Below, piece after piece: positions 1 to 43,846 of a stretch of 43,846 bases of DNA (position 1 is its first letter; each line of letters opens with the position of its first letter). Location of the stretch: positions 1-43,846 of the IMG/VR virus record IMGVR_UViG_3300043409_001923, one strand, 5' to 3'. The notes beneath the pieces are model-generated. The model did no database searches, had not been told where the DNA came from, and saw nothing but the letters and a program-made list of their open reading frames with translations. The position numbers were made by a program, and so were the translations under genes. Source of the DNA: a virus.

Positions 1-353
1 GCCTCAAGGCGTGGCTGCGCTACATGGACGACACGGTGATCTTCGCGCGCAGCCGCGAGGTGCTGGCGGTCATCCAGCACGGCCTCAAGTGGTTTTCAGA
101 GGTCAACATGGGCCTGGCCTTTTCCAAGTGGAGCATCGGCCAGATCAGCCAGGGGCTCGACTGGCTGGGCTATCGCATCTGGCCCACGCACAAGCTGCTG
201 CGCCGTCGTTCGGTCATTGCGGCAAAACGCAAGATCGCCCGTTATCGGCGCATCGAGGACGGCCTCGCGCTTTCCCGTTTCATTGCTTCATGGCGCGGCC
301 ACGCGCAATGGGCGAACTCTCACAACCTTCTCAATCGACTAGGAGTCGCATGA
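1..353 (+). CDS. brt: DGR reverse transcriptase, C-terminal part (5' end outside window)
   Basis: The reading frame is open from the window edge (first full codon at 3). It carries the catalytic motif RYMDD at about 21-35, the two aspartates that bind metal in reverse transcriptases, then LGYRIWPTHKLLRR, typical of the C-terminal part of DGR enzymes. In DGRs this enzyme copies the template-repeat RNA with adenine-specific errors, and the cDNA replaces the variable repeat of a target gene. Roughly 117 codons remain; the family is about 300-400 residues, so the N-terminal two thirds lie outside. The TGA at 351-353 overlaps the next start (ATGA). The matching target and the start of avd are at the far right edge, so the cassette order is mtd, avd, TR, brt, as in phage BPP-1. 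Confidence 0.93.
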   Translation, partial: LKAWLRYMDDTVIFARSREVLAVIQHGLKWFSEVNMGLAFSKWSIGQISQGLDWLGYRIWPTHKLLRRRSVIAAKRKIARYRRIEDGLALSRFIASWRGHAQWANSHNLLNRLGVA

Positions 354-784
354 TGTCCCAATACGCTTATAGCCCTGACACGGGCGAACTGATCCGCTCT
401 GAAATCCGCGCCGACTGGATGGGCGCGACCGACGTAGCGCCGCCCGATTTTGACCCGGCCACGGCCGGCTGCTTCTGGCGCGGCGACCAGTGGGAAATCG
501 TCAACGCGGACCTTGGCCCCAAGCTGGAAGACTTCCAGCGGGCGCACGACGCGCACCTGAATGCGGCCGCCCGGACGCGGCGCTATGACTCGATCCATAC
601 CGCTGCACTGCGCGCCGCCTATCCCGGCCCCTGGCAAGCCGAAGGGCTGGCCTTCGCGCAGTGGATGGACGCCTGCAACGCGGCCGGTTATCAATTGCTG
701 GCCGGGGTTGAAGCCGGCACCACGCCCGCCCCGGCGACTGTCGAGGATTACCTCGCCACGCTGCCGGAACTGGTGCTGCCGTAA
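350..784 (+). CDS. Hypothetical phage protein, possible tail-fibre assembly type
   Basis: 144 residues starting at ATGATG with AGGAG at 341-345; the start overlaps the reverse transcriptase stop. The N-terminal part reads like tail-fibre-associated proteins (YSPDTGEL, then DPATAGCFWRGDQWEIV). The C-terminal part has the pattern AFAQWMDACN, a short linker, G, then ATVEDYLATLPELVLP, which recurs in small phage proteins encoded beside tail fibres. No catalytic motif or membrane segment is visible. Its place between the receptor-tropism cassette and the lysis genes fits a virion-assembly or fibre-chaperone role, but that is inference from position and resemblance. Confidence 0.6.
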   Translation: MMSQYAYSPDTGELIRSEIRADWMGATDVAPPDFDPATAGCFWRGDQWEIVNADLGPKLEDFQRAHDAHLNAAARTRRYDSIHTAALRAAYPGPWQAEGLAFAQWMDACNAAGYQLLAGVEAGTTPAPATVEDYLATLPELVLP

Positions 785-1329
785 TGCGCTGGTTTGCCTT
801 CCTGCCGCTGGCGCTGGCCTTCGACCTGCTCGCCCGGGTGGTCGCGCCTGTCCTTCCGTTGTTCGCCGTCAAGCGCGAGGGCTGGTGCGATAACGGCTCG
901 CGCTGGCTGTCCGAACCCCGGCTGCCCGCGTGGCTGGCCTGGTTCGACACGCCGGATAACAGCCTGTGGGGTGACAGCGGCTGGCGGACGATCCATTGTC
1001 CTAATCATTTTGATGCCTATCTCGGCATGGTCCTGTGGCTGTGGCGCAACTCAGCCTGCGGCTTTGCGCGCAGCGTCATGGCGCGCACGGTGCAATTGGC
1101 CGACGTGACCTATACCGGCAACCCGCGCACCAGCCACGCCGGTCCCTACGGACTGTTCCGGGCACGCGCCAAGGGTGCTTGGCAGTTCAAGTGGGCGGCC
1201 CCGGTGCCGGGGACGGGCTGGGTGGTACAGCTCAACCTCGGGTGGCAGATCAACTCGATGGTCGAGAGCGGCCAGCCGGTGGATCTATGCCATTACAAGA
1301 TGTCGCCGAAGATCAAGCGGAGGACGTGA
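784..1329 (+). CDS. Conserved phage hypothetical protein at head of lysis cassette
   Basis: 181 residues. The N-terminus (about 3-30) is hydrophobic and could be a membrane anchor. The rest is rich in Trp and aromatic residues with the pattern WFDTPDNSLWGDSGWR, then WLWRNSACGFARSV. This resembles a widespread uncharacterised family encoded beside phage holins (recalled as DUF7338; not checked). The start ATG overlaps the stop of the previous gene (TAATG), and its own TGA overlaps the holin ATG, so these genes are translated as a coupled string. Function unknown. Confidence 0.65.
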   Translation: MRWFAFLPLALAFDLLARVVAPVLPLFAVKREGWCDNGSRWLSEPRLPAWLAWFDTPDNSLWGDSGWRTIHCPNHFDAYLGMVLWLWRNSACGFARSVMARTVQLADVTYTGNPRTSHAGPYGLFRARAKGAWQFKWAAPVPGTGWVVQLNLGWQINSMVESGQPVDLCHYKMSPKIKRRT

Positions 1330-1538
1330 TGCTGATTCCCAACTGGCGCAAGGTGGCAAAGAAGGCGTGGAGCGTGCGGCTGCTGGCGGCGGCCTCAGTG
1401 CTGACCGGCTGTGAGGCCGTGCTGCCTTTTGCCGGCGAGCTGCTGCCGCGCGGCACGACTGCGGTGATTACCTTCGTCATCGTGACCAGCGCGCTGCTGC
1501 TGCGCTTTGTCGCGCAGAAGGAGCTGCATGATGAGTGA
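1329..1538 (+). CDS. Holin-like small membrane protein
   Basis: 69 residues with a short basic N-terminus and two hydrophobic stretches, about 17-37 (RLLAAASVLTGCEAVLPFAG) and about 43-62 (TTAVITFVIVTSALLLRF), ending in a charged tail. This is the usual shape of a two-segment holin, and the endolysin follows immediately, overlapping its end. A holin sets lysis timing by opening or depolarising the inner membrane; with a SAR endolysin, depolarisation is enough. The start ATG shares one base with the preceding stop (TGATG). The longer upstream in-frame extension is a shadow of the preceding gene. Confidence 0.75.
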   Translation: MLIPNWRKVAKKAWSVRLLAAASVLTGCEAVLPFAGELLPRGTTAVITFVIVTSALLLRFVAQKELHDE

Positions 1539-1989
1539 CAACCGCAGCCGCATCGTCAATGGCGCGACCTGGCTGGCCGCTGCGACGGCGCTGGTCGCTG
1601 CTGCCGAAGGCTTGGCGACCTACACCTACCCGGATGTCGGCGGGGTGCCGACCTACTGCTATGGCGAGACTCAGGGTGCTGAGTGGGGCAAGACCTACAC
1701 CAAGGAACAATGCGATGAGCAGCTATCCAAGCGCCTGGTGGAGTTCAATCGCGGCGTGGATTCTTGCGTCAGCGTGGATCTGCCTGATACGCGCCGTGCT
1801 GCATTGGTATCTCTGGCGTACAACATCGGCGTCCCGGCGTTCTGCCGATCAACCGCCGTGCGAAAACTGAACTCGGGCGACGTGCAGGGGGGCTGCGACG
1901 CCATCCTCATGTGGAACAAGGTCAACGGCATCGTCTGGCGCGGGCTGGTCAATCGCCGCGAGAAGGAGCGGGCGCTATGCCTTTCCTGA
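1531..1989 (+). CDS. SAR endolysin (T4/P21-type lysozyme, GH24)
   Basis: 152 residues from the ATG at 1531, which has the better spacing from AAGGAG at 1518-1523 (an adjacent ATG at 1528 is possible). The catalytic pattern is complete: E26, eight residues, D35, five residues, T41, the E-D-T triad of phage lysozymes that cleave the MurNAc-GlcNAc bond of peptidoglycan. Residues about 9-25 form a weakly hydrophobic Ala/Gly-rich segment directly before E26, typical of a signal-anchor-release enzyme that is exported by Sec, tethered inactive, and released when the membrane depolarises. Cysteines at several positions could support the disulphide switching known in this group. Confidence 0.9.
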   Translation: MSDNRSRIVNGATWLAAATALVAAAEGLATYTYPDVGGVPTYCYGETQGAEWGKTYTKEQCDEQLSKRLVEFNRGVDSCVSVDLPDTRRAALVSLAYNIGVPAFCRSTAVRKLNSGDVQGGCDAILMWNKVNGIVWRGLVNRREKERALCLS

Positions 1990-2471
1990 GCCCCGTCGCC
2001 CTTTGGGCTCTCGTCTTCCTGGCCTTCACCAACCTGGCCACCCTGACCCTGTGGCGTGTCGAGGTGGCGCACCACGCGCTGACCAAAACCGAGCACGCCG
2101 AGCAGGCAGTCAAGGCGGCCCAGGCGGCGACCGCACGCCTGCAGATGGCGGCCGAACTCAATAACCAAATCGTGGCCGAAGTCACGAAGCAGGAGCAAGA
2201 AATTCAACGGCTCAACAAGGAGAAAAACGATGCCCTTCGCAAACTCACTGTCGGCCGGCCTTGCCTGTCTGGCGCTGCTGTCCGGGTGCTCAACAGCCCC
2301 GGCCAGCCTGCTGGCCCCGTGCCCGACGCCGGACCCGAGCCTCTACCAGCCGATGCCGCCTTTGCCACCGATACCGATGTCGGGCAATGGATCGCCGACG
2401 CTCAAGAGTCCTACGACACCTGCCGTGGCCGGCTTGCAGGGATCGCTTCATTCTACGAAAGGCAGCCATGA
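1977..2471 (+). CDS. Inner-membrane spanin (Rz-like)
   Basis: 164 residues with an N-terminal membrane segment (about 5-27), then a long charged helix, probably coiled coil (about 35-95: HAEQAVKAAQAATARLQ onward to QRLNKEKNDALRKL), then a Pro/Ala-rich stretch and a short C-terminal domain. This is the i-spanin architecture: the periplasmic helix binds the outer-membrane partner and fuses inner and outer membranes in the last step of lysis. The start overlaps the endolysin end and has AAGGAG upstream. The o-spanin gene is nested in its 3' half in the +1 frame. Confidence 0.85.
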   Translation: MPFLSPVALWALVFLAFTNLATLTLWRVEVAHHALTKTEHAEQAVKAAQAATARLQMAAELNNQIVAEVTKQEQEIQRLNKEKNDALRKLTVGRPCLSGAAVRVLNSPGQPAGPVPDAGPEPLPADAAFATDTDVGQWIADAQESYDTCRGRLAGIASFYERQP

Positions 2472-2475
2472 GTAG
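2230..2475 (+). CDS. Outer-membrane spanin lipoprotein (Rz1-like), nested in Rz
   Basis: 81 residues in the +1 frame of the i-spanin gene. It has a signal peptide ending in a lipobox (LALLSGC, Cys20), then a short proline-rich mature part (QPMPPLPPIPM), the hallmark of Rz1-type o-spanins. The lipidated Cys anchors it in the outer membrane, where it pairs with the Rz coiled coil. AAGGAGAAAAACG lies before the ATG, giving its own ribosome site inside the Rz gene. Nested Rz/Rz1 genes are a known arrangement (lambda). Confidence is high because lipobox, composition and location agree. Confidence 0.88.
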   Translation: MPFANSLSAGLACLALLSGCSTAPASLLAPCPTPDPSLYQPMPPLPPIPMSGNGSPTLKSPTTPAVAGLQGSLHSTKGSHE

Positions 2476-2785
2476 CCCGCACGGATCTGACCCTGTGACC
2501 CGCGATGACCTCGACGAGGCCTTTGCCATTCATTCAGCGGAAGAGCGCGCCTGGTTCAAGACTGAAATCTCGCGCGTGCTGCATGCCTTCCCGGACGGCA
2601 TCGAGGGCCACCGCACGGCGCACGAAGCAATGATTAAGGCGGCTGCAGCGGAAGAGGAATTCTGGCGCGGCCTGAAGTCAGACATTGCCCATAAGAGCAT
2701 CTGGGGAATCCTGCAGGTGCTGCTGTTCCTGACCGTGGCCGGGCTTGCCGCCAAGTTCGGCTTTGCTTTACCGCTTGGCAAATGA
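2468..2785 (+). CDS. Small protein with C-terminal membrane segment (lysis region)
   Basis: 105 residues from ATG 2468, which overlaps the end of both spanin genes. The N-terminal 75 residues are charged and helical (DLDEAFAIHSAEERAWFKTE). The C-terminus has one hydrophobic segment (about 81-101, WGILQVLLFLTVAGLAAKFGF). A soluble domain with a single tail anchor in a lysis cassette could be an antiholin, a second holin or a superinfection protein; nothing decides between these. The stop overlaps the next ATG (ATGA), so translation is probably coupled. Confidence 0.6.
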   Translation: MSSPHGSDPVTRDDLDEAFAIHSAEERAWFKTEISRVLHAFPDGIEGHRTAHEAMIKAAAAEEEFWRGLKSDIAHKSIWGILQVLLFLTVAGLAAKFGFALPLGK

Positions 2786-2919
2786 CCGTGCTTGAGATCA
2801 CGTTGCTAGGCTTGGTGGGTGTGCTGGCGGCAATCGGCCTGACGGTCACCGTCGATTGGATCGGCGCGGCACTTGATGAACTCGAAAAGGAAAAAAGCGA
2901 TGACCGGAACCGTCGTTAA
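2782..2919 (+). CDS. 45-residue single-span membrane protein
   Basis: Starts at ATG 2782 inside the stop of the previous gene (ATGA) and ends with TAA 2917-2919. The peptide begins MTVLEITLLGLVGVLAAIGL, one clear membrane span, and ends in a highly charged tail (ELEKEKSDDRNRR). The coupling, the clean span and the positive C-terminus support a real gene. Small single-span proteins of this kind in lysis cassettes may be pinholins or regulators; the function is not known. Confidence 0.5.
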   Translation: MTVLEITLLGLVGVLAAIGLTVTVDWIGAALDELEKEKSDDRNRR

Positions 2920-3040
2920 TTTTGAGCGCTGGAAAGCGGCGCACCCGCCCGCCCTGGTCGTCTGGCAGCACGCGCTCGCCGCAGCGGTCGAGTGGCATCG
3001 CCTATGGCTGCTGGTGGTCTATGGGTCACTGCGGAAATAA
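2900..3040 (+). CDS. 46-residue hypothetical protein, end of lysis operon
   Basis: ATG 2900 lies inside the previous small gene, with AAGGAAAAAAG just before it. The peptide begins MTGTVVNFERWKAAHP and ends WLLVVYGSLRK before TAA 3038-3040. A short hydrophobic Trp-rich helix is present at the C-terminus, too short to call a membrane span with confidence. It overlaps its neighbour like the rest of this string, and the operon terminator follows about 90 bp later. Tentative. Confidence 0.4.
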   Translation: MTGTVVNFERWKAAHPPALVVWQHALAAAVEWHRLWLLVVYGSLRK

Positions 3041-3126
3041 CCTGCGGCATTTGGGCATGATCGCTACCAGCGGGAGCTGGCGGCGGCACCTGTGGGCGGC
3101 GCAAAGCGCGGCGCAAGCGACCCCTG

Positions 3127-3162
3127 AAACGATAAAACCACCCGAAGGTGGTTTATCGTTTT
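3127..3162 (+). terminator. Rho-independent terminator of the lysis operon
   Basis: A strong hairpin, AAACGATAAA(A)CCACC, loop CGAA, GGTGGTTTATCGTTT, with one bulged A, ending in a T run. It stands after the last plus-strand lysis ORF and before the convergent integrase gene, and its stem is A/T-rich on the outside, so it may work in both directions. Confidence 0.8.
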
Positions 3163-3190
3163 GCGGAGCAACTAGCATTTTGCGGAGCAA
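3159..3190. repeat. Direct repeats TTTTGCGGAGCAA, candidate integrase arm sites
   Basis: The 13-mer TTTTGCGGAGCAA occurs exactly at 3159-3171 and 3178-3190 (19-bp period). A 10-bp version, TTTGCGGAGC, recurs at 3367-3376 inside the 3' end of the integrase gene, on the other side of the attP core. Repeats flanking a core are what the N-terminal arm-binding domain of tyrosine integrases recognises. The assignment is inference from placement and repetition. Confidence 0.5.
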
Positions 3191-3218
3191 ATGTTAGTAT
3201 CCACTTTCGCTGTATTGC

Positions 3219-3271
3219 TGGTGCCCAGGAAGGGACTCGAACCCCCACGGAGTTACCCGCTAGTACCTGAA
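3219..3271 (-). other. attP: attP core identical to the 3' half of a tRNA, probably tRNA-Leu(CAG)
   Basis: Read on the minus strand, this stretch gives an anticodon loop TTCAGGT (anticodon CAG), a 3' anticodon strand ACTAG, a long variable arm CGG-GTAACT-CCG, a T arm with loop TTCGAGT, and an acceptor end CCTGGGC-A-CCA. Upstream of the loop the bases no longer pair as an anticodon stem, so only the tRNA 3' half is present. A long variable arm plus CAG anticodon means tRNA-Leu. Integrases commonly use such tRNA halves so that the host gene is restored on integration. It lies next to the integrase gene, with phage genes on both sides. Confidence 0.85.
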
Positions 3272-3357
3272 TCCATCGGGAAACCTAGCAACCATGCGGG
3301 TTTTCGCTGATTTCCGCTTCGCAATTCCTTGAAAAAGACCGCCCTATTTGCAAGGCT

Positions 3358-4389
3358 TCACGGCTGTTTGCGGAGCGGTATTCGGTGGATTTTCTTGCCG
3401 CGTGCGGCGGTGTAGTGTTCGGTCATTGCCTGGCTGGCATGGCCGAGTAAATCCTGCGCAGCGTCGAGGCCGGCCTGGTCACGCAAGTCAGTGCCCGACT
3501 TGCGGCGCAAGTCACGAAACTGGAAATCCTTGCCGGCGATGCCAGCGTCCGTGCGGGCCTTCTCGAACCGGGCGCGCAGCTTGTGCTTGGTCATTCGCCC
3601 GCCAGCTTCATCGACCAGCAGGTAGATCGAGGTGACGGCGTGCTCGGCTTTGCGCCGCTCGATGCGTTCGAGCAATTCAGCCAGGGGGCCAATGAGGGCA
3701 ATGCGCTGCGGGGTGCCGGTCTTGCCCTGCCGGTATTCGAGATAGCCGTCTTTGGCATTGACCTTGCGCATGGTGATAACGTCGGCGGGGCGCTGGCCGA
3801 TGTAGTAGGCAAGGTCCATCGCGTCCTTCAGATCGATTGCCGCTTTGGAATACACCGCGTCGAGCATGTCATCGCTGATATAGATCGCCTTGCGGCCGGG
3901 TAACTTCTTCAGTGTTACCGCTTCTTTCGGGTCGTTCTTCGTCAGCCCGAGGCCCCGGGCGAAGCGGAAGATCATGCCAAGGATAGCCACCTCGCGCTGG
4001 GCGCGGTGCTTCGATTCCACGCCGCGCTTCATCAGGTATTTGTTCAAGTGCGCCGGGGTGATCTGGTCGAGCGGCGCATCGCCAAAGGCAACCACCAGCT
4101 TGTCGATGGCGAACTTGTAATCCTTCTGCGTGTCGGTGCCCCGTTCATTGTAGGCAGGACTGGCCAGATATTGAGCAATTGCGTAGCCAACGGTCGGCAG
4201 CACCGGGTTGGGCGACATGTTCAGCTCTGCCCACTTCTGCACGGCGAGCACGTAGTCGGACCCGAGCGGTATATCCTTGCGCGGCTTGCCCCCGTCGTCG
4301 TAGTAATAGTAGGTTGGTCCGCCTGGACGGCGCTGCTTCGCACGCATCCGGGGTGGGAGGTTGGAATTTACCGAAGGTTTGCGGCCCAT
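3358..4389 (-). CDS. int: Tyrosine-recombinase integrase
   Basis: 343 residues from ATG 4389 (MGRKPSVNSNLPPRMR, a usual opening for this group; a GTG four codons upstream is also possible). Domains in order: N-terminal arm-binding region with a Tyr-rich strand (about 10-45), SAM-like core-binding domain (about 65-150), catalytic domain (about 165-340). Visible catalytic residues are R200 (GQRPADV), K223 (QGKTG), R292/R295 (FRDLRR), H317 (LLGH) and nucleophile Y326 (TEHYT). The usual first His of the HxxR box is Arg here, a variant seen in some phage integrases. It recombines attP with attB for lysogeny. It is the last gene of the leftward operon and overlaps DUF4224 by 22 bp. Confidence 0.93.
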   Translation of the reverse strand: MGRKPSVNSNLPPRMRAKQRRPGGPTYYYYDDGGKPRKDIPLGSDYVLAVQKWAELNMSPNPVLPTVGYAIAQYLASPAYNERGTDTQKDYKFAIDKLVVAFGDAPLDQITPAHLNKYLMKRGVESKHRAQREVAILGMIFRFARGLGLTKNDPKEAVTLKKLPGRKAIYISDDMLDAVYSKAAIDLKDAMDLAYYIGQRPADVITMRKVNAKDGYLEYRQGKTGTPQRIALIGPLAELLERIERRKAEHAVTSIYLLVDEAGGRMTKHKLRARFEKARTDAGIAGKDFQFRDLRRKSGTDLRDQAGLDAAQDLLGHASQAMTEHYTAARGKKIHRIPLRKQP

Positions 4390-4574
4390 TTTGGTTCCCA
4401 CGTTTTCGGTTGCGTCGGTTGTTTGCCGCCTTCGATGGCTGACCGGGCGACGGCCGGGCGGCCAGCGGCGTTGACTCTGAATGGTATGCCCTGGCGGCGC
4501 AGCTCTGCAACCTGCTTGCTGTGCCAGCGGTATCCGGTCAGGATGTAGAGTTCTTCGTCATCCAAAAACATCAT
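4368..4574 (-). CDS. DUF4224 family protein, integrase partner
   Basis: 68 residues. The core LYILTGYRWHSKQVAELRRQGIPFRVNAAGRPAV matches the DUF4224 pattern (LTG, KQ..WL...GI.F.....G.P.V), a small putative DNA-binding family almost always encoded next to phage integrases and suspected to act as an excisionase or accessory factor. The start ATG overlaps the preceding stop (ATGA). The ORF ends inside the integrase gene, so the two are probably translated together. Confidence 0.75.
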   Translation of the reverse strand: MMFLDDEELYILTGYRWHSKQVAELRRQGIPFRVNAAGRPAVARSAIEGGKQPTQPKTWEPKWAANLR

Positions 4575-4813
4575 ACGCCTCGTTGCGTGTCCTCGAAATC
4601 GATCAGCAAGTCGAGAAAGTGGCGGGCTTTCTTCAAGTCCTCGACCCCGTTCTTCTTGCGCCAGCGGCTGACGTACTTGATGACGCAGCCCTCGAAATAG
4701 CCGATGCCGTTTTTGTGGATGTACTCGACCGGCTGGATGGGCATGTCCTTGTAGTGGTTGCCGCCCACCTGCGTGGTCAGCGCGGCCGCGTATTCTGGTC
4801 GTTTCTCGCTCAT
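4571..4813 (-). CDS. DUF3310 family protein
   Basis: 80 residues. The pattern GGNHYKDMPIQPVEYIH, then EGCVIKYVSRWRKKNG, then DLKKARHFLDLLIDFE matches DUF3310, a small helical family found in many phage early regions. Some members are annotated as nucleotide kinase-like, but the biochemical role is not established and no P-loop is visible here. Start and stop both overlap neighbours by four bases (ATGA), placing it firmly in the operon. Confidence 0.85.
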   Translation of the reverse strand: MSEKRPEYAAALTTQVGGNHYKDMPIQPVEYIHKNGIGYFEGCVIKYVSRWRKKNGVEDLKKARHFLDLLIDFEDTQRGV

Positions 4814-6204
4814 CGTTGTTTCCTCTTCATGGCTTCAAGTAGTAGGTCTTGCACCTCGCGCTTCGACTCGCGGCGGGCCATCACCAGCTCGTCCACGGTG
4901 TCGGCGGCGACAATGTGGTAGATGAACACCGGGCGGTCGTGCCCGGCCTGCGCCTGGCGCGTGGGGCCAATGCGCTCGATGATTTGCTGGAACTCTTCGA
5001 GGTTCCAGTTGTGGCCGAAGAAGGCCAGGATGTTGCCGCCGTCCTGCAAGTTCAGGCCGTGGCCGGCACTGGCCGGATGGGCGAACAACACCGGGATTTT
5101 TCCCGCGTTCCAGTCGCGGATGGTTTGCGGGTTCTTGTCGAGCGCGCGCCCCTTGGGGAAGGTGCGCTGCAGGCGGGCGAGGTCACTCTTGAAGTGATAG
5201 GCGACCAGTACCGGCATGCCGGCCGCTTCCTCGATCACGTCTTCAAGGGCTTGCAGCTTGGCGTCATGGACTTCGGCAAAGGCGCTGCACTGCTCGTCGG
5301 TATAGAGAGCACCGTTCGCCAGTTGCAGGCACTTCATGGTCTTGCTGGCGGCGTTGAACGCTTCTACTTCGGTGCCGCAATCGAGCGCGAGGAACATTTC
5401 GCGTTCCATGTCGCGGTACAGGCGGCGGGCTTTGGCCGGCAGTTCCACGCGGATGACGTTGACGATGGGCTCGGCAATGTCGAAGTAATCGCGGGCGTTG
5501 AGGGCAAGGCACAGATCCCGCAAGCGGTCTTCAATCTGTTCCTGGGCGAAGGGCAACGGGTCAAGGCGTACCGCGTGGCGGTCGTTGCCCACTTGAATGG
5601 ACTGGAACCACCGCGACTTGAACGCCTCGAAGCTGCGGCCAAGGCGCACGCCCTGGTCGAGGAACCACGCTTGCCCCCACAAATCCGCCAGGCCGTTGGG
5701 GCTGGGCGTGCCGGTCAGTTCGATGAAGCGGTCGACCTTGCAATGGGCCACGCGGGCGAGTTCGTGCGCGCGCTTGCCGCCCTGTTTGAGGCGGAAGGAC
5801 TTGAGCTTGGTGGATTCGTCGGCCACGACCTTGCGGAATGGCCACTTGTTGCCGAAGTGCTCGACCAACCACGGCAGGTTCTCGTAGTTGGTGGTGTAGA
5901 TCGTCGCCGGGCGCTTGAGCGCGGCGCGGCGCTCTTCGGGCGTGCCGACAACGGCCGACACTTCCACGTTGCGCAAGTGCGCCCACTTCCGCGCCTCGTC
6001 GGGCCAGGTGCTCGTCGCCACGCGCAGCGGGGCGAGCACCAGCGCGGGGCCGGGTTCGGTCAGTTCGAGGATGTCGAGCGCGGTCAGCGTGCCGACACTC
6101 TTGCCCATGCCCATGCCGGCCCATATCGCGCAGCGTGGCAGGTCGAGCGCCTGCTCGATGATGGCGTGCTGATACTCGCGGGGGGTGAATGCCTGGCGGG
6201 TCAC
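4810..6204 (-). CDS. SNF2-like superfamily 2 helicase/ATPase
   Basis: 464 residues from a GTG at 6204 that overlaps the previous stop (GTGA) with AAAGGTGGC upstream; this gives MTRQAFTPREYQ, the normal opening of phage SNF2-like proteins. Visible motifs: Q-motif-like PREYQ; Walker A GMGMGKS (30-36); Walker B DEST rather than DEAH; motif III ELTGTPSPNG; C-terminal RecA domain with HGLNLQDGG and motif VI QIIERIGPTRQ. Such enzymes use ATP to move along or remodel duplex DNA and sit in phage replication or recombination operons. The single-domain size matches phage relatives, shorter than chromatin SNF2 proteins. Substrate unknown. Confidence 0.88.
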   Translation of the reverse strand: MTRQAFTPREYQHAIIEQALDLPRCAIWAGMGMGKSVGTLTALDILELTEPGPALVLAPLRVATSTWPDEARKWAHLRNVEVSAVVGTPEERRAALKRPATIYTTNYENLPWLVEHFGNKWPFRKVVADESTKLKSFRLKQGGKRAHELARVAHCKVDRFIELTGTPSPNGLADLWGQAWFLDQGVRLGRSFEAFKSRWFQSIQVGNDRHAVRLDPLPFAQEQIEDRLRDLCLALNARDYFDIAEPIVNVIRVELPAKARRLYRDMEREMFLALDCGTEVEAFNAASKTMKCLQLANGALYTDEQCSAFAEVHDAKLQALEDVIEEAAGMPVLVAYHFKSDLARLQRTFPKGRALDKNPQTIRDWNAGKIPVLFAHPASAGHGLNLQDGGNILAFFGHNWNLEEFQQIIERIGPTRQAQAGHDRPVFIYHIVAADTVDELVMARRESKREVQDLLLEAMKRKQR

Positions 6205-6410
6205 TTGCCACCTTTCCGAACCGTGGCGTCGTAGTCCTCGCCTCTGCCGCGATGCTGGCAGCCGGTACAGCTTGGGTCGGTCAGGCTCAAGTCGAAGCGG
6301 CAGCGGTCGCTCATGGCATGGTTCAGTTCGCGCGGCAGATTCCAGCAACCATAGCGATGGTCGGCGGCAATCTTGGTGCGCTCATGCACAGGATGATCGA
6401 GGACGGCCAT
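6201..6410 (-). CDS. Hypothetical protein, 69 residues
   Basis: The ORF starts in the stop of the VRR-NUC gene (TAATG) and its stop overlaps the helicase GTG. Coupled starts and stops on both sides support expression. The C-terminal half contains DPSCTGCQHRGRGEDYD, a single C-x2-C pair, plus other Cys and His residues (C22, C37, H53) that could bind a metal; no known family is recognised. Nothing else supports a function. Confidence 0.55.
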   Translation of the reverse strand: MAVLDHPVHERTKIAADHRYGCWNLPRELNHAMSDRCRFDLSLTDPSCTGCQHRGRGEDYDATVRKGGK

Positions 6411-6673
6411 TACCGCAGCACCTCGTCGACGCCTTCAAAGCTATCAACCACCTCGACGCGCTGGCCCATGGCGCGCATGCGTTCGTGCTCGCGCTGCTGG
6501 TGCGGCTTGGCTTTCTCGCCCGGGGCTTTGAGTTCAACCCAGACGGTGCGGTCGGGCAGCATGACCAGGCGGTCGGGTGCGCCGTGACGACCTAGCCACT
6601 TGACCTTGCGCACTTCACCGCCCAGCGCCTTGACGCGCTCGACGAGATAGTCCTCGATGGTGCGCTCACGCAT
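6410..6673 (-). CDS. VRR-NUC domain nuclease
   Basis: 87 residues from ATG 6673 (MRERTIEDYLVERVKALGG, the typical opening); an upstream in-frame ATG at 6724 gives a less likely extension. Motifs: GRHGAPDRLV (D34), VWVELKAPG (E47, K49) and PHQQREHERMR, the PD-(D/E)XK core and conserved Gln region of standalone VRR-NUC proteins. These are small metal-dependent endonucleases, some structure-specific, thought to resolve branched DNA during phage replication or packaging. It overlaps a 31-codon ORF upstream and the 69-residue protein downstream. Confidence 0.85.
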   Translation of the reverse strand: MRERTIEDYLVERVKALGGEVRKVKWLGRHGAPDRLVMLPDRTVWVELKAPGEKAKPHQQREHERMRAMGQRVEVVDSFEGVDEVLR

Positions 6674-6761
6674 GGCAAAACTGCAGCCAGGTGAAGTGAA
6701 GGGCCGCCGAACGGGAATAGCCACGGTCGCGGTACATCTGGTAGAAGCGGAGGTATCTCAT
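6666..6761 (-). CDS. 31-residue micro-ORF between polymerase and VRR-NUC genes
   Basis: ATG 6761 lies 2 nt after the DNA polymerase stop with AAGGA just before it, and the TGA at 6666-6668 falls inside the first codons of the VRR-NUC gene. The peptide begins MRYLRFYQMYRDRGYSRSAA and ends LQFCHA. It fills the only gap in an otherwise tightly coupled operon, and its Arg/Tyr-rich helix resembles tiny ORFs in other phage early regions. It could be a real microprotein or only a coupling leader for VRR-NUC. Confidence 0.45.
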   Translation of the reverse strand: MRYLRFYQMYRDRGYSRSAALHFTWLQFCHA

Positions 6762-6762
6762 G

Positions 6763-8829
6763 TCAATCCTTGCGGTAGCGGTAGGCTTCGAAGCCGGCCG
6801 CAGCAAGCGGCAGGTTCTCGGCCCAAGGGGGCGTGGTTGCCATCAATCCGGCCAGGTGGTCGGCGTTGAATTTTTTGCGGTCGGGTGCTTCGGTGATGTT
6901 TTCGTCGTGCACCGTCAGCACAATCTCGTAGCCAGCGGCTTCAATGGCCGGCATGTTGCAGGCGAGTACATCGCGGCTGGCGGCCTGGGTCACGTTCTCG
7001 GCGAGCTTGCCGCCGTAGGTCTTGAGGCGCGACCACTTGCGGGAATACTGATTGACGCCCATGTACGAGAGCTTGCCGGCTTCATCAACCTGCGGGCTCG
7101 GGTAGCACAGGAAGCGGCCGGACGGCAGGCGGATACGCAGCCACGCGCCGTCGCGGCGCAGCTTGAGCATGCGGCATTCATAGGTCACGCCAGGGCGCAG
7201 CACGGCCAGGCGGGCGGCTTCGTCGAGGTCTTTCCAGAATGAAGCGATGGCCGGGTGGGCGTAACGCCACGAGCGCTTGAACGAATCGCAGACCAGCCAG
7301 GCGCGGTCGGTCAGGTCGAAGGTCGGGCGGCCTTGCTGCTTTGTCCATTCCAGCGCCTTGGCGGCTTCGGCCAGGATGTTGGCCGGGATAGCGCCGATGG
7401 CCTGCTCGCCCATGGCTTCGAGGTCGATACCGTAAGCGGCCGCAAACGTGAGGAAGGCACTGACCCCGCCTTCGTAGCCGAGGGCGAGTTCCTGCACCTT
7501 GCCGACTTGCCGGTTGTCCTTGGTCACGGCTTCGGGCTTGATGCCGAACGACTTGGCATAGGCCAGCTTGTAGAGGTCGTGGCCCTTGCCGGCGTCGTAG
7601 TCGCGGAAGGCCTGCAGCTTCCATTCCTCGCCGGCCAGCCAGGCGAGCACCCGGCCTTCGATGTTGGACAGGTCAGCAACCACCAGCTTCTTGCCGGCGG
7701 GCGCAACGATGGCCCCACGAATGGCGCTGCTCGTCAGCTCCATGACGTTGCCGAACAGCAGGTCTTCGCAATCCGATTTCATCGCCTCGATGCCGAGGTC
7801 GATCTTGTCTTGATCGAGCACCGGGCGCGGCAGGTTTTGCGGCTGGAACAGGCGACCGGCCCAGCGGCCCGTGCGGCTGGCCCCGTTGAATTGCAGGGTG
7901 CCGCGCAGGCGGCCGTCGCAGCTCACGGCCTTGACGAGGGTTTTATATTTGCTCGTGCTGGTGGTGCTGGCCTGCAAGCGGATGGCGAGCAGTTCGCGCA
8001 ACTCGGGCGGCAGGTCGGCGTCATTGACGCGCCGTTCCAGCGTGCTTTGCTGCATGTCCGGCAACTCGATGCCGTAGGCGGCCGTCAAATGCTTGAGCAA
8101 GGCGTCGCGCTGCGTGGCCGACTGCACCACGCCTTCGGTCAGCTTGTCGGTGCGGGCGGCAAGAATCTTTTGCGCGCGTTCCACGGCACGAATGGCGGCG
8201 TGGGCGAGGTCGACGTCGACCTTGACGCCTCGGTCGTTGATGCGCTGGTCGAGGTGCCACAAGGCCAACTCACTGCCCTGGAAGTTCCACACCGGCAGCT
8301 TCTTGTCGATCGCGCGCATGGCCTCGATGTCGAGCGCGGCGTACTCCACGAACTTGGCCCACTCGGCGGGGTGTGTTTCGCGCGTGGCGCGGCGCACCTT
8401 GCTGGTGGCCGGGCGCGGCTTGCAGAACAGCATGATGAGCTGACGGCCGGCTTTGTCCTTGGCCTTGTCGGTCGGCACCTTGAGGATGTCGCACAGATCG
8501 CCCAGCGAGCCCGGCAGGGAGTGGGCCAGGGCCCTGACCATGGTGTCGCGCCAGCGGTCGAGCGACGAGCACCACTCGGGCATGGCGTGGTGCAGCACCG
8601 TGCGGTCAAAATGCGAATTGTGAGCGCACACCGTAACGCCCTGGACACATAAGGCGGCGGCCAGTTTGTCGGGTATGCGCCGGGTTTCGGTACGGTCCCA
8701 CACGCTGACCGGGCCGTCGTCGATGGCGTAGGCAAAAAGCATGACTTCCGCGTGTTCGGCGTAGGCGTGGGTGCCGTTGGTGATCGGCACTTCGCTGTAG
8801 GTTTCGAGGTCCAAATAAAGCGTGGTCAT
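6763..8829 (-). CDS. Phage DNA polymerase, family A (Pol I-like)
   Basis: 688 residues from ATG 8829 (MTTLYLDLETYSEV, placing exonuclease motif I at the N-terminus as in relatives); a longer frame to 8907 runs through an inverted repeat and is unlikely. Domains: 3'-5' exonuclease (DLETYS at about 8-13; further acidic motifs to about 190), then polymerase with motif A VVADLSNIEGR, motif B NRQVGKVQELALGYEGG and motif C LTVHDENITE. These carry the two metal-binding aspartates and the O-helix Lys/Tyr. It replicates the phage genome together with the primase-helicase of the rightward operon and the ssDNA-binding protein just upstream. Confidence 0.93.
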   Translation of the reverse strand: MTTLYLDLETYSEVPITNGTHAYAEHAEVMLFAYAIDDGPVSVWDRTETRRIPDKLAAALCVQGVTVCAHNSHFDRTVLHHAMPEWCSSLDRWRDTMVRALAHSLPGSLGDLCDILKVPTDKAKDKAGRQLIMLFCKPRPATSKVRRATRETHPAEWAKFVEYAALDIEAMRAIDKKLPVWNFQGSELALWHLDQRINDRGVKVDVDLAHAAIRAVERAQKILAARTDKLTEGVVQSATQRDALLKHLTAAYGIELPDMQQSTLERRVNDADLPPELRELLAIRLQASTTSTSKYKTLVKAVSCDGRLRGTLQFNGASRTGRWAGRLFQPQNLPRPVLDQDKIDLGIEAMKSDCEDLLFGNVMELTSSAIRGAIVAPAGKKLVVADLSNIEGRVLAWLAGEEWKLQAFRDYDAGKGHDLYKLAYAKSFGIKPEAVTKDNRQVGKVQELALGYEGGVSAFLTFAAAYGIDLEAMGEQAIGAIPANILAEAAKALEWTKQQGRPTFDLTDRAWLVCDSFKRSWRYAHPAIASFWKDLDEAARLAVLRPGVTYECRMLKLRRDGAWLRIRLPSGRFLCYPSPQVDEAGKLSYMGVNQYSRKWSRLKTYGGKLAENVTQAASRDVLACNMPAIEAAGYEIVLTVHDENITEAPDRKKFNADHLAGLMATTPPWAENLPLAAAGFEAYRYRKD

Positions 8830-8846
8830 TGCGGGTCCGTGGTTGG

Positions 8847-8910
8847 TTTTTGCAGTGCCCTGCGGTTGATCCCGCAACCTTTCTCCTATAGAGGCAGGGC
8901 ACTGCAAAAA
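8847..8910. repeat. Perfect 17-bp inverted repeat in the polymerase leader
   Basis: TTTTTGCAGTGCCCTGC at 8847-8863 is exactly complementary to GCAGGGCACTGCAAAAA at 8894-8910, separated by 30 bp that contain a nested GGTTG/CAACC pair (8864-8868 and 8875-8879). In the polymerase mRNA it would form a large stem-loop just upstream of the start codon. It shares its left-hand bases with the T run of the terminator at 8906-8926. It could be an attenuator, antiterminator, RNA-stability element or protein-binding site. Confidence 0.7.
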
Positions 8911-8926
8911 GCCCTCTTTCGAGGGC
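8906..8926 (-). terminator. Intrinsic terminator after the ssDNA-binding protein gene
   Basis: On the minus strand, GCCCTC, loop GAAA, GAGGGC is followed by TTTTT, 8 bp after the stop of the ssDNA-binding protein gene. It would stop or attenuate leftward transcription before the polymerase and integrase genes, so read-through or antitermination would be needed. Its T run is part of the adjoining 17-bp inverted repeat. Confidence 0.7.
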
Positions 8927-8933
8927 GCGAGGG

Positions 8934-9482
8934 TTAAACGAGGTCGTCGGCGGTTGCGCCTTCGGCGATGTCGTCGAACTCGTCTTCACTGGCGGCACCG
9001 CCACCGGCAAAGGCGTCGCCATCCTTGAAGAACTGAACACCGCGCAGGCTGGCGTTGATGCGCTTGCCGTAGTTGTTGTCCTGCGCCCACAGTTCGACGC
9101 TGGCATTCACGTAGCAGCCGGCATACGGCTTGCCGTCCTGCTCGGCCAGGGGCGACTTGTCCTTGTCGATGACCAGCGGGCGGGTGGCGCTGCGCGCGGA
9201 CACGTACAGGTTGCCGGGGAAGCCGTCATAGTTCGACTTGAGGTCGCCGTCGTGCAGGGCCACCTTGTCGGTGGCGCGCATCTGCTTGAGCACGGCGTCG
9301 GCCTTGGTGCCCCACTTCTCTTTTGCCACTTGCTCGATGGCCTGATTCAGCGCCTTGACCTGGGGGTCGGCGGGGTCAATCAGGAACGAGGCGGAAAAAG
9401 CGGGCTTGCCTTCGCCATTCACGGTTTTGGCTTCGAAGAGCACCGGGAAGGCCAGGCGCACGTTGTTGAGTTTTACTTTCAT
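8934..9482 (-). CDS. Phage ssDNA-binding protein (Enc34/DUF2815 family)
   Basis: 182 residues from ATG 9482, with AAGGAG upstream; the longer frame to 9509 overlaps the neighbour needlessly. The opening MKVKLNNVRLAFPVLFEAK, the central YDGFPGNLYVSARS, then GKPYAGCYVNASVELWAQDN and GKRINASLRGVQFFKDG follow the Enc34 ssDNA-binding fold. The C-terminus is acidic (SEDEFDDIAEGATADDLV), as in many ssDNA-binding proteins that recruit partners through their tails. It should coat single strands during replication and recombination with the polymerase and DUF2800 nuclease in the same operon. Confidence 0.85.
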   Translation of the reverse strand: MKVKLNNVRLAFPVLFEAKTVNGEGKPAFSASFLIDPADPQVKALNQAIEQVAKEKWGTKADAVLKQMRATDKVALHDGDLKSNYDGFPGNLYVSARSATRPLVIDKDKSPLAEQDGKPYAGCYVNASVELWAQDNNYGKRINASLRGVQFFKDGDAFAGGGAASEDEFDDIAEGATADDLV

Positions 9483-9484
9483 GG

Positions 9485-9661
9485 TTAAAGCTCCTTGGTT
9501 TGGAAACACTGGGGGTGGTCACGCTTGACCCGCTCGACGGCTTTCTCGATGGCTTTCACACGCGCGAGCGGGTCATTGCGCGTGATGGGGGTTTGTGCCG
9601 CCTGCTGTAGCAGCGTTGCGGCTTCTTGAGGCAGGACACCGGCAGGCGGCGGGGTTTTCAC
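9485..9661 (-). CDS. 58-residue hypothetical protein, coupled GTG start
   Basis: The start is a GTG at 9661 overlapping the DUF2800 stop (GTGA), with GGGGAGG just upstream; the longer frame to 9802 is antisense noise. The peptide opens [20 protein letters not shown] and has a charged helical second half ([20 protein letters not shown]). Wedged between a RecB-like nuclease and an ssDNA-binding protein, it may be a small partner of one of them. No family recognised. Confidence 0.6.
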
Positions 9662-10911
9662 ACCAAGTCCTCCCCGGTGTCGGTCACGTCGGCGAACTCG
9701 TCGGCGGATGCCGTCACGTTGAGGGCGGGGCGCTTGTCGCTGGCCGGGGCCACGCTGGGCTTGCCTTCGCTTTGCGTGATAAGTTCCTGCAAGCGCGGCC
9801 ACTGGCGGGGCCCGATGGTGCCGGCCTTGTGCAGCTTGTCGGCGGTGGTCGGGCTAATCAGGCTGAAGTCGTACATCTCTTCCAGCTTCAGGCGCATCGA
9901 CTTCATGGCCGCCTCGACCTCGGCGTCGTTCGTCCAGCGGCGGGAACCACGGCGGCCCTCAACCAGCTTGAAGCCGGGCACTGCACGGCCGGCCAGCAGT
10001 TCGCTCTCGGCCCGGGCGCGGATAGCCTTGCACCAGCCTTCGATCAGATCCACCGCACCCAGCAGGTTGCCCAGCGTGGCGTTGTCGACGGTGCGCTCGG
10101 CGGCATGCTCGATCTGCGGCGCGACCGGCTGCTCGATATCCACAAAGTCGTCGGCAACGGTGGCCAGCACGTGGTTGGTCAGCGCCGGGCAGATCGCCTT
10201 GGCCTTGCAGAAACGACACTGCTTGTCGCCGGGGGTGAGGTCTTCCGCTTCGTCGACGCCCAGTTCGAGACACTTCAGCGCCCATTCTGCGCGGGGCTTG
10301 ATACGTTCCTCGAAGGTGCGCAGGTTGGCACCCGGCAGGCCTGGGCCGGAAGTAACCGGAATGGCCCACTCGCTGACATGATCGAGGCGCGGCTGGTGGA
10401 TGACCATGCGCACGCCTTTGAACTCGCCGAGGAATTCATATTCGGCGAGGGCGGCCGACGCATAGATCGCCAGTTGCTCGTTCTGTTCGGCATCGACCTT
10501 GACGCCTCGGCCGTACTTCAAATCGACGATGATGAGTTCGTCGGCGGTCAGGACCACGGCGTCCGACGTGCCCTTGGCATCCGGCTCGCCGGTCAGGTGG
10601 GTGATGCTCAGGCGCTGCTCGACCATGAGTTCGCCCTTGAGCGAACGCACGTAATCGACGTACTTCTGCACCTGGGCGGCCATGTCGACCGTGACTTCCC
10701 ACTCCTTGCTGCCGACCTTTATCAGGCGGCCGAGATAGGCGGTCGTGTCGTTGTCCGTGGCCAGGGTCATGGCGGCCAGTTCGTGCGCGGCGGTGCCCTC
10801 GTCGGCGAAGTCGCTGGAATCGTCCGGGCAGGTTGATTCAAGCGCGACACTGCCTGGGCACGCGGCCCAGCGGTGCGCGCTGCTTGGGGAGAGTTTGGCG
10901 TGCTCGGCCAT
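9658..10911 (-). CDS. DUF2800 protein, RecB/Cas4-like PD-(D/E)XK nuclease
   Basis: 417 residues. Opening [18 protein letters not shown] is the usual N-terminus of DUF2800. Nuclease motif residues are E98 (VEQRL), D117 (GTSDAVV) and D130-x-K132 (IIVDLKYG). One Cys near the N-terminus (C18) plus C-x2-C-x5-C ([12 protein letters not shown]) matches the Fe-S cluster spacing of AddB/Cas4-type exonucleases. It probably acts as an exonuclease in phage recombination or replication with the adjacent ssDNA-binding protein; DUF2800 next to DUF2815 is a recurrent phage pairing. The acidic C-terminal tail ([15 protein letters not shown]) resembles the neighbour's tail. Confidence 0.85.
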
Positions 10912-10915
10912 GGTT

Positions 10916-11368
10916 TCAGGCCCCGGCCTTTTCAGCAGCGGCGATGATGTCGGCGAACTGCTCGGGCTTCACGTCGGGCAGCTTGGCCGCGCCAAACGCG
11001 GTCAGCACGGCCACCGCAGCGTCGCGGCCCTTCACCTTCGACAACTTGGTGATGGCAGCGGCCGCATCCTGGTAGGTCGGTGCATCGGCCGGGCGGTTGG
11101 CGTGGTCGTGCAATGCCTTTTCAGCAGCGGCGGCGGGCATTTGGGTAACGCCTTCCGCACCCGACGGCGGGAGAGTCGCCGGCTCGGGTGCGGTTTCCGT
11201 GGCGGCAACGTCGGCCGGGCGAGAAAGGGAGACTTCCGGCGTGTTGCTAGCAGTGTTTTGAGCCACCGCTGCCTGGGCTTTCTTCAGTCTTGCCGCCGGG
11301 TTCATAAGGGCAGCCATGACGATATTCAGTTGATCGGGATTGGAAATGGTGATGGTCATCGGGAACAT
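10916..11368 (-). CDS. Ala-rich hypothetical early protein
   Basis: 150 residues from ATG 11368, which has AAGGAG upstream; the longer frame to 11509 lies over the neighbouring gene. It opens [20 protein letters not shown], has a low-complexity Ala/Pro/Glu linker (about 40-90), and ends in a compact helical domain with [20 protein letters not shown] and [16 protein letters not shown]. That C-terminal part resembles small domains in phage recombination or ssDNA-annealing accessory proteins, but I do not recognise a family. Second in line upstream of the DUF2800 nuclease. Confidence 0.65.
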
Positions 11369-11381
11369 GGTTTGAATCTCC

Positions 11382-11771
11382 TTACTTGGTGTTTTTGGCG
11401 AGGTCCGCCAGGCGGGAAAGAACATCGCCGGCATCGGTGGCAATGTCGAAAAACTGGTCAGCCCGTTGCAACTTGGCGCGCAACTGGTCGGGCGTGTGGA
11501 TGTCGTCATCGTTCAGGACTTGCAGCAGCTCGGCCATTTCCTTGAGGCTGGACGGGTGCGACTCGCACACGGCCTTGAGGTCGTTGCAGTCGATTTCGTA
11601 GTCGTCGACGACTTCACGAAAGCCGGGGTCTTCCTGATCGAGCAGGGCTTCAAAGCGGGTGAGCAGTTCGACCTCGGCGGCCGTGCTGGTCAAGGGGTCG
11701 AGTTCGGAATGCAGCGCCATGACGAGGTGGCTATCGTCCATGGAGGCCATGAGGTTCGCGGTCAGGGCCAT
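11382..11771 (-). CDS. Acidic hypothetical early protein
   Basis: 129 residues, acidic and helical, opening MALTANLMASMDDSHLVMAL, with EVELLTRFEALLDQE and a C-terminal QLRAKLQRADQFFDIATDAG. No Cys pairs, membrane segments or known motif. It begins 3 bp after the stop of a 32-codon ORF and ends just before the next gene's ribosome site, so it belongs to the leftward early operon. Many phage proteins at this position bind host or DNA targets; here the role is unknown. Confidence 0.65.
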   Translation of the reverse strand: MALTANLMASMDDSHLVMALHSELDPLTSTAAEVELLTRFEALLDQEDPGFREVVDDYEIDCNDLKAVCESHPSSLKEMAELLQVLNDDDIHTPDQLRAKLQRADQFFDIATDAGDVLSRLADLAKNTK

Positions 11772-11774
11772 GGC

Positions 11775-11873
11775 TTACAGCCCGCAGCACATAAAGAGGA
11801 CATCGACGAACGAGGCATCGCCTGTGCGTGCGCCTTGCTCGATGCACATTTGGAGGTATTGCTGGTTGAACAT
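11775..11873 (-). CDS. 32-residue first ORF of the leftward operon
   Basis: From ATG 11873, with AAGGAGCGC upstream, it encodes MFNQQYLQMCIEQGARTGDA and ends FVDVLFMCCGL. The longer frame to 11957 would start inside the operators and is not credible. It is the first translated element downstream of the leftward promoter. Three Cys residues and a hydrophobic end are the only notable features. It may be a leader peptide coupling the next gene. Confidence 0.5.
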   Translation of the reverse strand: MFNQQYLQMCIEQGARTGDASFVDVLFMCCGL

Positions 11874-11902
11874 GGTTTGCGCTCCTTGTTGTTGATGGAG
11901 CA

Positions 11903-11932
11903 ATATTAAAACAATTGTTTTCTGTCGGTCAA
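11903..11932 (-). promoter_or_regulatory. Leftward early promoter (PL-like)
   Basis: On the minus strand: -35 TTGACC (11932-11927), an 18-nt spacer, -10 TAATAT (11908-11903). It drives the whole leftward operon beginning at 11873. One operator fills the spacer and a second abuts the -35, so repressor binding would block polymerase. The layout repeats that of the rightward promoter at 13437-13466. Confidence 0.85.
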
Positions 11933-11945
11933 TAACAATTGTTGT
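11908..11945. promoter_or_regulatory. Two left operators (OL-like)
   Basis: AAAACAATTGTTTT (11908-11921, a perfect palindrome) and, on the minus strand, ACAACAATTGTTAT (11945-11932). Both hold the AACA-NN-TGTT core found three times between cI and cro. Centres are 24 bp apart, close to the spacing that lets lambda-type repressor dimers cooperate. Confidence 0.85.
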
Positions 11946-11969
11946 ATTTCTACACAAATTTTTTTCAAC

Positions 11970-11991
11970 AAAAAGCCCGCACGCGGCGGGC
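11970..11991 (-). terminator. Terminator of the lysogeny operon
   Basis: On the minus strand, GCCCGC, a 5-nt loop, GCGGGC and then a T run. It lies just downstream of the lipoprotein gene and separates the lysogeny operon from the leftward promoter. Confidence 0.8.
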
Positions 11992-12011
11992 CAAGTTGAA
12001 ATCAGGAAAAG

Positions 12012-12389
12012 CTAAATACTGGGGGCGGGTGGCGGCGGGGGCGGTACGTATCTTTCGTCGACGCATTGATAGACGATTCGGTAGGTCTTTGACCAGCACG
12101 GGCTAAGGCCTTGCGGATGGCAGGCTATCTGAACTGGTAACTGGCTGTTGAAAACCTCCGCGCCGGCATACCCCCAGTTCTTGCACCGCCTGGCGGCCTC
12201 GGCGTTTGCCTGCTGCGCGTCCCACTGAACCTCTGTTTCGCTGATCCCCATCTTTGGCGGCACTTCAATACCAAGGACAACCGCGCCGTCTGCCTTGCTG
12301 CCGCCTACACCGACCCAGTTCATCCTTTCGATTGTCGTGCAGCCGGCGAGCGCAGTTGCGGTCAACATGGAAATCAGGGCGGTTTTCAT
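12012..12389 (-). CDS. YecR-like lipoprotein, candidate lysogenic-conversion gene
   Basis: 125 residues: signal peptide with lipobox (TALAGC, Cys17), then a domain with AEAARRCKNWGYAGAEVFNS, HPQGLSPCWSKTYRIVYQCV and a Pro-rich tail. The GY..AE.F pattern and Cys spacing resemble the YecR-like lipoprotein family, whose role is poorly known. It is the third gene of the cI operon, overlapping the membrane-protein gene by four bases (ATGA). It should therefore be made in the lysogen and reach the outer membrane, a position suited to superinfection exclusion or surface change. Function inferred from location only. Confidence 0.7.
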   Translation of the reverse strand: MKTALISMLTATALAGCTTIERMNWVGVGGSKADGAVVLGIEVPPKMGISETEVQWDAQQANAEAARRCKNWGYAGAEVFNSQLPVQIACHPQGLSPCWSKTYRIVYQCVDERYVPPPPPPAPSI

Positions 12390-12715
12390 TCCGAGCGCCA
12401 GTTGCTTGGCGAGTGTTTCTTGAAGTAGGTATCTTTAACGGTTTGGTGAGCAGGGAAGTCTGGAACAGCATCAGGCGCATTTTCTTGCTGGGCGTGGTTC
12501 TTCGCGGTTTGCTTGCGGTCGGAATAGTCCCACCAAGCCTTTCGATAGGCCAGCAGAGCATACCAAACAGCAAAGAGCAGCAGGAAAGGCCAGAAGCAAA
12601 CCCACGCCAACCAGTGCGCTGGTCCGGGGGTGCCCCATTCATCGCGCCAGGGCAATACGGCCACCGCCAACAGCAGGCCAACAGCAATTGACGCGAGCAT
12701 CCAGAGGGCGGTCAT
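12386..12715 (-). CDS. Membrane protein co-transcribed with cI
   Basis: 109 residues with two hydrophobic segments (about 3-20, ALWMLASIAVGLLLAVAV, and about 36-56, LAWVCFWPFLLLFAVWYALL), then a charged cytoplasmic-type tail. The ATG overlaps the cI stop (ATGA). Expression with the repressor suggests a lysogeny function such as superinfection exclusion, a role played by small membrane proteins in other prophages. No family recognised. Confidence 0.65.
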   Translation of the reverse strand: MTALWMLASIAVGLLLAVAVLPWRDEWGTPGPAHWLAWVCFWPFLLLFAVWYALLAYRKAWWDYSDRKQTAKNHAQQENAPDAVPDFPAHQTVKDTYFKKHSPSNWRSE

Positions 12716-13389
12716 AGTCCGCCCGCGCCGCTCTTGTCGCGGACGCGCCCGATGATGGTGATGTGCTCTTCGACCAGCTCGGGGGCGACCTCTTCGTCTT
12801 TATAGGCGGGGTTGTCGCTACGCAGCGTCAGCGTTCCGTTGAGGCGACGGTAGAGGCGTTTCAAGCGCAGCTCATTGCCGTAGCGAAGCGCGTAAACCTT
12901 GCCGTCAATGAGGTTCGTTCGGTCGTTTTCCGCCAGATTGACGAGCACTGAGTCGTTGGCAAACAGGAAGGGTTCCATGCTGTCGCCAATCACTTTGAAG
13001 CGGCGGACGTTGGCGGGGTTGATGCCGTATTTCTGGAACCACGAAAGCCGATAGGTGGCGCGTTCGCTTTCCTCGATCAGTTCGTAATTGATCTGGTGCC
13101 CATTGCCGGCGCTGAAATGCACGCGGTATTCCGGGATTTGAATGCTGTCGTCTGGGACCGGGTCTTCTGGATGTATCGCGGTCACGTTGGGCAGGCCGTC
13201 AATCAGCGTCGATACAGGAACCCCAAGTGCAGCAGCTAAATCCGCCGTGAAACGAGACGAGGCACTGTCTCTGTTTTCGAGCGCAGCAATAGCGCCCTGG
13301 GAAACCCTACCGTTGGTGCGGGCTGAGAGTTCGTCCTGGGTCCAGTCTTTAGCTTCACGGAGTTTTTTGAGGTTCTTGCCGAGTGCCAT
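12712..13389 (-). CDS. cI: CI-type phage repressor (HTH plus S24 peptidase)
   Basis: 225 residues. The N-terminal helix-turn-helix (about 5-60, LKKLREAKDWTQDELSARTN, then VSQGAIAALENRD) binds operators. The C-terminal LexA-like S24 domain carries a cleavage site A94-G95 (FSAGNG), catalytic S137 (GDSMEP) and K177 (LRLKRL). All parts needed for RecA-stimulated self-cleavage are present, so the prophage should be inducible by DNA damage. It is divergent from the Cro-like gene across a 108-bp region holding three operators, one only 12 bp upstream of its ATG, suggesting autoregulation. Two envelope-protein genes follow in the same operon. Confidence 0.93.
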   Translation of the reverse strand: MALGKNLKKLREAKDWTQDELSARTNGRVSQGAIAALENRDSASSRFTADLAAALGVPVSTLIDGLPNVTAIHPEDPVPDDSIQIPEYRVHFSAGNGHQINYELIEESERATYRLSWFQKYGINPANVRRFKVIGDSMEPFLFANDSVLVNLAENDRTNLIDGKVYALRYGNELRLKRLYRRLNGTLTLRSDNPAYKDEEVAPELVEEHITIIGRVRDKSGAGGL

Positions 13390-13400
13390 CTCTTCAATCT

Positions 13401-13461
13401 AAAACATTTGTTGTAGTAAAGCAAACAACAAATGTTTTGACCAAAGAACAACAAATGTTTT
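13401..13461. promoter_or_regulatory. Three right operators (OR-like) between cI and cro
   Basis: Copies: AAAACATTTGTTGT 13401-13414, ACAACAAATGTTTT 13425-13438, and ACAACAAATGTTTT 13448-13461. The first is the exact reverse complement of the other two. Centre spacings are 24 and 23 bp. They overlap the cI leader and the rightward promoter, and two more copies stand at the leftward promoter. This is the operator layout of a lambda-like bistable switch. Confidence 0.9.
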
Positions 13462-13466
13462 AACCT
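13437..13466 (+). promoter_or_regulatory. Rightward early promoter (PR-like)
   Basis: -35 TTGACC (13437-13442), 18-nt spacer, -10 TAACCT (13461-13466). An operator fills the spacer and another overlaps the -35, as at the leftward promoter. It would drive the Cro-like gene, the methyltransferase and the primase-helicase. Confidence 0.7.
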
Positions 13467-13497
13467 TGCAAATGTTCGTTATTTTAGGGGTTCAATT

Positions 13498-13736
13498 ATG
13501 ACAAGTCCATTACTTCGGGCCGTGGCTTCGGCAGGCTCACAATCTGAGCTAGCCCGGCGAATCGGCGTTCGCCAGATGCACGTGTGGAACTGGATAAACC
13601 GGTCGAAGGGCAAGGTTCCCGGCGAGTATGTTATCGCCATAGAAAAAGCGTCGGGCGTAAGCCGGCACGAGCTGCGCCCGGATTTATACCCGGTGGAGGA
13701 CTTCGACGACTGCACCGATAGCGAAGGCGGCGAAGT

Positions 13737-13740
<4 letters not shown>
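13498..13740 (+). CDS. Cro/YdaS-like helix-turn-helix regulator
   Basis: 80 residues from ATG 13498 with AGGGG 7 bp upstream. It opens MTSPLLRAVASAGSQSELAR and holds RIGVRQMHVWNWINR as recognition helix region, then KVPGEYVIAIEKASGVSRHELRPDLYP, the YdaS/Cro pattern. Divergent from cI and first on the rightward transcript, it is the expected Cro counterpart that favours lytic growth by competing for the operators. The acidic tail (EDFDDCTDSEGGEV) ends in a stop that overlaps the methyltransferase GTG. Confidence 0.85.
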
Positions 13741-14490
<750 letters not shown>

Positions 14491-14500
14491 GAGCGAGACG

Positions 14501-17068
14501 ATGACTTCCAATTTTCAAGACCACGGCCGCGCCCTGCTGGGCAATGGCTATCTGATTATCCCAATCAAGCCGGGCCACAAGCGCCCGGCGCTGGACAACT
14601 GGCAAACGGCCCGCCTCGGTGCCGCCGACCTGACCCGCTACCCGCACCACGGCGTCGGCGTGCTGTGCGGGCAAGGTGCGCAGCCGGTGGCCGCTATCGA
14701 CGTGGATACGACCGACGCGGGCCTGGCGTCGCGCTTCGTCGAATGGTGCCAAGAGCACCTCGGGCTGACCTGCGAGCGTGTCGGCTTCGCGCCGAAGATT
14801 CTGTTGGCCTATCGTGCCGAGGCCGAAGGCTGGGGCAAGGCCACGGGCGCATGGTTCGAAGACCTGGGCGGTGCGCGCCATCGGCTTGAGGTGCTGGGCA
14901 AGGGCCAGCAGTTCGTGGCCTATCACATTCACCCCGACACGGGCGCACCCTATGAGTGGGTCGACCTGTTCGGTGGCCTGGAAGCCATGCGCACCAGTGA
15001 CCTGCCAGTGATTACCGAAGCGCAGGTCGAAGAAGCCCTGCAGGTCTTCGAGCAAATGGCCGACGAGGCCGGCCTGATCCGCGTATCCGGCAGCAAGAAC
15101 AAAGCCGGCGGCATGACCTCGGCACCTAGCGACGACCCGCTCATGGCCTACGAGCCGCCCGTGGGCATCGACATGGCCGAGGCCAAGCGGCTGGTTGATT
15201 ACGTCGATAACGAGGACTACGACACCTGGCTGAAAGTCGGCATGTCCTTGCATCATGAATTTGACGGCGACGTGGGTGCGCTCGATTTGTGGGACGAGTG
15301 GTCCAGCATGGCCACCAACTACGCAAGCCGCGAAGACCTCGAAAAGCGGTGGGATAGTTTCGGCCGTTCCGGGCGCAACCCAACGACGGCGCGCTGGCTG
15401 CTCAAGATCGGCAATCAGGGCAAGCGCGACGCGGTGAAGGCGGAAAAGCGCACCGCCCTGGAAGAGGCCAAGGATCTGATTCTCGCCTGCGCCGACTCTA
15501 TCGACTTGGTGAATGACGTAGCGCGCAAGGCCGGCGAAGCTGCGGGTACCGACCTCGCGCTGCGTGCCGAACTGGCCGGTCTGATTCGCGCCCGCTTCAA
15601 GGATTTGACCTCGACGCTGTTGCCGGTGGCCGACGTGCGCGCAGCCATGGCCGGCGGGCGCAAGGCGGTGCAGTTCAACAAGCAAAAGCGCCAGCCTACA
15701 GAATTCGGCAACGCCGAGCGCATGCTCGACCACTACGGCGAAGGCGTGCGCTACGTGCCCGAGATTGACGGCTGGTTCATGTGGACGGGCAACTACTGGC
15801 GGCGCGCGGCCGGCGTTGAGCTTGAGCACCTGGCGAAGGAAACCATCCGCGCGCTACCCGACGAGGCCAAGACCATCGAGAGCGACGGCGAGCGCGCCGA
15901 CTTCTTCAAGTTCTGCGCCATCAGCCAGCGGGCCGTGATGGTGCGCAACATGGTCAGCCTGGCGCAGTCCGACCCGCGCGTGGTGGTCAGCGTGGCCGAC
16001 CTCGACAAACACTCGCACCTGTTGGGCGTGGGCAATGGTGTGGTCGACCTGCGCACGGGCAAGCTGTTGCCGGCCGACCAGGCGTACTACATCACGACCA
16101 TTACCGGCGTGGAATACGACCCCGGCGCAGCCGCACCCCTCTTCGAGCAAACCGTGGCCGACGTGTTCTTCGGTGACGCCGACCAAATCGAGTTCTTCCA
16201 GCGCCTTGTCGGCTACTCGCTGCTGGGCAAGCCGGACGAGGACGTGCTGGCCATTCCCTACGGGTCAGGCTCGAACGGCAAGAGCACGGTGCTGGGGGCC
16301 ATCCGCGACGCCCTGGGCGAGCACGCCAAGATGGCGAGCAGCGAAACCTTTTTGAGTAGCGGCATGGGGGGTGGCAATGCCGGCGCAGCGCGCGAGGACG
16401 TGCTACGGCTGCGCGGTGCGCGCTTTGTCTATGTCAGCGAGCCCGACGAGGGGAGCGAGCTGCGCGAGGGCCTTATCAAATCGATGACCGGGGGCGAGCC
16501 GCTGCCAGCGCGCGGCCTGTATTCCAAGACGACGGTCGAGGTTGCGCCTACGTGGGTGGCCTTCATGCCGACCAATCACCGCCCTATCGTCAAGGGTGAC
16601 GACCACGCCATCTGGCGGCGGTTGCTGCCCGTGCCATTCACGCGCAACTTCGACCAGGACCTGACGGTGGTTAAGGATCCTGACCGTGCCGAGAAGCTGG
16701 CGGCCGAGGCGCGCGGCATCCTGGCGTGGTGCGTGCGCGGTGCGCTGGCCTACCGCAAGGATGGCCTGCAGCCGCCGGCCACGGTGCGCAAGGCGCGCGA
16801 GGATTACAAGAGCGATATGGATTTGCTGGGCGAATGGCTCGACGAGTGCTGTGAGCTTGGCCCCAACCAGGTGGATAGCAACGCGCGGCTTTGGGCCAGT
16901 TGGGAAGCCTTCGCCAAGGCGCGCGGCGAGCTTCGTTTCATCGCTTCGGCAAAGAGTTTGGGGCGTCGGCTGCAGGCGAAAGGACTGGAACCCGTGATGA
17001 ATAACTATGGGTTGAGGGGGCGCGGGCTTGTCGGTATCCGCGTGCGACAAATGGGTGATTTCAATTGA
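14501..17068 (+). CDS. Primase-helicase (Prim-Pol plus D5/P4-like SF3 helicase)
   Basis: 855 residues. Order: N-terminal Prim-Pol domain (about 5-165; LIIPIKPGHKRPALDNWQ and VAAIDVDTTDAG with metal-binding aspartates), a PriCT-2-like linker domain (about 225-300; YDTWLKVGMSLHHEF), a D5 N-terminal region (about 400-570), and an SF3 helicase with Walker A GSGSNGKST (588-596) and downstream motifs FVYVSEPDEG and WVAFMPTNHRP. It primes and unwinds phage DNA at the origin, working with the family A polymerase of the leftward operon. ATG 14501 follows GAGCGAGACG, 10 bp after the methyltransferase stop. Confidence 0.92.
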   Translation: MTSNFQDHGRALLGNGYLIIPIKPGHKRPALDNWQTARLGAADLTRYPHHGVGVLCGQGAQPVAAIDVDTTDAGLASRFVEWCQEHLGLTCERVGFAPKILLAYRAEAEGWGKATGAWFEDLGGARHRLEVLGKGQQFVAYHIHPDTGAPYEWVDLFGGLEAMRTSDLPVITEAQVEEALQVFEQMADEAGLIRVSGSKNKAGGMTSAPSDDPLMAYEPPVGIDMAEAKRLVDYVDNEDYDTWLKVGMSLHHEFDGDVGALDLWDEWSSMATNYASREDLEKRWDSFGRSGRNPTTARWLLKIGNQGKRDAVKAEKRTALEEAKDLILACADSIDLVNDVARKAGEAAGTDLALRAELAGLIRARFKDLTSTLLPVADVRAAMAGGRKAVQFNKQKRQPTEFGNAERMLDHYGEGVRYVPEIDGWFMWTGNYWRRAAGVELEHLAKETIRALPDEAKTIESDGERADFFKFCAISQRAVMVRNMVSLAQSDPRVVVSVADLDKHSHLLGVGNGVVDLRTGKLLPADQAYYITTITGVEYDPGAAAPLFEQTVADVFFGDADQIEFFQRLVGYSLLGKPDEDVLAIPYGSGSNGKSTVLGAIRDALGEHAKMASSETFLSSGMGGGNAGAAREDVLRLRGARFVYVSEPDEGSELREGLIKSMTGGEPLPARGLYSKTTVEVAPTWVAFMPTNHRPIVKGDDHAIWRRLLPVPFTRNFDQDLTVVKDPDRAEKLAAEARGILAWCVRGALAYRKDGLQPPATVRKAREDYKSDMDLLGEWLDECCELGPNQVDSNARLWASWEAFAKARGELRFIASAKSLGRRLQAKGLEPVMNNYGLRGRGLVGIRVRQMGDFN

Positions 17069-17172
17069 ACGCGCAGCGTTTTGCATGTTGCGACTTTCTG
17101 CGCGCTTGTTGTGTGCAGTTTTCTGCAATCTGCAATTTGTTGCGCGTTCGCAGCGGGGGCCGGCTTTGTTTT

Positions 17173-17274
17173 TGGAACGTTTGGAACGTTTCTAGCCCTT
17201 TTTTAAGGAAGTTTCTCACGTGTACATGAGAAGAAGTTAGTCAAAAAACCGTGAAAAACGTTCCAAACGTTCCA
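17173..17274. repeat. 19-bp inverted repeat made of tandem GGAACGTTT units
   Basis: TGGAACGTTTGGAACGTTT (17173-17191) and AAACGTTCCAAACGTTCCA (17256-17274) are perfect inverted copies 64 bp apart. Each arm is two direct GGAACGTTT units on a 9-bp period. A smaller pair, TTCTCA and TGAGAA, lies between. It occupies the 239-bp gene-free stretch 17069-17307 between replication and packaging genes, a good place for an origin, a late-gene switch or a packaging site. The rest of the stretch has loose TTCTGC/TTTGCA repetitions and no ORF. Confidence 0.7.
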
Positions 17275-17307
17275 CGTAAAAAATTGCAGACTCAAGGAGG
17301 GCGGCGC

Positions 17308-17550
17308 ATGCAGAAAACAGTGGCGGTAAATGAGGCGGGTTTGCGCATCGGTGAGGACCATCCGAATAGCAAGCTGACCGATGCCGAGGTGGAGCGTATC
17401 CGCTCGCTGCATGAGGCCGGCATGAGCTACGAACTGCTGGCCGAGAAGTTCGAGGTCAGCAAGTGGGCGGTGGGCAGGATCTGCCGCTATGAGCGTCGAG
17501 CGCAGCCCCCGGTCGATTTCAAGCGGGTGCACGTGCCGGATTGCGATTGA
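17308..17550 (+). CDS. Small helix-turn-helix protein upstream of terminase
   Basis: 80 residues from ATG 17308 behind AAGGAGGGCGG; the frame to 17251 runs into the inverted repeat and is not used. The core GEDHPNSKLTDAEVERIRSL, then SYELLAEKFEVSKWAVGRIC, is a clear helix-turn-helix as in small phage DNA-binding proteins and in the DNA-reading part of some HNH enzymes. Standing first before the terminase genes and next to the inverted repeat, it could bind that repeat and regulate late transcription. That link is inference. Confidence 0.65.
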   Translation: MQKTVAVNEAGLRIGEDHPNSKLTDAEVERIRSLHEAGMSYELLAEKFEVSKWAVGRICRYERRAQPPVDFKRVHVPDCD

Positions 17551-17565
17551 GCGAGGATTGACGAT

Positions 17566-18024
17566 ATGAAATTTACACCTGAAAAAGCCACCGCGTTTTG
17601 TGCTGCCCTTGCCGAGACTGGAATCGTCGGCAAGGCTTGCGTGGCCGTCGATATTTCGCGCCGTACCGCGTACAACTGGCGCGAGGATTGCCCTGAATTT
17701 GCCCTGGCATGGGATAAGGCGCTGAAGATCGGGGTGACGGCCTTGGAGGATGAAGCGCACCGCCGGGCCTTCGACGGCACCCTGGAACCAGTGTTCCACC
17801 AAGGCGATGAGTGCGGGGCCGTGCGCAAGTACAGCGACACCCTGGCCATTTTTCTGCTTAAGGCCCACGCCCCCGAGAAGTACCGCGAGAACACCCGCAT
17901 GGAGCTGACCGGGGCCAACGGCGGCCCGGTGCAGATCAGCGATGCCGAACGGGCCGCGAAGGTTGCCGCCATCCTTGCCAGCGCCCAGGCCCGCAAGGAT
18001 GGCGATGTTAGCGACCTCGTTTGA
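17566..18024 (+). CDS. Terminase small subunit
   Basis: 152 residues. The N-terminal helix-turn-helix (TGIVGKACVAVDISRRTAYN, then WREDCPEFALAWDKAL) is typical of TerS DNA recognition. A central region (LEDEAHRRAFDGTLEPVFHQ) and a helical C-terminus follow, and the large subunit overlaps its end. The protein recognises the packaging site and presents concatemeric phage DNA to TerL. TTGACGAT precedes ATG 17566 and no strong Shine-Dalgarno is seen, so translation may be coupled to the gene 15 bp upstream. Confidence 0.85.
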   Translation: MKFTPEKATAFCAALAETGIVGKACVAVDISRRTAYNWREDCPEFALAWDKALKIGVTALEDEAHRRAFDGTLEPVFHQGDECGAVRKYSDTLAIFLLKAHAPEKYRENTRMELTGANGGPVQISDAERAAKVAAILASAQARKDGDVSDLV

Positions 18025-19516
18025 CCCTGCGCTGATTGCCTACCTCACGCCCGAGGAACTGGCCCAACTCGATGCGCTGATTGCCAGCGACCCAACCATC
18101 TGGCGGCCCTTGCCCGGGCCGCAGCGCCTGGCCTACGAATCCACCGCCGACATCATCGGCTATGGCGGCGCAGCCGGCGGCGGCAAGACCGACCTGGCCT
18201 GCGGCAAGGCCTTGACCCAGCACCAGAAGGTGCTCGTGCTGCGCCGTGAGGCGACGCAGCTTACCGGCATCATCGACCGATTCACCGAACTGATCGGCGG
18301 CCGCGACGGCTACAACGGCGCAGAACGCATCTGGCGACTGCCACGCAAGCAAATCGAGTTCGGTTCTACCCCGAACCTCGACGACTGGAACAAGTACCAG
18401 GGCCGCCCCCACGACCTGCTGGTGTTCGACGAGGCGGCCAACTTCCTTGAAAGCCAGGTGCGCGCCCTGCTCGGCTGGCTGCGCTCGGTGGATCCGGCCC
18501 AGCGCTGCCAGGCGCTGCTGACTTTCAACCCGCCGACCACGGCCGAGGGCCGGTGGATCGTCGCCTTCTTCGCGCCGTGGCTCGACCCGAAGCACCCGAA
18601 TCCGGCGCAGCCGGGCGAGCTGCGTTACTTCGCCATGATCGACGGCGAAGAGGTCGAGGTAGCGACCGGCCAACCCTTCACGCACGGCGCGGATTTGGTC
18701 ACGCCACTCTCGCGCACCTTCATCCCCTCGCGGGTATCGGACAACCCCTACCTGACAGGAACCGGCTACATGGCGACCTTGCAATCCCTGCCCGAGCCCC
18801 TGCGCTCGCAAATGCTCTACGGCGACTTCCAGGCGGGTATCGAGGACGACCCGTGGCAGGTCATCCCCACGGCTTGGGTGGAAGCGGCACAAGCGCGCTG
18901 GAAGCGGCCCGACAAGCTGGCCGCGATGGATTCGCTCGGCGTCGACGTGGCGCGCGGCGGGCGCGACCAGACCATCATCGCCCGCCGGCACGGTATGTGG
19001 TTCGACGTGCCCCTGGTCTATCCGGGCACCGCGACGCCGGACGGCCCGGCGGTGGCTGGCTTGTCGATTGCTGCCAAGCGCGACGATGCCGTGATCCATA
19101 TCGATGTCATCGGCGTCGGCTCGTCGCCCTACGACTTTCTCAACGAGGCCCGCCAGCAAGTGGTCGGCGTCAATGTCTCGGAATCCGCCACCGCAACGGA
19201 CAGGTCCGGCCGACTGCGTTTCAAGAACCTGCGTTCGCAACTGTGGTGGCAGATGCGCGAGGCGCTGGACCCGACCAGCAACACGGGCATTGCGTTGCCG
19301 CCCGACCGCGAGCTGCTGGCCGACCTGTGCGCCCCGACGTGGGAACTGTCGGGCTCGACCATCTACGTGGCGAGCCGCGAGCAGATCATCGACAAGATCG
19401 GCCGTTCGCCCGACTTCGGCAGCGCCTACGTGCTGGCCCTCATGGATACCCCCAAGCGCGCCGTCATTGCTGCGCTGGGTGGCAAGAAGCAGCGGGAATA
19501 CGACCCCTACCGCTAG
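18005..19516 (+). CDS. terL: Terminase large subunit
   Basis: 503 residues from ATG 18005 with AAGGA upstream; an ATG two codons earlier at 17999 is an alternative. The ATPase domain has Walker A GYGGAAGGGKT (52-62, K61) and Walker B LLVFDEAAN (D142, E143). The nuclease domain has SLGVDVARGGRDQT (D314) and a later acidic motif in HIDVIGVGSSPYD. The protein cuts concatemers and pumps DNA into the prohead through the portal. Its TAG stop is joined directly to the first copy of the GGGTGCACGTAC element. Confidence 0.95.
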   Translation: MLATSFDPALIAYLTPEELAQLDALIASDPTIWRPLPGPQRLAYESTADIIGYGGAAGGGKTDLACGKALTQHQKVLVLRREATQLTGIIDRFTELIGGRDGYNGAERIWRLPRKQIEFGSTPNLDDWNKYQGRPHDLLVFDEAANFLESQVRALLGWLRSVDPAQRCQALLTFNPPTTAEGRWIVAFFAPWLDPKHPNPAQPGELRYFAMIDGEEVEVATGQPFTHGADLVTPLSRTFIPSRVSDNPYLTGTGYMATLQSLPEPLRSQMLYGDFQAGIEDDPWQVIPTAWVEAAQARWKRPDKLAAMDSLGVDVARGGRDQTIIARRHGMWFDVPLVYPGTATPDGPAVAGLSIAAKRDDAVIHIDVIGVGSSPYDFLNEARQQVVGVNVSESATATDRSGRLRFKNLRSQLWWQMREALDPTSNTGIALPPDRELLADLCAPTWELSGSTIYVASREQIIDKIGRSPDFGSAYVLALMDTPKRAVIAALGGKKQREYDPYR

Positions 19517-19549
19517 GGTGCACGTACCAAGGCCGGCAGCGCATAGATT
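19516..19549 (+). promoter_or_regulatory. Bipartite late element, copy 1
   Basis: GGGTGCACGTAC, exactly 16 nt, then TAGATT. It directly follows the terL stop codon (its first G is the last base of TAG) and precedes the acetyltransferase ATG at 19556. The same two boxes and spacing recur at 26302 and 41622, so it is probably a promoter or activator-promoter pair. Confidence 0.7.
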
Positions 19550-19555
19550 GCCGGC

Positions 19556-20014
19556 ATGACCATCACGATTCGAAAACGCGCCGCCATCGAAATCCTCGAC
19601 GCGCCAAACATCGCCGACCTGCTGGCGGAGTACGCTGCGGAGTCGGCTATCGATGGGCTCGGCTGGCCGATGGCGCACCTCGACACCTACCAGGCGCTCG
19701 ATGCTTCCGGGATTCTGCACGCGCTTGGCGCGTTCGATGGCGACACCCTCGTCGGGTTTCTGTTTTTCATCGTATCCCGGTTGCCGCACTACAACGCCCA
19801 GCCCGTCGCCACGTCCGAATCGTTTTTCGTGGCCAGCACGGCCCGCAAAAGCGGCGCGGGGTTGAAGCTGCTGCACGAGGCCGAGCACGCCGCGCGGGAA
19901 CTGGGGGCCGTCGGCTTTCTGGTCAGCGCGCCTGTGGGCAGCCGCCTCGAAAGTGTATTGCCTGCCGTGAGCTACCGCGAAGCGAGCCGTGTGTTCTTCC
20001 GGGGGCTTTTGTGA
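19556..20014 (+). CDS. GNAT-family acetyltransferase
   Basis: 152 residues. The fold order is readable: an N-terminal strand-helix (IRKRAAIEILDAPNIADLLA), the substrate part, FLFFIVSRLPHYN, SFFVASTARKSGAGLKLL (the Arg/Lys-x-x-Gly-x-Gly/Ala acetyl-CoA loop) and a C-terminal VGFLVSAPVGSRLES. Members in podovirus head modules have unknown substrates. It follows copy 1 of the bipartite element with no Shine-Dalgarno, and its stop overlaps the next GTG. Confidence 0.8.
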   Translation: MTITIRKRAAIEILDAPNIADLLAEYAAESAIDGLGWPMAHLDTYQALDASGILHALGAFDGDTLVGFLFFIVSRLPHYNAQPVATSESFFVASTARKSGAGLKLLHEAEHAARELGAVGFLVSAPVGSRLESVLPAVSYREASRVFFRGLL

Positions 20015-20457
20015 TTCCTGCGCTGATCGACTCGCCTAGCCTGCCCGCGATGTCCGTGGATGCGCTTGAAAAGGTGCGCCGAGTCGAAGCGTGCCTAATG
20101 GAAATGCCGCAGGCGGACATTCCTACCGCGCATTTGCTGCATGCCGGGCTGTACGCCCGAACCATTCGCATCCCGGCCGGGGTTGTCCTGACCGGCGCGC
20201 TCATCAAGCTGGCCACGGTGCTTGTCCTGAGCGGCAGGGCCACCGTCTACACCGGCAACGAGGCGCTGGAACTGTGCGGCTATCACGTCCTGCCGGCCAG
20301 CGCAGGCCGCAAGCAGGTATTCGTGGCGCACGAGGATACCGATTTGACGATGCTTTTTCCAAGCACCGCGCTATCGGTCGAGGACGCCGAGGCGGAATTT
20401 ACTGACGAAGCGCATCTGCTCTTATCGCGTCGCGCTTCGGCTTTTACAGGGGATTGA
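20011..20457 (+). CDS. Cupin-like phage protein
   Basis: 148 residues from a GTG at 20011 in the acetyltransferase stop (GTGA). The central region LYARTIRIPAGVVLTGALIK, then TVLVLSGRATVYTGNEALEL and AHEDTDLTMLF reads as the strands of a small cupin beta-barrel, although the usual metal His cluster is not evident. The same pairing with an acetyltransferase is seen in other phage head modules. Role unknown; the long upstream extension of this frame is antisense-free shadow of terL and is rejected. Confidence 0.65.
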   Translation: MIPALIDSPSLPAMSVDALEKVRRVEACLMEMPQADIPTAHLLHAGLYARTIRIPAGVVLTGALIKLATVLVLSGRATVYTGNEALELCGYHVLPASAGRKQVFVAHEDTDLTMLFPSTALSVEDAEAEFTDEAHLLLSRRASAFTGD

Positions 20458-20458
20458 C

Positions 20459-20896
20459 ATGTCAGGTGCTGTTACTGCTGTTGCCATCGGGGCAACTGTT
20501 GCGGGGGCCGCCGCGATTTCCTATTCCAGCGCGAAGAAGTCTCAGGCCTTGCAGAAACAAGCCATCGCTTCGCAGGAAGAGCAAGCCAACGAGGCCCTGG
20601 CGCAGCAGCAGTCGGCCGATGCGCAGCAGCTTGAAGCCTCGCAGTTGGCCCTCGCCGAGCAGAGGCGGGCGACCGACGCGACGATTGCCCAGTACCGCGA
20701 GCAGTCCGCCCTGGCGACCAAGCAGGCCGAGGAAAACCGCAACCGGATGAATGCCAAGCTACCCGACACGGCCGCGCTGCGCGCAGGCAACCGGCAAGGC
20801 GCGAACGCAGGCATCGGCAGCACGATGCTGACCAGCGCCAAAGGCGTCGACCCCGGCTCGCTGAAGCTCGGCAAAAACACGTTGTTGGGTCAATGA
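20459..20896 (+). CDS. Small head-module protein with membrane-like N-terminus and coiled coil
   Basis: 145 residues: an Ala/Gly-rich hydrophobic N-terminus (about 4-22), a long Gln/Ala/Glu helix, probably coiled coil (about 25-100, rich in QQQSADAQQLEAS-type sequence), and a Gly-rich C-terminus ending LGKNTLLGQ. Proteins of this shape sit between terminase and portal in BPP-1-like and related podoviruses and may be minor virion proteins. It overlaps the portal start by four bases. Confidence 0.65.
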   Translation: MSGAVTAVAIGATVAGAAAISYSSAKKSQALQKQAIASQEEQANEALAQQQSADAQQLEASQLALAEQRRATDATIAQYREQSALATKQAEENRNRMNAKLPDTAALRAGNRQGANAGIGSTMLTSAKGVDPGSLKLGKNTLLGQ

Positions 20897-22566
20897 TGGC
20901 CGACAAGCGCACCCCGCAGAAGGAAGTGATTGCCCGCTGGGGGCAACTGAAGAACGAGCGCGCCAGTTGGATGGCGCACTGGAAGGAAATCAGCGAGTAC
21001 CTGCTGCCGCGTTCCGGGCGCTTCTTCATCGAGGATCGCAACCGGGGCGAGCGCCGGCACAATGCGATTTATGACAGCACCGGCACCCGCTCGCTGCGCA
21101 TCCTCGCCGCCGGCATGATGGCCGGCATGACCAGCCCGGCCCGCCCGTGGTTCCGACTGACCACGGCAGACCCCGAGCTGGACGAGTCGTCCGCCGTCAA
21201 GGCCTGGCTGGCCGACGTAACCCGGCTCATGCAAATGGTGTTTGCCAAGTCCAACACCTACCGCGCGCTGCATTCCTGCTACGAAGAGCTGGGCGCGTTC
21301 GGCACGGCCAGCAGCCTGGTGCTGCCCGACTTCGACGGGGTGATTCATCACCATCCGCTGACGGCCGGCGAATTTGCCATGGCCGCCGACCACCGGGGCC
21401 AGGTCAATACGCTGTACCGCGAATTCCAGATGACCGTGGCGCAGGTTGTCAGCGACTTCGGCCTTGATGCCTGCAGCAACACCGTGCGCAGCCTGCATGA
21501 CCGCAACGCGCTCGAACAGTGGGTGACGGTGGTGCAGGCCATCGAGCCGCGCGCCGACCGCGAGCCCGGCAAGCGCGATGCGCGCAACATGCCGTGGAAG
21601 TCGGTCTATTTCGAGCAGGGGCAGAACCAGGACAAGTTCCTGCGCGAATCCGGGTTCCGCGAGTTCCCGGCCTTGTGCCCGCGCTGGATGACTTCGGGCG
21701 GCGACATCTACGGCAGCAGCCCGGGCATGGAAGCGCTGGGCGATGTCAAACAACTGCAGCACGAACAACTGCGCAAGGCGCAGGGCATCGACTACAAGAC
21801 CAAGCCCCCGCTGCAGGTGCCCACGTCGATGAAGAGCCGCGACGTGGATACGCTGCCCGGCGGCATTTCCTTCGTTGATGCGGCAAGCCCCAGCGGCGGC
21901 ATTCGCCCGGCCTTCGATGTCAATCTCGATCTATCGCACCTGCTGGCCGATATTCAGGACGTGCGCGGGCGCATCAATTCCGCGTTCTATGCGGATCTGT
22001 TCCTCATGCTGGCCAACGGCACCAACCCGCAGATGACGGCCACCGAAGTGGCCGAGCGTCACGAGGAAAAGCTGCTCATGTTGGGCCCGGTGCTCGAACG
22101 GCTGCACAACGAGATCCTCGACCCGCTGATCGAAATGACCTTCAGCCGCATGGTCGAGGCCAACATCGTGCCGCCCCCGCCCGAAGAACTGCAGGGCATG
22201 GATCTCAATGTCGAGTTTGTCAGCATGTTGGCGCAAGCGCAGCGCGCGATTGCCACCAACTCGGTGGATCGCTTCGTCGGCAATCTCGGCGCGGTGGCGC
22301 AGTTGAAGCCGGACGTGCTGGACAAGCTGGACGCCGACCGCTGGGCGGACGCCTACGCCGACATGCTGGGCATTGACCCGGAACTGATCGTGCCCGGCGA
22401 ACAGGTGGCCATGATCCGCCAGGCGCGGGCGCAGGCAGCCGCGCAGGCAGCCAAGTCCGAACAGATGAACCAGGCCGCCGATACCGCGCAGAAGCTCGGC
22501 AGCGTGGATACCAGCAAGCAAAGCGCGCTGACCGACGTAACCAAGGCCTTCAGCGGCTACACCTAA
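20893..22566 (+). CDS. Portal (head-tail connector) protein, T7/BPP-1 type
   Basis: 557 residues, the usual size for podovirus connectors. N-terminal WMAHWKEISEYLLPRSGRFF, then GTRSLRILAAGMMAGMTSPARPW, central SPGMEALGDVKQLQHEQLRK and TATEVAERHEEKLLMLGPVL fit the T7 gp8-like head-tail connecting protein family. The dodecamer forms the channel at one capsid vertex through which TerL packs and the tail ejects DNA. The C-terminus is a charged Ala/Gln helix. Start ATGATG at 20893 is coupled to the previous gene. Confidence 0.92.
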   Translation: MMADKRTPQKEVIARWGQLKNERASWMAHWKEISEYLLPRSGRFFIEDRNRGERRHNAIYDSTGTRSLRILAAGMMAGMTSPARPWFRLTTADPELDESSAVKAWLADVTRLMQMVFAKSNTYRALHSCYEELGAFGTASSLVLPDFDGVIHHHPLTAGEFAMAADHRGQVNTLYREFQMTVAQVVSDFGLDACSNTVRSLHDRNALEQWVTVVQAIEPRADREPGKRDARNMPWKSVYFEQGQNQDKFLRESGFREFPALCPRWMTSGGDIYGSSPGMEALGDVKQLQHEQLRKAQGIDYKTKPPLQVPTSMKSRDVDTLPGGISFVDAASPSGGIRPAFDVNLDLSHLLADIQDVRGRINSAFYADLFLMLANGTNPQMTATEVAERHEEKLLMLGPVLERLHNEILDPLIEMTFSRMVEANIVPPPPEELQGMDLNVEFVSMLAQAQRAIATNSVDRFVGNLGAVAQLKPDVLDKLDADRWADAYADMLGIDPELIVPGEQVAMIRQARAQAAAQAAKSEQMNQAADTAQKLGSVDTSKQSALTDVTKAFSGYT

Positions 22567-22579
22567 AAGGAGCGGCACC

Positions 22580-22927
22580 ATGACGACGATCAACCATAGC
22601 AAACTGCCCTCGGGCAACACCCGGACCCTGCTGATTCAGTGGGAAGCACTGGCCAACGGCGACGATGGCACCCCGGTGCCATTCAGCCAATACACGGACA
22701 AGAGCGTGCAGGTGGTCGGCACCTTCGGCGTGGGCGGTTCGGTGCGCCTTGAAGGCAGCAACAACGGCACCGACTGGGCAACGCTGACCGATGCGCAGGG
22801 CAACGACCTGAATATCAGCGCGCCAAAAATCGAGATGGTACTGGAAGCGACCCAGTACATCCGCCCCCGGGTGACGGCCGGCGACGGCAGTACCAGCCTG
22901 ACCGTCGTTCTTTTGATGAAGGAGTAA
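22580..22927 (+). CDS. Small virion-type beta protein
   Basis: 115 residues with AAGGAG before the ATG. The sequence is strand-rich (VQVVGTFGVGGSVRLEGSNN, then GTDWATLTDAQGN and YIRPRVTAGDGSTSLTVVLL), resembling single-domain structural or decoration proteins encoded downstream of phage portals. A structural role is inferred from location and composition. Confidence 0.6.
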   Translation: MTTINHSKLPSGNTRTLLIQWEALANGDDGTPVPFSQYTDKSVQVVGTFGVGGSVRLEGSNNGTDWATLTDAQGNDLNISAPKIEMVLEATQYIRPRVTAGDGSTSLTVVLLMKE

Positions 22928-22931
22928 GGCA

Positions 22932-23408
22932 ATGAACAACTATCTCAAGGCCGCCGATGACGCGCGCCGCCTGCTCAAGGGCTTTGCCGCCATCCAGACG
23001 GTGGCCGATGCTTTCGAGCAAGTCGGCTCGCTGCAGCAGGTCGAGCAGGAAACCCGGGCGCGCATCGACACGCTCAAGGCGGACGCCGCACAAGCGGAAG
23101 CGGCGGTGGCTGCGGCACGCCGCGAGGCAGAAGCGCTGATCGAGGCGGCCAACCAGGAGCGGGGGGCGATTGTCGCCAGCGCCGAACAGCAGGCCGCTAC
23201 CCTGATCGAGCAGGCCCAGGCCAGCGCGACCGCGCTTGTCGAGCAGGCGCAGGCAGCCGAAGCCGCAGCCCGTCAGGCGGCCGAAACAGCCGCCCAGGCA
23301 GCCGGCGAGGCGCAAGCGGCAGAGAAAGAGGCGCGTCACGAACTGGCCGAGACAGAAAAGAAGATCGACGCCGCTCGCGCACGCATTGCCAAGCTGCTGG
23401 GGAGCTGA
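22932..23408 (+). CDS. Long coiled-coil protein of head module
   Basis: 158 residues, almost entirely Ala/Glu/Gln heptads from about residue 30 to the end (VEQETRARIDTLKADAAQAE onward). It starts 5 bp after the previous stop. It is predicted to be an elongated helical protein. It could be an internal scaffold or an assembly chaperone; a separate scaffold candidate is at 26646. No enzymatic motif. Confidence 0.6.
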   Translation: MNNYLKAADDARRLLKGFAAIQTVADAFEQVGSLQQVEQETRARIDTLKADAAQAEAAVAAARREAEALIEAANQERGAIVASAEQQAATLIEQAQASATALVEQAQAAEAAARQAAETAAQAAGEAQAAEKEARHELAETEKKIDAARARIAKLLGS

Positions 23409-23409
23409 C

Positions 23410-23610
23410 ATGAGCGAACCGCTGATCTACACCAGCAAGGGCAACCTGCCCGTTGCGTCGCTCGTCTATGCCCCGCGCTGGGAAGAAGCGGACGAATACA
23501 TCAAGTTCTCTGAAACCTGGACGCTGGACGGCGAAGTGGTCAAGGAGAACGCCCACATTTACAAGAAGCGCGGCATGTTTGCCGAGTCGATTGCACAATC
23601 CATCGCCTAA
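23410..23610 (+). CDS. Small hypothetical head-module protein
   Basis: 66 residues from ATG 23410, two bases after the previous stop, with GGGGAGCTGAC upstream. It opens MSEPLIYTSKGNLPVASLVY and contains EEADEYIKFSETWTLDGEVV and a Lys-rich end. Compact and conserved-looking, but no family recognised. The next gene follows with AAAGGA. Confidence 0.6.
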   Translation: MSEPLIYTSKGNLPVASLVYAPRWEEADEYIKFSETWTLDGEVVKENAHIYKKRGMFAESIAQSIA

Positions 23611-23622
23611 AGGACAACCACC

Positions 23623-24048
23623 ATGGCAAACACAGCAGGCATTTCCGGCGCAGCCAAGCAGGCCGCCCTCGCCGCCATCGTCGACGGCAAGGCCATGAAG
23701 GGCGCGCTCTATCTCGCCACGGCGACCACCGGCCCGACCAACGCCGCCTACACCGCGACCGGCGAACTGGCCGCGACGGGCAACTACGCGGCGGGCGGCG
23801 CTACCGTCACCAACGCGAACACGGCCGGGCTGACCTCGACCACCACCTTCTGGACGCCCTCGGCCTCGATTGTCTGGTCCAACCTGACCTCTTCGGGCGC
23901 ATTTGATGCGGTGATGATCTACAGCACCACCGATGCCAACCGCAACATCGGCGTCTTTACGTTCTCGAGCCAGTCGATTACGGCCGGCACCCTGACGCTG
24001 ACCATGCCGACCAACGACGCGACTACCGGCCTCGTCCGCTTCGCCTGA
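23623..24048 (+). CDS. Thr/Ala-rich structural protein
   Basis: 141 residues, strand-rich and low in charge (KGALYLATATTGPTNAAYTA, FTFSSQSITAGTLTLTMP), similar in style to phage head-fibre or decoration proteins. AAAGGA precedes the ATG. Its composition matches the neighbouring 736-residue repeat protein, suggesting the two act on the capsid surface together. Confidence 0.55.
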   Translation: MANTAGISGAAKQAALAAIVDGKAMKGALYLATATTGPTNAAYTATGELAATGNYAAGGATVTNANTAGLTSTTTFWTPSASIVWSNLTSSGAFDAVMIYSTTDANRNIGVFTFSSQSITAGTLTLTMPTNDATTGLVRFA

Positions 24049-24091
24049 TCCACCCACGGCGAAAAATCGCCAGGTAACTTAAAGGTAGCCG

Positions 24092-26302
24092 ATGGCCATT
24101 GCATTCCGCGCCGCCGGCACCTGGACCGCCGGCACTACCTCAATCGCGCCGCCGCTGCCCGCCGGGGTGGCAGCGGGCGACTTGATGCTGCTGGCGGTCA
24201 ATACCTCCAATCAGGCCGTCACCACGCCCTCGGGCTGGACGCAGGTAACGACCAGCCCGGTCAGCACCGGCACCGCAGGCACGGCAGGCGGGACGCGGAT
24301 TACCCTGTATTACCGTTGGCGGCAGTCGGGCGACGGTGCGCCGACGGTTGCCGTCACCAGTGGCGAAAGCACGCAGGCGCGCATCTTCGCCTATTCCGGC
24401 GTTGATAACACCACCCCGTTCGATGCGACCCCGGTCGCCACCACACTGGCAACGGCCAACACCGCGCTGACGCTGGCGGCAATCACCACCGCCTCGGCAA
24501 ACGCGCTGATCTTCTGGGCGGTCGGGCGCGACATCGACGCCAACGCGACGACCGGCGTCACGGCATTTACCAACGCCAACCTGACCTCGATCACTGAACG
24601 CAACGACCAGACGGTCACGACGGGAACGGGCGGCGGCTTGTGGGTGGGCGATGGCTTCAAGGCGACGGCCGGCAGCACTGGCACGACGGCAGTCACCCAG
24701 TCGTCGAGCATCGCGGTTGGCCTCACGGTCGCGCTGCGCCCCCTGGTAGATGTCACGGTCGGGCTGACCGGTAATACCTCGGCCGCTTCAGCCGGCGCGA
24801 TCACGCCGAGCATTGCGGTCACGGTTGCCCTCACCGGGCAGTCAGCCACGGCAGCAGCGGGCGCGCTGGTGCCGTTTGCGCCCGACCGCACGGTCGCGCT
24901 GTCCGGTCAGGTAGTCACCACCGCAACCGGCGCGGTAACGACGCTGCACCAGATGTACGGCACAAATCAGGACTGGGGGCTGATTACCCAGACGCCGGCC
25001 GAGAGTAACTACGACTTTGGGGCAATCACCGACGCGCCGGGCTTGATGATCGACCTGCTCGGCCTGTGGGATGGCTTCACGGTTGCGCTGTCCGGCCAGG
25101 TGGCTGCGGTCAGCGGCGGCAGCCTCTACGCCTTCCAGCAGATTCTCGGCAAGTCGCAAGACTTCGGTTCGATCACCACTCCGCTGGAGGCCAGCTACGA
25201 TTTCGGGCAAGTCGCCGTCGCGTATGGTGCAGCCGTCGATTTCGGCAACCTTCAAACGGCGGTAACGCTGGCCCTGTCCGGCCAGTTGGCCACGGTGGCC
25301 AGCGGCACGCTCACGCCGTCGATTGCGGTCAACGTCGCTTTGTCCGGGCAAACGGCCAACACCAGCGGCGGCACGCTGGCGGCAACGCAAGCGCTCTCGC
25401 GGGCGCTGACCGGGCAAACCGCGAGCGCAGCGGGCGGCACCCTGACGGCAAGCCAGGCATTGACCCGGGCGCTGACCGGTCAGCAAGTTGCCGCAAGCGC
25501 AGGCACGCTGACCCCGAGCATCGCCAACACGGTCGCGCTGTCCGGCCAGGTGGCGACCGCTACGCCGGGCACGCTCACGCCGACCATTGCCGTGACCGTG
25601 GCGCTGACCGGTCAGCAGGCGGCATCCGCAGCCGGCACCCTGACAGCGAGCCAGGCGCTGACGCGTGCCCTGACCGGTCAGCAAGTGGCCGCAACCAACG
25701 GCACGCTCACGCCGAGCATTGCGGTCAACGTCGCTTTGTCCGGGCAACAAGTCGCCTCGGCAGCCGGCACCACCACACCCAGCCAGGGCGCGGGCGATGT
25801 CACGGTGGCGCTCGGCGGGCAGGCACTGGCAGCTTCTGCCGGCACGCTGGCCACCAGCCAGGCGGTCACGCTGGCGCTGTCCGGCCAAGTTGTTGCGCCC
25901 ACCCTGGGCAGCTTGACGACCAGCCAGGCGCTGGCCCTTGCCCTGAGCGGGCAGGCAGTCGCCGCAGCCGCCGGCAGCATGGCGGCCCAGCGTTCCCTGG
26001 CGCTGTCCGGCCAGGTGGCCACGGCGACCGGCGGCACGCTCGGCAAACAGATCACCATCGGCCTGCAGGGGCAGCAGGTCACTGCCGTCGGCGGCGCGCT
26101 GGCGACCAGTCAGGCCATCGTCATCCCCTTGAGCGGTGCCCAGCTCGCAGCGCTGACCGGCACCCTGACGGCGAGCGTTGTTTCCTACGGCTGGCCGAGT
26201 CCGGGCGACGTGCGCCTCGGCGTGCAATACGGCCCAACCGGCAGCGAATACACCGGCACGCTGACCCCGCAAAAAAATACCGTCCTGGTTCGCCGTCGCT
26301 AG
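24092..26302 (+). CDS. Large repeat-containing surface protein (18 x ~22 residues)
   Basis: 736 residues. Residues 1-215 form a beta-rich domain (FRAAGTWTAGTTSIAPPLPA, then GWTQVTT, TLYYRWRQSGDG, RIFAYSGVD) as in phage and bacterial surface proteins. From about 220 to 700 there are about 18 copies of a 22-residue unit with consensus (V/R)AL(S/T)GQ, seven variable residues, GTLT, then S-x-A. Two longer inserts (NYDFGAI and SYDFGQV segments) break the array near residues 290-385 and look like an internal duplication. No signal peptide. It stands between portal and capsid genes and ends in copy 2 of the bipartite element. A capsid-fibre or decoration role is likely. Confidence 0.7.
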   Translation: MAIAFRAAGTWTAGTTSIAPPLPAGVAAGDLMLLAVNTSNQAVTTPSGWTQVTTSPVSTGTAGTAGGTRITLYYRWRQSGDGAPTVAVTSGESTQARIFAYSGVDNTTPFDATPVATTLATANTALTLAAITTASANALIFWAVGRDIDANATTGVTAFTNANLTSITERNDQTVTTGTGGGLWVGDGFKATAGSTGTTAVTQSSSIAVGLTVALRPLVDVTVGLTGNTSAASAGAITPSIAVTVALTGQSATAAAGALVPFAPDRTVALSGQVVTTATGAVTTLHQMYGTNQDWGLITQTPAESNYDFGAITDAPGLMIDLLGLWDGFTVALSGQVAAVSGGSLYAFQQILGKSQDFGSITTPLEASYDFGQVAVAYGAAVDFGNLQTAVTLALSGQLATVASGTLTPSIAVNVALSGQTANTSGGTLAATQALSRALTGQTASAAGGTLTASQALTRALTGQQVAASAGTLTPSIANTVALSGQVATATPGTLTPTIAVTVALTGQQAASAAGTLTASQALTRALTGQQVAATNGTLTPSIAVNVALSGQQVASAAGTTTPSQGAGDVTVALGGQALAASAGTLATSQAVTLALSGQVVAPTLGSLTTSQALALALSGQAVAAAAGSMAAQRSLALSGQVATATGGTLGKQITIGLQGQQVTAVGGALATSQAIVIPLSGAQLAALTGTLTASVVSYGWPSPGDVRLGVQYGPTGSEYTGTLTPQKNTVLVRRR
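24750..26190 (+). repeat. Degenerate ~66-bp tandem coding repeat
   Basis: The DNA encoding the 22-residue units repeats about every 66 bp, with near-identical blocks such as GGCACGCTCACGCCG and GCGCTGACCGGTCAGCA. Copies have drifted, but adjacent blocks are similar enough to recombine, so copy number may differ between relatives. Confidence 0.75.
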
Positions 26303-26335
26303 GGTGCACGTACCTCGGCCAGAGGCGCTTAGATT
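26302..26335 (+). promoter_or_regulatory. Bipartite late element, copy 2
   Basis: GGGTGCACGTAC, exactly 16 nt, TAGATT; its 12-mer and TAG box are identical to copy 1, and the flanks share GGCC and GCGC at the same positions. It directly follows the stop of the repeat protein and precedes the Bbp19-like ATG at 26342. Confidence 0.7.
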
Positions 26336-26341
26336 GCGGGC

Positions 26342-26692
26342 ATGAGCAATTACGACCCGACCGACCTCCGCAGCCAGGAGCGCACCAAGGCCGACAACGA
26401 CCTGCGCAACAAGCTGGCGAGGGAAACGGAAGAATCGGACCTCAAGTGGCTCATGGGCAGCAAGCGGGGGCGTCGAATTATGTGGCGTCTTCTGGATCAA
26501 GCCGGGGTGTTCCGGCTCTCGTTCAACACCAACGCGATGCAGATGGCTTTCGCGGAAGGGAACAAGAACGCGGGCCTGCGCATTCTCGCAATGATTCACA
26601 CGCTCTGCCCTGAGCTGTACCCCGTGATGGTCAAGGAAGCGACAAATGACAACCGAAACCCTGATGACGACCGAAGCCGCAACGACCACTGA
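26342..26692 (+). CDS. Bbp19-like head-module protein
   Basis: 116 residues. The block DLKWLMGSKRGRRIMWRLLD, then FRLSFNTNAMQMAFAEGNKN and GLRILAMIHTLCPELY matches the Bbp19-like domain named for phage BPP-1, a small helical protein encoded just before the scaffold and capsid. Function not established. It has no Shine-Dalgarno and starts 7 bp after a TAGATT box, so the mRNA could be nearly leaderless. Its end overlaps the scaffold gene by 47 bp. Confidence 0.8.
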   Translation: MSNYDPTDLRSQERTKADNDLRNKLARETEESDLKWLMGSKRGRRIMWRLLDQAGVFRLSFNTNAMQMAFAEGNKNAGLRILAMIHTLCPELYPVMVKEATNDNRNPDDDRSRNDH

Positions 26693-27296
26693 AGGCGACG
26701 CCGCATCGCAGCAGGCTGCCACGACTGCTACCGTAGCAGATCAAGGCGGCCAACAGCAGCAAGCGACCGAAGGACAGACCACCGAAAGCCAGCCGGCGGA
26801 CGGTGCGCAGGCCGAAGGCGACGCGGGCGCAACGCAAGGCGCACCCGAAAAATACGAGTTCAAGGCACCGGAAGGCCAGGTGTTTGACGCCAAGGTCATC
26901 GGCGCGTTCTCGGAAGTCGCCAAGGAACTGAACCTATCCAACGAGTCCGCGCAGAAGGTGCTCGACAAAGTAGCGCCGGCCCTCGCTGAAAAGCAGGCCG
27001 AACTGGTCGAGACCGCCAAGGCGGAGTGGGTTGAAACCGCCAAGGCGGACAAGGAATTCGGCGGCACCAAGCTGGACGAAAACCTTGCCCTGGCGAAAAA
27101 GGCACTCGATACCTTCGGCAGCCCCGAGCTGCGCACGCTGCTGAACGATTCCGGCCTCGGCAACCACCCGGAAATCATCCGGGCGTTTTACCGGGCCGGC
27201 AAGGCAATCAGTGAAGACTCGTTCGTTTCGGGCACTCGTGGCACTTCGGAAACGAAGTCCATTGCCCAGCGGATGTACCCCAACATGAACCCGTAA
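26646..27296 (+). CDS. Capsid scaffolding protein
   Basis: 216 residues. A disordered Thr/Gln/Glu-rich N-terminus (about 1-65) leads into EKYEFKAPEGQVFDAKVIGA, a helical AKELNLSNESAQKVLDKVAP, and the hallmark NHPEIIRAFYRAGKAISEDS near the C-terminus, shared by podovirus scaffold proteins. It directs capsid protein assembly around the portal and then leaves. AAGGA precedes ATG 26646; the major capsid gene follows 12 bp downstream with AAGGAG. Confidence 0.85.
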   Translation: MTTETLMTTEAATTTEGDAASQQAATTATVADQGGQQQQATEGQTTESQPADGAQAEGDAGATQGAPEKYEFKAPEGQVFDAKVIGAFSEVAKELNLSNESAQKVLDKVAPALAEKQAELVETAKAEWVETAKADKEFGGTKLDENLALAKKALDTFGSPELRTLLNDSGLGNHPEIIRAFYRAGKAISEDSFVSGTRGTSETKSIAQRMYPNMNP

Positions 27297-27308
27297 GGAG
27301 TAACGCAA

Positions 27309-28328
27309 ATGGCAACCCTATCGACTGGCCAACTGACACTGGCCGATTACTCGAAGCGCATCAGCCCGGACGGCAAGATTGATCCGATTGCTGAAATGCT
27401 TTCCCAGCAAAACGAAATCCTCGAAGACATCGTCTACAAGGAAGCCAACCAGCCGACCAGTCACGTGGTCACGATCCGTACCGGCCTGCCCGCCGTGTAT
27501 TGGCGTCAGTACAACGCGGGCGTTCCGTCCAGCAAGAGCACCACGGCGCAGATTACCGAACCGTGCGCCATGCTGGAAGCGCGCAGCCATATCGACGCCA
27601 AGCTGCTGCAACTGAACGGCAACAGCGCCGCGTTCCGCCTGTCCGAAGAATCGCCGTTCATCGAGGCCGCCGGTCAGGAAATGGTCGGCAAGCTGTTCAA
27701 CGGCAACGTCGGCACCGACCTCAAGACTTTCTCTGGCCTCGCCACGCGCTACAGCTCGACCACTGCCGGCAACGGCGGCAACGTCATCCTGGCCGGCGGT
27801 GCGGGTTCCGATAACGCCTCGGTCTATCTGGTCGTGTGGGGCGAGCAATCGGTCTTCTGCCCGTTCCCGAAGGGTTCGAAGGCGGGTTTGTCCAACCGCG
27901 ACCTCGGCGAAGAGTCGGTGCAGGACGGTTCCGGCGGCTGGTATCAGGCTGCCCGTTCCCTGTTCCAGTGGGACGCCGGCCTGGTGGTCAAGGATTGGCG
28001 CTACGTCGTGCGCATCGCCAATATCGATGTATCCGACTGGGTGGGCGTCACCGGTTCGCAAGCCTCGTCTGCCGCGACCAACCTCATCAAGCTCATGATG
28101 CGCGCCATCGCCCGCATTCCGAACTTCAGCATGGGCCGCGCCGCCTTCTACTGCAACCGGTCGATTCAGGAAGGCTTGATGATTCAGGCGCTCGAAAAGT
28201 CGTCCAGCGCGCTGGGTATCAAGCAGGCGCTTACCCAGTTCGGCGGCACCATGAACCAGCTTGAGTTCATGGGTATCCCGGTGCGCCGTGTCGATCAACT
28301 CGGCATTGCCGAAACCCTCGTTTCCTAA
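27309..28328 (+). CDS. Major capsid protein (BPP-1 type)
   Basis: 339 residues. It opens MATLSTGQLTLADYSKRISP and has EMLSQQNEILEDIVYKEANQ, SEESPFIEAAGQEM and DWRYVVRIANIDVSDW, patterns of the major capsid family found in BPP-1-like podoviruses with the HK97 fold. The cement-protein and scaffold genes on either side fix the assignment. AAGGAG is well placed before the ATG, consistent with high expression. Confidence 0.92.
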   Translation: MATLSTGQLTLADYSKRISPDGKIDPIAEMLSQQNEILEDIVYKEANQPTSHVVTIRTGLPAVYWRQYNAGVPSSKSTTAQITEPCAMLEARSHIDAKLLQLNGNSAAFRLSEESPFIEAAGQEMVGKLFNGNVGTDLKTFSGLATRYSSTTAGNGGNVILAGGAGSDNASVYLVVWGEQSVFCPFPKGSKAGLSNRDLGEESVQDGSGGWYQAARSLFQWDAGLVVKDWRYVVRIANIDVSDWVGVTGSQASSAATNLIKLMMRAIARIPNFSMGRAAFYCNRSIQEGLMIQALEKSSSALGIKQALTQFGGTMNQLEFMGIPVRRVDQLGIAETLVS

Positions 28329-28340
28329 GGAGCAGCCAAC

Positions 28341-28793
28341 ATGATTACCGATGCACTTCTGCAGCTTTCGAGCGCGCAAACCGTCACGACCTCCGCCGTG
28401 TCCACCAACACCATCGACCTGTCGCAGAACCGCGACATCGGCCAGGGTGTCGATCTGTACGCCGTCTTCACCGTGGATGAGGCGGCGACCGCTTCGGGTG
28501 CGGCGACGGTGAACTTTCAGGTCATCACCTCGGCCTCGGCGAACCTGTCGTCGCCGACGGTCCTCGGGCAAACCGATGCCATCCCGAAAACGGATCTGAC
28601 GCTCGGCCGCAAGCCGATCAGCGTCATGATCCCGTCTTCGGTGCTTCTGGCGCAGCCCATCGGCCAGCGTTACCTCGGCGTGCAATACACCGTGGCGACC
28701 GGGCCGCTGACTGCCGGCAAGTTCTCCTGTGCGATTGCGGACGCCGACATCGGTGTCGGCAAGAACTATCCGAGCGGCTTCACCGTCGTCTGA
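28341..28793 (+). CDS. Capsid cement protein (Bbp16-like)
   Basis: 150 residues. It opens MITDALLQLSSAQTVTTSAV and has NTIDLSQNRDIGQGVDLYAV, then RKPISVMIPSSVLLAQPIGQ and YLGVQYTVATGPLTAGKFSC, matching the jellyroll cement protein that stabilises the BPP-1 capsid at the junctions between capsomers. AAGGAGCAG precedes the ATG 12 bp after the major capsid gene. Confidence 0.9.
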   Translation: MITDALLQLSSAQTVTTSAVSTNTIDLSQNRDIGQGVDLYAVFTVDEAATASGAATVNFQVITSASANLSSPTVLGQTDAIPKTDLTLGRKPISVMIPSSVLLAQPIGQRYLGVQYTVATGPLTAGKFSCAIADADIGVGKNYPSGFTVV

Positions 28794-28805
28794 TAGGGGT
28801 AGCCC

Positions 28806-29012
28806 ATGGATACCATCAAGTGCGAAGTCGTCGCCGACAAAGTGTGGTTCTCGGCTGAAAACCGCTTTTTGACGGCCGGCGAAGTGGTCGAGTTCCCGAA
28901 GCAGGTCAAGAACTACACGGGCGACCTTGTTCCGTTCAAGGTCGGGGACTCGTTCAAGGTGCTTGCAGCCAAGAAGCAGGCCGGCGACAAGCAGGTCGCC
29001 GACCTCGTTTGA
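28806..29012 (+). CDS. Small hypothetical protein after cement gene
   Basis: 68 residues, opening MDTIKCEVVADKVWFSAENR and ending KVLAAKKQAGDKQVADLV. It is a small beta-type domain (KNYTGDLVPFKVGDSFKV). Head-completion or decoration is plausible from position. A strong terminator follows 30 bp later, making it the last gene of the capsid transcript. Confidence 0.65.
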   Translation: MDTIKCEVVADKVWFSAENRFLTAGEVVEFPKQVKNYTGDLVPFKVGDSFKVLAAKKQAGDKQVADLV

Positions 29013-29042
29013 TCTTCTCCATCGCGGAAGCCAGCGACTTGC

Positions 29043-29069
29043 GGGGGCCTGAGCGCCCCCGTCTTTTTT
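29043..29069 (+). terminator. Terminator between capsid and tail genes
   Basis: GGGGGC, 6-nt loop, GCCCCC, then GTCTTTTTT. It stands between the capsid block and the tail block, so most capsid transcripts should end here. No promoter-like box is evident in the 10 bp before the next ATG, so tail genes probably depend on read-through. Confidence 0.85.
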
Positions 29070-29079
29070 AGGGAACGAC

Positions 29080-29685
29080 ATGGCCTCAGATACCGACATC
29101 TCCAACCTGGCCCTGGCCCGCCTGGGCGACGAGGCCACCGTCGCCAGTATCGACCCGCCCGAAGGCTCGGCGCAGGCCGAACACTGCGCCCGCTTTTTTC
29201 CGATTGCCCGCGACTCGTTGTTGGAGATGCACGCCTGGAAGTTCGCCACCCGGCGCGCGCTGCTGGTCAAGCGCGCTGAATCGTCCTGGAACTGGCGCTA
29301 TGCCTACAGCGCCCCCAGCGACGCGCTGCGCATTCTGTCGGTGCTGCCGGCGGACGGCGATTCGGATGACGACACGCAGGCCTATGATGTCGAAGGCGAC
29401 GCCCTGGGCGGTGTGCTGATCCTCAGCAACCTCGACGACGCCAGCGTGCGCTACACCGTGGGTGTCAAGGATACGTCGCGCTTTCCGCCGCTATTCGTCG
29501 ATGCCCTGGCCTGGCTGCTCGCCTCGCACCTCGCGGGGCCGGTGCTCAAGGGCGAAGCCGGCGCGGCCATGGCCAAGAGCTGCTACCAGCATTTTCTGGC
29601 AACTTACGGTCGCGCCGTCGAGTCCGACGCCAACCAGCGCAAGGTCCAGCCGGAGCACACCCCGGCCTGGGTTGCAGGGCGCTGA
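29080..29685 (+). CDS. Head-tail adaptor (tail tubular protein A-like)
   Basis: 201 residues. The opening DISNLALARLGDEATVASID, then CARFFPIARDSLLEMHAWKF and WRYAYSAPSDALRIL match the T7 gp11-like adaptor family that joins portal to tail nozzle. A C-terminal helix region (PPLFVDALAWLLASHLAGPV) is also typical. It is followed after 2 bp by the nozzle gene. Confidence 0.88.
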   Translation: MASDTDISNLALARLGDEATVASIDPPEGSAQAEHCARFFPIARDSLLEMHAWKFATRRALLVKRAESSWNWRYAYSAPSDALRILSVLPADGDSDDDTQAYDVEGDALGGVLILSNLDDASVRYTVGVKDTSRFPPLFVDALAWLLASHLAGPVLKGEAGAAMAKSCYQHFLATYGRAVESDANQRKVQPEHTPAWVAGR

Positions 29686-29687
29686 CG

Positions 29688-31730
29688 ATGGCCAATACCC
29701 GCACCCTGCAACGCGCCTTTGCCGGGGGCGAAGTCACCCCGGAATTTTGGGGGCGTATCGATGACGTGAAGTATCAGAGCGGCCTGGCAACCTGCCTTAA
29801 TTTCATGGTCAAGCCGCACGGGCCGGTAGAAAACCGCCCGGGCTTCGCCTTCGTGCGCGAGGTCAAGGACTCGACCAAAAAAACCCGGCTGATTCCGTTC
29901 GTATTCTCGACCGATCAGACCATGGTGATTGAACTCGGCGCGGGGTATTTCCGCTTTCATACCAACGGCGGCACGCTGGAAAGCACCCCCGGCGTGCCTT
30001 ATGAGGTGGCCAACCCCTACGCCGAGGCCGACTTGTTCGCCATTCACTTCGTTCAGTCGGCCGACGTGCTGACGCTGGTGCATCCAAACCACGCGCCGCG
30101 CGAGCTGCGCCGCCTGGGGGCGCTCAGTTGGCAACTGCTGGTCATCGCCTTCGCCTCGGCCCTGACTGCGCCGGGCAGCGTTTCAGCGGTGGCCTCGGGC
30201 GGCAGCGGGACCAACTACAGCTATGCCGTGACGGCGGTTGGTACGTCCGGCATTGACGAATCCTTGATCTCGGCACCGGCGTCCTGTTCCGGCAATCTGC
30301 TCGCCACCGGGGCCTACAACACCGTGACCTGGGCGGCCGTGAGCGGGGCGCAGCGCTATTTCGTCTATAAGTTCTCGGGCGGCAACTACGGCTATGTCGG
30401 GCAAACCGCCTCGCTGACCTTCATCGACGACAACATCACAGCGGACACCTCGCAGTCACCGCCCATCGTGACCAACCCGTTCGACGCCAGCGGCAATTAC
30501 CCGGCGGCGGTGTCGTACTTCGAGCAGCGCCGCTGCTTCGCCGGCACGACCAACAAGCCGCAAAACTTGTGGATGACCAAGAGCGGCACGGAATCGAACA
30601 TGAACTATTCGTTGCCGACGCGCGACGACGATTCCATCCAGTTCCGCGTGGCCGCGCGCGAGGCCAATACCATCCGCCATATCGTGCCGCTGACCAACCT
30701 GCTGCTATTGACCAGCAGCGCCGAGTGGCGCGTGACCTCGATCAACTCGGACGCCATCACCCCGGCCAGTGTCTCGGTGCGCCCGCAGTCCTTCGTCGGG
30801 GCCAACAACGCCCAACCCGCCATCATCAGCAACACCCTGCTGTACTGTGCCGCCCGGGGCGGCCACCTGCGCGAACTGGCGTACGACTGGCAGGCCGGCG
30901 GCTACGTGACCGGCGACCTGTCCCTGCGCGCGCCGCACCTGTTCGACGGTTACGACCTGATCGACCTGACCTACGCAAAATCGCCGTTTCCGGTCCTGTG
31001 GGCGGTATCGACCAGCGGGCTGCTGCTCGGCCTGACCTACGTGCCCGAACAACAGGTCGGGGCCTGGCACCAGCACAACACGGACGGCCTGTTCGAATCC
31101 TGCACGGTGGTTGCCGAGGGCGACGAGGACGTGCTCTACGTGGTCGTGCGGCGCACGATCAACGGCGCAACAAAGCGCTACGTCGAGCGCCTGCACAGCC
31201 GGCGTTTCGCCGAGCAGGCCGACGCCTTCTTCGTCGATTGCGGCGCGAGCTACAACGGCGTGCCGAACGACGAGATTACCGGCCTCGGCCACCTCGAAGG
31301 CAAGACGGTCAGCATCCTGGCCGACGGTGCGGTCCATCCGCAGCGGGTGGTGACGGGCGGCAAGGTCGTCCTCGATGTCGAGGCCAGCAAGGTACAGATC
31401 GGCCTGCCGATTACCGCCGATCTGAAAACCCTCCCGCTGGCGTTCGAGGTCGAGGGCTTCGGGCAAGGGCGAATGAAGAACATCAACCACGCCTGGATGC
31501 GCGTCTATCGTTCGTCGGGGATCTTCATCGGCCCGGACGCCGACCGCCTGGTCGAGGCCAAACAGCGCACCAATGAGCCCTACGGTTCCGCGCCTGCGCT
31601 GAAAACGGAAGAAATTGGCATGTCCGTCCTGCCCTCGTGGCGCGATGGCGGGCAGGTCTTTGTGCGGCAGGCGGACCCGCTGCCGCTTACGGTCGTCAGT
31701 TTGTCGCTCGACGTGTCGGTCGGCGGGTAG
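29688..31730 (+). CDS. Tail nozzle (tail tubular protein B-like)
   Basis: 680 residues. The opening TRTLQRAFAGGEVTPEFWGR, then CLNFMVKPHGPVENRPGFAF and RLIPFVFSTDQTMVIELGAG is the standard N-terminus of podovirus nozzle proteins. Central LTNLLLLTSSAEWRVTSINS and FVGANNAQPAIISNTLLYCA continue the family. Hexamers extend the DNA channel below the adaptor and contact tail fibres. An insertion with a fibronectin-like look lies at about 165-260 (SAVASGGSGTNYSYAVTAVG and YFVYKFSGGNYGY), possibly a surface domain. Confidence 0.9.
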   Translation: MANTRTLQRAFAGGEVTPEFWGRIDDVKYQSGLATCLNFMVKPHGPVENRPGFAFVREVKDSTKKTRLIPFVFSTDQTMVIELGAGYFRFHTNGGTLESTPGVPYEVANPYAEADLFAIHFVQSADVLTLVHPNHAPRELRRLGALSWQLLVIAFASALTAPGSVSAVASGGSGTNYSYAVTAVGTSGIDESLISAPASCSGNLLATGAYNTVTWAAVSGAQRYFVYKFSGGNYGYVGQTASLTFIDDNITADTSQSPPIVTNPFDASGNYPAAVSYFEQRRCFAGTTNKPQNLWMTKSGTESNMNYSLPTRDDDSIQFRVAAREANTIRHIVPLTNLLLLTSSAEWRVTSINSDAITPASVSVRPQSFVGANNAQPAIISNTLLYCAARGGHLRELAYDWQAGGYVTGDLSLRAPHLFDGYDLIDLTYAKSPFPVLWAVSTSGLLLGLTYVPEQQVGAWHQHNTDGLFESCTVVAEGDEDVLYVVVRRTINGATKRYVERLHSRRFAEQADAFFVDCGASYNGVPNDEITGLGHLEGKTVSILADGAVHPQRVVTGGKVVLDVEASKVQIGLPITADLKTLPLAFEVEGFGQGRMKNINHAWMRVYRSSGIFIGPDADRLVEAKQRTNEPYGSAPALKTEEIGMSVLPSWRDGGQVFVRQADPLPLTVVSLSLDVSVGG

Positions 31731-31738
31731 GGGGAACC

Positions 31739-32458
31739 ATGAGCTTTACCACGTTAGCAGCAGCGGGGGCGATCAGTTCGGCGGTCGGCGCTTACTCGTC
31801 CGCCAAGGGGCAGAAAATCGCCCTGGAAGGCCAGGCGAATCTCGACAAGATCAACGCCCAGGCGCGGGCGCAGGCCTCAAGCACGCAAGCGGAACTCGAC
31901 CTGGCCGATGCAAAGGGCAATTCCTACACGCTGAACGCGCAGGCCGAAGTCTCCGACCTCAACGCCCGCCTGCTCGACCTGAGCGCCGAGGATGCCCTGC
32001 TTGCCGGCCAGCATGAGGAACAGCGCGCACGCCTGGCCACCGCGCGTATCAAGAGCGCGCAGAAGGTGGCGATTGCCGCCAACGGCATCGACATGGCGGA
32101 AGGCACGCCGATTGAATTGCTGACCGGCACCGACTTGATGGGGGAAATCGACGCCCAGACGATCAAGGCAAACGCCGCGCGCTCGGCCTTCGGCTACCGC
32201 ACGCAAGCCGTCAACGCGCGCGGCGATGCGACCCTGCGCAAGGCCCAGGCGGGGGCGCTGCTGACCAACGCCGAAGCGGCGACCAACGCCAGGAAAACCG
32301 GCGTTACCGGCCAGTTGGCCAACGACCTGGCGGCGGCCGACACCAAACGTGCCGGCGCGGCGGGTATCAACCCGGCCGTGGCCGGCATGAACTCGCTTAT
32401 CAGCAACGGTACGCAGGTCGCCGCAAGCTGGTATCGATACAACAAAGCGAAAGGTTGA
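31739..32458 (+). CDS. Internal virion (ejection) protein
   Basis: 239 residues from ATG 31739 with GGGGAACC upstream. The N-terminus is Ala/Gly-rich and moderately hydrophobic (TLAAAGAISSAVGAYSSAKG), followed by long Ala/Gln helices and the conserved-looking VAIAANGIDMAEGTPIELL. This is the style of the T7 gp14-like ejection protein that enters the cell envelope at infection. It sits before the transglycosylase and polyvalent ejection genes. Stop overlaps the next ribosome site. Confidence 0.78.
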   Translation: MSFTTLAAAGAISSAVGAYSSAKGQKIALEGQANLDKINAQARAQASSTQAELDLADAKGNSYTLNAQAEVSDLNARLLDLSAEDALLAGQHEEQRARLATARIKSAQKVAIAANGIDMAEGTPIELLTGTDLMGEIDAQTIKANAARSAFGYRTQAVNARGDATLRKAQAGALLTNAEAATNARKTGVTGQLANDLAAADTKRAGAAGINPAVAGMNSLISNGTQVAASWYRYNKAKG

Positions 32459-32460
32459 GC

Positions 32461-34671
32461 ATGCCGCGCGTTCCGACTTACGACAATTTTCAGGTTTCTC
32501 CCAACGTGCGTGGCGGTCAGTTCGCGCCGGTATCCGCCCCCGTGCCATCCGGCCGCGCAGCGGGGCCGGTACAGGCGGGGCCGGGCCTGTCGCCCGCCCT
32601 GGCTGGCTTGCCCGGGCAACAGATGCAGCAAACCGGCGAGGCGGTGACGCGGGCCGGCGTCACCGCGCTGGAAATCCAGACGCAAGAGCAGCTTACCGCG
32701 AACCAGTTGCGCGTCGACGATGCCCTCAATCAGGCCAAGGAAGCCGCTTTGCGGCTGACCTATGACAAAGAGGTCGGCTTCACCAACCTGAAGGGCGTCA
32801 ACGCCCTGGACCGCCCGGACGGCAAACCCCTGGCCGACGAGTACGGCGACCACCTGCAGAAGCGCATCAGTCAGATTTCCGAAGGGCTTGGCAACGACGC
32901 CCAGCGCTCGGCGTTCTCGCTGCGCGCCAACGATATGGTGGTGTCGCTGCGCGGCAGCGCCATTGCGCACGAGGCCAGCGAGTTCAAGAACTACGGCCTG
33001 TCCGTGGCGGAAGGCGTGCAGAGTACCGCCATGCGGGAAATCGGCCTGAATTACAACAACCCGCAGGTGGTTGATTCCGCCGTCGGGCGCATCAAGGCCG
33101 AGGCCTACCGGCAGGGGCAGCTACTCGGCAAGTCCGCCGAGTGGCAGGAAGCGCAGGCGCGCAAGCTGACCAGCAACGCGCACAAGGTCGCCCTGGTGTC
33201 CGCCCTGGAAAAAAACGACCCGCTCTATGCCGACGCCTATTTGCGCAAGTACAGCGACCAAATGGAAGCCGACGACATCCTGACCGTGCGCGGCCATATC
33301 ACACGCGAGGTTGATACCCGCATCGGCACCAGCGTAGCCAGCGACGCCATGCGCCAGGTCATGCCGCGCATGAACCCGAGCGAAGCGACGCGCGCGTTCA
33401 ACATCGCCGTCGGGGCAGAGTCAGGCGGCCGGCAGTTTGACGGCGACGGCAAGCCGCTGACCAGCAAGGCCGGCGCGATTGGCATTGCGCAAGTCATGCC
33501 GGCGACCGCCCCCGAGGCGGCCAAGATTGCCGGCCTTGAGTGGGATGAAAACCGCTACAAGACGGACGCCACCTACAACAAAGCCCTGGGCTTCGCCTAC
33601 TTCCAGAAGCAGCTACAGGATTTCGGCGGCGACCTGTCGAAAGCCTATGCCGCCTATAACGCGGGTCCGGGGGCGCTGAAATCCGCCCTGGCGGCCGAGA
33701 AGAACCCGAAGAACGACACCGGCAAACACTGGCTCGACTTCCTGCCGAAGGAAACGCAGGACTACGTGGTCAAGAACATGAAGGCCTACGGTGCCGGGCA
33801 GGGGCAGGAACCCCGGCCGACCTTTGCCGAAATCGACGACGGGCTGCGCGCTGACCCGCGCCTGGCGGCAAGCCCGGCGCGCTACAAGGTCGCCCGTAGT
33901 GAAGCCGAACGCCTGTTCGAGGAACAAACCAAGGCGCTCAAGCAACGGGATGACGAAGCCGTCGCCACGGCCATGCGCGGCATTATCGAAACCGGCGGCC
34001 GGGTATCCGACCTGCCGGCCAGCGTGCGGGCTGCCGTGCCGCCCAAGGAAATGGACAACCTGTTCAGCTTTGCGCAGAAAATCGCCAAGGGCGACGACAC
34101 CAGCAGCATGTGGCTGTACAACAAGCTGGCCGGCAATCCCGACACCCTGGCGCGCATGAGCGACGACGAATTCTTCGCCTTGCGCCGGGAATTGTCCGAA
34201 GCGGATTTCAAGCACTTCAGCAACGAGCGCGCCAAGCGCAACGGCTCTGCTCCCGGCAGCAACGGCCCGGGCGACCTCAACAGCCAGGCCATCAAGCAAA
34301 CGCTCGACGAGCGCCTGCGCATGCTGCAGATTGACCCGACACCCAAGGACGACGGCGGCAGCGATGCTGCACGCATCGGCGGCATGCGCCGTTTTGTCGA
34401 TCAATACTTCGTCGCTGCCCAGCGCGAGGCCGGCAAGAAATTCACGGATGCCGAGGTGGCCCAGCATATCGACGCGCTGTTCGCCAAAAACGAAACCTTC
34501 CGGGGCTGGTTCTCCAACTCGTCCGGGCCGATGCTCGGCATGAAGGCCGGCGACATCCCGAGCGAGGCCAAAGACAACATCAAGGCGGCTTACAAACGCC
34601 AGGGCGTCGATAAGCCGACCGACGCGCAACTTCTCAATGCTTACTGGAACCTGAAGGTCGCCCGCAAATGA
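32461..34671 (+). CDS. Ejection protein with lytic transglycosylase domain
   Basis: 736 residues from ATG 32461 (MPRVPTYDNFQVSPN, a familiar opening; the TTG at 32455 is not needed). A long helical N-terminal region is followed by an SLT domain at about 312-420: catalytic E320 in AVGAESGG, then AGAIGIAQVMPATA and YAAYNAGPGALK. The SLT fold cuts peptidoglycan with 1,6-anhydro ring formation and opens the wall locally for DNA entry, as T7 gp16 does. The C-terminal half is helical with no known domain. Its stop overlaps the next ATG (ATGA). Confidence 0.9.
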   Translation: MPRVPTYDNFQVSPNVRGGQFAPVSAPVPSGRAAGPVQAGPGLSPALAGLPGQQMQQTGEAVTRAGVTALEIQTQEQLTANQLRVDDALNQAKEAALRLTYDKEVGFTNLKGVNALDRPDGKPLADEYGDHLQKRISQISEGLGNDAQRSAFSLRANDMVVSLRGSAIAHEASEFKNYGLSVAEGVQSTAMREIGLNYNNPQVVDSAVGRIKAEAYRQGQLLGKSAEWQEAQARKLTSNAHKVALVSALEKNDPLYADAYLRKYSDQMEADDILTVRGHITREVDTRIGTSVASDAMRQVMPRMNPSEATRAFNIAVGAESGGRQFDGDGKPLTSKAGAIGIAQVMPATAPEAAKIAGLEWDENRYKTDATYNKALGFAYFQKQLQDFGGDLSKAYAAYNAGPGALKSALAAEKNPKNDTGKHWLDFLPKETQDYVVKNMKAYGAGQGQEPRPTFAEIDDGLRADPRLAASPARYKVARSEAERLFEEQTKALKQRDDEAVATAMRGIIETGGRVSDLPASVRAAVPPKEMDNLFSFAQKIAKGDDTSSMWLYNKLAGNPDTLARMSDDEFFALRRELSEADFKHFSNERAKRNGSAPGSNGPGDLNSQAIKQTLDERLRMLQIDPTPKDDGGSDAARIGGMRRFVDQYFVAAQREAGKKFTDAEVAQHIDALFAKNETFRGWFSNSSGPMLGMKAGDIPSEAKDNIKAAYKRQGVDKPTDAQLLNAYWNLKVARK

Positions 34672-37600
34672 GCAACGAATTCGACGCCGCCGTATCCAGC
34701 AGCCTGCAACCTGACCCGGCGCAAGCGGCGCGGGTTGGTTTTGCCGCAGCCGCCGACACCAACCCCGACGCCTACGCCGAAGCGCAGCGCGTCGCCCGGC
34801 GCACGGGGGTGCCCGTCGATACCGTCTTCGCCATGCCCAAGGAAATGAAGCGGCAGGACGCCCTCGGTTCGATTGATTTCGACACCCTGGCGAAGACTTC
34901 GCCGACCACGGCGGCGCTGCTGGCGGACGTGGAAAAAGCGAAGATTTCCCACGACGACCACGAGAATCTGAGTGCCATCGAGAGCACGCTGCAGTTCGTC
35001 AAGAATACCGGGCGGGCGGGTGCGTCCGGGGTCTTTGGCATGAATGCCGGTATCGTCGGCGCACTGCAGGCACCGTTCGACCTGGCCGCGCCCGTGCTCG
35101 ACCCGCTGGTCGGCAAGCTGCTCCCTGAGAATCCGCTGCGCCGCGTGGCGTCCGGCCTCAGTGGTTTCCGGCGAGAGATTGACACCACGGCGAAGGGCTA
35201 CATGCCGAAGGGCGACGGGGTGCTCGAAAGCGGCTATTACAGCGGCATTGGTTCGCTGGCCCGCAACCTGCTGGCGTTGCCGCTTGCCTTTCTGCCGGGC
35301 GGGCAGTCGGCTGCGCTGGCGGCCATGGTCGCTCCCGTCGGCGGCGAAGAGTACGGCAAGGCGCGCGACAAGGGCATCGCGCCGGTTGAGTCGGCGGTCT
35401 ACGGTTTGTCGCAGGCGACCATCGAGTACGCCACCGAAAAGCTGCCCATGTCCTGGCTGCTGAAAGACCTGAAGGCCGGCACGCCGTTTCTGAAAACGCT
35501 CGGCCATCAGGCCATCAGCGAAGTTCCCGGCGAGCAGATTGCCACCGCGCTGCAGGACATGAACGAGTGGGCGACGATCAACCCGCAGAAATCGTTCTCC
35601 GACTACCTGGCCGAGCGGCCCAACGCCGCAGCGCAAACCCTGATTGCTACGCTGGTCGGTGTCGGCGGGCAGGTTTCCGTGGTCAAGAGCCTGGACAGCA
35701 CCATCGCCCTGGCAACCGGACGGGTGAATAAAGCGCAAGAGGCTGACAGCACGGCGGAACTGCTCGGTCGCCTGAACGAATTGGCCGCCGCCAACAAGGT
35801 GCTGCAACGTGACCCGGCAACCTTCGAAGCCTTCGTCGCTCAGGCGGCCGAGAGCGGCCCGGTGCAGGACGTGTTCCTCAGTGCGCAAACCCTGCAGCAG
35901 TCCGGCCTGGCCGAGCAACTGGCGGCGGTATCGCCCGCCGTGGCCGAACAATACGCCAGCGCGCTGGCCACGGGCGGCGACTTGCGCATCCCGGTGGAAG
36001 AATACACGGCGCGTATCGCTTCGACCGAACTGGCACAGCCGCTGTTCGATCACCTGAAGACGGAACCGGAAGGCTTCACCCGCGCCGAGGCGCAGGAATA
36101 CCTGCAGAGTGGTGCGGCGCAGGAGTTGCAAGCCGAGGTCGAGCGCGCGCTGGAAGAGAAGGACGGCGACGAGTCCTTCAAGGCATCCGCCGAGGTGGTA
36201 CGTTCTGAAATCCGCACGCAACTGGACACGGCCGCGCGCTTCACCCCGCAGGTGAATGACGCCTATGCGGCCATGGTCGGCAACTTCTACGCGGTCACGG
36301 CGGCCAAGATGGGCACCACGCCCGAAGCGTTGTTCCAGAAGTACCCCCTTCAGATCGGTGCTGAATCGGTCGCCGGCCAGCAATTCGACCAGGGCGCTGG
36401 CGAAACCGAGGGCGGGGTCTATACTCAAAGCAAGAAGGCAAAACGCGATGACTACACCCTCGACCTCTTTGGTGTACCCGATAACTCCCGAGCGGATACT
36501 GCTGCCGGACGACCTGCCGCAGGACGACCGGACGGCGAGCTATCACGTAACGACGCCCCCGGCACCTATGCCACCCGCACTGAGCTTGTCCAGGAAAACA
36601 CCCGGCAACTCGGCACCGACCGCGTAACCACGCCGCAAGAAGCTGCGCAGGCATTGGCCTACCTCGCCAAGGGGGCGGTCGAGCGTTTCGATGCGCTGGT
36701 CACTGACAAGGACGGCAAGCCGCTAGCCATCGTCGGCGCGTTCAAAGGGGCATTGACGCAGGCGTCCGTGTTCCCCTCGACCTTGGCCGGCGAAGCCTTC
36801 CGCATCAACGGCGCGGCAAATATCTGGTTTGCGCACAATCACCCGAGCGGCACCAACGAACTGAGCAACGCCGACCGCGCCATGCACAGCACCCTGGCCG
36901 AAGTGTTCCGGGGCAGTGAAATCACGTCGCGCGGCCTCTTCGCCATTGCCGGCAAACAAGGCGACGGCCGCAACTGGGTATTTGAACCCACCCCGGAGAG
37001 CCGTTATAGCCCCGAGCCGGACGTGCGCGGGGCATCCACCGCGCCGGCCGCTACTGCATCTGTTCCCGTGGTCGAGCGCGTCTATACGGAAGAGGGCGAC
37101 CTCGGCCCGCCGATTACCTCGCCGACCAACGCCAAAGCCATGGCCAAGCAACTGGCCGGCGACCAGGCGGGCGTGGTGCTCATGACGGCGCAGAACAAGC
37201 CGGTGGCCTTCGTGCCGCTGGATTCCGCCGAGGTTGGCGTGTTGCGCCGAAGCGGCCGCATGGACGCGCTTTATCGCGCCTTGTCGGTAGCCAATGCCGG
37301 GGCGGCTATCATCGTGAATAACGGCACCCTGGGCGACCAGATGGCGCAAAACCTTGCCGGCCTGTTCAACAGCCTTGATGTCCGCGTGCTCGACGTGATG
37401 GATACCAGCGGCGACACGGTGCAATCCTGGGCCGAACAGGGCAAGCGTTTCGACGACCGCGCTTTCAACCAGGGCGCGCGTGGCAGTTTCAACCCGGCAA
37501 CGCTGCGCCTTACCTTGCTGAAGAATGCCGACCTTTCGACCTTCCTGCACGAGTCCGGCCACTTCTTCCTTGAGGTGCAGGCCGACCTCGCCGGCAAGGT

Positions 37601-40600
37601 ACAGCAAGAGGCGGCCATCCACGGTGCCGATACGCTCACGCCGGGCGAGCAACAGATTCTCAAGGACATGCAGGCGACGCTCGACTGGTTCGGCGTGCGC
37701 GACCTCGGCGAGTGGAACGCGCTCGACTTCGAGGAAAAGCGCAGCTATCACGAGACTTTCGCGCGCGGATTCGAGGCGTACCTGTTTGAAGGCACCGCCC
37801 CCAGTATCGAAATGCAAGGCGTCTTCCAGCGCTTCCGCGCCTGGCTGCTCAATGTCTACAAGGACATGAAGGCGCTGAACGTCGAGCTGACCGACGAAGT
37901 GCGCGGCGTGTTCGACCGCATGCTGGCGACCACGGAGGAAATCAAGCTGGCCGAGCAAGGGCGCTCGATGATGCCACTATTCACCTCGCCCGAGCAGGCG
38001 GGCATGACGCCGGCCGAGTTTGCCGACTATCAGGCGCTGGGCACGGACGCCACCAACGAGGCTATCCAGGATCTGCAGGCGCGTGGCCTGCGCGACATGC
38101 AGTGGCTGCACAATGCCCGGGGGCGCATCATCAAGCGCCTGCAGAAAGAGGCTTCCGCCAAGCGCGCCGAGGTTCGCATGGGCGTGCGGCGCGAGGTCAT
38201 GCGCCAGCCGGTCTATCGCGCCTGGCAATTCCTGACGGGCAAGCTGACCGCCGACGACCAGATCGAGCCGGCGGCGCGCGCGAAGTCGGACCCCGACATC
38301 CTCGACGAGGCGCAGGACTCGCTGTTCGTGGCCATCGCCAAGCTGGGCGGCATCAGCAAGGACGAGGTGGTCGGCACCTGGGGAATTGACCCCAAGGACA
38401 AGCCGACCAGCGGCCTGTTCGGCAAGCCCCTGTGGCGCGTGGAGGGCAAAGGGCTGTCCATCGACGGCATGGCCGAGGCCTTGAGCCAGCGCGGTTATCT
38501 CGACCTCGACGAGCACGGCAAGTGGGACATCCGCGAACTCGAAGAAAAGTTCAAGGCGGAACTCGGCGGCGATACCCAGTATTCGACCGCCTATGACTAC
38601 GCCAGTCAGCAAGACCCCGGACGCGCAGGCGACCAGATCGCCAATCCGCTCGCACTATCCGCCGGGCGGCTGGACCGCGCAGCGCTTACCGAAATCGGCT
38701 TGCCGGCTGAAATCATCGAACACCTGAAGACTTTGCGCATGACGGCCAAGGACGGCCTGCACCCCGACCTCGTGGCCGAGTTGTTCGGCTTCACCTCGGG
38801 CGACGAGCTGGTGCGCACGCTGGCCGCTGCGGAAACCCCCAAGGCTGAAATCGAGGCGCTGACGGACGTGCGCATGCTCGAACGCTATGGCGACTTGTCG
38901 AGCGAACAGGCTATCGAGCGGGCGGCCGACAAGGCCATCCACAACGACGTGCGGGCGCGCATGATCGCCACCGAACTGAACGCCCTGGCCAAGGCGACCG
39001 GCAAACCCAAGACGCTGGCCAGCGCGGCCAAGGGCTACGCAGCGGCGATGGTCGCCCGGCTCAAAGTGCGCCATATCAAGCCCGGTCAGTACGCCAGCGC
39101 CGAGGTACGCGCCAGCAAAGCCGCCGAGAAGGCGAGCAAGGCCGGCGACCTTGCCACGGCGGCGGCAGAAAAGCGCAACCAGCTTATCAACAACTACGCC
39201 ACCCGTGCCGCCTATGACGCGCAGGAGGAAGTCGACAAGATCGTTCGCTATCTTCGCAAGTTCGAGAACGAAGGTTCGCGCAAGGGGCTGGATGTCGATT
39301 ACCTGGTGCAGATCGACGGCTTGCTGGAACGCTTCGACCTGCGCAAGGGGCAATCCCTGAAGGCCATCGACAAGCGCGAATCACTCGCCAAGTGGATCGA
39401 GGCGCAGGAAAGCGCCGGACTTGAGCCGGACCTGCCCGACTGGCTGACCCTGGAATCGAACAAGACCCACTACAAGAACCTGACCGTCGAAGAGTTGCGC
39501 GGCCTGCACGATGCCGTGCGGCAGATCGAGCACCTGGGCCGGCTGAAAAAGAAACTGCTGACGGCACGGGATGCGCGCGAACTGGACGCCATCGTGCGCG
39601 AAATCGCTGACAGCATGATCGCCAATGCCGGCGGGCGCATCGTCGATAACGAAGCGCGCAACGAATTGGGCTCGAAGTTCAAGCAGTTCGGCCGCTGGGC
39701 GATGGCCGCCCACCGCAAGTCCGCCAGCGTCGTCCGGGAAATGGACGGCTTCAAGGATGGCGGGCCAATGTGGGAATACTTCATTCGTTCGATGAACGAG
39801 GCCGGGGAGCGCGAAGCCACGATGCGCGCCGATGCGGCCGAACGCCTGCACGCACTGGCCAAGCCGGTACTCGCCAACGGCAAGCTCGGCGGCAAGGGCA
39901 AACACTTCCCGACGCTTGACCGTAGCCTGAACCGGGGCGAAATCCTCGCCATGGCCTTGAACATCGGCAACGAGTCCAACCTGCAGCGCCTGCTCGGTGG
40001 CAAGGGCTGGACCGAAGGCCAGATCAAGCCGGCGCTCGACACGCTAACCGCGACCGATTGGGCTTTTGTGCAAGGCGTGTGGGATTTCTTCGAGTCCTAC
40101 CGGCCGCAGATCGCCGCCAAACAGATGCGCATCTATGGCAATGAGCCCGACTGGATCGCCCCAGGCAACCTGCTGCTGGCGCGCATCGCCGACGAACAAG
40201 GCATGCCCTTGCGCGGCGGGTACTACCCGGTCAAGTACGACCCGCGCCAGTCGGGCAAGGCGGCCGAGTTTGACGACGCGGAAAGCGCCAAGGCCATGAT
40301 GCGCGCGGCGCACACGGCGTCGACCACGCGCCGCAGCTTTACCAAGACGCGCGCCGAAGAGGTCGTCGGCCGCCCGCTGCTGCTGACCTTCGACGGCATC
40401 TGGCAGGGGGCCAACGAGGTGATTCACGACCTGACCTGGCACGAGTGGCTGATCGACGCCAACCGGCTGCTGCGCCGACTGGACGGCCCCATGCGCGACC
40501 ACTACGGGGCGCAGCACGTCGACGCGCTGCGCAAGGCGGTCAAGGACACGGCGCGCGGCGATATGCCGGCAGCCAACAACCTGGAACGCTCGCTCAATCA

Positions 40601-41621
40601 TCTGCGCACCGGGAGCACCGTGGTTGGCCTGGGCTGGAACCTGACCACTGCGCTGCTGCAGCCGCTCGGCATCACGCAATCGATGGTGCGGGTCGGGCCG
40701 GCCTGGATTGCGCGCGGCTTGCGCGACTTCTATACGCACCCGGTCGAGAAGGCGGCCGAGGTGCAGGAAAAATCCGAGTTCATGCGCAACCGGGGGCGCA
40801 CCTTCATGCGCGAAATCAACGATGTCCGCAACCAGCTTGAATCGGATAAGGGCGAGGTGCGCAGCGCGGTGGAAGCCTCGTTCTTCGTCCTGATCCAGAA
40901 GCTGCAGGCGACGGTGGATTACCCCACCTGGCTGGGTGCTTATGAAAAGGCCGTCGCCGGGGGCAACGACGAAGCGCGCGCAATCGCTTTGGCCGATCAA
41001 GCGGTCATCGACGCACAGGGCGGTGGGCAAATCAAAGACCTGGCCGAAGTGCAGCGCGGCCACCCGGCAATGAAGCTATTTACCAACTTCTATTCGTTCT
41101 TCAACGTGGCGCTGAACCTGGCGGTCGAGCGCACCAAGGCGACCGACTTCAAGAAACCGGGCAACGTGGCCGCCCTGGCCGGCGACTACGTGCTGCTCCT
41201 GGTGCTGCCGTCGGCGCTGGGGGCGCTCCTGAAATCGGTGCTGAAGGGCGGCGACGATGACGAGGACAAACTGCTGAAGAAGGTGGTCGAAGAGCAGATC
41301 GGTTTCCTGCTCGGCCTGTTCGTCGGGCTGCGTGAAACAACCACGGCGGTGCAGCTTGCGACCGGGGTTGGCAATCCTGGCCTGGGTTACGGCGGCCCGG
41401 CAGGCGTGCGCTTCTTCGCCGAGCTGCAGAAGCTGGGCCAGCAGATCGGCCAGGGCGAGGCGGACATGGCCCTGTTCAAGGCGGCCAATTCGGTTGCCGG
41501 GATCCTGTTCCATTACCCGGCCGGGCAGGTCAATCGCCTGGTCGAAGGCATGGCGGCTCTGCTCGACGGGCGCACCAACAACCCGCTCGCGCCACTGGTC
41601 GGGCCACCCCCGAAGAACTGA
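34668..41621 (+). CDS. Giant polyvalent ejection protein with JAMM and zincin motifs
   Basis: 2317 residues, the largest gene in the window. Order: helical N-terminal region with weakly hydrophobic stretches (about 120-230, 205-225); a RadC/JAB-like JAMM metalloprotease motif, H723-N-H725-P-S-G then S733 and D736; a zincin motif H961-E-S-G-H965 with a downstream HETFARGFEAYL that can supply a third ligand; long charged helical regions (about 1100-2150); and a hydrophobic segment near 2165-2192 (YVLLLVLPSALGALLKSVL). This fits the polyvalent proteins of phages and plasmids that travel into the cell with the DNA and carry several effector domains. It follows two ejection genes. Confidence 0.85.
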   Translation: MSNEFDAAVSSSLQPDPAQAARVGFAAAADTNPDAYAEAQRVARRTGVPVDTVFAMPKEMKRQDALGSIDFDTLAKTSPTTAALLADVEKAKISHDDHENLSAIESTLQFVKNTGRAGASGVFGMNAGIVGALQAPFDLAAPVLDPLVGKLLPENPLRRVASGLSGFRREIDTTAKGYMPKGDGVLESGYYSGIGSLARNLLALPLAFLPGGQSAALAAMVAPVGGEEYGKARDKGIAPVESAVYGLSQATIEYATEKLPMSWLLKDLKAGTPFLKTLGHQAISEVPGEQIATALQDMNEWATINPQKSFSDYLAERPNAAAQTLIATLVGVGGQVSVVKSLDSTIALATGRVNKAQEADSTAELLGRLNELAAANKVLQRDPATFEAFVAQAAESGPVQDVFLSAQTLQQSGLAEQLAAVSPAVAEQYASALATGGDLRIPVEEYTARIASTELAQPLFDHLKTEPEGFTRAEAQEYLQSGAAQELQAEVERALEEKDGDESFKASAEVVRSEIRTQLDTAARFTPQVNDAYAAMVGNFYAVTAAKMGTTPEALFQKYPLQIGAESVAGQQFDQGAGETEGGVYTQSKKAKRDDYTLDLFGVPDNSRADTAAGRPAAGRPDGELSRNDAPGTYATRTELVQENTRQLGTDRVTTPQEAAQALAYLAKGAVERFDALVTDKDGKPLAIVGAFKGALTQASVFPSTLAGEAFRINGAANIWFAHNHPSGTNELSNADRAMHSTLAEVFRGSEITSRGLFAIAGKQGDGRNWVFEPTPESRYSPEPDVRGASTAPAATASVPVVERVYTEEGDLGPPITSPTNAKAMAKQLAGDQAGVVLMTAQNKPVAFVPLDSAEVGVLRRSGRMDALYRALSVANAGAAIIVNNGTLGDQMAQNLAGLFNSLDVRVLDVMDTSGDTVQSWAEQGKRFDDRAFNQGARGSFNPATLRLTLLKNADLSTFLHESGHFFLEVQADLAGKVQQEAAIHGADTLTPGEQQILKDMQATLDWFGVRDLGEWNALDFEEKRSYHETFARGFEAYLFEGTAPSIEMQGVFQRFRAWLLNVYKDMKALNVELTDEVRGVFDRMLATTEEIKLAEQGRSMMPLFTSPEQAGMTPAEFADYQALGTDATNEAIQDLQARGLRDMQWLHNARGRIIKRLQKEASAKRAEVRMGVRREVMRQPVYRAWQFLTGKLTADDQIEPAARAKSDPDILDEAQDSLFVAIAKLGGISKDEVVGTWGIDPKDKPTSGLFGKPLWRVEGKGLSIDGMAEALSQRGYLDLDEHGKWDIRELEEKFKAELGGDTQYSTAYDYASQQDPGRAGDQIANPLALSAGRLDRAALTEIGLPAEIIEHLKTLRMTAKDGLHPDLVAELFGFTSGDELVRTLAAAETPKAEIEALTDVRMLERYGDLSSEQAIERAADKAIHNDVRARMIATELNALAKATGKPKTLASAAKGYAAAMVARLKVRHIKPGQYASAEVRASKAAEKASKAGDLATAAAEKRNQLINNYATRAAYDAQEEVDKIVRYLRKFENEGSRKGLDVDYLVQIDGLLERFDLRKGQSLKAIDKRESLAKWIEAQESAGLEPDLPDWLTLESNKTHYKNLTVEELRGLHDAVRQIEHLGRLKKKLLTARDARELDAIVREIADSMIANAGGRIVDNEARNELGSKFKQFGRWAMAAHRKSASVVREMDGFKDGGPMWEYFIRSMNEAGEREATMRADAAERLHALAKPVLANGKLGGKGKHFPTLDRSLNRGEILAMALNIGNESNLQRLLGGKGWTEGQIKPALDTLTATDWAFVQGVWDFFESYRPQIAAKQMRIYGNEPDWIAPGNLLLARIADEQGMPLRGGYYPVKYDPRQSGKAAEFDDAESAKAMMRAAHTASTTRRSFTKTRAEEVVGRPLLLTFDGIWQGANEVIHDLTWHEWLIDANRLLRRLDGPMRDHYGAQHVDALRKAVKDTARGDMPAANNLERSLNHLRTGSTVVGLGWNLTTALLQPLGITQSMVRVGPAWIARGLRDFYTHPVEKAAEVQEKSEFMRNRGRTFMREINDVRNQLESDKGEVRSAVEASFFVLIQKLQATVDYPTWLGAYEKAVAGGNDEARAIALADQAVIDAQGGGQIKDLAEVQRGHPAMKLFTNFYSFFNVALNLAVERTKATDFKKPGNVAALAGDYVLLLVLPSALGALLKSVLKGGDDDEDKLLKKVVEEQIGFLLGLFVGLRETTTAVQLATGVGNPGLGYGGPAGVRFFAELQKLGQQIGQGEADMALFKAANSVAGILFHYPAGQVNRLVEGMAALLDGRTNNPLAPLVGPPPKN

Positions 41622-41655
41622 GGGTGCACGTAGCAAGCACCTTGGGAGATAGCCT
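41622..41655 (+). promoter_or_regulatory. Bipartite late element, copy 3
   Basis: GGGTGCACGTAG, exactly 16 nt, TAGCCT. It directly follows the TGA of the polyvalent gene. Unlike copies 1 and 2 it has a leader and a normal ribosome site (GGGAG) before the fibre ATG at 41683. It would drive the tail fibre and the DGR cassette. Confidence 0.7.
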
Positions 41656-41682
41656 TACGGCAATCTCTCGGGAGTGCCGCGC

Positions 41683-42474
41683 ATGACAATTTCCAGCCCT
41701 ACCAACAAAGCCGGGCCGTTCTTCGCCAACGGGCTGGTGACGACGTTTTATTTTGATTTCCGCGTGTTTCAGGCGTCCGATGTTCAGGTCGTCAGTACGG
41801 ATATTGCGGACATCGACACCAACCTAACGTCCGGCTATACCGTGGCGCTGAACGCGAACCAGGGCACGCAGCCGGGCGGCTATGTCCGCTTCCAGACGGC
41901 CCCCGCATCGGACGTGCGCATCACGATCCTGCGCAGTCTCGACATGACGCAAGGCACCTCGTTACCGAATCAGGGCGGCTTTTACCCGAAGGTTATCGAG
42001 AACGCCCTGGACAAGCTGACCATGCTGGTTCAGCAGCTATCCGAGCAAGTCGGCCGCGCCTATAAAACCTCGGTCGTTTCGCCGGCCATCGATAACCTGG
42101 GCGGTTATCTGCAACAGGCCGAAGCGGCGGTGGGCGAGGCGGAAACGGCAGCAGCAGCGGCCGAAGCGGCGGTGGTCGAGGCGGAGACAGCAGCGGCAGC
42201 GGCCGCCGTCCATGCTGGACAGACGGCAGCGTACCTGATCGAAGCGGCCGCCGTGGTCGCCGCAGCAACAGACCCGGTAGCGGCCGTCGTCACGGCCTAT
42301 ATCGACGGCCATATGCCGACCGGCCAACCGACGGACTTCAGCGCCATTTATTCGCCGGGGGGCTGGGATATGGGCACGGTGGTCCCTGACGCACCCTTCA
42401 TCAATGAAGCATTTACCCGCCGAGCAAGTCTGTCGGTCGGCAGCGGCATCTTTAATTTTGGAACACTCACGTAA
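41683..42474 (+). CDS. Tail fibre protein with T7-like N-terminal domain
   Basis: 263 residues from ATG 41683 with GGGAG upstream (a GTG at 41674 is less well spaced). Residues 1-130 (FANGLVTTFYFDFRVFQASD, TSGYTVALNANQGTQPGG, SLPNQGGFYPKVIENALDKL) match the T7 gp17-type domain that attaches fibres to the tail. Residues 140-210 are an Ala/Glu coiled coil. The C-terminal 50 residues probably hold the distal tip. In BPP-1 the DGR target is displayed at fibre tips, and the target gene follows here after 12 bp. Confidence 0.88.
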   Translation: MTISSPTNKAGPFFANGLVTTFYFDFRVFQASDVQVVSTDIADIDTNLTSGYTVALNANQGTQPGGYVRFQTAPASDVRITILRSLDMTQGTSLPNQGGFYPKVIENALDKLTMLVQQLSEQVGRAYKTSVVSPAIDNLGGYLQQAEAAVGEAETAAAAAEAAVVEAETAAAAAAVHAGQTAAYLIEAAAVVAAATDPVAAVVTAYIDGHMPTGQPTDFSAIYSPGGWDMGTVVPDAPFINEAFTRRASLSVGSGIFNFGTLT

Positions 42475-42486
42475 GGAGAACACCCC

Positions 42487-43761
42487 ATGTCCGATCAGGT
42501 ACAACTACGCGGCGGCACTACCGTAGAACATGCGTCTTTTACCGGCGCAGTCCGGGAAGTCACCGTCGACACCACCAAGAAAACCCTTGTCATCCACGAT
42601 GGCGCGACGATGGGCGGTACGCCGCTGCTGCGCCAGGACCTGGCCAACCTGCCGGCGGCATCTGTCAGCTATGACGATCTCGCAGCCGGCGTGCTCGACC
42701 CCTTGCTGTTTTACAAGGTTGACGCCTTCTCGCCGGCCTTCACCAAGACCGGCGCAGGCACCTTGAGCGTCAAGGCCGGCACCTCGGCCATGGTGGCGGG
42801 GGTCAAAGTAGCCTGGGCGGCCGATACCGCCATCACCATGCCGACCCTGACCGGCGGCAACGATTACGCAATCTATGTGTGTACCGACGGCACGATCCGC
42901 GCCGACGCCAACACCTCGGCACCGTCCGGCTACAACACCGGCAACAGCCGGAAAATCGGCGGCTTCCACTATGGCCTGGTCGCCAGCGGTACCACAGTGG
43001 CCGGCGGCAGCTTTGCCACCACGGGCAACGGCATGATCTGGACGCAGGGCGACGTGGACAACATCGCCGGCATCAACAAGTTCAGCTTGTGGGATCTGAA
43101 GTTTCGCCCGAGGGTCAGCGACCCGCGCGGCATGGTGCTCGTCAATGATTCGTTCTGGTGTGACATTTACCTGTGTTCCACCGACGTGGATACCAACGGC
43201 ACCAGCAAGGCCGGCACCAACATTGCGTCGGGTACTGTCCTGCCGAAGATTCCGACCGTGTTCGGCGGCAATGGTACGACCACCTACCCTTCGCTCAACT
43301 GGTGGGTCGCCAACGAACTGGCGGCCGCCCGTGCCAAGCGCTTGATGTTCGAAACCGAATTCGTCAGGGCCGCGTTCGGCGTGACTGAAAACCAGTCGAT
43401 TGATGCGACCGCCTCGACCTACCCGACCACGCAGCGCAACGCCGGCTACACCTCCAAGTGGGGCTTGGAAGAGGCGAGCGGCCATCACTGGACCTGGGGT
43501 CAGGACTCGAACTTCAACAGCGAAGCGGCGAGCCCGGCCGGCACCAACAAGACCGTCACCGGCAACACGGGCGCAGCCGGTAGCGAGCGCGGTTCTACCT
43601 ATACCTTCGGCACCTACGGCTTATCTCGCGTGGTTCTCGGCGGCACGCGTGCGAACGGTGTGAACTCTGGTTCTCGGGCTTCCAGCTGGGGCAACTACCC
43701 GTGGAGCTCGTACTTGAGCATCGGGCTGCGGGCCGCCTGTGACCACATGACGCTTGTATAG
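42487..43761 (+). CDS. mtd: DGR-diversified receptor-binding protein (Mtd-like)
   Basis: 424 residues behind AAGGAG. The N-terminal part (QVQLRGGTTVEHASFTGAVR, then VTVDTTKKTLVIHDGATMGG) is a beta-prism-like region as in Mtd; the middle is strand-rich. The C-terminal 190 residues are a C-type lectin fold of the formylglycine-enzyme type (GLEEASGHHWTWGQD, then GGTRANGVNSGSRASSWGN, ending GLRAACDHM). The last 36-residue block aligns without gaps to BPP-1 Mtd as I recall it, keeping GG, SGSRA, W, P, G-x-R and CDH. Display at the fibre tip sets host receptor choice; the DGR mutates this end. Confidence 0.92.
   Translation: MSDQVQLRGGTTVEHASFTGAVREVTVDTTKKTLVIHDGATMGGTPLLRQDLANLPAASVSYDDLAAGVLDPLLFYKVDAFSPAFTKTGAGTLSVKAGTSAMVAGVKVAWAADTAITMPTLTGGNDYAIYVCTDGTIRADANTSAPSGYNTGNSRKIGGFHYGLVASGTTVAGGSFATTGNGMIWTQGDVDNIAGINKFSLWDLKFRPRVSDPRGMVLVNDSFWCDIYLCSTDVDTNGTSKAGTNIASGTVLPKIPTVFGGNGTTTYPSLNWWVANELAAARAKRLMFETEFVRAAFGVTENQSIDATASTYPTTQRNAGYTSKWGLEEASGHHWTWGQDSNFNSEAASPAGTNKTVTGNTGAAGSERGSTYTFGTYGLSRVVLGGTRANGVNSGSRASSWGNYPWSSYLSIGLRAACDHMTLV
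43636..43746 (+). other. Probable variable repeat (VR) of the DGR
   Basis: At the Mtd columns known to vary, the codons here are ACG, GCG, AAC, AAC, AGC, GGC, AAC, TCG, TAC and AGC. Most end in C and can be made from an AAC template by changing adenines, the DGR signature. Fixed residues between them (SGSRA, W, P, GLR, CDH) match. Exact limits need the template repeat, which is outside the window. Confidence 0.75.
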
Positions 43762-43773
43762 CGAGCGCAAGCG
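43751..43773 (+). other. Hairpin just downstream of the variable repeat
   Basis: CGCTTG, 11-nt loop, CAAGCG, spanning the mtd stop codon. DGRs often need a hairpin or cruciform a few bases after VR for target recognition. The stem here is short and the loop longer than in BPP-1, so this is tentative. Confidence 0.45.
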
Positions 43774-43787
43774 AGCGGACACGCATC

Positions 43788-43846
43788 ATGCAAACGCTGA
43801 CTGACGAACATACCAGCCTGAAGCAAATGGCGATTGTCGAGCGCTT
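43788..43846 (+). CDS. avd: Start of DGR accessory protein Avd (3' end outside window)
   Basis: The frame opens MQTLTDEHTSLKQMAIVER and runs off the edge. The QMAIVER stretch matches the N-terminal YDQMLIVERYE of BPP-1 Avd as I recall it, and the gene follows mtd by 26 bp as in that phage. Avd is a small barrel-shaped pentamer that binds the reverse transcriptase and template RNA and is needed for mutagenic homing. Only 19 full codons are visible. Confidence 0.8.
   Translation, partial: MQTLTDEHTSLKQMAIVER

Follow-up and report, generated by a model that had tools for sequence, protein, structure and literature searches.

The DGR of BPP-1 (Rauchvirus BPP1, NC_005357.1) has the order mtd-avd-TR-brt, and its target needs a hairpin or cruciform after the VR, with a GC-rich stem of 7–10 bp and a GRNA loop (PMC3240598). 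Guo et al. 2011 describe such a hairpin as nearly always present in DGRs and could not tell whether it forms on a single strand or on the two strands simultaneously (PMC3240598). Residual homing occurs when the hairpin is absent (PMC3240598, PMC12875486), and the route by which the cDNA enters the VR is described as still incompletely understood in a 2026 reconstitution in E. coli (PMC12875486). In a separate field, d(GC-GNNA-GC) sequences are known as extraordinarily stable DNA mini-hairpins (reviewed in PMC4686876); these are short synthetic oligonucleotides, and the available text of the review draws no link to DGRs.

We have analysed a stretch of viral DNA of 43,846 bp, here called the window, which is the whole of IMG/VR record IMGVR_UViG_3300043409_001923 (G000) and is classed as linear. 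No overlap was found between the two ends of the record, which therefore cannot be closed from itself. The window contains matches to 32 BPP-1 proteins, and around the circle all except bbp28, which is displaced, keep the BPP-1 order; the phage is thus BPP-1-like (Rauchvirus-like) in its shared gene content and order, a comparison that stops short of formal genus assignment. Its integrase is of another type, with no match to the BPP-1 integrase. An unintegrated genome would fit the position of the lysis genes, which adjoin the integrase with no prophage junction. We read the window as a BPP-1-like temperate phage genome that maps as a circle and whose linear record opens within the DGR and, taken jointly with the DGR mechanism and the hairpin described below, put the probability of this reading at about 0.9. 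The host search gave only three genome matches, all of them MAGs of distant groups; the integrase matches are all below 60% identity, in phages of many hosts, and the nearest portal proteins are those of Bordetella phages and then of a Limnohabitans phage. We therefore claim no host.

Several features away from the cassette were also seen. No complete tRNA gene was found in the window; a segment on the minus strand at 3213–3262 resembles the 3′ end of a tRNA (GGTTCGAGTCCC ... GGGCACCA), adjoins the integrase gene (3358–4401) and is likely to be attP. The integration site of BPP-1 is also a tRNA gene, with a different core. In the gene at 24092–26302 (736 aa) a 66-bp (22-aa) unit resembling VALxGQxxxxxxGTLTPS is repeated about 13 times. 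A 52-bp sequence occurs twice, at 19511–19562 and 26297–26348 (85% identical), each time directly before the start of a gene. Its 13-base core occurs nowhere else in the window, and the 9-base test string was not found in BPP-1. An imperfect inverted repeat at 17173–17274, with 51-nt arms (75%) and a repeated GGAACGTTT within its ends, lies just before the gene at 17251 and is possibly a regulatory or packaging site.

The two halves of the DGR lie at opposite ends of the record. At the right end, mtd (42487–43761, plus strand) encodes the target of the DGR, a receptor-binding protein of 424 aa that matches Pfam PF18454 (Mtd_N) and PF21916 (mtd_2nd), both above cut-off, the tail protein family phrog_11262 and the solved structures of BPP-1 Mtd (phmmer E 2e-82). 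It is 44% identical to BPP-1 Mtd and 43 aa longer. The VR core of 104 bp (43640–43743, plus strand) is 91% identical to the TR (7686–7789) of the nearest relative found, IMGVR_UViG_3300001605_004927 (L002), and 21 of its sites are adenines in that TR. An earlier note on this DNA had placed the VR at 43636–43746; the site stands, with limits that are slightly too wide. The 3′ end of the VR (43722–43750, plus strand) is IMH-like, consisting of a GC-rich run common to the L002 TR and then TGTGACCACATGA, a divergent stretch, and the identity with the TR ends after 43743; the definition of the IMH is that of PMC3240598. Next comes the hairpin (43761–43776, plus strand); 26 bases separate the end of mtd from the ATG of avd at 43788. 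The first 19 codons of avd (43788–43846, plus strand) match the Avd of L002 in tblastn, and the rest of the gene is outside the record. At the left end, a C-terminal RT fragment of 116 aa (3–353, plus strand) carries the YMDD active site at 21–32 and is assigned to the DGR type through phrog_1423 and 98% amino acid identity to the L002 RT, its match to RVT_1 falling below cut-off; the N-terminus is outside the record, and the fragment is 48% identical to the BPP-1 RT. VR-like sequence occurs once only in the window, where no near-copy was found, and the TR must therefore also lie outside the record.

The source record, being linear with no end overlap, does not join the two ends, as the earlier note had hoped it might; L002 does. 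Positions 5869–7360 of L002 correspond to 42358–43846 of the window and positions 8553–9053 to 1–501, so that L002 7360 falls on window 43846, L002 8553 on window 1, and ~1.19 kb (about 1,192 bp) is missing from the record. In L002 the order is mtd, avd (7302–7673), TR (7686–7789) and then RT, and its Avd passes the cut-offs of NF033474 and PF22296 (bAvd). The mtd-avd-TR-RT order is intact in many other relatives, and the TR is at the corresponding place, between avd and RT, in most of them. Homologues of both window ends are found on one contig and in the same order in L002, L007, L012, L013, L015 and L018, and BPP-1 has the same map. That the ends are unrelated, through a chimeric contig or as two separate elements, would agree with a linear record whose ends do not overlap, but against these shared arrangements it is scarcely credible. 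Thus, what the earlier note had claimed from the sequence alone, a DGR with an Mtd-type target split across the window ends in the order of the BPP-1 cassette and lacking the rest of avd, the TR and the RT N-terminus, is confirmed. The non-canonical hairpin at the target had escaped the note.

The cassette is one more DGR of a BPP-1-like phage, of a known kind. It shares with BPP-1 the Mtd target, the GC-rich IMH, an RT with YMDD and a hairpin just after the mtd stop codon, as well as the gene map over most of its length and, when completed from its relatives, the order of genes and repeats and the downstream TR. To L002 it is much closer (RT C-terminus 98% and Mtd 87% identical in amino acids, hairpin sequence identical), although L002 is a distinct phage, with other lysis genes beside the cassette and other VR residues at the adenine sites. 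In most of the relatives L003–L020 the similarity to Mtd is confined to the part beyond about residue 70, and their N-termini look like other modules, which suggests that the diversified part has been swapped onto different tail anchors. In L012, an 84-kb contig, a second RT (11755–12591, minus strand), ~30% identical to the DGR RT, lies close to the DGR cassette.

With the TR of L002 as proxy, the window VR differs from the TR at TR adenines. Of the 9 mismatches in 104 positions, 7 fall on the 21 TR adenines and 2 on the 83 other positions (Fisher p=1.5e-4); the comparison is with the TR of another phage, and the two non-adenine mismatches are C43661T and G43715T. The contrast between the two VRs is sharper: window and L002 differ at 14 of the 21 adenine sites and at 2 of the 83 others (p=1.5e-10), in an aligned region of 1.5 kb around mtd that is ~83% identical. 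Across the relatives the TR is downstream of the VR, and the overwhelming majority of mismatches are at TR adenines, totals that lean this way because the score used to extend VR/TR pairs family-wide favours adenine mismatches; many of the ~104-bp pairs have zero non-adenine mismatches. Neither of the outcomes that the earlier note had named as counting against a DGR, no TR near the RT or differences away from adenines, was seen in the relatives. A pair from neighbouring IMG samples, L120 and L121, is 99.47% identical over 6,084 bp with identical TRs, and of the 14 sites at which their VRs differ, 13 are at TR adenines, indicating that diversification has been recent among these relatives.

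By homology to BPP-1, the RNA of the TR would be copied by a complex of Avd and RT that makes errors at adenines, and the cDNA carrying these mutations would replace the VR, the 3′ end of mtd. Such replacement would alter a set of surface codons in the tail-tip receptor-binding protein and, with them, the cells that the progeny can bind; homing would be directed by the IMH and the hairpin at the mtd stop codon. Receptor switching by Mtd, which the earlier note had held probable, is accordingly what the analogy predicts for this phage rather than an observation. We infer that the DGR is intact and active, although the record lacks the TR, the RT N-terminus and all but the start of avd, and some relatives have lost the cassette. 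The close relatives L003, L004, L006, L009 and L025 have neither avd nor RT, and the gene found downstream of the RT in the window comes straight after mtd in them; in L010 avd is fused to the tail of the RT. A similar deletion could lie in the missing 1.19 kb, leaving the VR as a frozen relic of past diversification. We consider this very unlikely: both flanks have been kept, the right one with the IMH, the hairpin and the first codons of avd and the left one with 116 aa of RT, including YMDD, at 98% amino acid identity to the intact RT of L002, and the relatives that lost the cassette lost the hairpin too, except L010. These six genomes are natural controls for cassette loss; L004, L006 and L009 have one common VR sequence.

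The hairpin of the window, GCGAGC [GCAA] GCGAGC, pairs 43766 with 43771, 43765 with 43772, A43764 with G43773, G43763 with A43774, 43762 with 43775 and 43761 with 43776, so that the stem reads from the loop outward C-G, G-C, A.G, G.A, C-G and G-C. It closes only through a tandem 5′-GA/5′-GA mismatch, whereas the BPP-1 hairpin consists of eight Watson–Crick pairs. Like the hairpin or cruciform of Guo et al. 2011 (PMC3240598), it stands just after the VR and IMH, with a four-base G..A loop and G-C pairs beside it, but it departs from the published consensus of a GC-rich Watson–Crick stem of 7–10 bp with a GRNA loop after the VR, having GCAA as its loop and needing the G.A pairs. This does not exclude it from the DGRs, in which the hairpin is nearly always, not always, present and homing persists at a residual level in its absence. 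We propose a tandem G.A class, GA-GC-GNNA-GC-GA after the IMH with paired flanks, which differs from that consensus in having two G-C pairs, the tandem G.A, at least two covarying pairs and GNNA loops, and whose tips are exactly the GC-GNNA-GC of the mini-hairpins (PMC4686876). The window element belongs to it, both of its flanking pairs being Watson–Crick. We infer the geometry of the G.A pairs.

Tandem 5′-GA/5′-GA pairs can be stable in DNA. DNA energy parameters give little stability for an isolated hairpin with G.A pairs and evidently do not reward the tandem mismatch; energy was therefore not used as evidence either way, and we relied on comparison instead. Sites were gathered only by an IMH and a GCGNNAGC tip, blind to positions 3–8, which gave 135 distinct sites. 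Positions 3–4 formed Watson–Crick pairs in 55 of them and the tandem A.G/G.A in 24; the other 56 had some different combination. Both positions 5 and 6 were Watson–Crick in 43/55 of the first class, 19/24 of the G.A class and 11/56 of the remainder, indicating that chance explains most of the remainder but not the G.A class.

A scan for GAGCGNNAGCGA after an IMH found 89 viral stretches, compared with 1 for the opposite-orientation control (AG/AG) and 2 for the other-strand form; none of these 3 control matches has an RT or avd, and a T.T version of the pattern gave zero matches in the same kind of scan. Among 57 distinct G.A sites, 46 with RT and avd downstream, position 5 is Watson–Crick in 52/57 and position 6 also in 52/57, with all four kinds of pair at each. 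The maxima in 5,000 shuffles were 34 (position 5) and 32 (position 6), a comparison that overstates significance because the G.A sites share ancestry. Examples with extended flanks are GGGCC-GA-GC-GGGA-GC-GA-GGCCC (L129) and TAGCAA-GA-GC-GTAA-GC-GA-TTGCTA (L299). In an RT tree of 90 non-redundant sequences, a sample enriched for the G.A type through the GAGCGNNAGCGA scan, 15 changes of hairpin type are counted, of which well-supported branches force at least 7. The 54 cassettes collected by protein homology alone comprised 26 with a Watson–Crick hairpin, 15 of the G.A type and 13 that by these rules fitted neither.

The same bases, written CGAGCG-CAAG-CGAGCG, invite other readings, since the two arms also read as a direct repeat and the element sits between mtd and avd, where a signal for avd translation or termination might be placed. 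In the window and L002, moreover, a CGCTTG/CAAGCG hairpin can form and is preferred there by the folding program; this candidate was set aside, as most relatives cannot form it and do not keep it. A direct repeat predicts neither the Watson–Crick covariation of positions 5 and 6 with all four kinds of pair nor the near absence of the AG/AG and other-strand forms, and in relatives with Watson–Crick stems the hairpin is at the same place. We therefore regard these readings as unlikely and retain the G.A hairpin. Covariation alone would also be compatible with an RNA hairpin in the mRNA; 12 of the 57 loops (GATA, GACA, GGTA and GCTA) break the RNA GNRA rule which, with the stability of GC-GNNA-GC tips in DNA, argues weakly for DNA rather than RNA as the working form.

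The complement of this element would contain C.T mismatches, and its loop would read TNNC. The G.A form is confined to the strand in which the IMH is read, and from these sequence patterns the coding-strand hairpin would be the element recognised. It seems to us reasonably probable that a large share of the DGRs of phages, including the one described here, mark the target with a coding-strand DNA hairpin in which tandem G.A pairs lie beside a GC-GNNA-GC tip, and that retrohoming recognises this hairpin and not a symmetric cruciform, as the other strand forms no equivalent. In the available text of the literature searched, a search that left most subscription journals outside, G.A pairs are nowhere described for the hairpin at a DGR target.

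The cassette itself adds another BPP-1-like phage with a diversifiable receptor-binding protein. Its hairpin, and those of about a quarter of related cassettes (15/54), would be overlooked in searches for Watson–Crick inverted repeats. The bias in strand and orientation bears on whether hairpin formation at the target involves both strands or a single one, and a hairpin that forms well on only one of them would offer a simple test of that question.
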